Origin: Microvirga terrae
GTDB lineage: Bacteria > Pseudomonadota > Alphaproteobacteria > Rhizobiales > Beijerinckiaceae
Direction of reading: 5' to 3'
Assembly: GCF_013307435.2 (NCBI RefSeq)
Contig: NZ_CP102845.1
Span: 2,365,001-2,429,000 of the forward strand
DNA length: 64,000 nt
Of this stretch, positions 1 through 64,000 are shown piece by piece. Under the pieces are notes generated by a model. The model was not told the origin of the DNA and ran no database searches. It saw only the letters and a program-made list of their open reading frames with translations. The translations under genes and the position numbers were made by a program. The first letter of the stretch is position 1. Every line of letters begins with the position of its first letter.

Positions 1-191
1 GGATCGGCGCAGCCCTGCTGCACCGGACGCTCCAGGCCATGAAGGACATGGGTTACGCCTATGCCATCATCGGCGATCCCGGCCCGGCCCGGTTCTATAT
101 CGAGACCGTCGGCGCCATCGAGATCCCGGTCTCCGGCAAGGGGATCTACAGCGACATGCTGCGAACGCCGAAGCCGGCCGCTCTCGTCTAG
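1..191 (+). CDS. GNAT-family N-acetyltransferase, C-terminal fragment (cut by window edge)
   Basis: The reading frame is open from base 3 and ends at TAG 189-191, so only the last 62 or so residues are present. The visible part starts in the acetyl-CoA-binding turn and helix (IGAALLHRTL) and continues through GYAYAIIGDP and ARFYIETVGA, which is the usual beta5-helix4 end of GNAT acetyltransferases. Such enzymes move an acetyl group from acetyl-CoA to an amine; the acceptor cannot be read from this fragment. It lies 45 bases upstream of a GH3/NagZ-like gene on the same strand. That pairing is known from cell-wall-sugar recycling clusters of other bacteria, so an amino-sugar or muropeptide acceptor is a reasonable guess only. 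Confidence 0.75.
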   Translation, partial: IGAALLHRTLQAMKDMGYAYAIIGDPGPARFYIETVGAIEIPVSGKGIYSDMLRTPKPAALV

Positions 192-236
192 TCGCCGTCC
201 CCAAAACGACCCTTCACTCCCACACCATAGAGTCCG

Positions 237-1262
237 ATGTCCCAAAACGTTCCACTTGCCCTCTTCGTCGGCATTCCGAATCCCGTTCTCGACGCCAACG
301 AGGTCGCCCTGTTTCGCGAAACGAATCCGTACGGTCTCTTTGTGGGACGGCGCAACCTGAAGACGCCCGATCAGGTCAAGGCCCTGGTGGCCCAGTTCCG
401 CGAGGCGGTCGGACGGGATGATGCGCCGGTCTTCACGGATCAGGAGGGTGGCCGCGTGCAGCATCTCGACGCCGGCCCGTGGCCGTCGTTCCGTTCCTTC
501 CGCGACTTCTCGCGCCTCGCCGACCACGACATGGACCTCGCCAAGCACGCTCTGCGCCTCTCGTCGCATGCCATGGGAGCCATGATGACGGAGCTCGGAC
601 TGGCGAGCGGGTGCTCACCGGTCCTCGACCTCGTCTTCGACACGACGAGCGCGGTGATCGGCGCGCGCTCCTTCGGTCCGGATCCCGAGCGGGTGGCTTC
701 GCTCGGGCGCGTCGTGGTCGACAGCCTCCTCGAGGTCGGCAACCTGCCCATCATGAAGCACATTCCCGGCCACGGACGGGCCACGACCGACAGCCACAAG
801 GAGCGGCCGGTGGTGCGCGAGAGCCGCGACGTCCTTGTCGCGACGGACTTCAAGCCGTTCGTGGACCTGATCGACACGCCCTGGGCCATGGTGTCCCATG
901 TGGTCTATTCAGCCTATGACGAAGAGCAACCCGCATCGATCTCGCCCGTCATCTGCAATGACGTGATCCGAGGCGAGCTCGGCTACCGCGGCGTGCTCAT
1001 CTCCGATTGCCTGTTCATGGAATCGCTGCGCGGGCCTTTGCCGGAGCGCGTGCGCCAGACGCTCGACGCCGGATGCGACATTGCCCTGCACAGCCACGGC
1101 ACGACCGCAGAAAGCCTGGCGGCCGCGAGAGCCGCCCGGCCGCTTTCACAACAATCGCTTGAGCGGATAGAGGCCGGAAAACGACGGCTCGGTTCGCTGA
1201 AGGTAGACGTTCGCGAGCTTCATGCGGAGGTAGAAGGTATATTCGCCCGCCTTCCGCAATAG
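237..1262 (+). CDS. Glycoside hydrolase family 3, NagZ-like beta-N-acetylhexosaminidase
   Basis: The protein has 341 residues, the size of single-domain NagZ enzymes, and no signal peptide, so it should act in the cytoplasm on imported or recycled material. GH3 landmarks are visible: TDQEGGRV near residue 67, the KHIPGHG segment with K174-H175, the DSH loop (185-187) that supplies the His of the NagZ acid/base dyad, and ISD with Asp257 as likely nucleophile. NagZ enzymes release N-acetylglucosamine from anhydromuropeptides or related beta-GlcNAc glycosides. It differs from the classical sequence by Ile for Phe in KHFPGHG and Cys after the nucleophile Asp, so substrate preference may differ. 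It sits 43 bases upstream of a dipeptide-type importer, which suggests that the importer brings in its substrate. The ATG at 237 has only a weak ribosome-binding site. Confidence 0.88.
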   Translation: MSQNVPLALFVGIPNPVLDANEVALFRETNPYGLFVGRRNLKTPDQVKALVAQFREAVGRDDAPVFTDQEGGRVQHLDAGPWPSFRSFRDFSRLADHDMDLAKHALRLSSHAMGAMMTELGLASGCSPVLDLVFDTTSAVIGARSFGPDPERVASLGRVVVDSLLEVGNLPIMKHIPGHGRATTDSHKERPVVRESRDVLVATDFKPFVDLIDTPWAMVSHVVYSAYDEEQPASISPVICNDVIRGELGYRGVLISDCLFMESLRGPLPERVRQTLDAGCDIALHSHGTTAESLAAARAARPLSQQSLERIEAGKRRLGSLKVDVRELHAEVEGIFARLPQ

Positions 1263-1305
1263 AGCTTTTCGCGTGTAAACGGTTTAATAAAAAGAGGGAA
1301 CTTCA

Positions 1306-2958
1306 ATGAAACGATCTTCAGCACTCCTGGCAATGACCATGCTGGGTGCCATGACCCTGCCCGCTGCTGCGCAGTCCGTGCTTACGGTCAATATCGAGCC
1401 CGCGACGACCTGGGTGCGCAACTTCAACCCGTTCAACCAGACGTCAGCGCGGCAGAGCACGCTCGACTTCATCTACGAGCCGCTGATCGTCTTCAACCGG
1501 CTCGACGACAACAAGCCCAACTACCGCCTGGCGGAGAGCTACAAGCTCGCCGAGGATCTGAAGAGCATCGAGTTCAAGCTGCGCGACGGCCTGAAATGGT
1601 CGGACGGGCAGCCGCTGACGGCGGCCGACGTGGTCTTCACCTACAATTACATCAAGCAATATCCGGCGCTCGACTTCGTGTCGATTTGGCAGTTCATCAG
1701 CGGTGTCGAGCAGGTCGACAAGCAGACCGTGCGCTTCACCCTTCGCCAGCCGAGCGCGCTGGCGGTCGACCGGCTCATCGCGCTGCCGATTGTGCCGGAG
1801 CATGTGTGGAAGGGCATCACCGAGCCGGTCACCTTCGCCAACGAGAATCCGGTCGGCAGCGGTCCGATGACCGAGGTGACGCGGTTCACGCCGCAGACCT
1901 ACGATCAATGCCGCAATCCGCATTATTGGGATGCCGCACACCTGTCCGTCGATTGCATGCGCTTCCCGCAGCTTGCGGACAACAACCAGATCCTGGCGGC
2001 CTCCGCCGGCGGACAGCTCGACTGGGGCGTGGCCTTCCTGCCGGACGTGGAGAAGACGTTCGTGGCCAAGGACCCGCAGCATCACAAATATTGGTACGTG
2101 GCCGGCAGCATGGTGGAGTTCCTGTTCAACCAGGAGACGTCCAACGAGAACAACCGCAAGGCGTTCAAGGACCTCAACTTCCGTCGCGCGGTCAGCATGA
2201 CGCTGGACCGCAAGGCCATGGTCGACGTGGCGGGCTATGGCTACCCGACGCTGAACGAGGATCCGACCGCCTTCGGGGACGTCTACAAGATGTGGCTCGA
2301 TCCCAAGGTGAAGGCCGAGTTCGGCAAGTACACGACCTATGATCTGGACGGCGCCAAGGCGCTTCTCGACAAGGCAGGTTACGTCGACAAGAACAAGGAC
2401 GGCTTCCGCGACAATCCGGACGGGACGCCCATCGCTTTCAACATCATCGTGCCGAATTCCTGGAGCGACTGGATCGACACGGTGCAGATCGCCATCGAGG
2501 GGATGCGCGAGGCCGGCATCAACGCCAGCATGGGAACGCCAGAGGAAGCGGTCTGGTCGCAGAACCTGATCAGCGGTTCCTTCGACGCCGCCATCAACAG
2601 CATTTCGGTGGCGGCCTCGCCCTATTATCTCTATCAGCGCGCCTTCACCAAGTCGGATGCCGGAAAGACCCGCTTCACGGCGCAGCGTTGGTTCAACGAC
2701 GATCTCGAAGGTCTGCTGGCGAAGTTCGCCCAGACGCCCGATCAGGCTCAGCAGAAGACCATCATGAACAGCGCCCAGCGGATCGTCGCGGAGAACCTCC
2801 CGATCTTCCCGGTCTACAACAGCGCGACCTGGTACCAGTACAACACCAAGCGCTTCACGGGCTGGGCCAGCGGCGAGAACCCGTTCGTCAATCCGACGAT
2901 CTCACGCCAGAACCCCGCACGGCTGCTTCATCTCCTGGCGCTCAAGCCGGTCAAGTAA
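1306..2958 (+). CDS. Periplasmic substrate-binding protein, dipeptide/oligopeptide ABC importer (SBP family 5)
   Basis: The 550-residue protein begins with a Sec signal peptide (MKRSSALLAM, hydrophobic core, cleavage after AAA at about residue 22) and lacks a lipobox, so it should be soluble in the periplasm. The mature part has family-5 binding-protein features: FNPFN near the N-terminus, the LRDGLKWSDGQPLTAADVVFTY region, and the NFRRAVSMTLDRKAM segment. The family binds peptides, nickel chelates, opines and some sugars, so the ligand is open. It leads an operon with two permeases and two ATPases and follows the NagZ-like gene. A good ribosome-binding site (AGAGGGAAC) precedes ATG 1306. A stem-loop follows the stop codon before the first permease gene. 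Confidence 0.92.
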   Translation: MKRSSALLAMTMLGAMTLPAAAQSVLTVNIEPATTWVRNFNPFNQTSARQSTLDFIYEPLIVFNRLDDNKPNYRLAESYKLAEDLKSIEFKLRDGLKWSDGQPLTAADVVFTYNYIKQYPALDFVSIWQFISGVEQVDKQTVRFTLRQPSALAVDRLIALPIVPEHVWKGITEPVTFANENPVGSGPMTEVTRFTPQTYDQCRNPHYWDAAHLSVDCMRFPQLADNNQILAASAGGQLDWGVAFLPDVEKTFVAKDPQHHKYWYVAGSMVEFLFNQETSNENNRKAFKDLNFRRAVSMTLDRKAMVDVAGYGYPTLNEDPTAFGDVYKMWLDPKVKAEFGKYTTYDLDGAKALLDKAGYVDKNKDGFRDNPDGTPIAFNIIVPNSWSDWIDTVQIAIEGMREAGINASMGTPEEAVWSQNLISGSFDAAINSISVAASPYYLYQRAFTKSDAGKTRFTAQRWFNDDLEGLLAKFAQTPDQAQQKTIMNSAQRIVAENLPIFPVYNSATWYQYNTKRFTGWASGENPFVNPTISRQNPARLLHLLALKPVK

Positions 2959-2969
2959 TCCGGCACAAT

Positions 2970-2994
2970 GGGGAAGTGGTCCGTCCGCTTCCCC
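2970..2994 (+). terminator. Intercistronic stem-loop after binding-protein gene
   Basis: GGGGAAGTGG at 2970-2979 pairs with CCGCTTCCCC at 2985-2994, ten pairs with one G-U and a five-base loop. There is no U run, so it is more likely an mRNA stabiliser or partial attenuator than a full terminator. It sits between the stop of the binding protein (2958) and the start of the permease (3009). Confidence 0.5.
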
Positions 2995-3008
2995 GTCCTG
3001 AGGTTTCG

Positions 3009-3986
3009 ATGGCATTTCTTTTCAGGCGCCTGGGATTCTATCTCGCGGCCTTTCTCGCCGCGGCGACCGTCAACTTCTTCCTGCCCCGGCTCATGCCCGG
3101 CAACCCGATCGAGATCATGTTCTCGAGCGCGGGCAGCGATCTCTCGGCCGAGAACCTCGAGGCCCTGAAGCTCACCTTCGGCTTCGTCGAGGGGCCGCTC
3201 TGGCAGCAATACCTGACCTACCTGCACAGCGTCTTCACCGGCGATCTCGGCCGGTCGATCAAGTATTTTCCGCTGCCCGTGACGGAGCTGCTGGGCCGCG
3301 CCCTTATCTGGACCGTCGGTCTCATGGGGACCGCGACGCTCATCAGCTTCACCCTGGGCACGGTGCTCGGCATCATGGCGGCCTGGAGGCGCGGGAGCAC
3401 CTTCGACGTGGTCTTCTCGGTCGGCGCCATCATGGCCACCTCGATGCCCGCCATGGTGCTCGCCCTGGTGGCCCTGTTCTTCTTCGGCTTCGAGCTCAAC
3501 TGGTTCCCGACCGGCTACGCGGCCGACCCGGCGCTCGATCCGAGTTTCACCTGGGCCTACGTCTCGAGTGTCATCCGACATGGCATCCTGCCGGTCCTGA
3601 CGCTGTCGATCGTGCTGACCGGCGGGTTTCTGGTGACCATGCGCAACAACATGATCAATCTGCTGGGTGAGGACTACATCGTCATGGCCCGGGCCAAGGG
3701 CCTGTCGGACCGGCACGTGATGTTCTGGTACGCCGCGCGCAACGCGCTTCTGCCGACGGTGAGCAGCCTCGCCATCGCGATCGGAACCGTGCTCGGCGGC
3801 TCCCTCGTGACGGAGGTCGTGTTCAACTATCCGGGGCTCGGCAATACGCTCTATCAGGCGATCCTGGCACGGGACTATCCGGTGATCCAGGGCCAGCTGC
3901 TGATCATGACGCTCGCCATGCTCGCGGCCAACTTCATCGTGGATGTCAGCTACGTGCTGCTCGATCCGCGGCTGCGGAGGGCCTGA
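3009..3986 (+). CDS. ABC transporter permease, DppB-like
   Basis: This 325-residue inner-membrane protein has an N-terminal transmembrane helix with the FLPRLMPGNP motif typical of DppB/OppB, five further hydrophobic segments, and the cytoplasmic EAA loop (YIVMARAKGLSDRHVMFWYAARNALLP pattern, near residues 226-252) that docks on the ATPase. The C-terminus DPRLRRA is also typical. It forms the translocation channel with the next gene product. The start ATG 3009 was chosen because the DppB-like N-terminus begins there. The open frame extends much further upstream into the binding-protein gene, but that stretch has no permease character. Confidence 0.9.
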   Translation: MAFLFRRLGFYLAAFLAAATVNFFLPRLMPGNPIEIMFSSAGSDLSAENLEALKLTFGFVEGPLWQQYLTYLHSVFTGDLGRSIKYFPLPVTELLGRALIWTVGLMGTATLISFTLGTVLGIMAAWRRGSTFDVVFSVGAIMATSMPAMVLALVALFFFGFELNWFPTGYAADPALDPSFTWAYVSSVIRHGILPVLTLSIVLTGGFLVTMRNNMINLLGEDYIVMARAKGLSDRHVMFWYAARNALLPTVSSLAIAIGTVLGGSLVTEVVFNYPGLGNTLYQAILARDYPVIQGQLLIMTLAMLAANFIVDVSYVLLDPRLRRA

Positions 3987-3987
3987 C

Positions 3988-4878
3988 ATGGGAGCGGTTC
4001 TGAGAAGCTTTTCGCACAACAGGAAGGCCCTGACCGGCCTCGTCATCGTTACCATCATCGTGGCGCTCGCAATCGCCGCGCCCTGGCTGACCGAGTACGA
4101 TCCGACCCGGCGCGTCGGGCGGCCGCACCAGCCGCCGAGCTGGGACCATTGGCTCGGCACGACGCGCATCGGCCAGGATGTGTTCGCGCGCCTTCTCTAC
4201 GGCGCCCGCACGTCTCTCGCCGTCGGCTTCGGGGCCGGCCTCCTGATCACGGCGGTGGGAACGATCCTCGGCATCGTGGCGGGATACCGGGGAGGGCGCA
4301 CCGACGAGGTGATCAGCTTCTTCACCAACATGGTGCTCGTGGTGCCGAACCTGCCGCTGCTCCTGGTGCTCGCGGCCTTCATCGGACAGGCGAGCCCCTG
4401 GGTGATCGCGCTTATTCTCGGAGCCACGTCCTGGGCCTGGGGCGCGCGCGTCACGCGCGCCGAGACCCTGTCGGTGAAGCAGAAGGACTTCGTGAAATCG
4501 GCCGAGATGCTGGGCGAGCCGTCCTGGCGCATCATGCTGTTCGAGATTTTCCCGAACGTGATCTCCATCGTGGGGATCAACTTCGTGGGCAGCGTGATCT
4601 TCGCGGTCATCACGGAAGCCACGCTCGAGTTCCTCGGGCTCGGCGATCCCAAGACGGTCTCCTGGGGCATGATGCTGTTCAACGCGCAGAACGCCTCCGC
4701 CCTGCAGGTGGGCGCCTGGTGGGACATCCTGAGCCCGTGCTTCGCCCTGATCGCTCTGGGAGCTGGCCTGTCGCTCCTGAACTTCGCCGTCGACGAGATC
4801 GCCAACCCGCGCCTGCGCACAGGCAACACCCTGTCGCGCTGGTCGCTGCTCATGCGGCGCGGGGAGGGCCGTCTATGA
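3988..4878 (+). CDS. ABC transporter permease, DppC-like
   Basis: The gene encodes 296 residues and starts one base after the stop of the DppB-like gene. The N-terminal helix is followed by the DppC-type periplasmic segment with LGTTRIGQDVFARLLYGARTSL (the LGTD-GRD-SRLIYGARISL equivalent). The EAA motif follows further on (KDFVKSAEMLGEPSWRIM), then the EATLEFLGLGDP signature of the family. It is the second half of the permease pair. The unusual C-terminal tail (RWSLLMRRGEGRL) overlaps the downstream ATPase start by four bases (ATGA), which indicates translational coupling. Confidence 0.9.
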   Translation: MGAVLRSFSHNRKALTGLVIVTIIVALAIAAPWLTEYDPTRRVGRPHQPPSWDHWLGTTRIGQDVFARLLYGARTSLAVGFGAGLLITAVGTILGIVAGYRGGRTDEVISFFTNMVLVVPNLPLLLVLAAFIGQASPWVIALILGATSWAWGARVTRAETLSVKQKDFVKSAEMLGEPSWRIMLFEIFPNVISIVGINFVGSVIFAVITEATLEFLGLGDPKTVSWGMMLFNAQNASALQVGAWWDILSPCFALIALGAGLSLLNFAVDEIANPRLRTGNTLSRWSLLMRRGEGRL

Positions 4879-5696
4879 CCGCCAATCCCCTGCTTTCGGT
4901 GCAGAACCTCACCATCGACTACGTCGGCGCGCAGAGCGATTTCCGGGCGGTCGACGATGTCAGCTTCGACATCGCTCCCGGAGAGGTCTTCGGCCTCGCG
5001 GGCGAATCCGGCTGCGGCAAAAGCACGATCGCCTATGCGGTCAACCGCCTGCACAAGCCGCCCGCGCTCATCCGTCAGGGCAGGATCCTCTTCGAGGGGC
5101 AGGACGTGCTCGACCTCGACGACCGGGCCCTGAGGGAGTTCCGCTGGCACAAGGTCGCCATGGTGTTCCAGAGCGCCATGAACTCCCTCAATCCCGTCCT
5201 GAGGGTGGAGGCGCAGTTTCACGACCTGCTCAAGCGGCATCGCGGCTACACGAAGGCGCAGTCGCGGGAGCGCGCGGCCGAGATGCTGCGGCTCGTCGAC
5301 ATTCCGCCCGAGCGCATGCGCGACTACCCGCATCAGTTCTCGGGCGGCATGCGCCAGCGCATCGTCATCGCCATCTGCATGGCGCTCGATCCGAGCCTCG
5401 TCGTGATGGACGAGCCGACGACCGCCCTTGACGTGGTCGTCCAGCGCGAGATCCTGCAGAGGATCGACGAGCTGCGGCGCAGCCGCGGATTCTCGGTGCT
5501 CTTCATCACCCACGATCTGGGCCTGATGGTGCAGTTCTGCGACCGGATCGGCATCATGCTGCGCGGGAAGCTGGTCGAGCAGGGTCCGGCCGAGCAGATC
5601 TATCACCGGCCGCAGCACGACTACACACAGCAGCTCTGGGCCTCGTTCCCGTCGCTGCATGGCGATCCGATCAAGCGGGAAAGGGCATCGGGATGA
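4875..5696 (+). CDS. ABC transporter ATPase, DppD-like
   Basis: This 273-residue ATPase carries Walker A GESGCGKST, Q-loop VFQSAMNSLNP, signature FSGGMRQR, Walker [12 protein letters not shown] and switch His in ITHDLG. Its order in the operon is that of DppD. It is shorter than most DppD proteins and ends soon after the HDYTQQLW segment. It therefore lacks the four-cysteine C-terminal region that many dipeptide-importer ATPases carry, and that the second transporter in this window keeps. The start ATG overlaps the stop of the permease (ATGA, 4875-4878), and its own stop overlaps the next ATPase start in the same way. Confidence 0.92.
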   Translation: MTANPLLSVQNLTIDYVGAQSDFRAVDDVSFDIAPGEVFGLAGESGCGKSTIAYAVNRLHKPPALIRQGRILFEGQDVLDLDDRALREFRWHKVAMVFQSAMNSLNPVLRVEAQFHDLLKRHRGYTKAQSRERAAEMLRLVDIPPERMRDYPHQFSGGMRQRIVIAICMALDPSLVVMDEPTTALDVVVQREILQRIDELRRSRGFSVLFITHDLGLMVQFCDRIGIMLRGKLVEQGPAEQIYHRPQHDYTQQLWASFPSLHGDPIKRERASG

Positions 5697-6601
5697 TGGA
5701 CCAAGAGCCGATCATCGCACTGGAGCGGGTCAGCAAGAGCTTCGGCCACGGCGAGAAGACCGTGCGGGCCGCGCACGACATCTCGTTCGCGCTCCATCCC
5801 GGCAGAACCGTCGCGCTGGTGGGCGAGTCCGGCAGCGGCAAGACCACCTGTGCCCGTCTCGTCATGCGCGAATATGAGCCGGATGGCGGAAGGATCCTGT
5901 TCCACGGCCGTGACCTGAACGATTCCGAGGCGGTCGGCCTCAAGGAATACCGGCGCGCCGTCCAGATGATCTTTCAGGACCCCTTCGCGTCGCTCAATCC
6001 GGCCCACACGGTGGACTTCATCCTCCGTCGTCCGCTTGCTCTGGGCCAGCCGCACCTCAAGGGCAGGGCGGCGGATGACGCCATCGCCGATCTTCTGCGC
6101 CGCGTGGAGCTCGATCCCGGCACCGTCACACGCAAGCACCCGCATGAGCTCTCCGGCGGGCAGCGCCAGCGCATCAACATCGCCCGGACGCTTGCGATGG
6201 GCGCCCGGGTGATCGTCGCCGACGAGCCGACCTCGATGCTGGACGTGTCCGTGCGCCTGGGCGTTCTCAACCTTCTCAACGAGATGAAGCGGGAGCTCGG
6301 CGTCGCGCTGCTCTACATCACGCACGACCTGGCGACGGCACGATATGTCGCCGAAGACATCCTTGTGATGTATGCGGGCCAGATCGTCGAATGGGGCGAT
6401 GTCCACCGGGTGCTGACCCATCCGCAGCATCCCTATACGCGCCTTCTCCTGTCGGCGGTGCCCGATCCGGAGGTGCGTTTCGACGATCCGGACGCGCGGC
6501 TCAATCCGCGCGCCGTGGAGGCCATCCGCCGAGAGGCGCGGAATCTGCAGGATCGCGTGGTCGAAGTCGGGCCGAACCACTTCACCCGGCAGGCGGCCTG
6601 A
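5693..6601 (+). CDS. ABC transporter ATPase, DppF-like
   Basis: The 302-residue protein has Walker A GESGSGKTT, Q-loop IFQDPFASLNP, signature LSGGQRQR, Walker B VIVADEPTSMLD and the HDLATARYVAED switch region. It pairs with the preceding ATPase to drive the importer. The C-terminus ends with a charged segment instead of a cysteine-rich domain. The more usual serine in DEPTSALD is replaced by Met (TSMLD), which is common in one DppF branch. It is the last gene of this operon. The next gene is convergent, with a perfect stem-loop between them. Confidence 0.92.
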   Translation: MMDQEPIIALERVSKSFGHGEKTVRAAHDISFALHPGRTVALVGESGSGKTTCARLVMREYEPDGGRILFHGRDLNDSEAVGLKEYRRAVQMIFQDPFASLNPAHTVDFILRRPLALGQPHLKGRAADDAIADLLRRVELDPGTVTRKHPHELSGGQRQRINIARTLAMGARVIVADEPTSMLDVSVRLGVLNLLNEMKRELGVALLYITHDLATARYVAEDILVMYAGQIVEWGDVHRVLTHPQHPYTRLLLSAVPDPEVRFDDPDARLNPRAVEAIRREARNLQDRVVEVGPNHFTRQAA

Positions 6602-6642
6602 GACCGGGCCGGAGCGACCCTCAAGTCTGAAGGCTCAGGAGC

Positions 6643-6664
6643 GCGAGCCCGGATGCGGGCTCGC
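6643..6664. terminator. Bidirectional stem-loop between convergent operons
   Basis: GCGAGCCCG (6643-6651) and CGGGCTCGC (6656-6664) form a perfect nine-pair stem with a GATG tetraloop. It lies between the stop of the DppF-like gene and the stop of the convergent PLP-enzyme gene. There is no T run, so if it terminates transcription it may need Rho or act weakly. Confidence 0.55.
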
Positions 6665-6686
6665 CGGCCAAGTGTCAGCCGTATGA

Positions 6687-7895
6687 TCAGTCGGGCCAGC
6701 GCATGATCGCCTGCGTGGACCGGTTCCGACGTCCGTCGAGAGACGTCGCGATGATCTCGTTCGACTGACGGGCCTTCTCCAGCTCCTCGACGAGACGCTC
6801 GGCGACGACGGTTTCCTGGCCCGGGTGAAGGTTGCACGGATCGAGATAGAAGTAGCCGTGCTCGACCTCATGGTCGCGGACGATGATCGGCGTGCGGCCC
6901 GACGCGAGGGCATCGGCGAGATCCCATGCGGTGATGTGGGCCCCCTTGGGCTCGATGGCGACTTTCAGGCGGTCGAGCGGGTTGTTGGTCGGGTCGGCCT
7001 CGCGGATCGGCGTCACGCCCGGGCGCCCGGCGAGGGTCTGCTCCCAGAGCTCCAGATACCGCGTCTCGCGCTCGCGGATGCCCGCATGGTCGCGCGTCTC
7101 CCAGGCCTCGAGCGCCGCGATGGTGCCGAGAATGCCTTCCTTGCCGACCTTCATGCCGCGGCCGATGCCCATGTTCTGCATGTAGGTGGCGCGTACGAGC
7201 TCGGTGCGGCCGGCGACGATGCCGCCGGTCAGGCCGCCGAGGAACTTGTGCGAGGAGTAGAGCGCGATGTCGGCTCCGGTGGCCAGGAACCCCTTCAGGT
7301 CGTATTCGGACGCCGCGTCGACGATCACCGGCACGCCCCGCGCATGGCACACCTCGACGAACTCCTTCAGCGGGATCAGACCGTACTGCACCGTATGGTG
7401 CGAGATGACGTAGACCGCCGCGGCCGTCCGCTCGTTGATGGCCCCGTCGAGCTGGTAGCCGTAGGCCGAGGTCGCCTGACCCACCGGGACGACCTTCGCG
7501 CCCGCAAGGCGGATGCCCTGCTCGACGGGCGCCCCGTAGCTGACCATGTGGCCGGTCATCAGCAGCACTTCGTTCTTGAGCCCCTGCGTGTCGGGAAGCC
7601 GCTCGACGGCCGCCAGATCGCAGCCGGTCATGGCGCCCGCGACGGCGAGCGTGATCGCCGCCGAACAGGATGCGGTCACGAAGCCGGCCTCCGTGCCGCA
7701 CAGGCGCGCGATCACGCGGCTCGCCTTCTTCTGGAGGTCGCCGATCTCGACGAATTGCGGAAGAATTGCCGAAACGGCCGCGACCGCTTCGGGCACGACG
7801 ATGGACGCTCCGAGGGATGTCATGGTGCCCGACACGTTGATGATGGGGCGGAGGCCGAAATCGGCGCGGATGTCTTTCTGGGTCATGGGGCTCAT
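6687..7895 (-). CDS. SelA-like PLP-dependent enzyme (DgaE / D-glucosaminate-6-P ammonia-lyase type)
   Basis: The 402-residue protein is a fold-type I PLP enzyme. Lys217 in YSSHKFLGG should form the Schiff base, Asp203 in IVDAASE should contact the pyridine nitrogen, and ASCSAAI near residue 75 is the phosphate-binding region. It belongs to the group described as selenocysteine-synthase-related, aminotransferase class V-fold proteins. Characterised members (DgaE) deaminate D-glucosaminate-6-phosphate by elimination. Such genes repeatedly neighbour an amidohydrolase of the EF_0837/AHA_3915 type, and one is present here at 11316-12539. The usual aldolase partner (DgaF/EF_0839) is absent. It is divergent from the IclR gene. 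ATG 7895 and ATG 7886 are both possible starts. Confidence 0.8.
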
Positions 7896-7928
7896 TGTCT
7901 CGATATTTTATGTTGTGAAACTGGGGTA

Positions 7929-7940
7929 TATTCCATTATT
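7929..7940. promoter_or_regulatory. Candidate IclR operator in the divergent promoter region
   Basis: TATTCCATTATT lies between the divergent PLP-enzyme and IclR genes. Its reverse complement AATAATGGAATA matches AATTATGGATTA upstream of the binding-protein gene at 15957-15968 in 10 of 12 positions. It also lies in a short inverted repeat (ATTCC, eight bases, GGAAT). Shared sequence at both ends of the locus is what an IclR-regulated pathway would show. No footprint is implied. Confidence 0.4.
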
Positions 7941-8013
7941 GAGGAATTATGTTGAAGAACATGGCCGGTCGTGAAGGTGGGCCGCAATTTCCGAAGATCC
8001 GGGAGAAGATCCA

Positions 8014-8820
8014 GTGGACACCAAGTTTCCTGAAGCGGCGAACGCCGCCGCGCCCGAGAAGCGCAGCCGCGGCGCCCGCGTCAGCGGCATCGATCGTGCC
8101 CTGCAGATCCTCGACTTCCTGCAGGCCGAGATGAAGCCCGCCGGCGCCTATGCGGTCGCCAAGGCGGTCGGAGCCCCGCTCTCGACGGTCTACGTGATCA
8201 TCGAGGACCTGGTCGAGAAGCGGCTCCTGCAGCGGCGCAGCGACGGCACGGTCTGGCTCGGACCGCGCCTCTATCACTACGGCCTGGCTTACGCGGAATC
8301 CCTCGATTTTCTGAACGTCGCCACGCACGAGATGCAGGACCTGTGCCGGGAGGTGGAGGAAACCATCCAGATCTGCGGCCGGGACGGAGACCACATGGTC
8401 GTCATGGCCATGGCGGACGGTCCCGGGCACTTCCGGGTCACGTCCAAGGTCGGCTCGCGCGTGCCCCTGAACTGGACGGCGTCCGGACGCCTTCTCCTCG
8501 GTCACCTGCCGGACGGGGAGCGGCTGGAGGTCTTCCGCCATGCCTCCAAGGTGTCGCCCACCGGGCGCGCCAACACGAACCCGGAGGCCTTGTCCGACGC
8601 CTCGGCGGCGGCCCTGCGGGAGCGCTTGTCGATCCAGATCAACGAATCCGACTTCTCGGTCGCCTGCATCGCGTCGCCGATCTGCCAGCCGTCGGGAGAA
8701 TGCATCGCGACGATCTCCATCGTGCTGCCCGAGCACCGGGTCGTGCAGGACCGCGACCGCTACACCAACGCCGTGCGTAAGGCGGCCGAGAAGATCGAGG
8801 CGACGCTGGGCTGGCGCTGA
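8014..8820 (+). CDS. IclR-family transcriptional regulator
   Basis: The protein has 268 residues. An N-terminal winged helix-turn-helix (VSGIDRALQILDFL, then AYAVAKAVGAPLSTVYVIIEDL) is followed by an IclR effector domain that ends with the typical SIVLPEHR and NAVRKAAEKIEATLGWR segment. GTG 8014 is chosen because GGGAGAAG (8001-8008) gives a well-spaced ribosome-binding site; an upstream ATG at 7949 is out of frame with this protein. It is divergent from the SelA-like gene and convergent, 20 bases apart, with the transporter/amidohydrolase operon. It therefore most likely controls both. IclR proteins act as repressors or activators that respond to the pathway substrate. Confidence 0.9.
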   Translation: MDTKFPEAANAAAPEKRSRGARVSGIDRALQILDFLQAEMKPAGAYAVAKAVGAPLSTVYVIIEDLVEKRLLQRRSDGTVWLGPRLYHYGLAYAESLDFLNVATHEMQDLCREVEETIQICGRDGDHMVVMAMADGPGHFRVTSKVGSRVPLNWTASGRLLLGHLPDGERLEVFRHASKVSPTGRANTNPEALSDASAAALRERLSIQINESDFSVACIASPICQPSGECIATISIVLPEHRVVQDRDRYTNAVRKAAEKIEATLGWR

Positions 8821-8840
8821 CCGCGGCATGACGGATCGCC

Positions 8841-9325
8841 TCATCCCTCGATCGCGACGATGGCTTCGATCTCGACCGTGATGTTGTTGGGCAGCGACCC
8901 GAAGCCCACGGCGGAGCGGGCGTGACGCCCGGCCTCTCCGAACACGGCCATCATCAGGTCGGAGCATCCATTGATCACCTTAGGGTGTTCGCCGAAATCG
9001 GGCGCCGCGTTCACCATGCCGAGGAGCTTCACCACGCGCTTGACCCGCGACAGGTCGCCCAGAGCGTCCTGCATGACGGCGAGCAGATTGATGCCCGTGA
9101 GCTTGGCGTGCTCATAGGCCTCTTCCGCGCCGACGTCGAGGCCGACCTTGCCGGTATGGAGATACCCGTTCGCTTCCTGTGGACCCTGGCCCGACAGGAA
9201 CAGGAGATTGCCTTCCTGGACATGCGTCACGAAATTGGCGATCGGGTTCGGAGCCTTGGGCAGCGCAATGCCAAGTTCCTTCAGGCGCTCGTAAGGGTTG
9301 GACGCAGTCAGATATTGCACTCGGT

Positions 9326-9329
<4 letters not shown>
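8841..9329 (-). CDS. RidA/YjgF/UK114-family protein (atypical, lacks the canonical active-site Arg)
   Basis: The 162-residue protein has the Rid fold hallmarks (LFLSGQGP, then SLPNNITVEIEAIVA at the C-terminus). RidA proteins hydrolyse enamine/imine products of PLP-dependent lyases. In E. coli RidA the Arg just before LPK near the C-terminus binds the substrate carboxylate. Here that position is Ser (GFGSLPNN), so classical 2-aminoacrylate deaminase activity is doubtful. The gene is the last of the minus-strand operon and overlaps the ATPase stop by four bases, so it is co-translated with the transporter. A role in handling a reactive intermediate made by the SelA-like enzyme is inferred from context. 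Confidence 0.85.
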
Positions 9330-10305
<976 letters not shown>

Positions 10306-10309
<4 letters not shown>

Positions 10310-11319
10310 AGATCCTCGTGCCTCCAGCATCGGCTCAGATGGGACGGGCCCGCGGCCATGAGCGGCGGCGCCTCTTCGCATTGCGGGATCCGGTAGGAGC
10401 AGCGCGGAGCGAAACTGCATCCCGGAGGAAGCGCCGTCACGGGCGGCACGTTGCCCGGGATCGGGTTGAGGCGCAGCCGCTCGCCGGCGGCGCCCCGGTC
10501 GCGCGAGGCGTTCGGGATGCAGGCGAGAAGACCGCGTGTGTAGGGATGCTTCTGGTGCGCGAAGAGGCTCGCGACCGGGCTCTTCTCGACCACCCGGCCG
10601 GTATACATCACCACGACGTCATGGGCGATTTCCGCCACCACGCCGAGATTGTGCGTGATGAACAGGATGCTCATGCCGATCTCGCGCTGCAGCCTGCGGA
10701 GCAGATCGAGGATCTGCGCCTGGATGGTCACGTCGAGGGCCGTGGTCGGCTCGTCGGCGATCAGGAGGTTGGGATTGCACGACAGGGCGAGCGCGATCAT
10801 GACGCGCTGACGCATGCCGCCCGACATCTGGTGCGGATACTCGTCGAGCCTGCGGTCGGCCGCCGGAATCTCGACGAGTTCCAGCATCCGCCTGGCCCGT
10901 TGACGGGCCTCCGCCATCGAGAGCGGCTCGTGCAGCCGGATCATCTCGACGATTTGGTCGCCGACCGTGTAGAGCGGGTTGAGGCTCGTCATCGGCTCCT
11001 GGAAGATCATGGCGATCTCCCGGCCGCGGATCGCCCGCATCTTGCGCTCCGGAAGCGCCGCGACGTCGATCACCTGGCCCTGGCTCGTGCGGTAGAGGAT
11101 GTTGCCGCCCACGATCCGTCCGGGCGACGACAGAAGGCGCATGATCGACAGGCTGGTGACGGATTTCCCCGAGCCGGATTCCCCGACGACCGCGAGGGTC
11201 TCGCCGCGCCTCACGTCGAAGCTCACGCCATCGACCGACTTGGCGACCCGGCTGCCGAGCTCGAAGTGAGTGCGCAGGTCCGAGACCCTGAGCACGATAT
11301 CGTCGGGAAGCTCCGTCAT
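10306..11319 (-). CDS. ABC transporter ATPase, DppD-like, with C-terminal cysteine motif
   Basis: The 337-residue ATPase has Walker [11 protein letters not shown]-loop [11 protein letters not shown], signature MSGGMRQR, Walker [12 protein letters not shown] and [11 protein letters not shown] (Asn replaces Asp after the switch His, a common DppD variant). The C-terminal domain has CSFAPRC, YRIPQC and a last Cys in LSRCW, the four-cysteine pattern of the oligo-HPY region. The start is the ATG at 11319, which overlaps the amidohydrolase stop by four bases. An upstream in-frame ATG at 11349 lies inside the amidohydrolase gene and is less likely. Confidence 0.92.
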
Positions 11320-12539
11320 CGGGCGTTGATCCATCCGCAATGCGGGCACGCCGAGCTCTCCAGGGCGGATGTGCGCGGCGGGACATAGCGGCTCGCCTTG
11401 ACGGCCTCCTGCCCGAGGATCGTCCAGATGGGTTCGATCAGGCGTGGCAGATGCGCGTTGTAGCCCATGGAATCGACGATGCGGAGGTCGCTGTCGTTGA
11501 CTTCGAACAATGTGAACTCGGCCCGGGTGCCGGGCGACAGCAGGTTCTCGGTCGGAAGGCCGATCACTTCCATCGGGGCCCTGGTCGAGGCGTCGATGAC
11601 GGCCTCGAACGGCATGCCGACGGACAGCAGCTTCGACATGGTCGTGCCCATGTCCCAGACCGGGTTGTCGAGGGAGCGGGCGTGCAGATCCGTCGAGATC
11701 GAGAAGGGCAGGAGGCCGCGCTCGATGGCGAGTTCGGCCACCTTGAACGAGAAGGACGCGCCGCCATGGCCCACGTCGAGGCGAATGCCGTCGTTGGCGC
11801 AGCGCTGCGCCAGCTGGAACAGGTCCTCATCCTCCATGATATTCGCCGCCGCCTTGCCGTTGAAGCAGTGGGTCACCACGTCGCCCGGGCCGAGGACCTC
11901 AAGCACCTCGTCGAAGACCGGCGGCGGCTCGCCCACATGCACCATCAGCGGCAGCTTGAGGATCTTGGCCACCTTCTTGGCAATCTTGACCGGCGTGATC
12001 CCCCAGGCGCCCACGATGACGCCGCTCGCCCGCACCTTGATGCCGATGATGATGTCCCGGTTGGCTTCGACGCACGCGATGGTGCGGTCGATATCGATGG
12101 ACCGCATGTCGATGAGCTCGCTCACGCGGTTGCAGGCGACGAGCCCGATCGACCCGATGTTGAGGAAGGCCTTGATGCGCTCCTTGGCCGGTTCGATGAT
12201 GTACTCGCGGAAGCCGTGGAAATTGGCTTCGCCGGCCGACCCGGCATCCACGATGGTCGTGACGCCGCGCTCGATGCCGCAGACCTGCGGCTTGATCGAG
12301 ATGTCGGTGCCGCCGTGCCAGACATGGGCGTGGAGATCGACCCAGCCGGGCGACACGTAGGCGCCCTTGGCGTCGATGCGACGGGCGCCGTCCGGCGCCT
12401 GGAGGGAGTGGCCGATTCCGGCGATCCGTCCGTCGCCGCCGATCAGGATGTCGGTCGCCTCCTGCGGCACGCCGCGGCCGAAGCCGACCGGCTTCACGCC
12501 GGAAATCAGCAGGGGTGACGAGTCGTCTTGAAAAGTCAT
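11316..12539 (-). CDS. Amidohydrolase/deacetylase-family metallohydrolase (EF_0837/AHA_3915 type)
   Basis: The 407-residue protein is an amidohydrolase-superfamily enzyme. The HxH metal pair is H70/H72 in VDLHAHVW. A Lys in IIGIKVRASG is a likely carboxylated bridging ligand, followed by MVHVGEP, VTHCFNG and STDLHARS with the last Asp. Family members remove acyl groups from N-acyl amino acids or amino sugar acids and are typically beside SelA-like enzymes, as here. It sits between permease and ATPase genes of the importer, so import and deacylation appear to be one unit. A C-terminal extension ending in [10 protein letters not shown] goes beyond the usual family end and encodes a CxxC pair in the region near the next gene. 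Its function is unknown. Confidence 0.85.
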   Translation of the reverse strand: MTFQDDSSPLLISGVKPVGFGRGVPQEATDILIGGDGRIAGIGHSLQAPDGARRIDAKGAYVSPGWVDLHAHVWHGGTDISIKPQVCGIERGVTTIVDAGSAGEANFHGFREYIIEPAKERIKAFLNIGSIGLVACNRVSELIDMRSIDIDRTIACVEANRDIIIGIKVRASGVIVGAWGITPVKIAKKVAKILKLPLMVHVGEPPPVFDEVLEVLGPGDVVTHCFNGKAAANIMEDEDLFQLAQRCANDGIRLDVGHGGASFSFKVAELAIERGLLPFSISTDLHARSLDNPVWDMGTTMSKLLSVGMPFEAVIDASTRAPMEVIGLPTENLLSPGTRAEFTLFEVNDSDLRIVDSMGYNAHLPRLIEPIWTILGQEAVKASRYVPPRTSALESSACPHCGWINAR

Positions 12540-12543
12540 GTGA

Positions 12544-13407
12544 TCAAAGATCCTTTCTCAGGCGAGGATCGAGAAGATCCCGGAAACCGTCGCCGACCAT
12601 TTGAAGCGAGAGAACCGACAGGATGATCGCGATTCCTGGAAACAGGGTCATCCAGTCGGCCTGCCCGATATACTGGCGACCGGCCGCGATCATGGTGCCC
12701 CAGGTGGGGATCTCGGGGCTCACGCCGAGGCCCAGGAACGACAGGCCGGCCTCGGCCAGCATGGCGTAGGCGAAGATGAAGGTGCCCTGCACGAGGATGG
12801 GCGACACGAGGTTGCGCAGCACGTGCCGGGACATGATGCGCCAGGTCGGTACCCCGAGCGCGCGGGCCGCCTCCACGTAGGGAAGCTCGCGGATGACCAG
12901 CGTGGAGGCGCGCACGATGCGGGCGAGGCGCGGCGTATAGACGATCCCCAGAGCCACGATGACGGTGACCAGCGACGGGCCCAGCGCCGCGACGAGCGCG
13001 ATGGCGAGCAGAATGTCCGGGAAGGCCATCATGGCGTCGATGATGCGGGCGATCGGCGTGTCGAGGCGGCGGAAGAAGCCCGCCACGAGGCCGAGCGTCA
13101 CGCCGAACACCGCCGCGAAGGCGACCACCGAAGCGCCCACGAGCAGCGACAGCCGGCCGGCATAGATCGTCCGACTGAACACGTCGCGGCCGAACTCGTC
13201 CGTCCCGAACCAGTAGATTCCGCTCGGCGGCTTGAGCCGGTTCACCACGGAGAGACGGCTTGGCGAGTAGGGGGCGATCCACGGCGCCAGGATGGCCAGC
13301 GCGGCGATGACGACGAGGATCAGGAGACCGATCATGACGGTCTTGCGGGTCACCAGACGCGAGACGAAGCTCGCCTCGACGATGGCGGGGGATCCGACGG
13401 CGGCCAT
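12544..13407 (-). CDS. ABC transporter permease, DppC-like
   Basis: The 287-residue permease has the DppC pattern: an N-terminal helix with LAPWIAPYSP, the FGTDEFGRDVFSRTIYAGRLSL segment, an EAA loop (LPYVEAARALGVPTWRIMSRHVLRN) and AEAGLSFLGLGVSPEIPTWG near the C-terminus. ATG 13407 overlaps the stop of the DppB-like gene by one base (TGATG). A much longer open frame extends upstream through the DppB gene but is a shadow. It forms the channel of the second dipeptide-class importer with the preceding gene. Confidence 0.9.
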   Translation of the reverse strand: MAAVGSPAIVEASFVSRLVTRKTVMIGLLILVVIAALAILAPWIAPYSPSRLSVVNRLKPPSGIYWFGTDEFGRDVFSRTIYAGRLSLLVGASVVAFAAVFGVTLGLVAGFFRRLDTPIARIIDAMMAFPDILLAIALVAALGPSLVTVIVALGIVYTPRLARIVRASTLVIRELPYVEAARALGVPTWRIMSRHVLRNLVSPILVQGTFIFAYAMLAEAGLSFLGLGVSPEIPTWGTMIAAGRQYIGQADWMTLFPGIAIILSVLSLQMVGDGFRDLLDPRLRKDL

Positions 13408-14348
13408 CAGTAGCGCACCCGCGGGTCGACGAGCAGGTAGAGCATGTCGATCAGGAAGTTGATGAGCACGTAGAGCGCCGCCACGATCAGGAGCGCGCCC
13501 TGGATGACCGGGTAGTCGCGCCGCAGCACGGCCGAGACCACGAGATTGCCAACGCCGGGAAGACCGAACACGGTTTCCGTCACGACGGCGCCCGACACGA
13601 GGAGCGCGGCCGTCAGGCCGATCACGGTCAGGACCGGAATGAGCGCGTTCTTGAAGGCGTGCTTCATGACGACCCGGACCTCGCCCATGCCCTTGGAGCG
13701 GGCGGTGCGCACGTAGTCGTCGTTGAGCACGTCGAGCATGCTGGCGCGCGTGAAGCGCAGGATCAGGGCCGACGACACGATGCCGAGCGATAGGGCGGGA
13801 AGCACGAGATGGGACAGCCGCGTGACGATCCCGGCGCCGGGCCCGCCGTAGCCGGAGACCGGGAACAGGCCGAGGCGCACGGCGAAGAACTGGATCAGCA
13901 GCAGGCCGAGCCAGAAACTCGGAACCGAGGCTGCCAGCATGGCGAGCGTGGTGGCGACCTGGTCGAAGAGCGAGCCCCGCCAATAGGCCGACAGGATGCC
14001 GACCGGGATCGCGATCAGCCCCGCGATAAGAATGGAGAAGAGAGTGAGGAAGAAGGTCGGCTCGGCGCGCTCCGCCAGGGCGGACAGGACCGGGCGGTTC
14101 AGGAAGATCGATTCGCCGAGATCGCCCCGGAGCAATTGCCCGAAGAAGATGCCGTACTGGACGATGAGCGGCTGGTCGAGGCCGAGGCGGGCGCGCAGGC
14201 TCGCCACGTCCTGGGCTGTCGCGTCGGGTCCGAGCATCACGGCGGCCGGATCGCCCGGCGCGATGCGCACGATGATGAACACGATCGTGACGACCACGAA
14301 CATCACGGCCAGCATGCCGAGAAGGCGTTGAAGGATGTAGCGGCTCAT
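13407..14348 (-). CDS. ABC transporter permease, DppB-like
   Basis: The 313-residue protein starts with YILQRLLGMLAVMFVVVTIV and IVRIAPGDPA, the DppB signature. It has the GDLGES motif, an EAA loop (DDYVRTARSKGMGEVRVVMKHAFKNALIP) and the terminal VDPRVRY. Translation starts at ATG 14348, just after a strong stem-loop that separates it from the binding-protein gene. The longer upstream frame has no membrane-protein character. Confidence 0.9.
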   Translation of the reverse strand: MSRYILQRLLGMLAVMFVVVTIVFIIVRIAPGDPAAVMLGPDATAQDVASLRARLGLDQPLIVQYGIFFGQLLRGDLGESIFLNRPVLSALAERAEPTFFLTLFSILIAGLIAIPVGILSAYWRGSLFDQVATTLAMLAASVPSFWLGLLLIQFFAVRLGLFPVSGYGGPGAGIVTRLSHLVLPALSLGIVSSALILRFTRASMLDVLNDDYVRTARSKGMGEVRVVMKHAFKNALIPVLTVIGLTAALLVSGAVVTETVFGLPGVGNLVVSAVLRRDYPVIQGALLIVAALYVLINFLIDMLYLLVDPRVRY

Positions 14349-14373
14349 GGGTCGATCTGCGTTGAGGAATGTG

Positions 14374-14401
14374 CGGGGAGCGCCTCTCCGTGCGCTCCCC
14401 G
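14374..14401 (-). terminator. Intercistronic stem-loop between binding-protein and permease genes
   Basis: CGGGGAGCGC (14374-14383) and GCGCTCCCCG (14392-14401) form a perfect ten-pair stem with an eight-base loop. It lies between the binding-protein stop (14414) and permease start (14348). No U run follows. A role in giving higher levels of the binding-protein mRNA segment is likely by analogy with other ABC operons. Confidence 0.6.
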
Positions 14402-14413
14402 GCTTGCCGGTGC

Positions 14414-15937
14414 TTACTTCTTGACCGAGACGTTCCAGAAGTAGGGCCACGGTGCGGGCACCACGCCTTCGAGCTTCGGAGACTGCGCCGAGAGGGCGTT
14501 GAAGTCGCCGATCTTGATGCTCGGGGTCTCGTCGTAGATGACCTTCTGGACCTCGGCCCACAGGGCAGGGCGCTTCGCCGCGTCACTCTCCGTGTTGAAG
14601 GCGTCGACGGCCTTCTTGCGGGCGGGGCTCGACCACCAGCCCGGCGAACTCTCCGACAACTGGCCGATGAGCGCGGGCTCCGGCAAGAACGGGCTGTGGG
14701 TGATGTAGATGTCCCACAGGGCCGGATCGCCGCGCCGCTGGGTCAGGGTCGCCCAGTCGACCACCTGCAGGTCGACTGTGAAGCCCGCCTGCTTCAGGTA
14801 CTCGGCCGCTACTTGGGCCAACTTGTAATGGAACTCGTATTGGCGGCTGGTGAGGATGCGCAGCGGCGCGCCGCCGTAGCTCGCCTTCTTCAGGAGCGCC
14901 TTGGCCTTGTCCGGATCGGCGACGTTGTACCGGCCTTCGACGCCGGCATCCGTGTTCCAGACATAGCCCCTGGGATACATGGCTCCGTCGAGGGAGTAGA
15001 ACTCGGGATTGCCGAAGGCGGCGGCCAGCATGTCCTCCATGCTCAGCGACAGGCGCACGGCCATGCGGGCGTCCGTGTTGGCCATCACGCCCTGCTTCGT
15101 GTTCATCACGAAGACCGGCCAGCCGAACGGCTTGAGGATGACCGGCTTCGACGTCTGAATGTTCTTGATGCGGTCGTAGGATTCGACCGGGATCGAATCC
15201 ACGTAGTCGAACTGTCCCGAGATCGCGCCCTCGACGCGGGTGTTGGGATCCGGCACCGGAACGAAGCGGATCTCGTCGAGGATCGGCTTGCGCGCGCCGC
15301 CATAGCCGTTGCCGGCGCCGTCGAGCGGCTTGTAGGCTTCGTTGCGCACAAGCTGGATGTACTGGTCGGGCTTGCGCTCCTTGAGCTTGTAGGGACCGGT
15401 GCCGACCGGATCCTTCATGGGCACGTCCATCTTCTCCGACGGCATGATCACGGCCGCGGAATTGTTGAACGACAGGAGCGCCAGGAGCGGCGCATATGGC
15501 GTCTTCAGGGTGATGCGCACCGTCGACGGGTCGACGGCCTCGAGCTTGTCGACATTGCCGGCGACCTGCTTGCCGCGGGAGGCCTGCTCCATCCAGCGCT
15601 TGAGGGAGGCCACGACGTCTTCCGACGTCATGTCGGATCCGTCGTGGAATTTGATGCCGTCCCGCAGCTTGATCGTATAGACCTTGCCGCCCTCGGTGAC
15701 CTCGGGAAGCGAGGCTGCGAGAAGCGGCGTGACCTTCCAGTCCTTGTCGAAGGTGAACAGCGTCTCGAAGAAGTGCTGGGTGACGATGCCGACCAGATCG
15801 GCGGTGGAGACCATGGGGTCGAGCGTCGGCGGTTCGCCGATGGTCGCCACGTTGACGACGCCTCCGCCTGCCTGAGCCAGAACCGGGCCGGATACGATGA
15901 TCGCCAGACCGGACAACAATGCTTCCCTGATCCTCAT
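14414..15937 (-). CDS. Periplasmic substrate-binding protein, dipeptide-class ABC importer (SBP family 5)
   Basis: The protein has 507 residues from ATG 15937; a GTG two codons upstream is also in frame, but the AGAGGAAGAGG ribosome-binding site is better spaced for the ATG. A signal peptide ends at VLAQA. Family-5 features are GEPPTLDPM, KLRDGIKFHDGSDMTSEDVVASL and DPVGTGPYKLKE. It opens the seven-gene minus-strand operon: binding protein, two permeases, amidohydrolase, two ATPases and Rid-family protein. Its ligand is therefore probably the substrate of the amidohydrolase, such as an N-acylated amino compound. This is an inference from gene order. Confidence 0.92.
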   Translation of the reverse strand: MRIREALLSGLAIIVSGPVLAQAGGGVVNVATIGEPPTLDPMVSTADLVGIVTQHFFETLFTFDKDWKVTPLLAASLPEVTEGGKVYTIKLRDGIKFHDGSDMTSEDVVASLKRWMEQASRGKQVAGNVDKLEAVDPSTVRITLKTPYAPLLALLSFNNSAAVIMPSEKMDVPMKDPVGTGPYKLKERKPDQYIQLVRNEAYKPLDGAGNGYGGARKPILDEIRFVPVPDPNTRVEGAISGQFDYVDSIPVESYDRIKNIQTSKPVILKPFGWPVFVMNTKQGVMANTDARMAVRLSLSMEDMLAAAFGNPEFYSLDGAMYPRGYVWNTDAGVEGRYNVADPDKAKALLKKASYGGAPLRILTSRQYEFHYKLAQVAAEYLKQAGFTVDLQVVDWATLTQRRGDPALWDIYITHSPFLPEPALIGQLSESSPGWWSSPARKKAVDAFNTESDAAKRPALWAEVQKVIYDETPSIKIGDFNALSAQSPKLEGVVPAPWPYFWNVSVKK

Positions 15938-15956
15938 GGTCACCCTCTTCCTCTAT

Positions 15957-15968
15957 AATTATGGATTA
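15957..15968. promoter_or_regulatory. Candidate IclR operator upstream of importer operon
   Basis: AATTATGGATTA lies about 20 bases upstream of the binding-protein start, in an A+T-rich patch with ATAAT and ATTAT arms around TATGG. It matches the reverse complement of 7929-7940 at 10 of 12 positions, consistent with common control by the IclR protein. Confidence 0.4.
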
Positions 15969-16273
15969 TTTGCTTTAGTTATGTCATAGTGAGCGAGCAA
16001 AGGATTGCCGTCAATAGGCCAGAAGGGGTGGGGCTTCCGAGCCGGCCATCGGGATGCGCGGGATGGTGGTCCAGGGTTGCGGCCATGACTGCCGTCATGT
16101 CGCCGAGGCGCCAGGATCGCCGGGCTTCAGGCGCCTGCCGGATTCGCGCCGACCTGGGCGGGATGCCGCGTCATGGATCCCGGGGGCGAGCCGGAGCGGG
16201 TCCGTAGAAGATCATCCGCCGCGTTCAATCGGATCGCGGGCGGTCGCGCGCCGGTCGGGGCAGCGCGTGGCCG
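15969..16273. other. Intergenic region upstream of importer operon
   Basis: This stretch separates the stop of the ABC exporter from the importer operon, both on the minus strand. It begins with the A+T-rich promoter-like segment for the importer. The rest is G+C-rich with a few short open frames that lack ribosome-binding sites and recognisable motifs. I see no supported gene in it. Confidence 0.5.
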
Positions 16274-18124
16274 CTAGGGTACGGTCTCGGCCGCTTCATC
16301 GACGGAGAGGCCTTCCGCCTGGAGGCGCCACATGGTGTCGAACAGGCCGCCGCGCTGGCGCAGCTCCGCGGCGGTTCCGTCCTCGACGATCTCGCCGCCC
16401 TTGACCACGACGATGCGGTCGAACGCCGTCAGCGTGGAGAGGCGATGGGCGACCGCGATCACGGTCCGGCCGCGCATGAGCCGCACGAGGGAGCGCTGAA
16501 TCTCCATTTCGGATTCGGTGTCCAGCGCCGAGGTCGCCTCGTCCAGGATGATGATCGGGGCATCCTTCAGGAACGCGCGCGCGATGCCGATGCGCTGGCG
16601 CTGGCCGCCGGACAGCTTCATGCCCCGCTCGCCCACGAGCGTGTCGTAGCCATCGGGCGTCGCCCGGATGAAACTGTCGCAGCAGGCCGCACGGGCGGCC
16701 GCGTAGACCTCCTCGTCGCTGGCCTCCGGACAGGCGAAGCGGATGTTCTCCATCAGCGTCCGATGAAAGAGCGTGATCTCCTGAGGCACCACGGCCAGGG
16801 CCGCGCGAAGAGAGTCCTGCCCGACCCCCGTGAGATGCTGCCCGTCGATCAGGATTTCTCCGGAGTGCACATCGTACAATCGCTGCAGCAGATGGATCAG
16901 CGTGGACTTGCCGGCCCCCGACGGCCCGACGATCCCGACTTTCTGACCCGCGGGAATCAGAAGGTTCAGTCGGTGCACGGTGTCGGACCGCGTATCACCG
17001 TAGGAGAAGCTCACATCCCGGAATTCCACCGATCCGCCACGAGGCGCGAGGGGTCTGGCGTCAGGCACGTCGACGACGGATTGCGGTTGCGCGATCACCC
17101 GCAACGTGTCCTCGATGTAGCCCACGAACTGCGTCGTCTCGACGAGCGAGAGCGCGAGGTCCCGGGAGCTGTTGAGAATGCGGAAAGTCAGGGCCGACAG
17201 GACCACCACGTCGCCCGGGGTGATGTCGCCGAGACTCCAAAGGTACACCGCCCAGGACAGCATGCTCCCGGCCATGGCGCACAGGGCGACGTCGTGCAGT
17301 GCGCGCGCCTTCTCGAGATAGAGCCAGCTGCGCCCCTGCGCGCGAGCCTCCTCGCGGAACCCTCGAGCGAGGCGCTGCGCCTCGCGGGTGCGGGCCGAGA
17401 AGGATTTTACCGCCCACATGTTGGTGATGACGTCCACGAGGTCGCCCGCCACGGTGCCGGCGTGGCCGGCATAGGTCCGATGCAGCGGCCGCCCGCGCTC
17501 GCCGAACCAAATGAGCCCTCCCGTTACCGCCGTGACGAACACGGCGAGGACGACCATCATGCGCCAGTCCACCGTCAGGAACACGACCAGAGCGCCGACG
17601 AACTCGATGCACGGCGGAAGGATGCGCCACGCGACGGTGTTCGTCAGCGCGCCGAAATTCCCCGCGGTCGCGGTCAGCCGCTGCCCGAGCGAGCCCGCGA
17701 GATTATCCGCGAAGTAGCGCATGGGCTGCCCGTTCAGGAAGCCGAACAGGTCGAGGCGCATCTCCACGCCGACGCTGAGGGTTGTGCGGCAGACGAGCCA
17801 GGCCGTGATGCGCCACAGGATGCTCTCGCACGCGATGAGGGTCACGAACAGGACGAGAGCGGACCAGACCGCCGCGCTCGCCTCGCGCGGCCCCGCCATC
17901 CCGTCCACGAGGAGCTTCATGACGTATTGCACGGCAACCGCGCAGCCTGCCGCTGCGACGACCGTCAGAAGCAAGGCGCCGAACTGCCATGGACGGCCGA
18001 CGATGTAGTGAAGAACGAACCGGTACGGACCCTGGAGGAAGGTGGACGGCGCCAGCATCGGGGGCGCCTGATGGGCCGCGCCAGACTTGGAGAGGCTGAT
18101 CAAGGGATTGTCCTCACGCCACAT
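16274..18124 (-). CDS. ABC transporter, fused permease-ATPase exporter (MsbA/HlyB-like half transporter)
   Basis: The 616-residue protein has an N-terminal transmembrane domain of about six helices (residues 40-310) and a C-terminal ATPase domain. The ATPase has Walker A GPSGAGKST, signature LSGGQRQR, Walker B IIILDEATSALD and switch AHRLST. The order and length are those of type I exporters that work as homodimers, such as lipid A flippases or drug and peptide exporters; the cargo cannot be read. It starts five bases after the stop of a glycosidase-like gene on the same strand. The two are probably one operon and may act on the same glycan or glycolipid. Confidence 0.88.
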   Translation of the reverse strand: MWREDNPLISLSKSGAAHQAPPMLAPSTFLQGPYRFVLHYIVGRPWQFGALLLTVVAAAGCAVAVQYVMKLLVDGMAGPREASAAVWSALVLFVTLIACESILWRITAWLVCRTTLSVGVEMRLDLFGFLNGQPMRYFADNLAGSLGQRLTATAGNFGALTNTVAWRILPPCIEFVGALVVFLTVDWRMMVVLAVFVTAVTGGLIWFGERGRPLHRTYAGHAGTVAGDLVDVITNMWAVKSFSARTREAQRLARGFREEARAQGRSWLYLEKARALHDVALCAMAGSMLSWAVYLWSLGDITPGDVVVLSALTFRILNSSRDLALSLVETTQFVGYIEDTLRVIAQPQSVVDVPDARPLAPRGGSVEFRDVSFSYGDTRSDTVHRLNLLIPAGQKVGIVGPSGAGKSTLIHLLQRLYDVHSGEILIDGQHLTGVGQDSLRAALAVVPQEITLFHRTLMENIRFACPEASDEEVYAAARAACCDSFIRATPDGYDTLVGERGMKLSGGQRQRIGIARAFLKDAPIIILDEATSALDTESEMEIQRSLVRLMRGRTVIAVAHRLSTLTAFDRIVVVKGGEIVEDGTAAELRQRGGLFDTMWRLQAEGLSVDEAAETVP

Positions 18125-18129
18125 CGATC

Positions 18130-19299
18130 CTACTCCGCCGCGATGGAGGGCACGGGCGCGTCCTCGCCTCCGTCGAACGCGGCGAACAGGGCCTGCTGCT
18201 GCTGGAGCTCGCGGGCAAGCCGTGGGAACACCGTGCGGCAGCCCTGCGAGTCCGCGGTGGTCAGCAGACCGACGCTGCAGGTCCGTCCGTTATCCCAGCC
18301 CGGATAATCCGCGACCGGGTAAAGGCATATACCCGTGACCGGCACGCCGACATCCATGGCGGCATGCACTTCGGAGCAGACATAGTGAAACCAGGACGAC
18401 CGGCCGCATCCTTCGGCGCCGGTCTCGGCGATGAGGAGCGGGCGCCGATAACGCCGATAGGCCTCCTTCAACAGGATGTGCAACGGCCGGTAGGAGTGGT
18501 GCCCCATCGGGATCGTCGAGCCACCGAGATACCATTGGTTCTCGGGATAATAATTGAGCCCGACCATATCGAGACAGTCAGGTGCTCCACCCAGCTCGGG
18601 CTCCTTCGCGCCGCAGAGGATGTCGAGCGCTTCGAACTGGGACTGCTGATAGACATGCGCGCTTCTGGCATGCTCGTCGTCTCCGAGGCCCGCTTCCACA
18701 TTGATCAGCGGTTCCGCCGTGATGAAGCGCGCCCTCGGATCGACGGCGCGGATCGCCGCTATGGCGGCAATCGTCGCACGCACGAGCTGGCGTTTGAGCT
18801 CGGCACCCCGGCCATGACCGCAAGGGTTGAAGCGGCCGACCTCGCCCCCCGCCCACGCCCAGTAGGATATTTCGTTGACGGGACAGTAGACCGGCACCTG
18901 CCGGCTCTCCTCCTTGATCAGCCGGGCTGCCGCAGACGCGAAGCGCGCGAAGCGGTCGATGAAGGTCGGCGACCAGATGTCCAAATCATCGGGATAGCCG
19001 TAATGGCACAGATCCCAGATAACGCGCGTCCCGGTGCCTTCCGCGGCCCGTAGCATCGGCAGGAAGCTGCTCCAGTCGTAGCGGCCGGGCGCCGTTTCGA
19101 TGAGGTGCCACCGCAATCCGTCGCGCGCCGCATGAATGCCGTGCTCGGAGAGAAGTTCGTAATCCTGGGCCGCGAGCCGGTCATGATCGGTGCTGGCGAG
19201 AAGATCGAGGCGTCGACCGTCCCAGCGCCGGTGGCTTGAACACTCGAATCCGCCGAGAAAGAAGCTTCCAAATGGGGAAGCGTTATCAGGTGAGATCAT
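18130..19299 (-). CDS. Clan GH-A glycosidase-like protein (family 1-like)
   Basis: The 389-residue protein resembles small GH1-like TIM-barrel glycosidases. Asn142-Glu143 in CPVNEISYW fits the acid/base NE motif of clan GH-A at the end of strand 4. Glu292 in LLIAETGAEG fits the nucleophile at strand 7. Spacing (about 150 residues) is reasonable for the clan. Other landmarks are DGLRWHLIE and DLCHYGYPDDL. It has no signal peptide from ATG 19299, so it should be cytosolic. A longer frame runs upstream to 19440 without a secretion signal. It is followed by an ABC exporter five bases downstream. The glycosidic substrate is unknown. Confidence 0.7.
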   Translation of the reverse strand: MISPDNASPFGSFFLGGFECSSHRRWDGRRLDLLASTDHDRLAAQDYELLSEHGIHAARDGLRWHLIETAPGRYDWSSFLPMLRAAEGTGTRVIWDLCHYGYPDDLDIWSPTFIDRFARFASAAARLIKEESRQVPVYCPVNEISYWAWAGGEVGRFNPCGHGRGAELKRQLVRATIAAIAAIRAVDPRARFITAEPLINVEAGLGDDEHARSAHVYQQSQFEALDILCGAKEPELGGAPDCLDMVGLNYYPENQWYLGGSTIPMGHHSYRPLHILLKEAYRRYRRPLLIAETGAEGCGRSSWFHYVCSEVHAAMDVGVPVTGICLYPVADYPGWDNGRTCSVGLLTTADSQGCRTVFPRLARELQQQQALFAAFDGGEDAPVPSIAAE

Positions 19300-19850
19300 A
19301 CGGACGAACGCTCCAACCCTGCACAAGGAGGGGTTAGCCTGATCGGCTCGGACATTGAAAGAAGCTGGCCGGCTGAAGACAGCCGGACTGTTCCTGCTCA
19401 CGCAAACAAGTTGACTGAGCTGCAACCCGGCTACCAACAATGGGCTTGGCGACTTGTTCCAGTTCCTGTGAGAGAAGAAACCCGAATGCTTCGAACAACT
19501 CCGGCAGACGGCGTGTTCCCTGCCGCATGCCGCAATCCGGAAAAGGCGTCGCGCGAAAAGCCAAGCTTCTCATACGTTAATGCGGCCCATCCGGGGAGCT
19601 TCCATCCTGGCAAATGCCGGGCAGCCCGATCATCGAACGAGATGTGCGATCCCGGCGGGAGACAGAGCGTGGTCGGGGCGAACCTGTTGATCAAGCCGAT
19701 CGCCCTGCAGGACGCGCGATACTCGAAGCGGGAGGCTCGATTGGGGGAGATGGTCTTGTTGAGCACAATCCTAGGTGTTGTCGGCGCGACTGCACGGATC
19801 CTCTATCGCCACTCGATCCGATGGCCCGACGAGCGCGCTCATGCAGCCGA
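19300..19850. other. Intergenic leader region upstream of glycosidase/exporter operon
   Basis: About 550 bases lie between the LtnD-like stop and the glycosidase start. It includes a small perfect stem-loop (CCGGCTG, AAGA, CAGCCGG at 19369-19386), which lies in the leader of the glycosidase operon. Several overlapping open frames of 70-155 codons exist on both strands, but none has a convincing ribosome-binding site or domain pattern, so I call no gene. Confidence 0.45.
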
Positions 19851-20729
19851 TCATCGAACGCCGTTCAAGGCGAGATAGGTGCGGATGACCTGACTGTCGT
19901 CCTCATGGCCGTCCCCGCGCCCGGAGGCCGCCAGGAACATCTGATGGGCCGCTGCGGCCAGGGGCAGAGCCGCCCTGGTGTCCCGGCCCGCATCGAGCAC
20001 GATGCCGAGATCCTTGACGAAGATGTCGACCGCGCTGGTGACCTCGGGCTGCTCTTGGAGCATGCGCGGCCCCCGGTCCTTGAGCATCCAGCTCGAGGCC
20101 GCGGACCCGCTCATGATTTGCAGCAGGATGTCGAGATCGACGCCGACTTTGGACGCAAGAGCGAACGCCTCGGCGACGACCGCGATGTGAACGCCGCACA
20201 GAAGCTGGTTGACGGTCTTGACCATGGCGCCCTGTCCCGGGCGCTCGCCCACATGGAAGACCTTGTCGCCCATGGCGTCGAAGACGGGCTTTGCGAGATC
20301 GAACGTGTCGCGGGGTCCGGCCGCCATGATGGTCAGCGTCGCTCCCTTGGCGCCAGCCACCCCGCCCGACACGGGAGCGTCGACCAGGCGCCTTCCGGCG
20401 CGCTGGACTCGTGCTTCGATGGCTTCCACGGCCGAAGGAGGGCAGGTCGCCATGAGGGCGACCACGCCGCCGTCGCGGAGCGACTCCAGGGCTCCGCCCT
20501 CGAACAGCACGGCCTCGGCCTGGGCGGCGTTCACCACCATCAGGATCAAGACATCCGCGTCATGGGCCGCGTCACGCGCGCTGCCCGCGCGCCGGCCACC
20601 GGCCCCTTCGAGCGTCGCGAGGGCGTTGGCGTTCAGATCGAACCCGGTGACGTCGAAGCCCTTTCGCACGAGGTTCGAGGCCATCGGCAGTCCCATGGCG
20701 CCAAGGCCGACAAAAGCAATCCGAGTCAT
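19851..20729 (-). CDS. Beta-hydroxyacid dehydrogenase (3-hydroxyisobutyrate/L-threonate dehydrogenase type)
   Basis: This 292-residue NAD(P)-dependent enzyme has the N-terminal Rossmann motif FVGLGAMGLPMASNL, the substrate-binding DAPVSGGVAGAKGATL segment, and GQGAMVKTVNQLL with the catalytic Lys equivalent. The QLLCGVHIAVVAEAFALASKVGVD stretch is most like the LtnD/YgbJ branch that oxidises L-threonate or related C4 sugar acids. It is transcribed in the same direction as the TRAP transporter and transketolase genes, though separated by about 160 bases that contain a hairpin repeat. It may therefore belong to the same pathway. Confidence 0.8.
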   Translation of the reverse strand: MTRIAFVGLGAMGLPMASNLVRKGFDVTGFDLNANALATLEGAGGRRAGSARDAAHDADVLILMVVNAAQAEAVLFEGGALESLRDGGVVALMATCPPSAVEAIEARVQRAGRRLVDAPVSGGVAGAKGATLTIMAAGPRDTFDLAKPVFDAMGDKVFHVGERPGQGAMVKTVNQLLCGVHIAVVAEAFALASKVGVDLDILLQIMSGSAASSWMLKDRGPRMLQEQPEVTSAVDIFVKDLGIVLDAGRDTRAALPLAAAAHQMFLAASGRGDGHEDDSQVIRTYLALNGVR

Positions 20730-20841
20730 GTTCCTGATCCCTCGCTTCGTGCCTATCGGTACTGTGCCGGCCGGAGAGCTGACAAGGGGAGAGCGTCCCG
20801 CTCGTTCTAAAGTAGGACGCCCCGATGCTTCTTCTCTCATG

Positions 20842-20886
20842 AGAGCATCGCGCGAAAGACCGGATCCAGTTTTCGCGCGATGCTCT
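20842..20886. repeat. Long hairpin repeat (GAGCATCG type)
   Basis: AGAGCATCGCGCGAAA (20842-20857) and TTTCGCGCGATGCTCT (20871-20886) form a perfect sixteen-pair stem with a 13-base loop. It sits five bases from the DctM stop and could end the TRAP transcript. The outer GAGCATCG/CGATGCTC arms resemble those of the hairpin at 42353-42398, so it is probably a member of a dispersed genomic repeat family. Confidence 0.6.
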
Positions 20887-20890
20887 GGCT

Positions 20891-22150
20891 TCAGTAGATC
20901 GTCAGGGTGGGAATGTAGCTGACGGCGAGAAGCACCAGCATGGCCACGCCGAAGAACGGCCACAGCTCTCGGGTCGTGTCCGCCAGGGACGATCGCGCGA
21001 TCGACGAGGAGATGAACAGCGTCGTGCCGATCGGGGGCGTGTAGAGCCCGATGCCGAGATTGAGCACCATGATGATGCCGAGCTGCACCGGATCGAGCCC
21101 GATCGTCGCCGCCAGGGGCACGAAGATCGGCCCGAGGAGCAGGATCGCCGGCGGCAGGTCCAGCGGCATGCCGACGACCAGCAGCAGGATGTTCATGGCC
21201 AGGATCACCAGCAGGGGATTGCTGATCGTGGCCGTGACCCACTCGGCGAAGCGGATCGGAACCTCGTCGAAGGTCAGGATCCAGCCCACGATGGCGCTGC
21301 CCATGATCACCAGCATGACGACCCCGGTCGCGATGCCGGACTCGATCAGGCTGTGATAGAAGCGCTTCCAGGTGAGGTCGCGGTAGAAGAGGGCGCTGAG
21401 GGCCAGTGCATAGACGACGGCCAAGACGGAGATCTCGGTCGGCGTGGCGATGCCGAAGCGCAGACCGAGCAAGATGAGGATCGGCATCAGGAGGGCGGGA
21501 CCGCTCAGCACCGCCAGCTTGAGAAGCTCCATCCGGCTGACGGCCGGGTCCTCCGAGTGGATGCCGCGCCGCCGCGCGATCCAGCTGCAGGTCAGGACGA
21601 AGCCGCCGGCCATCAGGATGCCCGGCAGAATGCCCGCCGTGAACAGATCCGCGATGCTGACGCCGCTGACGAGGGAGTAGAGGATCAGCGGGATCGACGG
21701 CGGAATGAGGATGTCGATCACCGCCGACGTCGCGTTGTTGGCCGCGCACAGCCCGGCCGGGTAGCCCTGCTTCTTCTGCCAGGGAATCAGCACCGAGCCC
21801 AGCGCGCTGGCATTGGCGACCGCGCTTCCGGAGACGCCGCCGAACACCACGGAGGCGACGACGGTTGTCGAGAGTGGACCGCCGCGCCAGCGCTGCATCG
21901 ACTTGGTGGCGAAGGACAGAAGCTCGTGCCCCAGCTTGCCGCCGAGCATCAGGCTGCCGGCCATCATGAAGAAGGGCAGGGCCAGCATCGGGAAGGACTG
22001 CGTCTGCTGGTACATCTGCTGCGCGACGATCATCAGGGGCAGCTCGCCCTGCCAGGCAAGCGTCGCTCCGGCGGCGATCACCAGCGCGTGGCCCACGGGG
22101 ATCGCCAGCAGCATGAGGATCGTGAAGACGATGATGAGAACGATGCTCAT
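20891..22150 (-). CDS. TRAP transporter large permease, DctM-type
   Basis: The 419-residue protein is almost entirely hydrophobic, with about twelve or more membrane segments. It has the DctM family pattern: ALPFFMMAGSLM, the GGVSGSAVANASALGS motif near residue 100, and PPSIPLILYS. It is the ion-coupled transport subunit of a TRAP system that imports carboxylates or related acids with the periplasmic DctP protein. Its ATG overlaps the stop of the small permease by four bases. Confidence 0.93.
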   Translation of the reverse strand: MSIVLIIVFTILMLLAIPVGHALVIAAGATLAWQGELPLMIVAQQMYQQTQSFPMLALPFFMMAGSLMLGGKLGHELLSFATKSMQRWRGGPLSTTVVASVVFGGVSGSAVANASALGSVLIPWQKKQGYPAGLCAANNATSAVIDILIPPSIPLILYSLVSGVSIADLFTAGILPGILMAGGFVLTCSWIARRRGIHSEDPAVSRMELLKLAVLSGPALLMPILILLGLRFGIATPTEISVLAVVYALALSALFYRDLTWKRFYHSLIESGIATGVVMLVIMGSAIVGWILTFDEVPIRFAEWVTATISNPLLVILAMNILLLVVGMPLDLPPAILLLGPIFVPLAATIGLDPVQLGIIMVLNLGIGLYTPPIGTTLFISSSIARSSLADTTRELWPFFGVAMLVLLAVSYIPTLTIY

Positions 22151-22725
22151 ATGCCGGTCTCCTCCGGATCGGGGGTCGGCATGGCCTCGGGGCCGAGCAC
22201 GGCGACCCGCAGGGCAAGCGCGAAGGTGGTCAGGATGACGGCGATGCAGCCCAGCGCCAGAGCGTAATAGCTGTAGCTGCTCGACAGGCCGAGCACGGGG
22301 CTCGTCTCGATGGACACGATGTCGGCGACGCCGAACGCCTCCCAGGCCAGGACGGCATAGGACGCCATGATGATGGCGTGGCCGACGAGGAGCATGAGGC
22401 GGGCGCCGTTCCTGTTCAGGCGGGACAGGACGGACTCGACCGCCATGTGGCCGCCCTTCTGAACGGCGAGCGCCACGCCGGCCATGATGAACCACGGGAA
22501 GAGGCGCTCGGGCAGTTCCTGGGCGAAGCGGAAGCCGCCGCTTTCCAGGACGTAGCGGGCGACGACATTCGCCGTGAGGATCGCCAGCAGGGCGATTCCG
22601 GTGAGCAGGATCACCGCCTGGCAGGCGAAGGCCACCGCGCGGTCGATGATCCTGGCCAGGGCGAGCGCGCCGCTCCCCGTGGCCAGCTCACGCTCGTGGT
22701 GGGGGAGAGGGGCGACGCGCGTCAT
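22147..22725 (-). CDS. TRAP transporter small permease, DctQ-type
   Basis: The 192-residue protein has four transmembrane segments and the DctQ-like NVVARYVLESGGFRFAQELPERLFPWFIMAG region. It bridges the binding protein and the DctM channel. It overlaps dctM by four bases and starts four bases after the binding-protein stop, so the three TRAP genes form one translational unit. Confidence 0.9.
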   Translation of the reverse strand: MTRVAPLPHHERELATGSGALALARIIDRAVAFACQAVILLTGIALLAILTANVVARYVLESGGFRFAQELPERLFPWFIMAGVALAVQKGGHMAVESVLSRLNRNGARLMLLVGHAIIMASYAVLAWEAFGVADIVSIETSPVLGLSSSYSYYALALGCIAVILTTFALALRVAVLGPEAMPTPDPEETGI

Positions 22726-22729
22726 GGCG

Positions 22730-23728
22730 TCAGCTCCGGGCGGTTTTCGCGAGCCGGTCGACGAACTCGCCGAAGGGCTTCGCGCGCCAGGTGTCGACCA
22801 CCTTGGCGGAGGCCTCGCGGAAGGCCGGCTTGTCGACTTCGTTGACGGCGAGCTTCGGATTGGCCCGGAACTCGCTGTTGAACTTGGCCTCGTTCTCGGC
22901 GAACAGCTTGCGCTGCAGGTCGCCCGCCTCCTTGGCGGCCGCCTTGATGATCTCCCGGTCGGCGGCGGGCAGCCGCGTCCAGGTGATCTGCGACATGAGG
23001 AACGGCGAGCTCTCCCATTTGTGGCCCGAGAGGCTGATGAACTTGTTCACCTCGAACAGCTTGGAGCTGGCGATATTCGTCAGCGGGTTCTCCTGCCCGT
23101 CCACGACGCCCTGCTGGAGAGCCACATAGAGTTCGCCGAAGCTGATCTGTTCCGTTCCCGCCCCGAGCGCCTGGAAGATGTCGATGGTCATCGGGTCAGG
23201 GGGCGTGCGGATCTTCAGGCCCTTCAGGTCGGCCGGCTTGGCGACGGGCCGCTTGCTGTTGGTGATGTGGCGGATGCCGTTGTCCCACCAGCCGAGGGGA
23301 ACCATCTGGACCTTGGAGAAGCGCTGGGCGAGCTCCTCGCCGATCGGGCCTTCCAGCACCTTGAAGGCCGCGGCGCTGTCCTCGAACAGGAACGGCAGGC
23401 CGAGCGCGGCGAGCTCCGGCACGAGCGCCGAGGTGGAGCCCTGGCTGTTGACGGTCATGTCGACCGCGCCGGTGCGCAGGCTCGTGAGCAGGGACTGCTC
23501 GTTGCCGAGCTGCTCGGATCCGGCGACGCGCACGCTGATGCGTCCGCCGGTGCGCTCCTTGACCAGTTCGCCGAAGCGCTCGGTGGCGATGCTTCGCGGA
23601 TTGCCGGGCGCCGCGTTGTGGCCGAGGGTCAGGTTGGTGGCCGCCTGGGCGCCGCGGGGCAGCGTCAGGACGGCCGGTGCCGCGAAGGCTCCGGCGATCA
23701 GCGTCCGGCGTGAAATCGTGCTCTTCAT
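22730..23728 (-). CDS. TRAP transporter substrate-binding protein, DctP-type
   Basis: The protein has 332 residues with a signal peptide that carries a twin-arginine-like start (SRRTLIAGAF) and cleavage after AQA. The conserved DctP segment DLKGLKIRTPPDP includes the Arg that holds the ligand carboxylate. GELYVALQQGVVDGQENPL is the family signature. The ligand is therefore most likely an acid; its neighbours suggest a sugar acid or a branched or short-chain hydroxyacid. ATG 23728 has an AGGAGAACGC ribosome-binding site. Confidence 0.93.
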   Translation of the reverse strand: MKSTISRRTLIAGAFAAPAVLTLPRGAQAATNLTLGHNAAPGNPRSIATERFGELVKERTGGRISVRVAGSEQLGNEQSLLTSLRTGAVDMTVNSQGSTSALVPELAALGLPFLFEDSAAAFKVLEGPIGEELAQRFSKVQMVPLGWWDNGIRHITNSKRPVAKPADLKGLKIRTPPDPMTIDIFQALGAGTEQISFGELYVALQQGVVDGQENPLTNIASSKLFEVNKFISLSGHKWESSPFLMSQITWTRLPAADREIIKAAAKEAGDLQRKLFAENEAKFNSEFRANPKLAVNEVDKPAFREASAKVVDTWRAKPFGEFVDRLAKTARS

Positions 23729-23811
23729 GTGCGTTCTCCTCTGAATGTCCCGCCCGTTGGCCGGGCTTGTCGACGATTGTGATGACGGCGGCGCGCGGAG
23801 AGGCGGCCGCA

Positions 23812-23838
23812 CCCCGGAGCGGATCGTCCGCTCCGGGG
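23812..23838 (-). terminator. Stem-loop between transketolase and TRAP genes
   Basis: CCCCGGAGCGGA (23812-23823) and TCCGCTCCGGGG (23827-23838) form a perfect twelve-pair stem with a TCG loop, ten bases after the transketolase stop. No U run follows on the minus strand. It may reduce read-through into the TRAP genes or act as an mRNA processing and stability element. Confidence 0.6.
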
Positions 23839-23847
23839 ACGATCGTC

Positions 23848-24900
23848 CTAGAGCCAGCCCTTGATGCTGCGCGTCATGGCGGCGACCGACAGGCCGTAGC
23901 GGTCGTGCAGGGTCGGCAGGGCACCGGCGTCCAGGAATTCATCCGGCAGGGCGATCTGGCGGAAGGCCGTCGGGAACACGCCCGAGCGCATCAGAAGGCC
24001 GGCCACCGCCTCGCCGAGGCCGCCGACGATCGTGTGGTTCTCCGCCACGACCACCATGCGGCCGGTGCGCGAGGTCTCCTTCAGGATCGTCGCCTCGTCC
24101 AGGGGCTTGATGGTCGGCACGTGCAGCACAGCGACGTCGACATTGTCGTTCGCGAGCGCCTCGGCGGCTTCGAGGGCCCGCATGGTCATCAGGCCGGACG
24201 AGACGATCAGCACGTCGTTGCCGTCGCGCAGGGTCTTGGCCTTGCCGAACTCGAACGTGTAGCCGTACTCGTCGAGGACGAGCGGGACGTTGCCGCGCAG
24301 GAGCCGCATGTAGACCGGGCCGTCATGGGCCGCCATGGCGGGCACGGCCTGCTCGATCTCGTGGGCGTCGCACGGATCGATGATGGCGATGTTCGGCATG
24401 CCGCGGAAGATCGCGATGTCCTCGGTGGCCTGATGGCTCGGCCCGTAGCCGGTGGTCAGGCCGGGGAGGGCGCAGACGATCTTCACGTTGAGGTTTTCCT
24501 CGGCGATCGCCATGCAGATGAAGTCGTAGGCCCGGCGCGCGGCGAACACCGCGTAGGTGGTGGCGAACGGCATGAAGCCTTCCCGGGCCATGCCGGCGGC
24601 CGCGCTGATCAGGAGCTGCTCGGCCATGCCCATCTGGTAGAAGCGCTCCGGATGCGCCTTGGCGAAGACGTGCAGGTCCGTGTACTTGGCGAGGTCCGCC
24701 GTCAGGCCGACGATCTCCGGCCGGGTCTCGGCGAGCGCCGCGAGGGCGTGGCCGAACGGGGCGGGCTTGGTGCGCTGGTCGGGCCCGGCGAGCGACGCGA
24801 TCATCGCCGAGGTGGTGAGCCGCGGGCTGTCCGCCGTGCCCTGTCCGCCTTCCGCCTGTTCGCCCAGCCAGGCGGGACGGGTGTATTTCGAGCGCCTCAT
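23848..24900 (-). CDS. Transketolase, C-terminal subunit (split enzyme)
   Basis: The 350-residue protein corresponds to the pyrimidine-binding and C-terminal domains of transketolase. MGMAEQLLISAAAGMAREGF holds the catalytic Glu that activates thiamine diphosphate, and TTGYGPSHQATEDIAIFRGMPN is the matching transketolase signature. With the preceding gene it makes a two-subunit enzyme moving a C2 ketol unit between sugar-type substrates. Split transketolases of this kind occur in special pathways such as apulose-4-phosphate or sulfofructose catabolism. Here there is no kinase or isomerase beside it. The start overlaps the stop of the N-terminal subunit by four bases. Confidence 0.9.
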   Translation of the reverse strand: MRRSKYTRPAWLGEQAEGGQGTADSPRLTTSAMIASLAGPDQRTKPAPFGHALAALAETRPEIVGLTADLAKYTDLHVFAKAHPERFYQMGMAEQLLISAAAGMAREGFMPFATTYAVFAARRAYDFICMAIAEENLNVKIVCALPGLTTGYGPSHQATEDIAIFRGMPNIAIIDPCDAHEIEQAVPAMAAHDGPVYMRLLRGNVPLVLDEYGYTFEFGKAKTLRDGNDVLIVSSGLMTMRALEAAEALANDNVDVAVLHVPTIKPLDEATILKETSRTGRMVVVAENHTIVGGLGEAVAGLLMRSGVFPTAFRQIALPDEFLDAGALPTLHDRYGLSVAAMTRSIKGWL

Positions 24901-25766
24901 GATGTCCTCCCGGCGTCCAAGAGTTCGATGGCCTTTCGCCACTCGTTCGGCTCCACCCGCAGGAAGTGGTTGCGCTCGCGCTCCTCGAGGAACGGCACGC
25001 CCTTGGCCATCTTGGTGTCGCAGATGATGATGCGCGGCTTCTGCTCGGCCAGGTTCCTGGCCTCGTCGAAGGCCGCCACGAGGGCGTCGATGTCGTTGCC
25101 GTCGACGCGCTGCACATGCCAGCCGAAGGATGCGAAGCGCTCGGCCAGCGGCTCGAAGCCCGTGACCTGGGAGGCCGGGCCGTCCGCCTGCTGGTTGTTC
25201 ACGTCGACGAGGCCGATCAGGTTGTCGAGCTTCCAGTGGCTCGCCGACCAGGCGCCCTCCCAGATCGACCCCTCGCCGAGCTCGCCGTCGGAGAACAGGC
25301 AATAGACGAAGGACTTCGACTGCTTGCGCTTCAGGCCCAGGGAGAAGCCCACCGCGAGGCCGAGGCCGTGCCCGAGCGACCCGCCGGTGATCTCCATGCC
25401 GGGCGTGTAGGCGGCCATGCCGGACATGGGCAGGCGGCTGTCGTCGGTGCCGTAGCTCTCGAGCTCGTCCTCCGGGATGATCCCGGCCTCGATCAGGGCC
25501 GCGTAGAGGGCGATCGCGTAGTGGCCGATGGAGAGCAGGAAGCGGTCGCGCTCCTCCCATTCCGGATCCTCGGGCCGGTAGCGCATGGCGTGGAAATACG
25601 ACACCGCCAGCACGTCCGCGATGCCGAGCGCCTGGGCGATGTAGCCCTGGCCCTGGACCTCGCCCATGCGAAGCGCGTTGCGGCGGATGCGGTAGGCGCG
25701 GTCCGCCAGGGACACGTTGGACAGGGACGGCTGCGGAGCCCGTGGCGCCGCGTGGCTCGTGGTCAT
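24897..25766 (-). CDS. Transketolase, N-terminal subunit (split enzyme)
   Basis: The 289-residue protein is the diphosphate-binding half of transketolase. GSLGHGLGLAVGFSLG and the GDG-like motif SDGELGEGSIWEGAW, followed about 20 residues later by the metal-binding Asn-rich VDVNNQQ, are intact. ATG 25766 is 20 bases after the SDR gene on the same strand, so SDR and both transketolase subunits are one operon. The divergent LysR gene probably controls it. Conventional transketolases are single 650-residue chains; the split suggests a dedicated catabolic version. Confidence 0.9.
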   Translation of the reverse strand: MTTSHAAPRAPQPSLSNVSLADRAYRIRRNALRMGEVQGQGYIAQALGIADVLAVSYFHAMRYRPEDPEWEERDRFLLSIGHYAIALYAALIEAGIIPEDELESYGTDDSRLPMSGMAAYTPGMEITGGSLGHGLGLAVGFSLGLKRKQSKSFVYCLFSDGELGEGSIWEGAWSASHWKLDNLIGLVDVNNQQADGPASQVTGFEPLAERFASFGWHVQRVDGNDIDALVAAFDEARNLAEQKPRIIICDTKMAKGVPFLEERERNHFLRVEPNEWRKAIELLDAGRTS

Positions 25767-25786
25767 GAATCTCTCCCGTTGGCGGA

Positions 25787-26536
25787 TCAGTGGATCAGCA
25801 TGCCGCCGTTCACGTCGATGACGGCGCCGGTGACGTAGGCGGACAGGTCGGACGCGAGGAACAGGTAGGCTCCGGCCACGTCCTCGGCGTCGCCGAGGCG
25901 GTTGAGGGGAATGCCCTTCAGGATGTCCCGGCGCATCTCGTCGGTGAGCTTGCCGCCCGTGATGTCGGTCTGGATCAGCCCGGGCGTGACGCAGTTGACC
26001 CGGATGCCGTCCGGCCCCAGCTCCCGCGCCATCGCCTTCGCGAGGCCGAGCACGCCGGCCTTGGCGGCCGAGTAGTGCGGCCCGCCGAAGATTCCGCCGC
26101 CGCGCTGTGCCGAGACCGACGACATGCAGGCGATCGACCCGCGGCCGCGGGAGCGCATGTGCGGAATGAACGCCTGGCTCAGGTAGAGGACGCCGGTGAG
26201 GTTCACGTCGACGATGCGGCGCCAGCTCGCCCCGTCGATCTCCATGGTCTTCACCGGCTGGGTGACGCCGGCATTGTTGAGCAGGATGTCGACCTGCCCG
26301 AAGGCCGTGATGGCCTCGTCGGCGGCGCGCCGGCAATCGTCGAGGTCCGTGACGTTGCAGCCGATCCCGACGTGCTGCGGCCCGAGGGAGGCAGCCGCCT
26401 CCCTGGCGCCCGATCCGTCGATGTCGAGAATCGCCACCCTGGCGCCGTGGCGCGCGAAGAGGCGGGCGGTGGCGAGGCCGATCCCGCGCGGGCTCGCCGC
26501 GCCGGAAATGACCGCGGTCTTTCCTTCGAGTAGCAT
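25787..26536 (-). CDS. Short-chain dehydrogenase/reductase (SDR family)
   Basis: The 249-residue classical SDR has the cofactor motif SGAASPRGIG, LNNAGV, catalytic Ser in MSSVSAQ, Tyr-Lys in YSAAKAG, and the terminal VIDVNGGMLIH. Asp at the end of strand 2 (LDIDGS) favours NAD over NADP. It is first in the operon with a GGAGG ribosome-binding site before ATG 26536. It probably oxidises a sugar, sugar alcohol or hydroxyacid to the ketose that the transketolase cleaves. This is inferred from order. Confidence 0.9.
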   Translation of the reverse strand: MLLEGKTAVISGAASPRGIGLATARLFARHGARVAILDIDGSGAREAAASLGPQHVGIGCNVTDLDDCRRAADEAITAFGQVDILLNNAGVTQPVKTMEIDGASWRRIVDVNLTGVLYLSQAFIPHMRSRGRGSIACMSSVSAQRGGGIFGGPHYSAAKAGVLGLAKAMARELGPDGIRVNCVTPGLIQTDITGGKLTDEMRRDILKGIPLNRLGDAEDVAGAYLFLASDLSAYVTGAVIDVNGGMLIH

Positions 26537-26629
26537 CGTTTCCTCCAGGGGAAGGGTCGTTCTTGTTCGTGTTGGAGGAATTATTTTCCGCATTGCGCGG
26601 GAGGACAAACGCGCCGTTTACACCCTCTG

Positions 26630-26644
26630 GTGAATCTGATTCAC
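26630..26644. promoter_or_regulatory. LysR-type operator (perfect palindrome, T-N11-A)
   Basis: GTGAATCTGATTCAC is a perfect 7-1-7 palindrome and contains a T-N11-A core, the LysR-type consensus. It ends eight bases before the lysR ATG in the 115-base divergent region that also holds the SDR/transketolase promoter. It is likely the autoregulatory recognition site. Confidence 0.6.
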
Positions 26645-26651
26645 TCATCCG

Positions 26652-27554
26652 ATGCTTCAGCAGGTTCCGCTCTCCTTCCTCCGGATCTTCGAGGCGGCTG
26701 GCCGGACCGGGTCGTTCCGGGCGGCCTCCGCGGAGCTCAACCTGACCCCGAGCGCGGTCAGCCACGCGATCCGCAAGCTCGAGCAGGCGCTCGGCATCCC
26801 GCTGTTCGACCGCGAGACGCGCAACGTGCGGCTGAGCTACGAGGGCGAGGCGCTGATGCGCCATGTCGGCCGGGCCTTCGAGGAACTGCGGCGCGGCATG
26901 GAGGTCGTGTCCACCCGCGGCCCCATGCTCCTGCGCCTGCACTCGGCGCCGAGCTTCGCCGCGCAGTGGCTGACGCCGCGCCTGGCGGCGTTCCTGAAAC
27001 AGCATCCGGGCGTGGACGTGCGGCTTGCCGCCGGAACCGACTACACGCGCTTCACGTCGGACGAGTTCGACGCCGACATCGTCTACGGGGCGCCGCGCAC
27101 GGAAGGGCTGATCGTCGTGCCTCTCGGGGAGGAAACGATCACGCCGCTCTGCGCGCCCGACCTCGCCGCGACGATCGGCACGCCGGAGGACCTGTACCAC
27201 CATGTCCTGATCCAGACCGACAGCAAGCAGATCCAATGGGCCGACTGGTTTTCCGCGAACGGGCTCTCCGGACCCTCGCCGAACGGGAGCCGGTTCGACC
27301 GCAGCTTCCTGGCCATCGCGGCGGCCGCGGAGGGACTCGGCGTCGCGCTCGAATCCACCCGCCTGGCCGAGCGGGAACTCGCCTCGGGACGGCTGGTCAT
27401 GCCCCTGGAGGGCCGGTCGAACGCGGTCCGGTATGTCGGCCACAACCTGGTGTTCCCGCGCTATGTCCGGCAGCGCCGCCCTTTGCGGGCCTTCACCGAA
27501 TGGCTGGTGGCCGAGCTCGAGATCAAGTCCCCGATCCCGCTCGTCGGGACCTGA
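26652..27554 (+). CDS. LysR-family transcriptional regulator (GcvA-like)
   Basis: The 300-residue protein has the N-terminal winged helix-turn-helix (LSFLRIFEAAGRTGSFRAAS, LTPSAVSHAIRKLEQALG, LFDRETRNVRLS) and a C-terminal substrate-binding domain with the SFAAQWLTPRLAAFLKQHP pattern of the GcvA branch. It is divergent from the SDR-transketolase operon, and a perfect LysR-type palindrome lies directly before its start. It most likely senses a pathway intermediate and activates that operon. Confidence 0.92.
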   Translation: MLQQVPLSFLRIFEAAGRTGSFRAASAELNLTPSAVSHAIRKLEQALGIPLFDRETRNVRLSYEGEALMRHVGRAFEELRRGMEVVSTRGPMLLRLHSAPSFAAQWLTPRLAAFLKQHPGVDVRLAAGTDYTRFTSDEFDADIVYGAPRTEGLIVVPLGEETITPLCAPDLAATIGTPEDLYHHVLIQTDSKQIQWADWFSANGLSGPSPNGSRFDRSFLAIAAAAEGLGVALESTRLAERELASGRLVMPLEGRSNAVRYVGHNLVFPRYVRQRRPLRAFTEWLVAELEIKSPIPLVGT

Positions 27555-28133
27555 GCGGTGCTCGTGATACCGAAGTTCGCGACAGCGCGAGCCGGTGACG
27601 GCGCCGACAAGGGTCAGGTTCATTGACCTATACGCATTGATGATCCATCGGCTGTGAAAGCCCGCGACTTCACTGCTTGATATGGAGGAGTTCTTCCTAG
27701 AATATTCATTCCAAGAACATCGCAAGCCCGCACCAGACGGGCAGGACGAATGAACGGGGCCTGGAGGAAGCGCATGCTTGAAGGCGAGCGCGCGACGCGG
27801 ACGTATCATCGGTCGGTGGCCGATCCGGATGGATCCATCCGGACGAACCATCCTGCCGACTCGCCGCCGTTCGGCCGGCTCATCGCGGATGTCCTATGAG
27901 ACCTTGTCCCGCGAGTTCGTGCCCATGATTTCTCGCCCACGCCTTCCTGGAAGATCCGGCCCGGCGCCCTGGCAATGACGCGGACCGGTGCATGAATCCT
28001 CATCCCATTCGAAACGGCGCACGTCCATGCCGAGAGGAGGGCGGCGCCGGGGATCGATCAACCTCAAATGCGCGGCCCAACCGGGGCGGCTGCGCATGCC
28101 ACCAGAGATCCCGGACTACGGAGGATACGAACG
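27555..28133. other. Long intergenic region upstream of sugar ABC importer
   Basis: This region of nearly 580 bases holds the promoter region of the downstream ABC operon. Its left part is A+T-richer around 27640-27720, with a GAATATTC palindrome inside it, and its right part is G+C-rich. One short open frame with a good ribosome-binding site (27774-27899) is listed separately. I see no other supported gene or RNA. Confidence 0.45.
27774..27899 (+). CDS. Possible small protein or leader peptide (41 residues)
   Basis: ATG 27774 is preceded by GGAGGAA at 27763-27769, an ideal ribosome-binding site, and the frame runs 41 codons to TGA 27897-27899. The product begins MLEGERATRT and is hydrophilic, with no membrane segment or family I recognise. 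It lies 235 bases upstream of the binding-protein gene of a sugar ABC importer, so it could be a leader peptide. The only support is the start signal, so chance occurrence is quite possible. Confidence 0.25.
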   Translation: MLEGERATRTYHRSVADPDGSIRTNHPADSPPFGRLIADVL

Positions 28134-29450
28134 ATGACCCTGTCTAGACGTGATCTGCTTCTTGGGACCGCCGGCCTTGCGGGCGCGGCGGGAACCGGGC
28201 TTCTGAATGCCGGGCCGGCCTTCGCGCAGGCGGCCGCCCCGCAATACAAGCCGGAGCAGGGCGCGACCCTGCGCGTGCTGCGCTGGACCCCCTTCGTGAA
28301 GGGCGACGAGGATTCCTGGCTCGCCAACACGAAGAAGTTCACCGAGGCGACCGGCGTCGAGGTGCGCGTCGACAAGGAGAGCTGGGAGGACATCCGGCCG
28401 AAGGCGGCGGTCGCGGCGAATGTCGGCTCGGGGCCGGACGTGATGCTCGTCTGGTTCGACGATCCGTTCCAGTATCCGGACAAGCTCCTCGACGTCACGG
28501 ACATCGGCAACAGCTTCGCCAGCAAATATGGCGGCTATTATCCGGGTCCCGAGGGCTATGCCAAGCAGGGCGACAAGTTCATCGCGCTTCCGCTTGCGGC
28601 GATCGGCAACGGCATTCTCTACCGCGAGAGCATGATCAAGCAGGCGGGCTTCTCGAAATTCCCCGAGAAGTCGGACGAGTTCCTTGAACTGTGCAAGGCG
28701 CTCAAGGCGAAGAGCAAGCCGGCCGGGTTCGCGCTCGGCAAGGCGGTCGGCGACGGCAACAACTTCGCCCATTGGATCGTCTGGAGCCACGGCGGCAAGA
28801 TGGTCGACGAGAGCGGCAAGGTGGTCATCAACTCGCCCGAGACGATCAAGGCGCTGCAATATGCCCGCGAGCTCTACCAGACCTTCATTCCGGGCACGGA
28901 GAGCTGGCTCGACATCAACAACAACCGCGTCTTCCTGGCCGGCGACGTGTCCGTGACGGCGAACGGCGTCTCGCTCTACTACTCGGCCAAGAACGACCCG
29001 AAGATGGCCGAGATGGCGCAGGACATCCGCTCGACGACCCTGCCGGTCGGCCCGGTCGGCCAGCCCGTCGAGCTGCACCAGACCACCTCGGCGGTGATCT
29101 TCAAGTACACGAAGTTCCCGAACGCGGCGCGCGCCTATCTGCAGTTCATGCTCGACAAGCCGCAGATGGACGCGTGGATCACCGGTTCGAGCGCCTATTG
29201 CTGCCCGCCTCTGAAGGGCCTGATCGACAATCCGGTCTGGACCTCGGATCCGGTCCACGAGCCCTACAAGCGGGCGTCGTCGACCCTGCGGCCCAACGGT
29301 TACGCCGGTCCGCTCGGCTATGCCTCGGCGGCCACGATGGCGGATTACGTCATGGTGGACATGGTGGCCGAGGCTGCCACCGGGCAGCGTACGCCCGAGG
29401 AAGCGGCCAAGCGCGCCGAGCAGCGGGCGAACCGCTACTACCGCGTCTGA
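28134..29450 (+). CDS. Sugar ABC transporter substrate-binding protein (SBP family 1, Tat-type signal)
   Basis: The 438-residue protein starts with a twin-arginine signal (SRRDLLLGTAG, hydrophobic core, AFAQA cleavage), so it is probably exported folded by Tat. The mature part is an extracellular solute-binding protein of the maltose/sn-glycerol-3-phosphate type, with GSGPDVMLVWFDDPFQYPDKL and NGILYRESMIKQAGF. It leads an operon with two MalF/MalG-like permeases. Ligands of this family are usually sugars or polyols. GGAGGATACGAACG gives a strong ribosome-binding site before ATG 28134. Confidence 0.92.
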   Translation: MTLSRRDLLLGTAGLAGAAGTGLLNAGPAFAQAAAPQYKPEQGATLRVLRWTPFVKGDEDSWLANTKKFTEATGVEVRVDKESWEDIRPKAAVAANVGSGPDVMLVWFDDPFQYPDKLLDVTDIGNSFASKYGGYYPGPEGYAKQGDKFIALPLAAIGNGILYRESMIKQAGFSKFPEKSDEFLELCKALKAKSKPAGFALGKAVGDGNNFAHWIVWSHGGKMVDESGKVVINSPETIKALQYARELYQTFIPGTESWLDINNNRVFLAGDVSVTANGVSLYYSAKNDPKMAEMAQDIRSTTLPVGPVGQPVELHQTTSAVIFKYTKFPNAARAYLQFMLDKPQMDAWITGSSAYCCPPLKGLIDNPVWTSDPVHEPYKRASSTLRPNGYAGPLGYASAATMADYVMVDMVAEAATGQRTPEEAAKRAEQRANRYYRV

Positions 29451-29460
29451 CGAACCTGAA

Positions 29461-29489
29461 GGGACGGCGTGCGAGCGCCGTCCCTTTTT
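29461..29489 (+). terminator. Rho-independent terminator/attenuator inside ABC operon
   Basis: GGGACGGCG (29461-29469) and CGCCGTCCC (29476-29484) form a perfect nine-pair stem with a six-base loop, followed directly by TTTTT. It lies ten bases after the binding-protein stop and before the permease start (29516). Partial termination here would give excess binding protein over permeases. Confidence 0.85.
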
Positions 29490-29515
29490 CCTGTTGATGA
29501 TGTTGGAGGCGCACC

Positions 29516-30463
29516 ATGGTCGATGCCGCCCTTACCCGCGCCGGCGCGACGACTGCGTCCGCCCGCACGCCGCTCATGCAGAACAAGGCTTTTCTCGGCC
29601 TGCTCTTCATGCTCCCGGCGGCGCTTTTTCTTGTCGTCTTCCTGTCGTACCCGCTGGGGCTCGGCGTCTGGCTCGGCTTCACCGACACGCGCATCGGTCG
29701 CTCGGGCGTCTTCGTCGGGCTGGAGAACTACCAGCTGCTCTGGGAAGACAGCATCTTCTGGCTCTCGGTGTTCAACACGATCCTGTACACCGTGGTGGCG
29801 TCGATCCTGAAGTTCATGCTGGGCCTCTGGCTTGCGCTTCTCCTCAACGAGCATCTGCCGTTCAAGGCCTTCATCCGCGCCATCGTGCTCCTGCCCTGGG
29901 TGGTTCCGACCGTGCTGTCGGCCATCGCCTTCTGGTGGATCTACGACGCCCAGTTCTCGATCATCTCCTGGGCGCTCATGAAGATCGGATTGATCGATTC
30001 GCCGATCAACTTCCTGGGCTCTCCGAACAACGCCCGCGCAACGGTGATCTTCACCAATGTCTGGCGCGGCATCCCGTTCGTGGCGATCACGCTGCTGGCG
30101 GGCCTTCAGACGATCTCGCCCTCGCTCCATGAGGCGGCGACGCTGGACGGCGCCACCTCCTGGCAGCGGTTCCGATTCATCACCCTGCCCATGCTCTCGC
30201 CGCTGATCGCCGTGGTGATGACCTTCTCGGTGCTGTTCACCTTCACGGATTTCCAGCTCATCTACGTGCTGACCCGCGGTGGGCCGCTCAACGCGACGCA
30301 TCTCATGGCGACCCTGAGCTTCCAGCGGGCCATCCCCGGCGGCCAGCTCGGCGAGGGCGCGGCCATCGCCGTGGCCATGGTGCCGTTCCTTCTCTCTGCC
30401 ATTCTGTTCAGTTATTTCGGGCTGCAGCGCCGCCGCTGGCAGCAGGGAGGAACCGACGCATGA
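29516..30463 (+). CDS. Sugar ABC transporter permease, MalF/UgpA-like
   Basis: The protein has 315 residues with six membrane segments. The first is LLFMLPAALFLVVFLSYPLGLGVWLGFTD, typical of UgpA-like permeases. The EAA loop is SLHEAATLDGATSWQRFRFITLPMLSP. GTLxTDFQLIYVLTRGGP is a further family marker. ATG is preceded by GTTGGAGGCGC. It pairs with the next gene, whose start overlaps its stop by four bases. Confidence 0.92.
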   Translation: MVDAALTRAGATTASARTPLMQNKAFLGLLFMLPAALFLVVFLSYPLGLGVWLGFTDTRIGRSGVFVGLENYQLLWEDSIFWLSVFNTILYTVVASILKFMLGLWLALLLNEHLPFKAFIRAIVLLPWVVPTVLSAIAFWWIYDAQFSIISWALMKIGLIDSPINFLGSPNNARATVIFTNVWRGIPFVAITLLAGLQTISPSLHEAATLDGATSWQRFRFITLPMLSPLIAVVMTFSVLFTFTDFQLIYVLTRGGPLNATHLMATLSFQRAIPGGQLGEGAAIAVAMVPFLLSAILFSYFGLQRRRWQQGGTDA

Positions 30464-31359
30464 CCTCGAGCGCCAGACCCGTCAGCCCTGCCGCCGCCGA
30501 CGATACCGTCGGCATGAGCTATCTGAACCGCACGCCGCAAAGGCTGCTCACGGTTTACCTGCCCCTGGGCATCTTCGTGATCGTCCTCCTGTTCCCGTTC
30601 TACTGGATGACGATCACGGCCCTGAAGCCCAACGAGGAGCTGAACAACTTCCGCGACTACAATCCGTTCTGGCCGGCCAGCCCGACCCTGCAGAACATCA
30701 AGTATCTCCTGTTCGAGACCTCCTATCCGGGCTGGCTCGTCAACACGATGGTGGTGGCCATCGGGTCGACCATCCTGTCGCTCGCCGCGTCGGTGTTCGC
30801 CGCCTATGCGATCGAGCGCGTGCGCTTTCCCGGCTCGCGCTGGACCGGCCTTGCGATCTTCCTGGCCTATCTGGTGCCGCCCTCGATCCTGTTCATTCCG
30901 CTCGCCGTGATGATCTTCAAGTTCGGGATCTACGATTCGAAGCTTGCCCTGATCTTCACTTATCCGACCTTCCTGATCCCGTTCTGCACCTGGCTGCTGA
31001 TGGGCTATTTCCGGTCGATTCCCTACGAGCTGGAGGAATGCGCGCTGGTCGACGGGGCCTCGCGCTGGCAGATCCTGACCCGGATCATGCTGCCGCTCGC
31101 GGTGCCGGGCCTCATCTCGGCCGGCATCTTCGCCTTCACGCTCTCCTGGAACGAGTTCATCTACGCACTCACCTTCATCCAGTCGTCGGAGAACAAGACC
31201 GTGCCGGTGGGCGTGCTGACCGAGCTCGTGCGCGGCGACGTCTACGAATGGGGAGCCCTCATGGCGGGGGCGCTTCTGGGCTCGCTCCCGGTCGTGCTGC
31301 TCTACTCGTTCTTCGTCGATTACTACGTGTCGTCGATGACGGGCGCCGTGAAGGAATAG
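30460..31359 (+). CDS. Sugar ABC transporter permease, MalG/UgpE-like
   Basis: The 299-residue protein has six membrane segments, the FPFYWMTITALKPNEEL N-terminal pattern and the EAA loop YELEECALVDGASRWQILTRIMLPLAVPG. SWNEFIYALTF is also typical of MalG-type permeases. It closes the operon; no ATPase gene follows. A shared MsmK/UgpC-type ATPase encoded elsewhere is needed to energise the transporter. A paired palindromic repeat follows the stop codon. Confidence 0.92.
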   Translation: MTSSARPVSPAAADDTVGMSYLNRTPQRLLTVYLPLGIFVIVLLFPFYWMTITALKPNEELNNFRDYNPFWPASPTLQNIKYLLFETSYPGWLVNTMVVAIGSTILSLAASVFAAYAIERVRFPGSRWTGLAIFLAYLVPPSILFIPLAVMIFKFGIYDSKLALIFTYPTFLIPFCTWLLMGYFRSIPYELEECALVDGASRWQILTRIMLPLAVPGLISAGIFAFTLSWNEFIYALTFIQSSENKTVPVGVLTELVRGDVYEWGALMAGALLGSLPVVLLYSFFVDYYVSSMTGAVKE

Positions 31360-31395
31360 GCGAGGGCGGCGACCTGTTCACGCCGACCTTTTCTC

Positions 31396-31490
31396 GTCAT
31401 GGCCGGGCTTGTCCCGGCCATCCCGATTGTTTCGAGCGCGGTGCCCTTCCAATAGGGATCACCGGGACAAGCCCTGGGATGACGTGGAGG
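31396..31490. repeat. Paired palindromic intergenic repeat, copy 1
   Basis: ATGGCCGGG with CCCGGCCAT (31399-31421) and, about 35 bases on, an imperfect ATCACCGGGACAAGCCC...GATGACGTGG element make a two-palindrome unit. The same building blocks recur at 43746, 45922 and 47299. It lies between convergent genes and may act as transcription boundary. Confidence 0.75.
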
Positions 31491-31515
31491 GTGAACGCCC
31501 TTTCCGGATGAGGCT

Positions 31516-31902
31516 CTACCCCGGCGGCAGGGGACGCGGGCGCGATCCGCTGTCGATCGCGACGAACGTGAAGATGGCCTCGGTGACCTTGATCTGCTCG
31601 TCGCCGTCGCGCGAGCGCCGCCAGGCCTCGACCTGGAACTTCATGGAGGTCCGCCCGGTGGAGATCAGGTCCGCATAGACCGAGACCTCGTCGCCCACAT
31701 GGACGGGCGAATGGAACGCCATGCCGTCGACCGCCACGGTGACGCAGCGCCCTCGCGCCCGTCTGGCGGCCGCGTTGCCGGCGGCCAGATCCATCTGGGA
31801 CATCAGCCAGCCGCCGAAGATGTCGCCGGCCGGGTTGGTGTCGGACGGCATGGCGATGGTGCGGATGACCGGCAGGCGTGCGTGCAACTCTTCCGGCGTC
31901 AT
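31516..31902 (-). CDS. Acyl-CoA thioesterase, YciA-like (hotdog fold)
   Basis: The 128-residue hotdog-fold protein contains NPAGDIFGGWLMSQMDLAAG, where the Asp is the catalytic residue of YciA-type acyl-CoA thioesterases, and the matching VHVGDEVSVYADLISTGRTS strand region. These enzymes hydrolyse a broad range of acyl-CoAs in the cytoplasm. It is a single gene, convergent with the sugar permease and separated by 158 bases from the downstream TctC gene. It therefore does not clearly belong to a neighbouring pathway. Confidence 0.9.
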   Translation of the reverse strand: MTPEELHARLPVIRTIAMPSDTNPAGDIFGGWLMSQMDLAAGNAAARRARGRCVTVAVDGMAFHSPVHVGDEVSVYADLISTGRTSMKFQVEAWRRSRDGDEQIKVTEAIFTFVAIDSGSRPRPLPPG

Positions 31903-32060
31903 GCTGCGTTCCCGTCGATGGGCCCTGCGGCGAGGAAAAGGGCCCCTTGCAGAAAAGGCTCCATGACGGTTCTCGCCATGGAGCCTTGCAGGATGCCGGA
32001 ACCAGTGTGAACAGGCAATGCGGGCGGCCGCGCGGTCGCGGCCGCCGCTCAGGTTCTCGA

Positions 32061-33050
32061 TCAGTTCATGGCGATGGACGACTTGCCGATGATCTCGGCC
32101 CAGCGGGCGGATTCGGCCTTCATCATGGCGGCGAATTCCTCCGGGCTGTTGCCGATCGGCTCCGCGCCTTCGTTCTCGAGCCGCTCGCGCACCACGCCGT
32201 TCTTGATCGTCTCGACCGTTGCGGTCCGGATCTTGTCGGCGATGTCCTTGGGCGTTCCCTTCGGCACCGCGAAGCCGTACCAGGCGGTGGCCTCGTAGGC
32301 CGGCCAGCCGCTCTCGGCCACGGAGGGCACGTCCGGGAATTTCTTGGCCCGGGTCTTCGACGTCACGGCGAGGACGCGGGCGTCATGGCTCTCGATCAGG
32401 CCGAGGACGGACGGGACCGTGGTGACCATGAAGTCCATGCGGCCGCCGAGGAAGTCGTTCAGCGCCGGGCCGGCCCCCTTGTAGGGCACGTGGACCGCGT
32501 CGAACTTGGCCTCCTGGGCCAGGAGCACCGTGGCGAGGTGGCTCGCCGAGCCGTTGCCGGCGGACCCGTAGGTCAGCTTGCCCGGGTTCTTCTGGCCGTA
32601 CTCGATCAGCTCCTTGACCGTCTTGTACGGGGAGTTCTTCGGCACGACCACGACCAGCGGGGCGGCGGTGATCAGGGTCAGGGGATCGAAGGCGGTGAGC
32701 GGATCGATCTTGACGCTCTTGAACAGGTGCGGGTTGACCACCATCGGGCCCTGGTTGGCCATCAGGACCGTGTAGCCGTCCGGGGCGGCGCTGGCGGCCT
32801 GCTGCGTGGCGATGTTGCCGCCGGCGGATCCGTTGTTCTCGACGGTCAGGTTCTGCCCCAGCTTCTCGCTCACTCCCTGGGCGACGAGGCGCGCGATGGC
32901 GTCCGTGCCGCCGCCGGCCGCATAGGGGACGACGAGCTTCATGGGACGGGTCGGGAAGGCGTCCTGCGCGAAGGCGCCGCTAAAGGGCAGCGTGATCGTG
33001 GCCAGCGTGGCCAGGGCGGCGGAGCAGACGAGGCGGCGTGTGGGTGTCAT
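32061..33050 (-). CDS. Tripartite tricarboxylate transporter substrate-binding protein (TctC/Bug)
   Basis: The 329-residue protein has a signal peptide (cleavage after GAFAQ) and the Bug-family pattern: PMKLVVPYAAGGGTDAIARL, GSAGGNIATQQAASAAPDGYT, TYGSAGNGSASHLATVLL and AWYGFAVPKGTP. Bug proteins bind small carboxylates in the periplasm. No TctA or TctB membrane subunits are present in the window, which is usual for expanded Bug families. Start ATG 33050 has AGAGGAGAAAA before it. Its first 71 bases overlap the end of the upstream PrpF-like gene in another frame. Confidence 0.92.
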   Translation of the reverse strand: MTPTRRLVCSAALATLATITLPFSGAFAQDAFPTRPMKLVVPYAAGGGTDAIARLVAQGVSEKLGQNLTVENNGSAGGNIATQQAASAAPDGYTVLMANQGPMVVNPHLFKSVKIDPLTAFDPLTLITAAPLVVVVPKNSPYKTVKELIEYGQKNPGKLTYGSAGNGSASHLATVLLAQEAKFDAVHVPYKGAGPALNDFLGGRMDFMVTTVPSVLGLIESHDARVLAVTSKTRAKKFPDVPSVAESGWPAYEATAWYGFAVPKGTPKDIADKIRTATVETIKNGVVRERLENEGAEPIGNSPEEFAAMMKAESARWAEIIGKSSIAMN

Positions 33051-34188
33051 GAGCGTTTTCTCCTCTTTGTTGTAGACCTTCCGGGGGCGCAAGGACAGCG
33101 CTTGCCGGGACGATGATCCTGCCTTCGAAGATGCGGCGGGCGGTGCGGACGAGGCTCGCCCGCGCGATCCGGCCGGACGGGTCGATGCTCAGATCGACCT
33201 CGATGCGGCCGCTCGGGTGCTCGACCGTCACCAGGGACGAGAGGGCGGGCGCCGCAAGATCGTGCGCGACGCTGCCCGGCAGCCGGCAGGCGGCGGCGAC
33301 GCAGAGGGCGCCCGTGACCGCGTGGCCCTTGTGGCAGCGGCTCGCGTTCATGAGGTAGCGCGACGTGATCGTGCCGCCGTGGCGGGCTCGGGACAGGATG
33401 CCGACCTTGGGCACGACGCTGCCGGACACGTCGCCGAGGCCCATGCGCAGGCCGGCCTCGCGGCGGATCGTTTCGAGGCGGGCGAGCAGGTCGGCGTCCG
33501 CCTCGATCGCGTCCGGCGTCTCGTCGCCGGAAAGGCCGAGATCGCCCGCCGACAGGAGCACCATGGGCATCGCATAATCGACGAGGGTCACCGGAGTGTT
33601 GTCGATGAACTCGCGCTCCTGCCCGGTCGGCAGGAGCGCGCCGGTCTTGGACCCGAGGGCGTCGAGGAAGGTGAGCCGGACCGGGGCGGCGGTGCCGGGC
33701 ACGCCGTCGATCACCGTCTCGCCCTCGTATTCCACGGCCCCATGAGGTGTCTGGACCACGGCCTCGACGGTGGTGGCCGTGTTGCGGTTGAAGATCCTGA
33801 CCAGGGTCTCGCCCGCCTGCGCCGGCACCAGGCCGGCCTCGATGGCGAAGGGGCCGACCGCAGACAGCATGTTGCCGCAGTTCGGGCTGAAATCGACGAG
33901 CTCCCGGTCGGTGGCCACCTGGGCGAACAGGTAATCCACGTCGGCGTCCGGCCGGGACCCCGGGGCGATGATCGCCACCTTGCTGGTCATCGGGTTGCCG
34001 CCGCCGATCCCGTTCACCTGGAGCCCATGGGGGGATCCCATGGCGGCGAGGAGGAAGCGGTCGCGCTCGGCCGGGTTGGCCGGCAGGTCCGCTTCCAGGA
34101 AGAACGGCCCCCGCGAGGTCCCGCCCCGCATGAGCACGCAGGGGACTTCGAGGGCGTTCTTCTTCGATGTGGCGAACGGAAGTGACAC
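32980..34188 (-). CDS. PrpF-family isomerase (4-oxalomesaconate tautomerase GalD-like)
   Basis: The protein has 402 residues from GTG 34188, the start I prefer because PrpF/GalD proteins begin a few residues before the IPCVLMRGGTSRGPFF motif. An in-frame TTG at 34230 is also possible. Other family features are NGIGGGNPMTSKVAII, FSPNCGNMLSAVGPFAIE with the active Cys, and NASRCHKGHAVTGA with a second conserved Cys. The family moves double bonds in unsaturated di- and tricarboxylates. The domain ends at about EGRIIVPAS; another 36 residues of unrelated sequence follow and run into the tctC gene, overlapping it by 71 bases. A TctC neighbour supports a carboxylate substrate. Confidence 0.85.
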   Translation of the reverse strand: MSLPFATSKKNALEVPCVLMRGGTSRGPFFLEADLPANPAERDRFLLAAMGSPHGLQVNGIGGGNPMTSKVAIIAPGSRPDADVDYLFAQVATDRELVDFSPNCGNMLSAVGPFAIEAGLVPAQAGETLVRIFNRNTATTVEAVVQTPHGAVEYEGETVIDGVPGTAAPVRLTFLDALGSKTGALLPTGQEREFIDNTPVTLVDYAMPMVLLSAGDLGLSGDETPDAIEADADLLARLETIRREAGLRMGLGDVSGSVVPKVGILSRARHGGTITSRYLMNASRCHKGHAVTGALCVAAACRLPGSVAHDLAAPALSSLVTVEHPSGRIEVDLSIDPSGRIARASLVRTARRIFEGRIIVPASAVLAPPEGLQQRGENAHDTHTPPRLLRRPGHAGHDHAAL

Positions 34189-34266
34189 AGCGAGATCCGG
34201 GTTTGTGGGTTGGCCATCCACACATCTCAAATCCGGAAACTGCTGTGAAATGCAAAGATCGGTGCT

Positions 34267-34289
34267 ATTGATGCTCCATGAGCATCAAT
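34267..34289. promoter_or_regulatory. Perfect palindrome covering the lysR start codon
   Basis: ATTGATGCTC (34267-34276) and GAGCATCAAT (34280-34289) are perfect ten-base arms around CAT. The lysR ATG is at 34278-34280, so the palindrome straddles it. It could be an operator for autoregulation or an mRNA hairpin that hides the start codon. Confidence 0.6.
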
Positions 34290-35180
34290 TTCGAAGCCTT
34301 GGACCTACGGGCCTTCGTGGCGGTCGTCGATCTCGAAGGATTCCACCGCGCCGCCGAGGCGCTGAACCTGTCCCAGCCGGCGCTCAGCCGCCGGATCCAG
34401 AGGCTCGAGGCCGCCGTCGGGGCGGCGCTCCTCGAGCGCACCACGCGGCGGGTGGCGCTCACGAACGTCGGGAGGGAATTCCTGCCGCTGGTGCGGCGCA
34501 TGCTCGACGAGTTCGATTCGAGCCTGTTCGCCATGCGGGAGATCGGCCAGCAGCGGGGCGGGCAGATCACGCTCGCCTGCGTGCCCACGGCGGCGTTCTA
34601 CTTCCTGCCCGGGGTCATCGCCCGCTTCAAGGAGCAGTACCCGAACATCCGGTTCCGGATCCTCGACCTGTCGGCCAACGAGGGGCTGGAGAGCGTGGCC
34701 CGCGGCGAGGTGGAGTTCGGCATCAACCTCCTGGGCGGGTCCGATCCGGAGCTGTCCTTCGAGCCCCTGCTGGAGGACCCCTTCGTGCTCGCCTGCCGGC
34801 GCGACCATCCCCTGGCGGCCAGGCAGACCCTGACCTGGTCCGACCTGGAAGGGCAGCCCCTCGTGGCGGTGAGCCGGAGCAGCGGCAACCGCATCCTGCT
34901 CGACGCCGCCCTGGTGCGGGCCGGCGTGCGCCTGAGCTGGTCCTACGAGGTGACCCACCTGTCCACGTCGCTCGGGCTGGTCGAGGCCGGGCTCGGCATC
35001 TCGGTGCTGCCGCGCCTCGCCACCCCGCAGGCCGAGCATCCGATCATCGTGACGCGGGCCATCGGGGACCCGGAGGTGTCGCGCACCATCGGGGTCGTGA
35101 GGCGCCGCGGCGCACGCCTGGCGCCCGCCGCCGAACGCTTTCTCGAAATGCTCCTCGGGACCTGGCGCAGCCCCGGCTAA
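34278..35180 (+). CDS. LysR-family transcriptional regulator
   Basis: The 300-residue protein has an N-terminal winged helix-turn-helix (LRAFVAVVDLEGFHRAAEAL, LSQPALSRRIQRLEAAVG, LLERTTRRVALT) and an effector domain (ITLACVPTAAFYFLPGVIARFKEQYP). It is divergent from the PrpF-like/TctC pair with about 90 bases between starts. It most likely regulates the pair in response to their carboxylate substrate. The coding start is embedded in a perfect inverted repeat. Confidence 0.92.
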   Translation: MSINFEALDLRAFVAVVDLEGFHRAAEALNLSQPALSRRIQRLEAAVGAALLERTTRRVALTNVGREFLPLVRRMLDEFDSSLFAMREIGQQRGGQITLACVPTAAFYFLPGVIARFKEQYPNIRFRILDLSANEGLESVARGEVEFGINLLGGSDPELSFEPLLEDPFVLACRRDHPLAARQTLTWSDLEGQPLVAVSRSSGNRILLDAALVRAGVRLSWSYEVTHLSTSLGLVEAGLGISVLPRLATPQAEHPIIVTRAIGDPEVSRTIGVVRRRGARLAPAAERFLEMLLGTWRSPG

Positions 35181-35193
35181 CGCGGCGGTCGGT

Positions 35194-35571
35194 TCAGCGC
35201 CCGATGGCCGCGCGGGCGGCCGTGAGAGCCCGCTCGCACGCGGCCCCGTCGCCGGCCTGATCGGCGGCGCGCGCCTGGGTCAGGGCCGCCAGGGCCTTCT
35301 CGTTCGAGGCCCCGTCTCCGAGCCGCGCCTCGGCCGTGGCGATGGAGCCCGGGGTGGGCTCGCGATGGTCCGTTGCGGCGGTGCTCTCAGCGCCCGTCCG
35401 GCCGGCGCCCGCGGTGGCGTCGATGCGCGCGTCGACCGCCGCCTGAACCCGGTCGATCTCCGCCCCGCAGGGACCCGCTTGGGCGGCCGGGGCGGCAAAG
35501 GCCGCCGCGAGAATCAGGACGGACGGCAAGCCCGTGATCCTGGCGCTTCCGATCCACTTCGATGTGACCAT
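35194..35571 (-). CDS. Small secreted protein of unknown function
   Basis: The 125-residue product has a clear signal peptide (MVTSKWIGSA, then a hydrophobic core, AAQAG cleavage). The mature part is about 90 residues and Ala-rich, with two cysteines far apart (PCGAEIDRVQ and ACERALTAAR) and helical ALTQARAADQAG repeats. I do not recognise a family. It resembles Ala-rich periplasmic proteins of Rhizobiales with a coiled or helical-bundle structure. It is convergent with lysR, 13 bases away, and divergent from the cassette that starts at 35961. Confidence 0.7.
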   Translation of the reverse strand: MVTSKWIGSARITGLPSVLILAAAFAAPAAQAGPCGAEIDRVQAAVDARIDATAGAGRTGAESTAATDHREPTPGSIATAEARLGDGASNEKALAALTQARAADQAGDGAACERALTAARAAIGR

Positions 35572-35723
35572 GGGACAAGCTCCTCCCAGCAGCGGATGAC
35601 GGTGTCGGCGTCAGGAACTCCTGGAAGGCCGGCCTGTGCGCCCAGGACACCGCGAGGGTATTCTGAGCTTCCGAAGCGGAACCGGCAACAGGGTGCTGGG
35701 GCAGGGGCGGCACCATCCGGTTC

Positions 35724-35739
35724 GTTCTGTAAAACGAAC
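35724..35739. promoter_or_regulatory. GTTC-N8-GAAC inverted repeat, site 1
   Basis: GTTCTGTAAAACGAAC lies about 220 bases upstream of the cassette start. It has the same arms and spacing as site 2. Confidence 0.45.
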
Positions 35740-35862
35740 ATCACGCAGAGAATCTGACGGGCCGAGACGCGTTAGCGGGCCCTTCGGGGCCTCGATTTCA
35801 GGACAAAAAGAACATTCCTTCCTGGATCAGCCCTGGAAGAGAAGATTTTACTCGTCCGGCCT

Positions 35863-35878
35863 GTTCTAAAAAAAGAAC
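35863..35878. promoter_or_regulatory. GTTC-N8-GAAC inverted repeat, site 2
   Basis: GTTCTAAAAAAAGAAC, extended to TGTTCT and AGAACA arms (35862-35879), lies about 82 bases before the GTG start of the binding protein. The flanking AAAAAGAACATTCC is repeated at 35805-35818 as a half-site. Confidence 0.5.
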
Positions 35879-35960
35879 ATTCCCGTTGATTTTCCGGACG
35901 TTCCGTCGCGATAATTCCTGCATCGATCGGCTCGATATCCAGCCGGGAAGGGGATTGACC

Positions 35961-37628
35961 GTGACACTGAATTCGCGCTTCGGAACCAAAGCGGGCCTTG
36001 CGGCCCTGGTGGGAGCCACGTTCCTGACCGGCGCGGCGCTCTGGAGCGCCGGCGCCCTCGCGGCGGGCGCCGAAGGTGCGCCCGCGAAGGGCGGCACGCT
36101 GGTCTATCTCGAGCAGCAGGCCCACACCAACCTGTATCCGCCGGCGGGCGGCTTCTATCCCAATGGCGGGATCCTCAACCAGATCACCGACAAGCTGACC
36201 TACCAGAACCCCAAGACCCTGGAGATCGAACCCTGGATCGCCGAATCGTGGACGGTGAACGCCGACGCGACGGAATACACCTTCAAGATCCGCCCGGGCG
36301 TGACCTTCTCAGACGGAACGCCGCTCGATGCAGCCGCCGTGGCCAAGAACTACGACACGTTCGGACGCGGCAACAAGGACCTCAAGCTGCCGGTCTCGGA
36401 GGTCATCAACAACTACGACCGTAGCGAGGTCATCGACCCGCAGACGGTGAAGTTCACGTTCAAGAAGCCGTCGCCCGGCTTCCTGCAGGGCACGTCCGTG
36501 ATCGGCTCCGGCCTCGTATCCCTGAAGACTCTCGCGCTGCCTTATGAAGCGCTCGGCGACGCCACCAAGATCATCGGGTCGGGCCCGTTCGTGGTCGCGA
36601 GCGAAACGCTCGGACGCGAGCTCACCCTGAAGGTGCGCGCGGACTACAAATGGGGCCCGGCGAAGCTGGAGCACCAGGGCCGTGCCTATCTCGACGAGAT
36701 CAAGTACATCGTCACCCCCGAGGACAGCGTGCGCATCGGCGCCCTTCTGGCCGGCCAGGCCGACGTGATCCGCCAGATCCAGGCCTATGACGAGAAGCAG
36801 GTCGAGGACGAGGGCTACCTGATCTACGCGCCCTCGACCCGCGGCGTGAACAACTCCGTCGTGTTCCGTCCCGACAACCCGCTCGTCGCCGACGTCCGGG
36901 TCCGCCGCGGGCTCCTGCACGCCACCAACACGGACGAGATCGTCTCGACCCTGTTCTCGGCCAATTACCCGAAGGCGACCTCGATCATCGCCAAGACGGC
37001 GTCGGGCTATGTCGATCTCTCACAGAGGCTGTCCTACGACCTCGAGAAAGCCAAGGCCCTGCTCGACGAGGCCGGCTGGAAGGTCGGGGCGAACGGACGG
37101 CGCCAGAAGGACGGACAGGTTCTCGAACTCTCCGCCTACGAGTCCCTGCCGCAGCCGCAGAACAAGGAGACGCTGCAGCTCGTCGCGCAGCAATGGGAGA
37201 AGATCGGCGTGAAGCTGAACGTGCTCACGGCCGACTCGGGCAGCGCGGTCGTGAACAATCTCGATCCCGCCAAGGCGCCGGTCTCGCCCGCCATGGTCGG
37301 CCGGGCCGATCCCGACGTGATCAAGAGCCAGTACTATCCGACCAACCGCAACGTGCTGCTGCAGAAGGGCGGCAACAGCGACAAGGTGCAGGCCTTCGTC
37401 GACGAGAAGCTGAACCAGCTCCTCGACCGGCTCGCCTCCGAGCCGGACCGCGCCAAGCGCCTCGCGGTGGCGGGCGACGTGCAGAACTACGTGGTCGATC
37501 AGGCCTACGCCATTCCGATCTTCGAGGAGCCGCAGGCCTTCGCGGCCGCCCCTTACGTGAAGGGCGTGTCCTTCGAGGCGGTTGGCCGCCCCAGCTTCTA
37601 CAACACCTGGCTGGCGCCCCGCCGCTGA
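35961..37628 (+). CDS. ABC importer substrate-binding protein, peptide/nickel class (KPN_01854-like family)
   Basis: The protein has 555 residues from GTG 35961, with GGGAAGGGG as ribosome-binding site and a signal peptide ending at about ALAAGAEG. It is a family-5 binding protein but of a distinct branch, with YLEQQAHTNLYPPAGGFYPNGGILNQITDKL near the N-terminus and FKIRPGVTFSDGTPLDAAAVAKNYDTFGRG. I associate this branch with the named but uncharacterised KPN_01854 family that travels with a luciferase-like monooxygenase and two CMD-domain proteins, exactly as here. It is first in an operon of importer and oxidation genes. The ligand is unknown. Confidence 0.88.
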   Translation: MTLNSRFGTKAGLAALVGATFLTGAALWSAGALAAGAEGAPAKGGTLVYLEQQAHTNLYPPAGGFYPNGGILNQITDKLTYQNPKTLEIEPWIAESWTVNADATEYTFKIRPGVTFSDGTPLDAAAVAKNYDTFGRGNKDLKLPVSEVINNYDRSEVIDPQTVKFTFKKPSPGFLQGTSVIGSGLVSLKTLALPYEALGDATKIIGSGPFVVASETLGRELTLKVRADYKWGPAKLEHQGRAYLDEIKYIVTPEDSVRIGALLAGQADVIRQIQAYDEKQVEDEGYLIYAPSTRGVNNSVVFRPDNPLVADVRVRRGLLHATNTDEIVSTLFSANYPKATSIIAKTASGYVDLSQRLSYDLEKAKALLDEAGWKVGANGRRQKDGQVLELSAYESLPQPQNKETLQLVAQQWEKIGVKLNVLTADSGSAVVNNLDPAKAPVSPAMVGRADPDVIKSQYYPTNRNVLLQKGGNSDKVQAFVDEKLNQLLDRLASEPDRAKRLAVAGDVQNYVVDQAYAIPIFEEPQAFAAAPYVKGVSFEAVGRPSFYNTWLAPRR

Positions 37629-37709
37629 CGAACCCGAGGTCCGGCCGGGCCGTGCAACCGAGCGCGACCCGGCGGGCCGATCTCATCCACCACCCAGACG
37701 GGATCTCTC

Positions 37710-38654
37710 ATGTCGCGATACGTGATCGGAAGGATCGGGCAGGCGGCCCTCGTGCTGTGGGCTGCGTTCACCGTCTCCTTCATCCTGCTGCAGGCCCTGC
37801 CCGGCGACGCCATCCTGATCAAGTTCCTCAATCCCGAACTCGGCCTCGGGCCTGAGCAGATCGCTGACATCCGGGCCGCCTACGCGGCCGACAGTCCGCT
37901 GCCGGTGCAGTATCTCCACACGGTGGCGAATTTCCTCACCGGGAATTTCGGCTACTCGATCCATGCGGGCGTTCCTGTGGGCGATCTGATCCTCGCCAAC
38001 CTGCCGCAGACCCTGTGGCTGGCGTCGCTCGGCTTTCTCCTGTCGGTCATCGTGGCGGTCGCGCTCGCGGCGCTCTCGGCCCTGGCGCCGTTCTCGTGGC
38101 TGCGCGCGTTCGTCCAGTCGATCCCGGCGCTCTTCATCTCCACGCCGGTGTTCTGGCTCGGGATCCTGCTGATCCAGATCTTCTCGTTCCAGCTCAGGCT
38201 CATCCCGGTCATCAATCCCGGGCCCTGGCAGGCGCTGGTCCTGCCCGTGCTGACGCTCGCCGTCCCGATCTCGGCGCCGCTCGCCCAGATCCTCATGCGC
38301 AACATCGACCACGTGCTCACGGAGCCCTTCGTGGCGGTCGCCCGCGCCAAGGGCGCGTCCCATCGCTGGGTCCTGTGGAAGCACGTGGCGAAGAACGCCG
38401 TCCTTCCGACGCTCACCATCGGGGGCATCCTGTTCGGGGAGCTTCTGGCCGGCGCGGTCGTCACCGAGGCGGTGTTCGGCCTCAACGGCCTCGGCGGGCT
38501 CACGCAGCGCTCCGTCAACGACCAGGACATCGCGGTGCTCCAGGCGATCGTGGTGTTCTCGGCGGCGGCCTTCGTGCTCATCAATCTCACGGTAGACCTG
38601 CTCTACCCCGTCTTCGATCCGCGCCTCAGGGTGAAACAGGGAGCCGTCGCATGA
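37710..38654 (+). CDS. ABC importer permease, DppB-like
   Basis: The 314-residue protein has six membrane helices, an N-terminal VIGRIGQAALVLWAAFTVSFILL helix followed by LPGDAI, the GNFGYSIHAG motif, and an EAA loop (EPFVAVARAKGASHRWVLWKHVAKNAVLP). It ends with DPRLRVKQ, and its stop overlaps the next permease start by four bases. It lies 81 bases after the binding-protein gene; that gap is G+C-rich with partial dyad symmetry but without a perfect hairpin. Confidence 0.9.
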   Translation: MSRYVIGRIGQAALVLWAAFTVSFILLQALPGDAILIKFLNPELGLGPEQIADIRAAYAADSPLPVQYLHTVANFLTGNFGYSIHAGVPVGDLILANLPQTLWLASLGFLLSVIVAVALAALSALAPFSWLRAFVQSIPALFISTPVFWLGILLIQIFSFQLRLIPVINPGPWQALVLPVLTLAVPISAPLAQILMRNIDHVLTEPFVAVARAKGASHRWVLWKHVAKNAVLPTLTIGGILFGELLAGAVVTEAVFGLNGLGGLTQRSVNDQDIAVLQAIVVFSAAAFVLINLTVDLLYPVFDPRLRVKQGAVA

Positions 38655-39553
38655 CCGGCCTGAACACGATCGGACGCAGCCTCCTGCGCGACGAGGCGGA
38701 TGTCCTCGACAGCCCTTCGACGGGCGCGTCTTCGGGCGCCGGTTGGCTGAAGGCCGTCCGGAGCATCCAGCCCGGCCTCGTCCTGGCCTGGTTCGTCATG
38801 GCGGTCGTCGTCCTGTGGGCTCTGTTCCCGCAATGGTTCACTGGCTACAACCCGACCGTCGGCGTGGCCCGCCAGCAGCTTCGCGCGCCGAGCGCCGAGC
38901 ATTGGCTCGGCACCGACGCGCTGGGCCGCGATCTCCTCGCGCGCATCATCCACGGGGCCGGCAACTCGCTGTCTGGAGCGCTCGTGGCCGTGGGCGTCGG
39001 CCTTCTGGTGGGCACGACGCTCGGCATCGTGGCCGGATCGGCGCGCGGCCGGATCGACGGCGCCATCATGCGCGGCGTCGACGTGCTCCTGTCGATCCCG
39101 CAGCTGCTCCTGTCGCTCAGCATCGTCATCCTGCTCGGCTTCGGCATCGTCAACGCGGCCATCGCGGTCGGCATCACGTCCATCGCCAGCTTCGCGCGGC
39201 TCGCCCGCTCCGAGGTGGTGCGGGTGCGCGCCAGCGACTACGTCGAGGCGGCGTTCGGCAGCGGCGGAACCTTCGGCCGCGTGCTGCTGCGCCACATCCT
39301 ACCGAACTCGCTGACCTCGGTGATCGCCTTCGCGGCCCTGCAGCTCGGCTGGGCCATCCTGACCATCTCCACCCTGGGCTTCCTCGGCTACGGGGCGCCG
39401 CCGCCCACACCGGAATGGGGCCTGCTGATCGCCGAGGGGCGCAACTACCTGGCGCGCGCCTGGTGGCTGACGACGGTGCCGGGCATCGTGGTGATCCTCG
39501 TCGTCCTGTCGGCGAACCGCATCAGCCAGTCCTTCGGAAAGGCCCGCCCATGA
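38651..39553 (+). CDS. ABC importer permease, DppC-like
   Basis: The 300-residue permease has a long hydrophilic N-terminus of about 45 residues, then a membrane helix, LGTDALGRDLLARIIHGAGNSL, an EAA loop (SDYVEAAFGSGGTFGRVLLRHILPN), and LGFLGYGAPPPTPEWG. The start overlaps the DppB-like stop (ATGA), and its stop overlaps the ATPase start the same way. The three genes are therefore translationally coupled. Confidence 0.9.
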   Translation: MTGLNTIGRSLLRDEADVLDSPSTGASSGAGWLKAVRSIQPGLVLAWFVMAVVVLWALFPQWFTGYNPTVGVARQQLRAPSAEHWLGTDALGRDLLARIIHGAGNSLSGALVAVGVGLLVGTTLGIVAGSARGRIDGAIMRGVDVLLSIPQLLLSLSIVILLGFGIVNAAIAVGITSIASFARLARSEVVRVRASDYVEAAFGSGGTFGRVLLRHILPNSLTSVIAFAALQLGWAILTISTLGFLGYGAPPPTPEWGLLIAEGRNYLARAWWLTTVPGIVVILVVLSANRISQSFGKARP

Positions 39554-41220
39554 CGAGCGCCATCTCCATCAGGCCCACGGCCGCGGACGTCGCGAACGTG
39601 CCGGTTCTCGAGATCAGCGATCTCGCGGTCGGCTATCGCGGCCCCGAGGGCTTCCAGCGCGTCGTCCACGAGGTGTCGCTGCGCGTTCGCCCCGGCGAGG
39701 TCGTGGCGCTCGTCGGTGAATCGGGATCCGGCAAGACCACCACGGCGCAGGCGGTGATCGGGCTCCTGGCCGAGAACGGCCGCCTGGAAGGCGGCGCGAT
39801 CCGGCTCAACGGAACCGACATCGCGGGCTGGTCGCAGAAGCGGCTCGACACCATCCGCGGCCAGAAGATCAGCCTGATCCCGCAGGATCCGACGAGCTCG
39901 CTCAATCCCGTCAAGACCATCGGGGCTCAGGTAGCCGAGGTGCTGGAGATCCACCGGCAGGGAAGCCGGGCCGAGATCGACGCTCGGGTGATCGAGCTTC
40001 TGGCGCGGGTCGGCCTGTCCCAGCCCGAGCTGCGCGCGAAGCAGTATCCGCACGAACTCTCGGGCGGGATGCGCCAGCGCGTGCTGATCGCCATCGCGAT
40101 TGCCCTGCGTCCGGCGCTCATCATCGCCGACGAGCCCACCAGCGCCCTCGACGTGACGGTGCAGAAGCGCATCCTCGACCTGATCGACGAGCTGCGCCGG
40201 GAATACGGCACGGCGGTCCTCCTGGTGACGCACGACCTGGGCGTGGCGGCCGACCGGGCGAACCACATCGTCGTGCTCAAGGGCGGGCGCATCCAGGAGC
40301 AGGGCCCGACCGCCGAAGTGCTCGCCGCGCCGCGCAGCGAGTATACGCGCAAGCTCCTGGCCGACGCGCCCTCGCTCGGCAAGACGCGTTCGGTCGCCCG
40401 GTCGAAGCCCGTGCATATCGGGGCGCGCCGGGATGCCATCGTGGTCGAGAACCTCGTGCAGGACTTCGCCATCGGCGGCCGAGAGGTTTTCCGTGCGCTG
40501 GCCGGCGTGTCCTTCAGGGTCAGGCGGGGCACGACGCACGCCATCGTGGGCGAGTCCGGCTCGGGCAAGACGACGACCGCGCGCAGCATCGTGGGCTTCC
40601 AGAAGCCGAGTGCGGGCCGCATCCTGGTGGACGGGATCGATGTGACGTCCCTGCGCGGGGAGAACCTGCGCCGCTTCCGCAAGACGATCCAGCTCGTCTA
40701 CCAGAACCCGTTCGCGTCCCTCGATCCGCGGCAGACGATCTTCCAGATCGTCGAGGAGCCGCTCCTGAACTTCGACCCCGGGCCGCGCGAGGACAGGGCA
40801 CGCAAGGTCGAGGCCATCCTCGAGCGCGTCGGCCTGCCGCCGTCGGTCCTGACGCGCCGGCCCCATGCGCTCTCGGGCGGGCAGCGGCAGCGCGTCGCCA
40901 TCGCGCGCGCCCTGGTGCTCGACCCGCAGGTGCTGGTGCTCGACGAGGCGGTGTCGGCCCTCGACGTGACCGTGCAGGCGCAGATCCTGTCGCTCCTCGA
41001 CGAGCTGCAGCAGGCGCTCGGGCTGACCTACCTTTTCATCTCCCACGATCTCGCGGTGGTCCGCCAGATCTCCGACACGGTCTCGGTCCTGCACAACGGC
41101 CGCCTGGTCGATGGCGGTGCGGTCGAGGACGTGTTCCAGCGCCCGGGCAGCGCCTACACGCGCGAGCTCATCGAGGCGATCCCCGGCCAGCGCAATCCCG
41201 GCCCGCACTCATTCTCTTAG
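39550..41220 (+). CDS. ABC importer ATPase, fused double-domain (DppD-DppF type)
   Basis: The 556-residue protein holds two complete ATPase domains. Domain 1 (to about residue 275) has Walker A GESGSGKTTT, signature LSGGMRQR and Walker B IIADEPTSALD. Domain 2 has Walker A GESGSGKTTT, signature LSGGQRQR and Walker B VLDEAVSALD with ISHDLAVVRQI. The usual two subunits are thus one chain, as in GsiA. Neither half keeps the C-terminal four-cysteine region. In the second domain the DEPTS motif is DEAVS, a frequent DppF variant. Confidence 0.93.
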   Translation: MTSAISIRPTAADVANVPVLEISDLAVGYRGPEGFQRVVHEVSLRVRPGEVVALVGESGSGKTTTAQAVIGLLAENGRLEGGAIRLNGTDIAGWSQKRLDTIRGQKISLIPQDPTSSLNPVKTIGAQVAEVLEIHRQGSRAEIDARVIELLARVGLSQPELRAKQYPHELSGGMRQRVLIAIAIALRPALIIADEPTSALDVTVQKRILDLIDELRREYGTAVLLVTHDLGVAADRANHIVVLKGGRIQEQGPTAEVLAAPRSEYTRKLLADAPSLGKTRSVARSKPVHIGARRDAIVVENLVQDFAIGGREVFRALAGVSFRVRRGTTHAIVGESGSGKTTTARSIVGFQKPSAGRILVDGIDVTSLRGENLRRFRKTIQLVYQNPFASLDPRQTIFQIVEEPLLNFDPGPREDRARKVEAILERVGLPPSVLTRRPHALSGGQRQRVAIARALVLDPQVLVLDEAVSALDVTVQAQILSLLDELQQALGLTYLFISHDLAVVRQISDTVSVLHNGRLVDGGAVEDVFQRPGSAYTRELIEAIPGQRNPGPHSFS

Positions 41221-41238
41221 GACAAGTGGAGCAAAGCC

Positions 41239-42285
41239 ATGACAGCATCCTCGAAGCGCAAGAGGCTCGGGTTCTTCACCCGGCTTCTCGACGACGCGAG
41301 CGCCGGCGAGCGCTACCGCCTCGCGGCCGAGCAGATCATCCATGCGGAGCGCAACGGGTTCGATTCCGCCTGGGTGGCGCAGCACCATTTCCACGCCGCG
41401 GAGGGCGGGCTTCCGGCCCCGCTGGTGTTCCTGTCCCACGTGGCGGCGCGCACCTCGACGATCCGCCTCGGCACGGGCATCATCACCCTGCCGCTCGAGA
41501 ACCCGATCCGGGTCGCCGAGGACGCGGTGGTGCTCGACCTCCTGTCCGGCGGACGCCTCGAAATCGGCGTCGGCACGGGCGGCACCCCGTCGTCCTTCAC
41601 GGCCTTCGGGCTCGAGAGCGCGAGCCGGTCGGAGATCTACGACCGGCACCTCGCGGTGCTGCGCAACGCCTGGACGGGCGGGAGCCTCGAGGGCGGGGAT
41701 TCGCTCTATCCGGTGGCGCCCGATCTCGACGACCGGGTCTGGCAGGCGACCTTCTCGGCCGGCGGCGGCATCCGGGCGGGCAAGGCCGGGGACGGGCTCA
41801 TGCTGTCGCGCACGCAGCCCCGGCCGAAGGACGCGCCGCACGCCACGCTGCCCGATCTCCAGCATCCGATCATCGACGCCTATCTCGAGGCGCTGCCCGA
41901 CGGCCGCGAGCCGCGCATCGTGGCGTCGCGCTCGCTCTTCGTGGCCGACAGCCGCGAGGAGGCCCTGCGCCTCGCCGAGAAGGGGCTGCGCCGCGTGGTG
42001 GCCGACTTCGCCGCCAAGGGGCACGTGATCCCGGGCGACAGCCTCGCCGACATCCTCACGGCCCTCGACACCCATGTGGGCACCCCCGAGGACGTGCTCG
42101 AATCGTTGAGCCGCGACACCACCCTGCCGCGGGTGACCGACCTGGTGTTCCAGGTCCATTCGGTCGATCCGCCGCACGAGGACATCCTGCGCTCGATCGA
42201 GCTGATCGCCAGCGACGTGGCGCCGGCGCTGGGCTGGCAATCGCCTTTGTCGAAGCCCGAGAAGCGCGTCGCCCTGGTGCGCTGA
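41239..42285 (+). CDS. Luciferase-like FMN-dependent monooxygenase (KPN_01858-like family)
   Basis: The 348-residue bacterial-luciferase-like TIM-barrel protein starts at ATG 41239, 18 bases after the ATPase. Markers are GFDSAWVAQHHFH near residue 40, TSTIRLGTGIITLPLENPIRVAEDAVVLDLLSGGRLEIGVGTGG, and RIVASRSLFVADS. Family members use reduced FMN and oxygen to oxidise substrates such as alkanesulfonates, thioethers, aldehydes and chelators. I recognise the branch as the one given the family name KPN_01858, whose reaction is not established. Position right after the importer says that it acts on the imported compound. No flavin reductase gene is beside it, so reduced FMN must come from elsewhere. 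Confidence 0.88.
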   Translation: MTASSKRKRLGFFTRLLDDASAGERYRLAAEQIIHAERNGFDSAWVAQHHFHAAEGGLPAPLVFLSHVAARTSTIRLGTGIITLPLENPIRVAEDAVVLDLLSGGRLEIGVGTGGTPSSFTAFGLESASRSEIYDRHLAVLRNAWTGGSLEGGDSLYPVAPDLDDRVWQATFSAGGGIRAGKAGDGLMLSRTQPRPKDAPHATLPDLQHPIIDAYLEALPDGREPRIVASRSLFVADSREEALRLAEKGLRRVVADFAAKGHVIPGDSLADILTALDTHVGTPEDVLESLSRDTTLPRVTDLVFQVHSVDPPHEDILRSIELIASDVAPALGWQSPLSKPEKRVALVR

Positions 42286-42352
42286 ACCCCGCGCTAGCGC
42301 ATCGTGCGGCCCTCCGGGTCCGCGACGAACGATGCGCCAGCCAAGAGAAGAA

Positions 42353-42398
42353 GCATCGGATGGATCCCAAAAGTGGTTTCCACTTTTGGGTCCGATGC
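42353..42398. repeat. Long hairpin repeat inside the cassette (GCATCGGA type)
   Basis: CCCAAAAGTGG (42366-42376) pairs with CCACTTTTGGG (42380-42390), and outer arms GCATCGGA (42353-42360) and TCCGATGC (42391-42398) extend it with a five-base bulge. It lies between the monooxygenase stop and the start of the first CMD-domain gene. The CGATGC outer arms resemble the hairpin at 20842. It is probably a dispersed repeat and could attenuate transcription. Confidence 0.65.
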
Positions 42399-42434
42399 TC
42401 TCCCATCATCCATCCACCGGACCGTGAGACACCC

Positions 42435-43100
42435 ATGAGCACCACCCCGACGGACGTCATCGATCACCTGGCCGGGATCCGGCCGGGATCCAGCCTCGAC
42501 CGCTTGCGCGATCAGCGGCCGCAGGCGCGCGAGAACGCGCAGAAGAGCTATCTCGCCCTGTTCGAGCCGGAGGTTCCCGGCACCGTCACGGCGCTCGAGC
42601 GCTACGCGCTCGCCACCTTCGTGGCCGGGCTCCACCGCCAGCCCCATGTGGGTGATTTCTACGCCGCCTCCCTGCAGACGCTCGGGCATCCGCGGCTCTC
42701 CGAGATCATCGACGCGGAGATCGCCCGCGGGGCCGTGGAAGGTCCCTACGGGCGCTATCCGGAAGGCCCGCATTCCGTCGAGGACAAGGACGGGCCGGTC
42801 TACCGGGTTTCGGCCGACAACCGGGAGAGCCTGGGCGCGCGCCTGTCGGCCGGCCTGGAGCACGCGCATCTCCTCGTGTTCCACCCGCGCGACGCGAATC
42901 CCGCCGCCCTGCAGGCGCTTCTCGATGCCGGCTGGTCGACCACCGACATCGTGACCCTGTCGCAGCTCGTGGCCTTCCTGTCGTTCCAGATCCGCGTCGT
43001 GGCGGGCCTGCGGGCGCTCGCGGGCGCGTCGGCGGTCGAGAGCACGGATACGGAATACACGCAGATCTTCACGGGCGTCCTGGCGTCCGGCGCCGTTTGA
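42435..43100 (+). CDS. CMD-domain protein, Avi_7170-like family (no CxxC)
   Basis: The 221-residue protein has the alpha-helical carboxymuconolactone-decarboxylase/AhpD-type fold pattern (ALERYALATFVAGLHRQPHVGDFY and WSTTDIVTLSQLVAFLSFQIRVVAGL). It contains no cysteine at all, so it cannot work as an AhpD-like peroxidase. Its neighbour supplies the CxxC version. I associate it with the uncharacterised Avi_7170 family. It follows the monooxygenase after a hairpin-containing gap of 149 bases and precedes the second CMD gene by 13 bases. The start is ATG 42435; a longer frame upstream is a shadow of the monooxygenase gene. Confidence 0.82.
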   Translation: MSTTPTDVIDHLAGIRPGSSLDRLRDQRPQARENAQKSYLALFEPEVPGTVTALERYALATFVAGLHRQPHVGDFYAASLQTLGHPRLSEIIDAEIARGAVEGPYGRYPEGPHSVEDKDGPVYRVSADNRESLGARLSAGLEHAHLLVFHPRDANPAALQALLDAGWSTTDIVTLSQLVAFLSFQIRVVAGLRALAGASAVESTDTEYTQIFTGVLASGAV

Positions 43101-43113
43101 GAGGGGGCCATCC

Positions 43114-43725
43114 ATGACCGAGACAACGCTGTCGCATCCCGACAACCGGGAGCCCGTCGCCTTCACCCAGGACGAGCTCGGCTGGCTGCCGTGGCTCGAG
43201 CCGTTCCCGGCCGACCAGCTCACCGAGCGGCACTGGGCCGGGCTCGTGGACGCCTCGCGGGCGAAGTCGCCGTACTTCCTCCTGCTCGCCCGCGATCCGG
43301 ACGTGCTGCAGGCCCGCACCAAGACCGACAAGGACATCTTCTACAACACGCGCGACGGCCTGCCCCGCGCCGAGCGCGAGCTCGCCGCCACGGCCACGTC
43401 CCGCTCCAACGGCTGCATCTTCTGCGCGTCCGTGCATTCGCGCTTCGCCACCCAGTACTCGAAGCGCGGCGCCGACATCCAGCGCCTGCTCGACGAGGGC
43501 GTGGAGGCGGACATCGACCCGCGCTGGAACGCCATCGTCGAGGCGTCCGTGGCGTTGACCGATACGCCGATCGCGTTCGGCGAGCGGCAGATCGGGGCCC
43601 TGCGCAATGCCGGCCTCGACGACGGCGAGATCATCGACGTGATCAACGGCGCGGCCTTCTTCAACTGGGCCAACCGGCTCATGCTGTCGCTCGGCGAGCC
43701 GACCCCGCCGGCGGCGAAGCAATAG
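43114..43725 (+). CDS. Alkylhydroperoxidase-domain protein, AhpD-like, Avi_7169-like family (CxxC)
   Basis: The 203-residue AhpD-fold protein has Cys101-Ile-Phe-Cys104-(x3)-His108 in the order of the AhpD active site (CxxCxxxH). It could therefore carry out thiol-based peroxide reduction or another disulfide chemistry. It has the typical helices with WNAIVEASVALTDTPIAFGERQIGALRNAGLDDGEIIDVI. I associate it with the named but uncharacterised Avi_7169 family that accompanies the Avi_7170 and KPN_01858 types. It closes the cassette and is followed by a paired palindromic repeat. Confidence 0.85.
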   Translation: MTETTLSHPDNREPVAFTQDELGWLPWLEPFPADQLTERHWAGLVDASRAKSPYFLLLARDPDVLQARTKTDKDIFYNTRDGLPRAERELAATATSRSNGCIFCASVHSRFATQYSKRGADIQRLLDEGVEADIDPRWNAIVEASVALTDTPIAFGERQIGALRNAGLDDGEIIDVINGAAFFNWANRLMLSLGEPTPPAAKQ

Positions 43726-43745
43726 GGCGCGGATCCGACACCCGC

Positions 43746-43840
43746 CACGTCATCACCGGGCACGTCCCGGTGATCCCGTTTTCGTGAGGCGCGGAGCTTT
43801 TCGAATCGAGATGGCCGGGACGAGCCCGGCCATGACGTGG
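43746..43840. repeat. Paired palindromic intergenic repeat, copy 2
   Basis: CACGTCATCACCGGG...CCCGGTGAT (43746-43774) and ATGGCCGGG...CCCGGCCAT followed by GACGTGG (43811-43840) form two facing palindromes. It lies between the end of the cassette and the convergent transglycosylase gene. Confidence 0.8.
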
Positions 43841-43875
43841 AAAGGTTGCCGCTTCTCTGAACGCGTGCGTCGGCC

Positions 43876-44697
43876 CTAGCGCTCCGCCGACCGGCGGCTT
43901 CCGCCGTCGATCTGCTGGCCGATCAGCGCGATGGCCTGCTGGTACACGGAGGCGGCGTTCCAGGCCTGGATGGCCCGGAAGTTGGGCTCGCCGGGCTGAT
44001 AACCCGCGCCGGCCCGCCAGCCATGGGCCTTGAGGAAGTTGGCGGTCGCCTCCAGGGCGTCGGCCGTTCGGTCGAGGTTGCCGCCATTGGCATAGGCCAG
44101 GATGTTCTTGGGCATGAACTGGGTCTGGCCGATCTCTCCGTGCATGGAGCCGCGCGCATTGCTCGCGAGGATGCCGCGGTCGATCAGGGTGAGCGCCGCA
44201 TAGAGCTGGTCGGTGAAGAACTCCGACCGGCGGCAATCGTAGGCGAGCGTCGCCACGGCCGAGAGCGTGTGCTGGTTGCCGCGCTGGGTGCCGAAGGCGG
44301 TCTCCATGCCCCAGATGGCGATGAGCGGTCCCGGCGGCACGCCGTAGCGCTGCTCGAGGGACGCGAACAGGGCCGCGTTCGATTGCTTGAGCGAGCGCCC
44401 GCGCGACACGATCACGTTCGCGCCGCGCTTGGCCATGAACTGGTCGAGGGAGAGCCGGAAGCTCTTCTGGCCGCGGTCGGCCCGGATCGTGGCGGTCGCG
44501 TAATCGGTGTCCATGAGGGCCGAGATGGCCGTCGGTCCGATGCCGCGGGCCCGGGCCTCCGGGGCGAAATCCTGCTTCCACTGCTCGAAGCCGGCTGCGG
44601 AATTGCCGCATTGCGCGGCATTGGCCGTGTGGGCGGTTCCGGCGAGCGTCACCAGGGCCGTGACGGCCGCGATCCCAAAGTGCCAGCCCCTTGTCAT
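43876..44697 (-). CDS. Lytic murein transglycosylase, MltB-like (SLT family 3/slt_2)
   Basis: The 273-residue exported protein has a signal peptide (cleavage after ANAAQ, no lipobox) and the MltB core, with Glu132 in IAIWGMETAFG as catalytic acid. GSMHGEIGQTQFMPKNILAYA is another family signature. It cleaves peptidoglycan glycan strands to 1,6-anhydromuropeptides in the periplasm. It has no peptidoglycan-binding C-terminal domain and ends with an Arg/Ser-rich tail. It is a single gene flanked by repeats and a hypothetical gene. Confidence 0.9.
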   Translation of the reverse strand: MTRGWHFGIAAVTALVTLAGTAHTANAAQCGNSAAGFEQWKQDFAPEARARGIGPTAISALMDTDYATATIRADRGQKSFRLSLDQFMAKRGANVIVSRGRSLKQSNAALFASLEQRYGVPPGPLIAIWGMETAFGTQRGNQHTLSAVATLAYDCRRSEFFTDQLYAALTLIDRGILASNARGSMHGEIGQTQFMPKNILAYANGGNLDRTADALEATANFLKAHGWRAGAGYQPGEPNFRAIQAWNAASVYQQAIALIGQQIDGGSRRSAER

Positions 44698-44858
44698 TCC
44701 GATCTCCTTACTGGTCGTCTGTCGTCATGGGTAACGGTGCCGGAGCAACCCGGCCAAGTTGAGGCATAACGGCCAAGCTGGACCATCGGATCCACAGACC
44801 TGTGCATTATCTAGGGTATCGGACCCGAAAGGGGACCCGCTCGTCGCCGACGCGGCCC

Positions 44859-45728
44859 TCACTCCACCTGGACGGCGCCGAGGCCGAAGCCGGTCTTGTC
44901 GTTCGTGATCCACACCGCGCCGTCGCCGAGCATCATGCCCTTGTCGCGCACGAACACGGTCTCGAACGTGGTTTTCGCCACCGCGTCGCGCACGCCCTGG
45001 TTCAGGACCGTCTCCCTCGCGGCGATCAGCTGCTCCCGGGTGCGGATCGTGCGCCGCACCTTTCCTGTCACCGTCACCGGGTAATGCGCCGTGCGGGCGA
45101 GAAGCTCGGGATCGTTCGACCGGAACGCCGCCTTCACGCGCCGGAAGCCGATATAGGCCGCGTAGGGGTCGAAGTTCTGGGCCCGGAAGCTCGCCTCGAT
45201 CTCCGGGGTCAGCTTCGGCCGGGAGAAGCCCGAATCCGGCGTGCGGACCGGCAGGTCGAGGGAGCGCCGCAATTCCCGCACCAGGAGGTTGAGGGCCCGG
45301 TGGCGGTCGTAGAGCGTCTGGAGTTCCGGCGAGCGGCCCTGGCCGTTGCCCTCGGCCAGCGACCCGGTGATCTCCTGCCGGGCCGTCTTCGGGTCCGAAG
45401 CCCCGTTGCGCCCGCCGCGCCCGCCGGCGGCGGCGTCGAGCTTGGTGTCGAGCTGGTTCCGGGCGATCCAGACCCGCTCCTCCACCTCGGCCAGAACCTC
45501 CTCGTGCGACGGCCTGAAGCCCGGCCCCTTGCCGAGGTCGGAGGGCAGGGCCTTCATGGCGTCCTGGGGCTTGGGGCCCTTGGGCTCCTCGGACGGATAG
45601 CGGGGATCGATCTTGTAGGTGCGGCCATAGACCCGGACGAAGAAGGGATCGGCCTTCGCCGGAACGGCGACCGACAGGGCCAGCCAGCACCCGAGCAGCC
45701 CGAGGCATCTGACGGTAAACCCGGTCAT
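44859..45728 (-). CDS. Secreted protein of unknown function
   Basis: The protein has 289 residues from ATG 45728 with a signal peptide (LLGCWLALSVAVPAKAD). The mature part contains FFVRVYGRTYKIDPRY, a charged middle region with a Gly/Arg-rich stretch (AGGRGGRNG), and a C-terminal half with a KVRRTIRTREQLIAARETVL helix and an ending that resembles NTF2-like or DUF4440-type strands (MLGDGAVWITNDKTGF). I do not recognise the full-length family. It is on the same strand as the MltB-like gene, 161 bases upstream, so it may be co-regulated with it. Confidence 0.7.
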   Translation of the reverse strand: MTGFTVRCLGLLGCWLALSVAVPAKADPFFVRVYGRTYKIDPRYPSEEPKGPKPQDAMKALPSDLGKGPGFRPSHEEVLAEVEERVWIARNQLDTKLDAAAGGRGGRNGASDPKTARQEITGSLAEGNGQGRSPELQTLYDRHRALNLLVRELRRSLDLPVRTPDSGFSRPKLTPEIEASFRAQNFDPYAAYIGFRRVKAAFRSNDPELLARTAHYPVTVTGKVRRTIRTREQLIAARETVLNQGVRDAVAKTTFETVFVRDKGMMLGDGAVWITNDKTGFGLGAVQVE

Positions 45729-45921
45729 GGCCGTGTCGCTCCCTGAGGACGCCGCCGACCCGTGGCGCGGTCCGGCGGCGAGAGGTGAAACGCTAGAGCG
45801 ACATATGGCCAAACTTGCGGCGGTGGCGGGCAAGCGTGGCAATTTCTCGTCCATGGACGCCGCCTGAACCGGTGAGGCGCGAGCCGCCTCCTCATGTCAT
45901 CACCGGATCAACCCAACCCTC

Positions 45922-46017
45922 CACGTCATCACCGGGCTTGTCCCGGTGATCTCGATGGTCCGAGGCGTCGCGCCTTTCAGGATCGGGATGGCCGGCACAA
46001 GGCCGGCCATGACGTGA
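45922..46017. repeat. Paired palindromic intergenic repeat, copy 3
   Basis: CACGTCATCACCGGGCTTG...CCCGGTGAT (45922-45950) and GATGGCCGG...CCGGCCATGACGTGAG (45987-46017) repeat the copy 2 layout. A partial extra CATGTCATCACCGG lies just before it at about 45893. Confidence 0.8.
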
Positions 46018-46054
46018 GTGGGTTGTCGTCGGGTGCGCTGTTGCGCACCGTCGC

Positions 46055-47224
46055 CTACCGCCCCCGCCGCCGCGTGGTTCGGGACGGGGCCTTCAGGCGG
46101 TAGCGCTGGGTGTCGGTGCGTTCGCGGTTGGCGATGGTGTCCTGCCGCTCGCCGGCGAGCACCGCCACGATGTCGTCGCGCACGGCCGGGAAGAGCCGGT
46201 AATATTGATGGCTCTGGAAATCGTGGCCCGGATCGATGGCGTCGCTCACGTCCACTGCCGTGACCTTGTCGCTGATCATCGCCATGTTGTCCGGCCCGTC
46301 CACGCCCAGGCGCGGCCCGTTGAACTTGGTCACGGAGCTAAGGGTCGAGAGGATCCAGTCCTTCTGCGTGTGGTAGACCGTCACGCGGCTGCCGAGCCGG
46401 GGCAGGTAGCGCAGCTCCTTGGGATCGTCGAACGCGTCCTCGTCCTCGTCGGCCGCCGCCAGGACGATCTGGTCGAAGGTCCGGCGCAGGCGGTTGGGAT
46501 CGGGCGCTTCCGTCGGGAGCGCCACCAGGGCCGGAAGCGGACGCTCCTCTATGTCCGTCGCCGGCGCATCGACCGTGCGCACGTATTCGCGCGGCTCGCC
46601 CTGGGGCACCAGCATCAGGGCCTGCACCGCGTAGCGGAACGCGTAATTGCCCATGCTGTGGCAGATGAGGTGCAGCGGCTGGCGGCACAGGTCCCGGCGC
46701 GGCAGGGAATCGATGAAGTCGTAGAGGATGCGCATGGTGCGCGCGATGGCGACCCCCGAGGCCCGGGCGGTGCCGCGGTCGTGGAAGTAGTCGGTATAGG
46801 GCAGGGGCGTCGGCAGGAGCGTCCCGATGGACGGCCACGAGAACGCGAACACGTTGGCGTCGATGCCGTAGAAGGTCAGGATCGACGCGGCGCGCTCGAT
46901 GGCCTCCTGGAAGGTGTTCGAGAAGCCGTGGATCACCACCAGGGTCGGCCGTCCGCCCTCCTGCATGTCCTGCCGCAGCTTCTCGAAGATGTCGCGGCTG
47001 CCGCGCCGGATCACCGGCCCGATGAGCTGCTCCGGCGCCACGTAGAGCGACCCCGGCACGAAGCGCGATCCCGTCGTCGTAACGCTCGCCTGCGCGCTGC
47101 CGAACCGCACCGCCGTGCCGTCGATGGGCCCGAGCTCCGAGCCGAAACCGACGATGTTGTCGGGGCTCCCCTCGGTGAGCGGCATGCGGTTGGTCGCGAA
47201 ATACACCGTCACGGTCTGCGCCAT
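46055..47224 (-). CDS. Alpha/beta hydrolase, DUF900 type
   Basis: The 389-residue protein starts with VTVYFATNRMP, the usual N-terminus of DUF900 hydrolases. It has the oxyanion-hole VIHGFSNTFQEAIERAA, the nucleophile elbow ICHSMGNYAFRYAV, and a late His in DPGHDFQSHQYY. The elbow reads C-H-S-M-G where the family and lipases have G-x-S-x-G. The Ser is retained, so activity is still expected. The substrate is unknown. An Arg-rich tail (TTRRRGR) ends it. It has no signal peptide. ATG 47224 is preferred over an in-frame GTG at 47239. Confidence 0.85.
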   Translation of the reverse strand: MAQTVTVYFATNRMPLTEGSPDNIVGFGSELGPIDGTAVRFGSAQASVTTTGSRFVPGSLYVAPEQLIGPVIRRGSRDIFEKLRQDMQEGGRPTLVVIHGFSNTFQEAIERAASILTFYGIDANVFAFSWPSIGTLLPTPLPYTDYFHDRGTARASGVAIARTMRILYDFIDSLPRRDLCRQPLHLICHSMGNYAFRYAVQALMLVPQGEPREYVRTVDAPATDIEERPLPALVALPTEAPDPNRLRRTFDQIVLAAADEDEDAFDDPKELRYLPRLGSRVTVYHTQKDWILSTLSSVTKFNGPRLGVDGPDNMAMISDKVTAVDVSDAIDPGHDFQSHQYYRLFPAVRDDIVAVLAGERQDTIANRERTDTQRYRLKAPSRTTRRRGR

Positions 47225-47298
47225 CGGACGTGTCTCCACCCGCCGTCAGTGTGCCACGGTCGGGCGTCGGTGTCAGCCGAGGGTGGCCCCGGACCCCG

Positions 47299-47360
47299 CC
47301 ACGTGGTCACCGGCCTCGACCACCCGCGACGTCATCACCGGGCTTGTCCCGGTGATGACG
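47299..47360. repeat. Paired palindromic intergenic repeat, copy 4 (partly degenerate)
   Basis: GACGTCATCACCGGG...CCCGGTGATGACG (47328-47360) is intact. The partner element to its left is degenerate (CACGTGGTCACCGG from 47299). It lies between the sugar-binding-protein stop and the DUF900 gene start. Confidence 0.7.
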
Positions 47361-47391
47361 GGGAGAGGTGGGGCGCGCAGTGGCAGACGCC

Positions 47392-48690
47392 TCAGTTCAC
47401 CTTGCGCAGCACGGCGTTGCCGTCCTCGACGATGCGCTGGGCCGCGTCCGCGATCGACATCTGGCCGAAGGCCACTTGGTCGGCGACCTTGCGCATGACG
47501 TTGTTGTCGAACTCGACGGCGCCGATCGGGACGGGCGGCGGGTAGTCGCTCACCTTGTCGGCCAGGAGGTTGACGTAGTCGACGGTGGCGCGCTCGACCT
47601 CGTTCAGGCTCGGCAGGATCGCCTCGCGCACCTTCGGCGACATGGGCACGCCGCGCTCGACGCCGAGAATCTTGCCGGCCTCGACATCGTTGACGAAGAA
47701 GCTGATGAAGGCCGCGGCCTTGTCGGCCTGCTTGGTCGTCGAGCCGATGCTCCAGATCAGCGCCGGCCGGTAGTAGTGGCCGGATTTCGCGCCTCCGCCC
47801 GCCTGCGGCACCATGGTGATCCCGAGCTTGTTCTTGGTCAGGAGCTGGTAGCCGATGAGCTGGTTCGAATAGGTGAGGCCCATGGCCGACTTGCCGAGCG
47901 CCAGCGAGTTGCGCTCGATCTGGTTCTGGTCGAGGGTCTGCACGTCGGCCGGTACGCAGCCGTTGCGCTTGCGCAGGTCCTCCCAATAGGCGAACCACTC
48001 CTTCGCGTCGTCGACCGTGCAACCGAGCTTGGCGTCTTCCGTGTAGAGGCGCTTGCCGCGCTGGCGCAGCCACACGTCGAACACGTAGTGATAGCGGGCC
48101 CCGTAGGGCGCGCCCCAATAGTCCGGCCGGCCCACCGCCTTGGTGACGTCGACCGCCATGTCGGCGAATTCCTTCCAGGTGGTCTCGTGGGTCGGCGGCT
48201 TGATGCCGGCCTTCTCGAACACCGTCTGGTCGTAGAAGAGCGAGAACGAGTTGAGGCCGAGCGCCACGCCGTAGATCTTGCCGTTGGCCCGGCACAGATC
48301 GACCATCTTGTCGCCGAAGCTCGAGATGTCGAGCTGCTTGCCGACGAACTCGTCCATGGGCTTGGCGGCGCCGCGCCCGGCATAGTCGGCGAGGCTGCTC
48401 GGCTCGAGCTGGAACACGTCCGCGATGTTGCGGCCCGCCATCTGGGTGCCGATCTTGGCCCAGTAATCGGCCCCGACGGGCTCGCCCGCGATCTCGATCC
48501 CGGTGCGCTCCTGGAACAGCTTGCCCACCTCCGTTGTGCGCCGCGCGCGGTCCGGCGATCCCCACCAGGTGCAGCGCAGCCGGCCGCCTTCGCCCTGCGC
48601 CCAGCTCAGGCCCGGCGCGCCGACGGCAGCAGCGCCGCCGAGCGCGAGGGCGGATTTCAACAACGTACGACGATTGACATCATTCTTCAT
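47392..48690 (-). CDS. Sugar ABC transporter substrate-binding protein, orphan (SBP family 1, Tat-type signal)
   Basis: The 432-residue protein has a twin-arginine signal (NRRTLLKSALALGG, cleavage after SWAQ). The mature sequence has the family-1 pattern: TWWGSPDRARRTTEVGKLFQERTG, GRNIADVFQLEPSSL, PTHETTWKEFADMA and PALIWSIGSTTKQADKAAAFISFF. There are no permease or ATPase genes beside it. It follows the lacI/DUF2264/dehydrogenase/isomerase genes on the same strand after 78 bases and is probably the uptake receptor for the same sugar derivative. The rest of the transporter would have to be encoded elsewhere. Confidence 0.9.
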   Translation of the reverse strand: MKNDVNRRTLLKSALALGGAAAVGAPGLSWAQGEGGRLRCTWWGSPDRARRTTEVGKLFQERTGIEIAGEPVGADYWAKIGTQMAGRNIADVFQLEPSSLADYAGRGAAKPMDEFVGKQLDISSFGDKMVDLCRANGKIYGVALGLNSFSLFYDQTVFEKAGIKPPTHETTWKEFADMAVDVTKAVGRPDYWGAPYGARYHYVFDVWLRQRGKRLYTEDAKLGCTVDDAKEWFAYWEDLRKRNGCVPADVQTLDQNQIERNSLALGKSAMGLTYSNQLIGYQLLTKNKLGITMVPQAGGGAKSGHYYRPALIWSIGSTTKQADKAAAFISFFVNDVEAGKILGVERGVPMSPKVREAILPSLNEVERATVDYVNLLADKVSDYPPPVPIGAVEFDNNVMRKVADQVAFGQMSIADAAQRIVEDGNAVLRKVN

Positions 48691-48768
48691 GGTTTCCTCC
48701 CGGTCGCTTCTGGATCTATTCTTCGCGAGGTGGCGAGAAGCGCGCCCCCCGGAGTGTCGTTATAGAAG

Positions 48769-49587
48769 TCAGGCGGCGCCAGGCGGGCGCGCCTTGTCTT
48801 CTTCCGACAATTGCACTTCTTCCAACACTTGACGGAACACGGCCGCATCGGCCCGGAACTGTTCGGGGCTGTCGTCCCGGACGAATTCCAGGATGGCGAA
48901 ACGCTCGCCCGGCCAGCGTGTGGCGGGAGCGTTGGTCAGAATCTCGGTCCAGTAATCGCGTTGGTCCGCCAGCGGATAGCGCGTCTTCTCGCGGTCCCAG
49001 GCGAAGACATGGACATGCGACGTGTCGGAGCCGACCGCGCGGAATTCGTCGAGCGCCTCGTCGAGGGGAAGGCCCGGGCGCGGCTGCCAGTAGAGAAACA
49101 CGTTCGGGTCGTCGATCTCCGCCATGAGCCTTTGCGCCGAGGCGCGTTCATCGGTGAGCGAATTGGGATGGTACTCGAGCCCGAGGGTCACGGACACCGC
49201 GTCGGCGAGCCGCGCCATGCGCCGGATCAGCGCGGCCGCGTGGGCGCGCTCGTCCGGGGAATAGGTGGCGGAATCGCGGTTGCGCGATCCGGGCCAGATG
49301 CGGATGTTGGGAGCGCCGAGCGCCTGCGCGGTTTCGAGCACGGTCGCGAAGGCCTGCTCGTCGTCGCTCGGCGGCGCGATGTAGGATCCGTAGGAGATCA
49401 CCGAGAGGCCGGCATCTTCCGTCAGGCGCCGGACGTGGCGCGCGAAGTCGGGTTGCCCGGGAGGAACATGCACGTCGCCGCCCCATTCGATCCCCGCGAT
49501 GCCGCATTCGGCCGCGAGCCTGACGACGGTCCTCGGCGCAAGCGTGCGGAACGTGACCGAGCACAGGCCGGGCCGGAACCTCGTCAT
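48769..49587 (-). CDS. Sugar phosphate isomerase/epimerase-like TIM-barrel protein
   Basis: The 272-residue AP-endonuclease-2/xylose-isomerase-like barrel has IEWGGDVHVPPGQP near residue 33, then VISYGSYIAPPSDD, ALGAPNIRIWPGSRN, LGLEYHPNSLTDE with a likely metal-binding Glu, and HVHVFAWDREKTRYP with metal-binding His. The enzymes of this group isomerise or epimerise sugars and keto acids, or dehydrate inosose-type compounds. Its ATG overlaps the stop of the dehydrogenase by four bases. Together with the DUF2264 protein and LacI regulator it forms a sugar-derivative catabolic operon. Confidence 0.85.
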   Translation of the reverse strand: MTRFRPGLCSVTFRTLAPRTVVRLAAECGIAGIEWGGDVHVPPGQPDFARHVRRLTEDAGLSVISYGSYIAPPSDDEQAFATVLETAQALGAPNIRIWPGSRNRDSATYSPDERAHAAALIRRMARLADAVSVTLGLEYHPNSLTDERASAQRLMAEIDDPNVFLYWQPRPGLPLDEALDEFRAVGSDTSHVHVFAWDREKTRYPLADQRDYWTEILTNAPATRWPGERFAILEFVRDDSPEQFRADAAVFRQVLEEVQLSEEDKARPPGAA

Positions 49588-50597
49588 GCCATCGTCTCCA
49601 GGGCGGCCGGGGTAATGGCGGAGAGCAGGGGACGTCCCTCGACGAAGCGCTCGATCTCCTCGACGGTGAACTCGCCGAGCATCTCGCGCTCGTTGCCGAT
49701 GGCGCCCGCGATGTGCGGCGTGAGAAAGACGTTCGGCAGATCGTAGAGCGGAGACGATTCCTCCGGCACCTCCGGATAGGTCACGTCGATGATCGCGTCG
49801 ATGCGGCCGGTGCTGAGCTCGTCGATGAGATCGTCCTGATCGACGATGATGCCGCGCGCCGTGTTGATGAGCGTGGTCCCGTCGCGCATGAGCGCCAGGT
49901 GCCGGCGCGCGATCATGCCCTGGGTCGAGGGCAGGGCGGGCGCGTGGATCGACACCACATCCGAGAGCCGCATGAGATCGTCGAGCGACACGCGCTCGGC
50001 GCCGAGCGCGGCCGCTTCGCGCGCGCTCACATAGGGATCGTGCAGAAGGACCCGGAAGCTGAAGGGCTCGAGATACTCGATGACGCGGCGGCCGATCCGC
50101 GACGCCCCGATGATGCCGATCGTGCGCCGGAAATTCCCCACCGGCTGCGCGGTCAGCGGGAACGTCCGCGAGCGGTTCCGATCCGCCCGGTAGAGGTCGC
50201 GGAAGCGGAACACCTGCTTGTTGGCGAACAGGATCGCCGCGAGGGTGAACTCGGCGACCGGGATCGCATTCGCCTCCGCCGCATGGGTGACCGCGATGCC
50301 GGCCTCGAGCACGTCCGGCGACAGGAAGCCTTTGACCGTGCCGGCCGCATGGGCGATCAGCCTGAGGTTCGGCGCCAGCTCGAGGATGTCGCGCCCGATG
50401 GCCGGGCAGCCCCAGCCGGTCACGAGGATCTCCGCCTGCCGGAGCAGAGCCGGGGCCTGCCCTTCGGTCACGGACCGGAGCGGGCTCGGGTCGAGGATCG
50501 TGCAGGACCGGGCCAGCCGGTCCAGCAAAGGTGACGTAAGGACACCTTCCGTACGGACAGGATCCATGGCGAAGGCGACGCGGGGGCGGCCGTTCAT
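49584..50597 (-). CDS. D-2-hydroxyacid dehydrogenase (NAD-dependent)
   Basis: The 337-residue enzyme has the phosphoglycerate-dehydrogenase-like layout: NAD-binding IGIIGASRIGRRV (the middle Gly of GxGxxG is Ala), NTARGIIVD with the catalytic Arg, then TPHIAGAIGNEREML with the catalytic His. It reduces or oxidises 2-keto or 2-hydroxy acids. It lies between the DUF2264 gene and the isomerase gene and overlaps both by four bases, so all three are co-translated. A sugar-acid substrate is likely from this context. Confidence 0.88.
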   Translation of the reverse strand: MNGRPRVAFAMDPVRTEGVLTSPLLDRLARSCTILDPSPLRSVTEGQAPALLRQAEILVTGWGCPAIGRDILELAPNLRLIAHAAGTVKGFLSPDVLEAGIAVTHAAEANAIPVAEFTLAAILFANKQVFRFRDLYRADRNRSRTFPLTAQPVGNFRRTIGIIGASRIGRRVIEYLEPFSFRVLLHDPYVSAREAAALGAERVSLDDLMRLSDVVSIHAPALPSTQGMIARRHLALMRDGTTLINTARGIIVDQDDLIDELSTGRIDAIIDVTYPEVPEESSPLYDLPNVFLTPHIAGAIGNEREMLGEFTVEEIERFVEGRPLLSAITPAALETMA

Positions 50598-52459
50598 GGC
50601 GTCGTCCTCCAGGCGATGGCGCCGACCCGGCGGCCGTCCCGGGCGATGAGAGCTTCCAGTTCCGCGATTGTCGGTGCGGTTGGTATCTCCTGCCAGAATC
50701 GGCCGGCATCGAACCGATCGGTCAATGCCAGGGCGGCGGTCGCCAGAATCGTTTCCCCGTTTGGGATTTCGCCGCGCAACTGGGGCACGAAGGTCTTCGG
50801 GTGGAGCAGATTGGTGTTGGGAGGCGCTTTCAGCGCGACTCCTCGTCTCTCAATCGATGATCCAAGATCCGCGATGCCGCTCATATCGGCCGCCCCGACC
50901 ACCCGCGCGGCGCCCGTGCGCTCCTCGATCGTCTCCAGCTTCCGGTAGGCGTCGGCCCGGGGAAGCGCGAAGCCGCCCTCGGCGGTGGCGAGCGGACGCG
51001 GCGTCCGGATCCGGTGGACCCGGATGTGCCATGGAGCGGCCGGCAGGAGCCAGGTCTCGACCTCAACGTCGGCCCAGGGCCGCCAGCGGGCATAGAGGAT
51101 CGTCCCGGCGATCAGGGCCTCCTCGTTGGTCTCGCGCACCCGGAAATGCCGGCCGTCGTCGCTGAAGCCGAGCATCCCGTCGAGCGCCGCGCCCTCGAAG
51201 ATCCGCTCGTCGCTCTCGACGCTGAAGGCATAGCGGGACGAATAGGCGAACTTGGCGTATTTCTCGCTGCCGAACCGCATCTGCAGGTTTTCCTGGCCGG
51301 ACGACAGGGCGACCACATTGCCGGGCGTGTGCATCATCACCATGCCGGGCTCCGGCTGCGGCGAAGGCTCCGAAAAGGCGGGAGCGGGCGCCTCCTCGGC
51401 GGTCCAGAACGGGTGCGAAGCGGGCAGGGCCAGCGGCAGGAAGGCCTTGAAGGCCCAGTAGGGGGAGCCGGCCGAATTGTAGTTCTCCGACATCAGCAGA
51501 TTGGCATAGCCGAACCCGACCGTGAGCACGCCGCTCCGGTCCGTGATCGGGTACTGGCCCCACCAGCGCAGATGACGGAGGTAGTAGCCCTTCACCTCGC
51601 CCCAGGGCAGGGCCTCCTCGTCGGCGAAGGCCAGGGCGGCCCAGAACCCCGCGCAGGCGAAGCGATAGGTCATGCTGCGGCCGAAGACGAGCGTGCCGCC
51701 ATCGTCCGCGAACCAGTGCCGGATATTCGGCGCGAACAGGCGCGCCCAGTCGCGGAACCGCTGCTTGCGCTCCCCGTCGGTGGTCGCCAGAGCCGCGTAG
51801 ATCAGCCCGTAGAAATGCATCGCGAAGGGGATGTAATGGTCGACCCTGGGGACGTTGCCGTCCCGGTACCAGCCGTCGCCGAGATAGAAGGCCTCAAGCT
51901 CCTGGAGGTATTGCTCGGTCAGGCTCCGGTCGAAATCGACCCCGACGCGCTCGAGACCGAGGTCGATCATCACCCGGAAGAACTTCCAGTTATTGTCGGC
52001 GAAAAGGAGAGGACGCGCCTCGAGCAGGTAGGTCGCCACGTTTCTCCGCGCCCGCTCGTCCAGGGGATCCCACAGGTGCTGGGGGATGAGCCGGAGCGCG
52101 AATCCGAGCGCCGCCAGCTCGACCATCCTCTGGTCGCGGTCGGTGACCTTGCCCCAGTATTCGGGATGCTCTGGATCCGTCCCGTTGGCGAGGCCTTTCG
52201 CGAAGAGGGGCCAATGCGGGAAGGCTCCGCCGCCGGCGGCATAGGGAGCCAGGCCCCAGAGCGGCCGGGCAAAGCCTTCCAGATCGGCGGCCGCCTGGTC
52301 GAAATGGGCCGCCGTGGCGCTCAGGCTCACCCGGGCGCCGCCTTCCGAAAACGCAGGGAGAAGCGGGTCGAAGAGGTCCAGGAGCGCCTGCTCGACATCG
52401 GCTCTCGTCCTGAGAGGGTTGGCCGCCAGAGGATTGGCATAGGCGGGCGTATAGGTCAT
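50594..52459 (-). CDS. DUF2264-domain protein (putative glycosidase/uronidase-like)
   Basis: The 621-residue protein has DUF2264 features: an alpha/alpha-barrel N-terminal half (residues to about 350: FARPLWGLAPYAAGGG, DNNWKFFRVMIDLGLERVG, GDGWYRDGNVPRVDHYIPFAMHFYGLIYA) and a beta-rich C-terminal half. To my knowledge proteins of this family have been linked to glycoside hydrolase family 154 with beta-glucuronidase activity; I cannot check this here. There is no signal peptide, so it would work on imported oligosaccharides. It overlaps the LacI gene stop by four bases and precedes a hydroxyacid dehydrogenase, which fits breakdown of an acidic sugar. Confidence 0.85.
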   Translation of the reverse strand: MTYTPAYANPLAANPLRTRADVEQALLDLFDPLLPAFSEGGARVSLSATAAHFDQAAADLEGFARPLWGLAPYAAGGGAFPHWPLFAKGLANGTDPEHPEYWGKVTDRDQRMVELAALGFALRLIPQHLWDPLDERARRNVATYLLEARPLLFADNNWKFFRVMIDLGLERVGVDFDRSLTEQYLQELEAFYLGDGWYRDGNVPRVDHYIPFAMHFYGLIYAALATTDGERKQRFRDWARLFAPNIRHWFADDGGTLVFGRSMTYRFACAGFWAALAFADEEALPWGEVKGYYLRHLRWWGQYPITDRSGVLTVGFGYANLLMSENYNSAGSPYWAFKAFLPLALPASHPFWTAEEAPAPAFSEPSPQPEPGMVMMHTPGNVVALSSGQENLQMRFGSEKYAKFAYSSRYAFSVESDERIFEGAALDGMLGFSDDGRHFRVRETNEEALIAGTILYARWRPWADVEVETWLLPAAPWHIRVHRIRTPRPLATAEGGFALPRADAYRKLETIEERTGAARVVGAADMSGIADLGSSIERRGVALKAPPNTNLLHPKTFVPQLRGEIPNGETILATAALALTDRFDAGRFWQEIPTAPTIAELEALIARDGRRVGAIAWRTTP

Positions 52460-53520
52460 GCGGGAAGCTCCCCGTCCGCGGACGTCTTGGAAAGAGCCTG
52501 CACCGTCGCGCCCTCCACGAGCCGGACGGCCAGCTCGACCTTGCGCGGATCGGCTCCCGGATCAGCGATGCGCCGCTGCATGAGGTAATAGGCCTCCTGG
52601 CCGATCGCCTCCCGGTCCACCTGCATGGTGGTCAGGCGCGGGGTGGTCATGGACGCGCAGGGCAGGTCGTCAAATCCCATCACGGCGAAATCCTGAGGGA
52701 TCGAGAGATGGTGATTGGTGACAGCTTCCATGATGCCGACCGCCATCATGTCGTTCATGCAGAAAGCGGCGGTAAATCCTTCATCTTCCAGGAGAATCGC
52801 CTCCATGGCCTCGCACGCCGCCGTGCTGGTCCGCGGGGCGGTCGCCGGCAGCTGAACGATCCGCGTGGCCACGCCGGCCTTCGCGGTGGCCGCCTCGAAG
52901 CCACGGACGCGCTCCCGGATCGTATGCCGGTGCGACATGGTGAAATGAAGGATACGCCGGTGCCCGGCGGCGATGAGGTGCTGGGTCGCAAGCCGCGCCC
53001 CGTAGAAATTGGCCGGCGACACGCAATCGAACTGCAGGCTGGGATCGTTGCCGTTGACCCACACGGTCGGAAGCCCGGAATCCGAAAGCCAGTCGCACAG
53101 GTCGTCCGGCGGATCGATTCCGACCAGGAAGACACCCGCCGCCTCGGTCTCGGACAGGGTCTGCTTCAACTCGGAAACCTTTAAAGATGCGGAACGGACG
53201 AGCCGCGGCAGGAGGGTGCCGCCGGAACGGGCTGCGGCTCCCCGAAGGCCGCTGAGAATTCCCTCATAGAACACGCCCAGACCGCCCGTCGCTTGGTCGA
53301 CCGGGATGAGGGCGACCGAGCGCTGGTTCTGCGGCTGAGGGCTCGGTACCGGACGGACGTTGTAGCCGAGTTCGGACGCGATCCGGATCACCTGGTCCCG
53401 CACGTTCGTGCTGATCCCGGGCTCGTTCGCGAGAACGCGCGATACGGTGCTGACCGAGACACCGGCAAAACGGGCGATGTCCGTCTGGCGTGGTCGACGG
53501 CTGAGGCTCGCTCTCGTCAT
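52456..53520 (-). CDS. LacI-family transcriptional regulator
   Basis: The 354-residue protein has the N-terminal HTH (TDIARFAGVSVSTVSRVLANEPGISTNVRDQVIRIASELGYNVRP), the hinge, and a periplasmic-binding-like effector domain (VALIPVDQATGGLGVFYEGILSGLRGAA, CMNDMMAVGIMEAV, DFAVMGFDDLPCASMTTPRLTTMQVDREAIG). It is the first gene of the operon it presumably controls, and a repeated TTTTTGCGC motif lies upstream. It is expected to be a repressor released by a sugar derivative. Confidence 0.93.
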   Translation of the reverse strand: MTRASLSRRPRQTDIARFAGVSVSTVSRVLANEPGISTNVRDQVIRIASELGYNVRPVPSPQPQNQRSVALIPVDQATGGLGVFYEGILSGLRGAAARSGGTLLPRLVRSASLKVSELKQTLSETEAAGVFLVGIDPPDDLCDWLSDSGLPTVWVNGNDPSLQFDCVSPANFYGARLATQHLIAAGHRRILHFTMSHRHTIRERVRGFEAATAKAGVATRIVQLPATAPRTSTAACEAMEAILLEDEGFTAAFCMNDMMAVGIMEAVTNHHLSIPQDFAVMGFDDLPCASMTTPRLTTMQVDREAIGQEAYYLMQRRIADPGADPRKVELAVRLVEGATVQALSKTSADGELPA

Positions 53521-53540
53521 GTCCTCTCACCACTTGTTCG

Positions 53541-53605
53541 TTGCAAGGATTTTTTGCGCAACGCAGCGGAACTTGCAATCCTGGTGCAAATGCAAATTTT
53601 TGCGC
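53541..53605. promoter_or_regulatory. Candidate LacI-family operators upstream of lacI operon
   Basis: TTGCGCAA (53554-53561) is an eight-base palindrome with the central CG usual for LacI-family sites, inside TTTTTGCGCAAC. TTTTTGCGC occurs again at 53597-53605, 46 bases away. Two TGCAA-rich segments lie between them, including TTGCAAGGATT and AATCCTGGTGCAA in inverted order. The region is 20-85 bases upstream of the lacI ATG. Confidence 0.45.
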
Positions 53606-53674
53606 TATCTGGAGGCGACATGGTCGGGCTTCCACCAACAAACAAGCGAGACCTCGCGAAAGCGCGGCGGCGGT

Positions 53675-54553
53675 TCAGCGCCGCGATCCGCCAACCTGCG
53701 TGCCGGCGAGAGCGGCTGCGATGATCACAGTGCCGCCAATCACAAGAGGCAACGTCGGGACGATGCCGAAATACAGATAATCGGCCATGGCGGAGAAGAC
53801 GATCACCACATAGCTCAGCGGAGCCAGGATGCTCGCCTGGGCCAGTTGATGGGAGCGCAGGAAGCAGAATTGACCTACTTGGGCAAGCAAGCCGATCACG
53901 AGGAACCCGGGGAGGTCGCTCAGCCGCGGAGTGACCCAGACGAGAGCAGCCGGAACAGCCGTCAGAACGGCGAGACCGATGGTGTAGAACACCATCAGGA
54001 CCACCGCATGCTCACCGGTCAGGCGGCGCGTCTCGATGACGCTCAGAGAGCCGAACAGAACCATGCCCAAAGCTGCCACAAGCCCCCAGTCCCAGCTCAT
54101 TGAGCCGGGTTTCAGGATGAACAGCACACTGACGAAGCAGATGAGGGACGAGATCCAGTGCCGCGGCAGTATCCTCTCACCGAGCATGGCGGCGGCAAGT
54201 CCCATGATCACGAAGGGGCGCGTGAAGCCGATCACGTTCACGAGAGTCAGAGGAAGGGCAGTGGTGGCCGCGTAGTTGCAGGTCAGCGCGAGCGTGCTGC
54301 ACAGAACGCGCCCGAAATGCCCCCTCAATTGCCGGCTGTTGAAGATGTCGGCTCGGTACCGCCAGATAAGGGGCGCAATGAGCAGGAGCCCAATGACGGC
54401 GCGGAAGAAGACGAGCTGGATGGCGGGAAACGTGGCGCCGGCCTGCTTGATGACGCCCATCGATGTGACGACGAGCACCATATCGGCCAAGGCGAAGACG
54501 GCACCTTGCCGGCTGGCAAGGTGCCGGTCTTTGACGTCGGTTGGGGGCTTCAT
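53675..54553 (-). CDS. EamA/DMT-family transporter
   Basis: The 292-residue membrane protein has ten hydrophobic segments in two five-helix repeats. The EamA pattern is visible in ATFPAIQLVFFRAVIGLLLI, ALPLTLVNVIGFTRPFVIMGLAAAMLGERI and the second-repeat QASILAPLSYVVIVFSAMADYLYFG. DMT proteins export or exchange metabolites such as amino acids; the cargo cannot be read. An 80-base run separates it from other genes. It marks the beginning of the less GC-biased right end of the window. Confidence 0.85.
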   Translation of the reverse strand: MKPPTDVKDRHLASRQGAVFALADMVLVVTSMGVIKQAGATFPAIQLVFFRAVIGLLLIAPLIWRYRADIFNSRQLRGHFGRVLCSTLALTCNYAATTALPLTLVNVIGFTRPFVIMGLAAAMLGERILPRHWISSLICFVSVLFILKPGSMSWDWGLVAALGMVLFGSLSVIETRRLTGEHAVVLMVFYTIGLAVLTAVPAALVWVTPRLSDLPGFLVIGLLAQVGQFCFLRSHQLAQASILAPLSYVVIVFSAMADYLYFGIVPTLPLVIGGTVIIAAALAGTQVGGSRR

Positions 54554-54734
54554 GATGGGCGAGAACCGGAATGATCAGGACTGACGCGGGGTCAGTCCGC
54601 CCGAGAACTGTCGCCACGTGTCCTTAACATCCGCTTATCGCCGTACAGTCTCGGACGGCTAATCCGAGTTACCTACCCGGGCGTCGTCCTGAACCAAGTC
54701 CCCGACCCGGGATCAAGCCGATTATCGGAGGCTA

Positions 54735-55055
54735 TCACCGGTCGATGATCGTGTACTCTGCGTCGATGATGCCGTCCGCAGGACGGCCTCGATTCTGACG
54801 GGCGCGACGGCGAAGATACAGATACAACGCTGTCCCGCCAGCGAGCAGAAGCGGGAGGAGGACGAACAGACCGATCAGCATTATTGTCAAAAGGGCGAAA
54901 ACGGCTGCCGCTGCAGCCAATGCGCGCACCAGAACGGAGAGGACGCCGCCGTTGCGGAGCCCAGGCGTTCCTGTGCGAAAATATGTGTTGTCCAAGATGG
55001 ATCCTCCAATTGCGGGAGCGCTCGTTGGCTCAGTAGCAAGAGAGGCGTCCGACAT
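54735..55055 (-). CDS. Small membrane protein of unknown function
   Basis: The protein has 106 residues from ATG 55055. The N-terminal half is polar (SILDNTYFRTGTPGLRNGG). One long or two short membrane segments (AAAAAVFALLTIMLIGLFVLLPLLLAGG) follow, then a basic patch (RRRARQNRGR), and the end reads IIDAEYTIIDR. The DAEYxxID tail is seen in small alphaproteobacterial membrane proteins of unknown role. The open frame extends further upstream, but that part has no recognisable feature. Confidence 0.6.
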   Translation of the reverse strand: MSDASLATEPTSAPAIGGSILDNTYFRTGTPGLRNGGVLSVLVRALAAAAAVFALLTIMLIGLFVLLPLLLAGGTALYLYLRRRARQNRGRPADGIIDAEYTIIDR

Positions 55056-55492
55056 CGCGAGCGGCGACCCGCTCGCCAGAGGGTCCCGGAGCCCTAGGCT
55101 TAGGCAATGTGGGGGCAGAATCTGGCAGATGCAAGACCCCGGGGCAATAGTCCGAGGCGAGAGCAATCAGCCTGCTTGCGTTCAGAACAGGCCGAGTGTG
55201 CCTCGTCATTCCCGGCGGGCAGGCTCATCGTCGGTGGATAAGGAACCGTGGCCGAGGACCTATACAGGATCCCGTCTCAATCGAGACTGACACCTTGTCT
55301 TCCATCGACGCGCGACAAGAAGCAATCGATTGAAAACGCAATTGTAACAACAAAGCATAAAGACGCCCTTGGTTGAGTGTTATGGCGCTCGCTGAAGGTA
55401 CCTTGTCCTAACACGCAGCTTGCATTGTTGCCGGGACATCCCGTTAAATGATGAGGTGCTTCCGTCAGTGATCGGTGCAAGCTGAGGCCGTA
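55056..55492. other. Intergenic region between divergent genes
   Basis: About 440 bases lie between the small membrane protein and the cyclase gene, which are divergent. It is A+T-richer at 55300-55380 and holds the promoters of both genes. I see no conserved motif, repeat or supported short gene. Confidence 0.5.
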
Positions 55493-58400
55493 ATGATTTG
55501 TCCACGTTGCGCGCAATCCAGTCCGGACAACTCCCGGTTTTGTAGCCAATGCGGCGCACCACTCGTCCCGACCATGGCAGCCAGGGAGGTTGAGCCGCCA
55601 GAGCTTGGAAGCACGGAGGAATTCAAGCCAGTCACCATCCTGTTCGCGGATATTGTTGCATCGACCGAACTTGTTTCGACTTTGGACCCGGAACAGGCGA
55701 TGAGGCGTCTCGCGCCGCCGGTGTCGCTGATGCGGCAGGCTGTGGAGCGCTTCGGCGGGACGCTTATTCACACGCTGGGTGACGGAATCATGGCACTCTT
55801 CGGTGCGCCACAGGTTCAGGAAGGCCATGCACTTCTGGCATGTCATGCAGCTTTGGCCATTCATTCGGATATCAATCAGGCGCTCGGTACGACGGCCGTC
55901 CGAATCGGCCTGCACTCCGGCCTGATCGTTTCTGAGACGAAGTTTGCAGGTGCGATCAACGAACGGGAGGCTTACGGAGTCGCCATCCATATCGCCAACC
56001 GGGTGCAATCGTTGGCCGAGCCCGGAGCCATCTACCTCAGCGAAGACTGTTATCACCTCGTTGAGCGAGATTGCTCCGCAAGGCTGGTTGGGCGCAGGAG
56101 TATCCGCGGTCTGCCCTACGACATCACCGTTTACGAACTCCTCGGTCTTCAGCAAGCCTCGTCCGGAGAGCTCTTCAAGAATTCCAACCTCACCTTGTTC
56201 CAAGCCCGCGAGAGGGAAATGGCTGCACTGGAATTCTCCTTACAGGCAGCCCTCCGCGGTCAAAGTCATGTCGTCGGGATATGCGGTTCTGCCGGAAGTG
56301 GCAAATCGAGGCTTTGCTTCGAGTTTGCGAGCCGATGCCGGGGAGAACAGATTCCAGTCGTTGAAGTAAGGGTTCAGCCATATGGGAAGGCTGCGCCAAT
56401 GCAGCCCGTCCTCGAAGTTGTCAGGCTGCTGCTCGGAGTTTCTGCGAGCGACGATCCGGCCCGGATGCGCCACCATGTCATGGATCAGTTAGGGCGGTTG
56501 GGCACTCCACCGGAGAACGCGCTGTCCTCTCTCTTCGAGTTTCTCGGCATCGCCCAAAGCGCTCCCATGCCAGCAGTGACTCCGAAGATGCGTCACGCTG
56601 CACTTCTGGATTCGATCTCGTGGATAGTAGCCAGGTATGCCTCCAAACCGCATGTCATCATTCTTGAAGATCTACATTGGCTTGACGAAGCGAGTGAGGC
56701 CATTCTGGAAACCTTGATGGGCTCTATTGCCAATTCTCATGCGTTGATGGTCGTCAACTTTCGGCCCTCGTACCGGGCATCCTGGGTCGACCAGGACAGA
56801 TTCCAGATCCTGGAGTTGAAGGATCTTGACCGCACGGAGATCGACGGGCTGATCACCTCCGTAATTGGCTCGCATGTGGACTTGGCAGACGTTCGGGAGC
56901 GAATCGCTGAACGTTCGGACGGCAATCCGTTCTTCGCCGAAGAGATCATCCACTCGCTTATTGAAAGCCAAGTCCTCATCGGAAAGCCTGGCGATTACCG
57001 GCTTGGCGGGGACATCAGCGATAATCCACTTCCCGTGACACTTCAGGCTGTCATTGGCGAGCGCATAGATAGGTTGCCCTCCTTCGATCGGACGATTCTG
57101 CAGATGGCGTCAGTCATCGGAAAGGAATTCCCGTATGAGGTATTGAAGGCCGTGAGTGCGCAGGAATCGGATACCGGGATTGAGGCTGCACTCCTCCGGC
57201 TATGTGTCGCCGAACTTCTTCAGGAGCGGAACAGGCCAGAGAGTCGCTACTACTCCTTTCGTCACCCGCTCATCCAGGAAGTCGCCTATTCAAGCCAACT
57301 GAAAGCCCGCAGGAGCAGACTTCATGCATTCGTCGCTCCCGCCTTGGCCAGCCACTATGCCGAACGTCAGGAGGAGGTCGCCGGACTTATCAGCTTCCAC
57401 TACGAAATGGCTGGGATTCTCTCTAAAGCCGCCGAGTACGCTTGCAGAGCGGCCGAGTGGATCGGATCGATGCACCCCGCCCAAGCCATCAGACAGTGGC
57501 AGGTCGTACACCGCCTTGTCCATGCACAAAGTCCGTCCATAAGGGACAATGCCTTGCTCATCCTGTCGAGCGCCCAGATCGCATGGCTCGGATGGCGCGA
57601 GGGGATGGGCGCCAAGGATGCTGCCCCCTTTATCCAGGAGGCGTTGGCTGTTGCCAAGGAGACGGACGATTCGATGATCCCCCTGCTTCTGTTCGTGGAG
57701 GCACGGATCAGCGGAGCAAGTGGTGGAGCCGCCGACCATTACGTGACCCGTGTCAGGGACGCATTAGCTATACTGGATGGAGCATCAGATCAGAGCCGGG
57801 CTGCTACTCTCTATGCGTCCCTGAGCCAAGCCTATGGCTGGGCAGGCCTCTTCAACGAGGCTCTCGAAGCCAACGACCGTGCCTTGTCGTTACTCCAGCA
57901 TGTGCAGGCGTTCGAAAACCGCTTTCTCGGCTACAGCGTCGAGCATTGGACGCTCAGCCTCAGAGCGCGAGTCCTGATCCATCTCAACCGCATCGACGAG
58001 GGAAGGGCTTGGCTCGACCATATGCTTGGGATCGAGGACGGGCTGATCGATCCGACAGTCCAGTTCATCAGCCATCTTGGCTATGTTGACTTGGCTTGGC
58101 TGTCAGGAAATCCGACATTGGCGAGACAGCACGCGTTACGAGTCAGTCAGCTCGCTGAGCGTCATGGTACGCCCTACCTCAAGGTCTTTGCGTACGCATG
58201 CACGGCCATGGCTCACGAACTGGAAGGAAACACTCGGTCAGCAATCCAAGGCTTCGAAGACGGGCTGAACTTCATGCATTCGGCGCGGGCGGCGCTGGAT
58301 TATGAGCCCGATATGATGGCCAGCTTGGCTGAATGCCAAGCCAATGCGCAATATTACGGAGAAGCACTTCTGACGGCGGAGAGGACGATCAGCCTATCCC

Positions 58401-58603
58401 GAGACCGCGCAACCCGACTGACCGAATGCCGAGCACTGATCGTTGCCAGTACCACATTGATAGAGCAGTTCGGAAGTGAGCGCTGTCAGGATGCCTTAAG
58501 GATGTTGGCGGAGGCTGAAATGTTGATTAAGACCACAGGCGCCACAGTCCTCAAGCCGCGTTTGAGGGCCGCTCGAAAAAAGCTTTTGGCCAGATGCCCG
58601 TAG
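55493..58603 (+). CDS. Zinc-ribbon/class III adenylate cyclase/AAA ATPase/TPR-like signalling protein
   Basis: The protein has 1036 residues from ATG 55493; a GTG six codons upstream is in frame, but GAGG sits before the ATG. Domains in order: a zinc ribbon (Cys3, Cys6, Cys17, Cys20); a class III nucleotide cyclase catalytic domain (about 45-215) with metal-binding Asp53 in FADIVASTEL and Asp97 in LGDGIMALFGAP; an AAA/NB-ARC-like ATPase (Walker A GICGSAGSGKS at 252-262, Walker B HVIILEDLHWLDEAS at about 387); and a helical TPR-like C-terminal half to the end. The position where many cyclases have the transition-state Asn reads His (AIHIANRV). Such fusions are common in Rhizobiales and thought to link ATP-driven sensing to cAMP synthesis. 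No membrane segment is seen. Confidence 0.88.
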   Translation: MICPRCAQSSPDNSRFCSQCGAPLVPTMAAREVEPPELGSTEEFKPVTILFADIVASTELVSTLDPEQAMRRLAPPVSLMRQAVERFGGTLIHTLGDGIMALFGAPQVQEGHALLACHAALAIHSDINQALGTTAVRIGLHSGLIVSETKFAGAINEREAYGVAIHIANRVQSLAEPGAIYLSEDCYHLVERDCSARLVGRRSIRGLPYDITVYELLGLQQASSGELFKNSNLTLFQAREREMAALEFSLQAALRGQSHVVGICGSAGSGKSRLCFEFASRCRGEQIPVVEVRVQPYGKAAPMQPVLEVVRLLLGVSASDDPARMRHHVMDQLGRLGTPPENALSSLFEFLGIAQSAPMPAVTPKMRHAALLDSISWIVARYASKPHVIILEDLHWLDEASEAILETLMGSIANSHALMVVNFRPSYRASWVDQDRFQILELKDLDRTEIDGLITSVIGSHVDLADVRERIAERSDGNPFFAEEIIHSLIESQVLIGKPGDYRLGGDISDNPLPVTLQAVIGERIDRLPSFDRTILQMASVIGKEFPYEVLKAVSAQESDTGIEAALLRLCVAELLQERNRPESRYYSFRHPLIQEVAYSSQLKARRSRLHAFVAPALASHYAERQEEVAGLISFHYEMAGILSKAAEYACRAAEWIGSMHPAQAIRQWQVVHRLVHAQSPSIRDNALLILSSAQIAWLGWREGMGAKDAAPFIQEALAVAKETDDSMIPLLLFVEARISGASGGAADHYVTRVRDALAILDGASDQSRAATLYASLSQAYGWAGLFNEALEANDRALSLLQHVQAFENRFLGYSVEHWTLSLRARVLIHLNRIDEGRAWLDHMLGIEDGLIDPTVQFISHLGYVDLAWLSGNPTLARQHALRVSQLAERHGTPYLKVFAYACTAMAHELEGNTRSAIQGFEDGLNFMHSARAALDYEPDMMASLAECQANAQYYGEALLTAERTISLSRDRATRLTECRALIVASTTLIEQFGSERCQDALRMLAEAEMLIKTTGATVLKPRLRAARKKLLARCP

Positions 58604-58670
58604 CCCCGCCTGAGCGATCGAACTTTGACCACCCGCCGACCATAGTCTCCAACACGCAGTGCAGCCTAGG

Positions 58671-59336
58671 TCATAAGTTCGAGGCGGAACCCTTGGGTGA
58701 AACGAGAAGGGTGAACTCACTCATTCCATAGCCTTCGATGAGAGACACCTCTGCACCGAGGCGCACCTCACAGAAATCAATCCATTGGGCAGGACTTGCG
58801 CAGTAAAGACCGGGCGTTGCTTCCCGCCCCTGCTCAGGTTCGTGCACAAAGTTGACTGCAAAGGCTTTGCGGCTCGTCGCACCGAGATGAACCAATGTCC
58901 TTTCGATGAAGTTCTCCCATCTTGGGCGCGGCTGATCGAGCATCACGTTGAAAATCCCGCTCGCGATGCTGTAGTCTGCTGAACGAGGGCTTTCCCACCC
59001 GTGATAGAACCGGATCATACCTCCGGACCAGAGCTTTCTTGCCCTGCGAACCATCGCAAGAGACACGTCGACGCCAAGGTAGTCGACGGTACCGCCGGAA
59101 TGGTAGAGCGCCATGTAACCGAGAAGAGCCCCGTACCCGCAGCCGACGTCATTGATTGAGATCGGCCTGTCGAAATCACAGATCTTGAGAAGTTTCCGAA
59201 AGCGCAGGGCCTGAGTGGGAACGCAGCTCCAGTCGACACCGAAAGGCGTCGGCCCGAAGCGACGAAGTCTCCGCGAGTAATACTCTGCGATCTGTCGGTA
59301 AGTCTTCTCAAGCTCCGTGGGTGCCGTGGCTGTCAT
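58671..59336 (-). CDS. Class I SAM-dependent methyltransferase
   Basis: The 221-residue protein has motif I as INDVGCGYGALLGYM, an acidic post-I residue in YLGVDVSLAMVRRARKLW, and a post-motif IASGIFNVMLDQPRPRWENFIERTL. It is like the methyltransferases that modify small molecules or lipids, but the substrate is unknown. The N-terminus EKTYRQIAEYYSRRLRRFGPTPFGVDW is a distinct feature that may help identify the family. It follows the Lys-rich-tailed gene by 12 bases on the same strand, so the two form an operon. Confidence 0.8.
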   Translation of the reverse strand: MTATAPTELEKTYRQIAEYYSRRLRRFGPTPFGVDWSCVPTQALRFRKLLKICDFDRPISINDVGCGYGALLGYMALYHSGGTVDYLGVDVSLAMVRRARKLWSGGMIRFYHGWESPRSADYSIASGIFNVMLDQPRPRWENFIERTLVHLGATSRKAFAVNFVHEPEQGREATPGLYCASPAQWIDFCEVRLGAEVSLIEGYGMSEFTLLVSPKGSASNL

Positions 59337-59349
59337 GCAGCGCGGGCTC

Positions 59350-59937
59350 CTACTTCCGCCGGGGCGTCGTACGGCTAGTCTTGGCCGCTCCCTTGGACGA
59401 CGCCTTGCTTGATTTGGTGGCTACTTTCCGCGCGGCTGCCGTGCTTTGCCGTGCGATTCGGGGAGCTGTCTTTGGAAGCATCGGGATCGACACGATGATA
59501 TAGTTCTGCTCGATATAGAAGCGACCCGTCGGAGCATTCCTCACAATGACTCTCCGTCCGTCCTCGCTGCGGGAATCATGCGCTTGAAAGAGGACAGGGA
59601 GTGGCCTGCGCGACGCCAAGTTCTCGACCATCATATCCATGATGCGGTCGTTGCCGTTGACACCGGGCAGATCCGATTCGTATGCCCCGAGATCACCGAT
59701 CAACTGCAGCCATCTGTTCCGCGCCCGGGGATTCCAAAACCCACCGAGGTTGAGAACTGCAACGCAGTCCCGGAAGGAGCGGCCGCGCTGGAAAATTTGG
59801 AATTCTCTCTGCAGTTCGGCCATTTCCTCAATACCGCCAAAGGCTTCTTTTGGACCCTGCGATGGTCCAAATCGAAGGTTCATGAGGTCGAATAATCCCG
59901 AGATGAAGATGTCATCCTCTTTCATGATGCGGCCCAT
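59350..59937 (-). CDS. Protein of unknown function with basic, lysine-rich tail
   Basis: The 195-residue protein starts at ATG 59937 with a GGAGGG ribosome-binding site. The first 145 residues contain a globular part (FDLMNLRFGPSQGPKEAFGG, NGNDRIMDMMVENLASRRPLPVLFQAHDSRSED, TGRFYIEQNYIIVSIPM). The last 45 are rich in Lys, Ser, Ala and Thr (ARKVATKSSKASSKGAAKT pattern), like histone-H1-like or DNA-binding tails. I do not recognise the family. It precedes the methyltransferase in the same operon and may be its partner or substrate. Confidence 0.7.
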   Translation of the reverse strand: MGRIMKEDDIFISGLFDLMNLRFGPSQGPKEAFGGIEEMAELQREFQIFQRGRSFRDCVAVLNLGGFWNPRARNRWLQLIGDLGAYESDLPGVNGNDRIMDMMVENLASRRPLPVLFQAHDSRSEDGRRVIVRNAPTGRFYIEQNYIIVSIPMLPKTAPRIARQSTAAARKVATKSSKASSKGAAKTSRTTPRRK

Positions 59938-60378
59938 GGGTCCCTCCGATTCCGCAGTGAAGACTTGGCGTGAATGTCTACGCGACGGGGTATGGCAACA
60001 GTCGACAAAAGAAGTGTCAAGATTAAATAGTCGGTTACTCTAAGGAATAGGAGTATTTAGATGCAATCGGTTTCTAAGCTGTGTCTTTCATGTCGCATCC
60101 GACGGACGAGTGCAGAAGATCCTTGCCAATAATCCGTAACAGGAAAGCGCCAGGTGCACGTGAACCAAGCCGAACCGGTCAGCACGATGCTAAGCGGCAC
60201 CTAGTCCGCAAGCCGTTGTGCGCAAGCCTGTGTATCGCCCGCCAACATGTATTTTTAAGTTTAGAATTATTCAATTGAGTGGTCATTCGCATTGAAATAA
60301 TTAAAAACTAAAGTATTTGACTCGTTCGGGACAGCTCTGCTAGGCGAAAACTATTCTCATGCTTTGAAAGTTTCTGCC
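59938..60378. other. A+T-rich promoter region upstream of siderophore receptor
   Basis: This region lies between divergent genes and is unusually A+T-rich, especially at 60000-60060 and 60255-60325. GAAAACTATTCTCAT at 60347-60361 resembles half of an iron-regulator (Fur-like) box, but the match is imperfect. No gene is supported. A 23-codon frame at 60061 with an AGGAG-like site is too short to trust. Confidence 0.45.
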
Positions 60379-62460
60379 GTGAAGTTCTCCCTTGCCTTGC
60401 TGGCGTCCTCGGCCCTTATGCTGACTTCAAGTGATGTCTTCGCCCAACCGCTAGAGGAACGTGCCGTTCAGCTCGAGGAAGTCACGGTCGAAGGGAGCAG
60501 AAGCGGGCAGGAAGGGGACCTCACCGCGAACGGCTATGTCGCTACATCGACCCGCAGCGCCACAAAGACGGACACGCTGATCCTCGAAACACCGCAGTCG
60601 ATATCGACGGTTACGCATGAGCAGCTCGAGGACCGTAAACCTCAGACTTTGCTCGATGCAGTATCCTACACGCCCGGCGTCAGGACCGGAGGCTATGGCT
60701 TCGATCCCCGCTACGATGCGTTTTCCATCCGCGGCATCGATGTCACCTATACGGGTGTTTTCCGCGATGGTCTGCGTCAGGTGAACAGTCCAAATGGCTT
60801 GTTTCGCCTCGAGCCCTACGGACTAGAGGGAATAACGATCCTGAGGGGGCCAGCAGCTTCGATCTATGGCGCAAGCAGCACCGGGGGGATTGTTGATCTC
60901 ATTTCGAAGCGTCCCACGTTTTTTCCATTTCGCGAGATCGAAATCCAAACCGGCTCTTATGGACGCTTGCAGGGCAACTTCGATCTCTCGGGTCCCATCA
61001 GTGCCGATAATACGGTCTTTTATCGACTGACTGGCCTCCTGCGGGAGGCTGGAACCGAGATCGACGCCGTCAAAGACGACCGGATCTTCATCGCACCGGC
61101 CGTCACATGGAGGCCAAACGATGCCACGACGTTGACCGTCCTTGGCGAATTCATGGATTCGACGACGGGTGGCACGGCGGCCTATCTCAACGACTATGCG
61201 ACCGACGCTGCCGGAAATCCCACCAGTCTTTCGATCGGTGCGACCCGCACATTTGCTGGTGACAGGCGTTACAACGACTTTCGGCAGCAACAGGGCCGGA
61301 TCGGCTACGAGTTCGAGCACCGCATCAATGATATGTTCACCCTGCGTCAGCGCACCCGGTTCTCCTCGCTCGGCACCAACCAGGAATATTACTTCGGTGG
61401 CTCAGGTCTCACGCGAGAGAACAACTGGGGCATCGTGTCCGACACGCACCTCGAGACCCGCCTGAAAGCTGGCGCTGTCGATCACACGATCTTGTCGGGC
61501 TTGGACGTCAGCCGTCTGAGCTATGTCTCGAAGCAGGGGTTCGGTGTCGTCCCCGTTGGGGCAGATCCTTTGCTCAATTATCGCGAGGAGCAAACGCAGA
61601 CACTCACGGGGATATACATCCAGGATCAACTCAAATGGCGAAACTGGCGGCTGACTCTCGGCGGACGTCATGATTGGCTGTCGAGTGAATTCGACACCGC
61701 AGGACTCCAATTCGACCAGGACGATAGCAAGTTCACGGGGCGCGCCGCCCTGGGCTATGTGACCGATTTCGGTCTCGCCCCCTATGTGAGTTGGGGAACA
61801 TCGTTCACGCCCAATCCGGGTACGGTCCTCGGCGGCACGGTTGCGGAACCGACGACGGGAGAACAGATCGAGCTTGGCGTGAAGTACGACCTGCCGGGGA
61901 TCAATGCATCGCTTCGGGCGGCCGTGTTTGATATCCGGCAGGAGAATGCCGTAGTGTATCAGGTCATCGACGCCACCAACCAGCAGGTTCAACTCGACTT
62001 GCGTTCCCAGGGCTTTGAACTCGAGGGCGTCGCTTCTCTCACAGATGGGTTGAATGTCCAGGCATCCTACTCGTACATCGATGCTCGCATTGAGAAGCTA
62101 ACCCCCGAAACCGTAGGCAATCGGCTGACGAGCGTTCCCTATCACACGGCCGCACTATGGCTCGACTATACGGTCCAGGGCGGGTCGGCGAGGGGCCTCG
62201 GCATTGCCGGTGGGGTTCGCTATGTCGGCTCAAGTGCCGGAGACAACCTCAACCGCCCCATCATCGAGAATGCGCCTCGCGCCTATCTCGACGCCGCGAT
62301 CCGTTACGATCTGGAAAATCTCGACCCGAGCCTTAAGGGCCTGCGCTTCCAAGTGAATGCGACGAATCTACTTGATGAGGACGGTCAGGTCTGTACATCC
62401 AATTACTGTTACTGGGATGAGGGCCGCAAAGTGATCGCTAGCCTGCGCTACCGGTGGTGA
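60379..62460 (+). CDS. TonB-dependent siderophore receptor, FhuA-like
   Basis: The protein has 693 residues from GTG 60379; a TTG at 60364 is an alternative start. A signal peptide ends at DVFAQ. The plug domain has LETPQSISTVTHEQLEDRKPQTLLDAVSYTPGVR and RGPAASIYGASSTGGIVDL. The barrel then continues to the C-terminal aromatic residue in ASLRYRW. The receptor imports ferric siderophores across the outer membrane with TonB energy. The sequence is of the FhuA/FoxA hydroxamate type, but the ligand is not certain. It is followed directly by a RhtX/FptX-like MFS permease, which supports a siderophore that is moved intact into the cell. Confidence 0.92.
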   Translation: MKFSLALLASSALMLTSSDVFAQPLEERAVQLEEVTVEGSRSGQEGDLTANGYVATSTRSATKTDTLILETPQSISTVTHEQLEDRKPQTLLDAVSYTPGVRTGGYGFDPRYDAFSIRGIDVTYTGVFRDGLRQVNSPNGLFRLEPYGLEGITILRGPAASIYGASSTGGIVDLISKRPTFFPFREIEIQTGSYGRLQGNFDLSGPISADNTVFYRLTGLLREAGTEIDAVKDDRIFIAPAVTWRPNDATTLTVLGEFMDSTTGGTAAYLNDYATDAAGNPTSLSIGATRTFAGDRRYNDFRQQQGRIGYEFEHRINDMFTLRQRTRFSSLGTNQEYYFGGSGLTRENNWGIVSDTHLETRLKAGAVDHTILSGLDVSRLSYVSKQGFGVVPVGADPLLNYREEQTQTLTGIYIQDQLKWRNWRLTLGGRHDWLSSEFDTAGLQFDQDDSKFTGRAALGYVTDFGLAPYVSWGTSFTPNPGTVLGGTVAEPTTGEQIELGVKYDLPGINASLRAAVFDIRQENAVVYQVIDATNQQVQLDLRSQGFELEGVASLTDGLNVQASYSYIDARIEKLTPETVGNRLTSVPYHTAALWLDYTVQGGSARGLGIAGGVRYVGSSAGDNLNRPIIENAPRAYLDAAIRYDLENLDPSLKGLRFQVNATNLLDEDGQVCTSNYCYWDEGRKVIASLRYRW

Positions 62461-62462
62461 CG

Positions 62463-63827
62463 ATGGCTGCGACAGGCGTGCCTCCCACCCGGGGCTTCGG
62501 CTCCCCGCTTGCCGTCGTCCTTGCGGTCGGAGGGCTCTATGTCGGACAGAGCATCATCGGAGGCGTGACCTTCAGTGCTCTTCCGAGCGTGCTTCGTGAC
62601 CGCGGGCTGCCTCTCGATCAGATTGGGCTGACCTATCTCGCGGTTCTTCCATGGGTGCTGAAGTTCCTCTGGGCTTCAGCGGTCGAGCGGTATCGTCTGC
62701 CGCCCACAGGGCCAAGCCGATCGCGATCGATCGTTCTGATCGGAGGGATGGTCTCCGGAACTTGTTTCCTCCTAGCGGCACTCGTCGGCCCGAGCAGCTT
62801 GTTGCCTTTGATGACCTTGTTCGTGGTCATTGCCTTTGCCGCCTCGACGGTGGACATCGCATGCGACGGTCATGCTGTGGAAAGCCTTTCCACGCAATAT
62901 CATGGCTGGGGCAACGCCGCTCAGGTGGGGGGTGCCTATCTCGGCTCCGCGGTTGGTTCGGGTCTTTTCCTTGTCCTTGTGGCGCGGTTCGATTGGCCCT
63001 TGGCCATGATCGTCATGGCGGCGCTTCTCGTGCTGCTCGGTCTACCCTTCATCCTGTCGCCTGCAGCCATTCGAGACGATGTGAGATCCCATCGCCCATC
63101 TCTCCGCGATGCACTCAACCGCGCCGGGATGCGCAAAGGTCTAGGGCTCGCCGCCCTTTATGCTATCTCACAAAAGTGGGGCTTGGCGATGCTTGGGCCA
63201 TTCCTGATCGATTCCGGCCTCGGTCTGGACGCCCTCGGGATCGTCAATGGAGCCGGGGGAATGATCATCGGGTTTGGTTGTGCGGTGCTGGGCGGCGGCT
63301 TGGTCCGACTCTGGGGCTCGCGGCCCGTCATGATCATTGCACTCGTCCTCCAAGCTATCACCCTCTCTGGTCTTGCCACAGTCGCATCGACAGGGGGCGG
63401 CTCGCATTTTCTTCTGCTCTGCCTCGCGCTCGCAAGTTCGTCCGCTGTCATGGCGCTGGGCTTTGTGGCGCTTTACGCACAGTTCATGACGCTCTCAGAT
63501 CCCCGTCAGGCAGGGATCGACTTTACGCTGCTGCAATGCATGGATGCGCTCGTCAGCATGATCGGTGGCATTGGAGCAGGCTGGATCGCGCAACATTACG
63601 GTTATGGCGCCTGTTTCGGGCTGTCTGCGTTCCTCGTGATGCTTGCGACGCCGCTCGTGAATCTCCTAAGCTCAAGACCCAGGAGATCGCAAGGAGAGGC
63701 AACCCGTCACCAGCCCGGCCGCCGCTCCCGCAGCGATCCTGATGGCGAGCACAACGCAATCCGGAAGCATGATGCCGGGAGCGGTGCGACCATACTTCGC
63801 GGACGCGGGGACACCTATGCCTCGTGA
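62463..63827 (+). CDS. MFS siderophore permease, RhtX/FptX-like
   Basis: The protein has 454 residues from ATG 62463; a GTG at 62457 that overlaps the receptor stop is also possible. It has twelve hydrophobic segments, with LYVGQSIIGGVTFSALPSVLRDRGLPLDQIGLTYLAVLPW in the first repeat, typical for the RhtX/FptX inner-membrane siderophore transporters. The gene is coupled to the receptor gene, which fits uptake of an intact ferric siderophore. After the last helix about 50 residues of basic, low-complexity sequence (RPRRSQGEATRHQPGRRSR) extend the C-terminus beyond what the family usually has. This may be an unusual tail or the sign of a frameshifted end. Confidence 0.85.
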   Translation: MAATGVPPTRGFGSPLAVVLAVGGLYVGQSIIGGVTFSALPSVLRDRGLPLDQIGLTYLAVLPWVLKFLWASAVERYRLPPTGPSRSRSIVLIGGMVSGTCFLLAALVGPSSLLPLMTLFVVIAFAASTVDIACDGHAVESLSTQYHGWGNAAQVGGAYLGSAVGSGLFLVLVARFDWPLAMIVMAALLVLLGLPFILSPAAIRDDVRSHRPSLRDALNRAGMRKGLGLAALYAISQKWGLAMLGPFLIDSGLGLDALGIVNGAGGMIIGFGCAVLGGGLVRLWGSRPVMIIALVLQAITLSGLATVASTGGGSHFLLLCLALASSSAVMALGFVALYAQFMTLSDPRQAGIDFTLLQCMDALVSMIGGIGAGWIAQHYGYGACFGLSAFLVMLATPLVNLLSSRPRRSQGEATRHQPGRRSRSDPDGEHNAIRKHDAGSGATILRGRGDTYAS

Positions 63828-64000
63828 AAGTGACCTGGGGCATGGATTGCGATTGTGAGATACTAGGACTAAATATGTGGACGCCGTTGACCCGAATTGC
63901 TGCTTCGGTGATGAGCGATCATCCCCAGGGAAGACGTTCGCTCCCTGAATAGACAGAGTCGGCTACAGGCTGCGTCGTCCTGCTCTCCAACCTGAAAGCC
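63828..64000. other. Window end without a supported gene
   Basis: The last 173 bases after the MFS gene carry only short frames. A 25-codon frame from the ATG at 63885 is too short for a call. I see no terminator or repeat. Confidence 0.4.

Follow-up and report, generated by a model that had tools for sequence, protein, structure and literature searches.

A seven-gene operon of Microvirga terrae that shares its operator with sulfur genes probably scavenges organosulfur compounds

NCBIfam names four protein families, TIGR04027, TIGR04028, TIGR04029 and TIGR04030, after the locus tags KPN_01858, KPN_01854, Avi_7170 and Avi_7169, and the model descriptions give no function for them. What does a locus that carries all four do for its cell? 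We analysed such a locus of Microvirga terrae in a window of 64,000 nucleotides (contig NZ_CP102845.1, positions 2,365,001 to 2,429,000), to which all coordinates refer. The unit consists of seven collinear genes on the + strand (35961-43725). It begins with a GTG-started gene for a family 5 substrate-binding protein (SBP; 35961..37628, +; PF00496), which scored 876 bits against the TIGR04028 cut-off of 468.5, followed by two ABC permeases of the Dpp/Nik type (37710..38654 and 38651..39553, both + and PF00528) and a fused double ATPase with two PF00005 stretches (39550..41220, +). The enzyme part comprises a putatively FMN-dependent luciferase-like monooxygenase (LLM; 41239..42285, +; TIGR04027, 562.3 bits against 412.9), a Cys-free CMD protein (42435..43100, +; TIGR04029, 219.2 bits against 100.75) and an AhpD-like CxxC protein (43114..43725, +; TIGR04030, 280.7 bits against 233.15; PF02627). 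The SBP and first permease genes are separated by 81 bp, the next two junctions overlap by 4 bp each, and the gaps in the enzyme part are 18 bp (ATPase-LLM), 149 bp (LLM-CMD) and 13 bp (CMD-AhpD). All four families occur in fixed order, each above its cut-off at a single place in the M. terrae genome. A preliminary description of this DNA had predicted these families, all of which matched in the NCBIfam model search, and had recognised a unit that is real, but counted six genes where its own list names seven.

The region upstream of the SBP gene carries two palindromic operators, of which the distal copy, GTTCTGTAAAACGAAC (35724..35739), has one mismatch to GTTCT-N6-AGAAC, while the proximal copy, GTTCTAAAAAAAGAAC (35863..35878), is a perfect palindrome of this type. 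The two are 139 bp apart. The proximal operator is immediately followed by a sigma-70-like promoter, TTGATT-18-GATAAT (35886..35915, +), assigned by consensus match only (1 found against 0.3 expected in the region). With one mismatch allowed, GTTCT-N6-AGAAC gave 7 matches against 0.8 expected, five of them away from the operon promoter; the same palindrome with a 7-base spacer gave 11 against 13 expected. In all 17 Microvirga loci, the 500 bp before the SBP gene contain a GTTC-N8-GAAC palindrome, and in 12 of them two such palindromes 128-142 bp apart. Of 40 loci from outside Microvirga, only one has the palindrome.

When the AT-rich form GTTCKNWWWWNMGAAC, derived in part from the operon's own two sites, was searched in the 6.13 Mb genome, 10 copies were obtained against 0.22 expected from composition and 1 for the reversed control. 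Two are at the operon, namely its distal and proximal operators, one is upstream of an acetate-CoA ligase gene, and seven are upstream of sulfur genes: 43 bp from a cysJ-like gene with cysI, 54 bp from cysH-cysD, 423 bp from the sulfate binding protein of a sulfate importer, 45 bp from metY, 347 bp from metQ, 33 bp from metZ, and 130 bp from a cysK-like gene divergent from a yeeE-like Sulf_transp gene. For three of these seven, the sulfur gene is 130-423 bp away, and some sites have a second gene facing them as well (for an 883-residue protein, a 1-Cys peroxiredoxin or Lrp). The copies at 35724 and 35863 thus place the operon, by its upstream operator, in the sulfur-assimilation regulon of M. 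terrae. Considering that its control sites are the same as those of the cell's sulfur-assimilation genes, the operon very likely imports a sulfur compound. An operator is now available for a Microvirga sulfur regulon, with an Lrp/AsnC protein, encoded at L128:6503-6961 of the same genome, as candidate regulator. SahR and SamR were set aside as its regulator given that, in the available part of the source, SahR sites are 20-bp palindromes and SamR is reported from Xanthomonadales only (PMC4239095). Of the 20 perfect GTTCT-N6-AGAAC sites, 13 have a spacer that is less rich in AT and were regarded as chance; of the six inspected (L131, L133-L137), five lie within called genes and the sixth is 6 bp away from a short one.

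We regard the seven-gene unit as an organosulfur-scavenging operon, with a probability of about 0.9, because sulfur genes carry the same operator, a counterpart belongs to the McbR regulon of Corynebacterium glutamicum, and relatives carry accessory genes of sulfur type. Among 14 control genomes, only that of C. glutamicum was above cut-off for TIGR04028, TIGR04029 and TIGR04030. Its cg2678-cg2674 operon shares with ours a peptide-type SBP, a permease, a duplicated ATPase and a CMD/AhpD protein, and the consulted sections of two papers assign it to the McbR sulfur regulon (PMC2580772, PMC2807442); the effect of CysR on it is described there as lost in strains without McbR and SsuR. The two systems differ in that the C. 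glutamicum genome has no TIGR04027 match at 1e-30, and therefore another oxygenase would have to act, and in that the cg2678-74 ABC genes, according to the accessible text, are also controlled by the heme regulator HrrA (PMC9491836) and go up at pH 6. We infer that the CMD-family match in C. glutamicum is the gene of cg2678-74; as to its position, none of the best 120 of 1717 matches bears a Corynebacterium name. By analogy, the sulfur-regulon membership published for C. glutamicum may be linked to the M. terrae operon. The operator common to cys and met genes and the McbR regulon uphold the earlier guess of an organosulfur compound.

The gene order is conserved outside this strain, as the preliminary description had supposed: in a neighbourhood survey of 80 related loci, 75 have CMD and AhpD genes after the LLM gene, and 58 have a complete transporter of similar kind. 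The five LLM loci without CMD and AhpD include four from Bradyrhizobium. Across 398 Pseudomonadota genomes, the LLM was above cut-off in 16 and CMD in 19, and CMD directly adjoins the LLM in 15 of the 16, where about 0.8 genomes with both would be expected if they were independent. The four families are present in Alpha-, Beta- and Gammaproteobacteria and in Actinomycetota. Near the trio, relatives encode MsuE-like FMN reductases, DmoA/NtaA-type and DszC/SfnB-like monooxygenases, rhodanese, OsmC and Glyoxalase_3, although counts of these accessory genes are partly circular because the reference proteins were chosen from the same neighbourhoods. Importers accompanying the LLM are of the Dpp or Liv type, and a polar-amino-acid importer also occurs where the CMD/AhpD pair stands with another flavin enzyme; the cargo would therefore be amino-acid-like. 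An apparent LLM-CMD fusion in locus L070 (564 aa) was rejected as natural; the middle of the open frame resembles neither protein, and an assembly frameshift is likelier for that reason. The earlier interpretation as a whole was thus supported in part, namely in its family calls, synteny and organosulfur guess.

How the enzymes would act can be proposed from these data. The operon would be switched on, probably at sulfur shortage, as part of the sulfur-assimilation regulon, and the SBP, permeases and ATPase would import an organosulfur compound that resembles an amino acid or a peptide. The LLM would oxygenate it with FMNH2 and O2 and break a C-S bond. Since the operon encodes no reductase, the FMNH2 would have to be supplied by other genes of the cell; an MsuE-like partner was seen in relatives only, the best match in the M. 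terrae genome being 25.6 bits. The CMD and AhpD-like proteins would work together as a single, probably hetero-oligomeric enzyme. It would reduce the sulfenic acid set free in this step, or a different intermediate that is S-oxidised or peroxidic, and so yield a thiol usable for cysteine and methionine synthesis. We consider this full explanation, a scavenging operon of the sulfur regulon with import, C-S cleavage by the LLM and reduction by the CMD/AhpD pair, to be likely. Oxidative cleavage of an amino-acid-like thioether, with the pair reducing the released sulfur, is the best mechanism at hand, and we put it forward tentatively.

Other cargoes fit parts of the evidence. The unit could serve sulfonate-type scavenging, in which an SsuD/MsuD-like LLM releases sulfite and the CMD/AhpD pair handles an aldehyde or peroxide by-product. 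The operator is indeed common to sulfite reductase genes, in L112 and in Microvirga relatives an MsuE-like FMN reductase comes after the trio (in L010 with 207 bits against a cut-off of 212.5), and SsuA- and SsuB-like proteins occur in L039, L055, L064 and L077, all below cut-offs. However, the SsuD model TIGR03565 is absent among the best 25 of 28 families for the LLM, SfnG reached 24.9 of 383 bits, 58 of 80 loci have an importer of the peptide rather than the Ssu type, and a CxxC thiol-redox enzyme, rhodanese and M20 amidohydrolase better suit thiol-level chemistry; sulfonates are an unlikely cargo. Far less probable is an importer for nickel or a metallophore that the enzymes would process. 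The SBP and permeases match NikABC-, Opp- and staphylopine-type (CntA, CntC) models and solved NikA/CntA chains, yet all of these scores are below curated cut-offs (for NikA, TIGR02294, 157.5 bits against 393), compared with 876 for TIGR04028. The double ATPase is above the NikD and NikE cut-offs, but also above several others; none of the three annotated flanking genes is a nickel gene, and the operator is common to sulfur genes. A third substrate comes from the literature. The closest solved chain to the LLM is 8k74 (2.9e-129; 207 of 323 residues identical, 64%), the Klebsiella homologue PCX02514, which is claimed to cleave poly(acrylic acid) on the basis, in the part of the paper at hand, of lowered polymer weight, docking and point mutants (PMC11354265). 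Its Arg10, Arg125, Ser186 and Arg187 are kept in the LLM as R15, R130, S190 and R191, while His253 is not conserved. On the other hand, the same portion of the paper gives a very low kcat of 0.00214 per s with NADPH, states FMN and FMNH2 to be ineffective and adds no flavin, and its main text does not contain the words knock, operon, deletion, sulfur or gene cluster. A long polymer is also unlikely to reach a cytosolic enzyme whose substrate enters through a peptide-type importer, and the operator marks sulfur genes. That poly(acrylic acid) is the substrate of the LLM is scarcely credible. This cleavage, the sole published function that we found for the LLM family, is probably not its natural one, and it leaves the operon unexplained. 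The preliminary statement that no substrate or product is established was nearly right, this homologue claim, as far as the accessible text goes, being the exception. Besides the 8K74 and C. glutamicum papers, we found no literature on the operon's function; KPN_01858 was mentioned once in passing.

The CMD/AhpD pair allows more than one role. The AhpD-like protein carries E89-x11-C101-x2-C104-x3-H108, intact in all 75 unfused sequences, which we take to be the AhpD motif. The TIGR04029 protein has neither this motif nor PF02627 and matched no Pfam family; it is without cysteine in 73 of 74 sequences. Its profile matches the AhpD structure 6k40 over the C-terminal third only (2.6e-5), and HHalign aligned CMD and AhpD over 62 C-terminal columns only (probability 8.6%, E 0.0039). 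The two proteins are naturally fused in all six LLM-bearing genomes of family f49 and, among the best 120 of 956 matches, in named enterobacteria too, which lends support to the heteromer hinted at earlier. Furthermore, CMD/AhpD pairs adjoin an unrelated FAD enzyme in other genomes. The pair may be an undescribed hetero-oligomeric sulfenic-acid reductase, or a C-S-releasing redox enzyme, that takes over the second step after either of two unrelated flavin enzymes, a proposal that we hold as rather doubtful. The flavin enzymes meant here are the luciferase-fold TIGR04027 monooxygenases and a FAD monooxygenase-like family of ~490 residues. If true, oxygenation followed by reduction would be a general way of turning organosulfur compounds into thiols. 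Somewhat less probable still, the pair could be a protective peroxidase that removes H2O2 or organic peroxides leaked by the flavin monooxygenase and is no pathway step; the operon could still have a sulfur role in that case. The AhpD-type motif of the CxxC protein agrees with it, as do OsmC-like genes (an organic-hydroperoxide family) near the trio in 16 of 80 loci and cg2674, which in the consulted part of one paper is treated as AhpD, its deletion being said to raise NADH/NAD+ (PMC11266056, citing Hong et al.). The adjacency of CMD and LLM in 15 of 16 LLM genomes and the pairs beside the FAD enzyme argue against it, and a plain peroxidase would not need the Cys-free partner kept in 75 of 80 loci. 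Within the AhpD family, our CxxC protein is ordinary in its full motif and PF02627, but stands out by its fixed Cys-free partner and by the flavin monooxygenases and sulfur genes that accompany it in the studied loci.

With the sulfur-regulon assignment added here, four families known only by locus tag gain a physiological role that can be tested, namely obtaining organosulfur compounds when sulfur is limiting, and the Cys-free CMD protein beside AhpD gains a specific hypothesis. The nearest known systems are the yxe and ytm/cmo salvage pathways of Bacillus subtilis for S-(2-succino)cysteine and S-alkylcysteine (YxeK, CmoO, CmoJ), which, in the sections available, combine an ABC importer (yxe), a flavin monooxygenase, C-S cleavage and a role as sulfur source, as we propose (PMC9706529, PMC10863075). 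Unlike them, our operon has an LLM of another family (24.2 bits against 279.7 for the NtaA/DmoA-type model TIGR03860), a Dpp-type importer and no N-acetyltransferase among its seven genes. Nothing equivalent to the CMD/AhpD pair is known to us from those pathways. Some relatives of the operon come closer, adding M20 amidohydrolase and NtaA/DmoA-type enzymes, the type to which YxeK and CmoJ presumably belong. The ssu, msu and sfn operons for alkanesulfonates and sulfones combine control by sulfur limitation with an ABC importer and the logic of an LLM with an FMN reductase. Our LLM is not SsuD or SfnG by score, the importer is of another type and the CMD/AhpD pair is additional, but in some Microvirga an MsuE-like reductase joins the unit.

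The first four genes of a seven-gene + strand operon at 35961-43725 encode an importer made of a family-5 substrate-binding protein (SBP), two permeases and a fused double ATPase; the last three encode a luciferase-like monooxygenase (LLM), a CMD-named protein (CMD) and an AhpD-like protein. Two palindromes of the GTTCT-N6-AGAAC type are located upstream of the SBP gene, the distal GTTCTGTAAAACGAAC at 35724 and the proximal GTTCTAAAAAAAGAAC at 35863. The two are spaced by 139 bp, and a sigma-70-like promoter immediately follows the pair. All 17 Microvirga loci carried a GTTC-N8-GAAC palindrome no more than 500 bp upstream of the SBP gene, and 12 of them carried two copies 128-142 bp apart; outside Microvirga, it was seen in 1/40 loci examined, only that of Alsobacter (L055). 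In the whole genome, the perfect GTTCT-N6-AGAAC occurs 20 times versus 2 for the reversed pattern, and the spacer is at least 5/6 A/T in seven of the 20. From these seven sites and two weaker ones we drew the form GTTCKNWWWWNMGAAC, which has 10 genome copies versus 1 for the reversed pattern and 0.22 expected by base composition.

Among the eight GTTCKNWWWWNMGAAC sites outside the operon, seven are upstream of sulfur genes, with distances measured to start codons from de novo gene calls. The distance is 43 bp for a cysJ-like gene (569 bits, cut-off 668) and cysI, 54 bp for cysH and cysD (divergent Lrp/AsnC gene at 138 bp), 423 bp for a sulfate binding protein (divergent 1-Cys peroxiredoxin at 265 bp), 45 bp for metY, 347 bp for a MetQ-family protein (divergent 883-residue protein at 177 bp), 33 bp for metZ, and 130 bp for a PALP-family, cysteine-synthase-like gene (divergent YeeE-type Sulf_transp gene at 277 bp). 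Further cys genes in these operons were read by eye. The eighth site, at L129:8959 in an own-genome stretch, lies 113 bp ahead of the acetate-CoA ligase gene at L129:9072-11012, the single odd member. As judged from these predicted sites, the operon has a control site in common with the sulfate-assimilation and sulfur-amino-acid genes of the cell, which is the strongest single result. An Lrp/AsnC-type regulator is encoded between the cysJ-like gene and cysH (own-genome stretch L128:6503-6961, - strand), with a sulfur operator on both sides; it is a candidate regulator of the regulon including the operon.

Among 14 control genomes, Corynebacterium glutamicum alone exceeded the cut-offs of TIGR04028, TIGR04029 and TIGR04030, the SBP, CMD and AhpD-like families; it gave zero TIGR04027 (LLM) matches at 1e-30. 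Since the control genomes were searched without coordinates, we infer that the three matches are cg2678-74. In the available parts of two papers (PMC2580772, PMC2807442), cg2678-74 is annotated as a peptide-type periplasmic subunit, permease, duplicated ATPase and putative carboxymuconolactone decarboxylase, and is placed in the regulon of McbR, a repressor of sulfur metabolism. The same parts report lower cg2678-74 transcription in a cysR mutant under sulfur starvation, an indirect effect because it is gone in strains without active McbR and SsuR. Excerpts of published work also describe responses of the ABC genes to pH 6 and to the heme regulator HrrA (the latter in PMC9491836). A weaker hint comes from iron-limited Klebsiella, where the accessible portion of the report names KPN_01858 and TauC among the rising proteins (PMC7194016).

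The preliminary description had predicted four NCBIfam families and proposed a survey for fixed synteny. All four models (TIGR04027, TIGR04028, TIGR04029 and TIGR04030) scored above their curated cut-offs in the HMM search, and the synteny extends beyond this strain: the LLM gene is directly followed by CMD and AhpD genes in 75 of the 80 LLM loci compared, which represent the top 80 of 358 matches and come from named genomes. These 75 trio loci have a like transporter that is complete in 58, partial in 3 and absent in 14, the last count including L047, which is truncated by a contig end. Some loci without the family-5 transporter have a Liv-type importer instead (HMM-tested in L048 only). It adjoins the trio in the same orientation in L038, L048, L070 and L097, is set off from it by one gene in L068, and lies downstream in convergent orientation in L021 and L032. 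Neither CMD nor AhpD was found in five loci (L030, L039, L040, L053 and L061). In three of these, from Bradyrhizobium (L039, L040 and L053), the LLM is accompanied by a different Dpp-type importer as well as by an amidohydrolase and an SsuA-like protein, the latter two HMM-tested in L039 only. Across 398 Pseudomonadota genomes, 16 had an LLM and 19 a CMD above cut-off; CMD adjoins LLM in 15 of the 16 LLM genomes (exception, genome G317). In Actinomycetota, TIGR04029 was over cut-off in 2/346 genomes, one being the centre genome G398, picked for having it. At 93% identity to the Microvirga sesbaniae protein, the window LLM marks the genome as Microvirga-like.

Sulfur-type genes accompany the trio in relatives; one example of each kind was HMM-tested and the others were assigned by similarity. 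An MsuE-like FMN reductase (207 bits against a cut-off of 212.5 in L010, the locus tested) starts 20-32 bp past the AhpD match in L005, L010, L014 and L018 and overlaps the AhpD end by 4 bp in L112, while a 37-42% identical protein lies 0.9-1.1 kb further on in L007, L008, L015 and L019. In the own genome, a good MsuE homologue was not found (best 25.6 bits). NtaA/DmoA-type monooxygenases or rhodanese-like proteins occur within 4 kb in both Arthrobacter loci (L050 on the opposite strand), Neomegalonema, Methylocapsa, L032 and L112. Near the trio are also DszC/SfnB-like proteins (L048, below both cut-offs, and L077), OsmC-like and Glyoxalase_3 proteins (Acidovorax, Delftia, Variovorax and Alsobacter) and an M20 amidohydrolase (L089). 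At least one accessory gene is present in 37/95 loci, and the 64 occurrences within 4 kb of the core (716 kb scanned) versus 2 at 4-8 kb (482 kb scanned) are descriptive because the reference proteins were picked from the same neighbourhoods. What matters is their recurrence in separate phyla.

The AhpD-like protein keeps the motif E-x11-C-x2-C-x3-H in 75/75 unfused sequences, and 73/74 CMD proteins have no cysteine. A Pfam search of CMD matched zero families. We regard kinship of CMD to AhpD as likely but not strong because the CMD profile matches solved AhpD structures only in its last third (6k40, 2.6e-5) and aligns with the AhpD-like profile over 62 columns at an HHalign probability of 8.6% (E 0.0039). 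In the genome family f49, CMD and AhpD are a single protein of 363-378 residues in 6/6 LLM-bearing genomes (de novo gene calls), and that of L084 is 94-95% identical to Pectobacterium proteins. The best 120 of 956 matches include such fusions from Pectobacterium, Dickeya, Erwinia, Pantoea, Serratia and others. That the two are fused in nature is the strongest argument for CMD and AhpD acting as a single complex.

The comparison also covered 14 loci with other TIGR04029-like matches. A protein of about 490 residues stands beside the CMD/AhpD pair in 9/14 (L098, L099, L101-L103 and L105-L108; one gene off in L103). Those of L098, L099 and L101 resemble FAD-dependent monooxygenases or oxidoreductases (Pfam); of the other six, four share the N-terminus by eye and two were assigned by length only. 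The pair is fused in L101, L102, L107 and L108. Its neighbour in L100 is a BAAT-type hydrolase, and in L104 (6616-9144) it is preceded by a Glyoxalase_3-reference-like protein and an L-pipecolate/sarcosine-oxidase-like (amine-oxidase-like) FAD enzyme, a third oxidoreductase type accompanying the module. The neighbours in L109-L111 are unassigned. In L105 the importer includes a family-3 binding protein, and L106 looks alike. CMD/AhpD is thus a module found behind differing flavin enzymes and travelling with amino-acid- or peptide-type importers.

The solved chain closest to the LLM is PDB 8K74 (207/323 residues identical). The available part of its paper (PMC11354265) claims that the enzyme cleaves poly(acrylic acid) with NADPH (kcat 0.00214 per s) and that neither FMN nor FMNH2 works; the terms knock, operon, deletion, gene cluster and sulfur are absent from its main text. 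As a natural role of the LLM, this cleavage is unlikely because of the peptide-type importer and the sulfur operator. The Arg and Ser residues mutated in the homologue PCX02514 are kept in the window LLM as R15, R130, S190 and R191, which hints at a carboxylate-bearing ligand; the position of PCX02514 His253 is Phe. For the ligand, the bond broken and the role of CMD/AhpD, we infer a sulfur-scavenging scheme in which the transporter would take up an amino-acid-like organosulfur compound, the LLM would oxygenate it with C-S cleavage, and the CMD/AhpD enzyme would reduce the oxidised sulfur intermediate. The observed facts fit this scheme, of which the genes, their order, the fusion and the operator are shown. 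In Bacillus S-alkylcysteine salvage, according to the accessible text of PMC10863075, the CmoJ product is a sulfenic acid, which is subsequently reduced. No paper assigning a function to the operon was found in the open-access literature; it is of the same general kind as known sulfur-scavenging flavin monooxygenase operons but adds the putative CMD/AhpD partner enzyme.

Upstream of the operon, 32061-35177 encodes a Bug/Tct-type binding protein and a PrpF-like protein (both named by sight) along with a LysR regulator, and no link between this unit and the operon was seen. The LLM-CMD gap (42367-42389) holds a perfect hairpin, CCAAAAGTGG-TTT-CCACTTTTGG, which is single-copy in the window at up to 3 mismatches and had zero copies in the other own-genome stretches searched. 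L094, L095 and L096 each have a tandem pair of LLM genes (36-39% identity to the window LLM) near an NtaA/DmoA-like monooxygenase, which looks like another two-oxygenase cluster.
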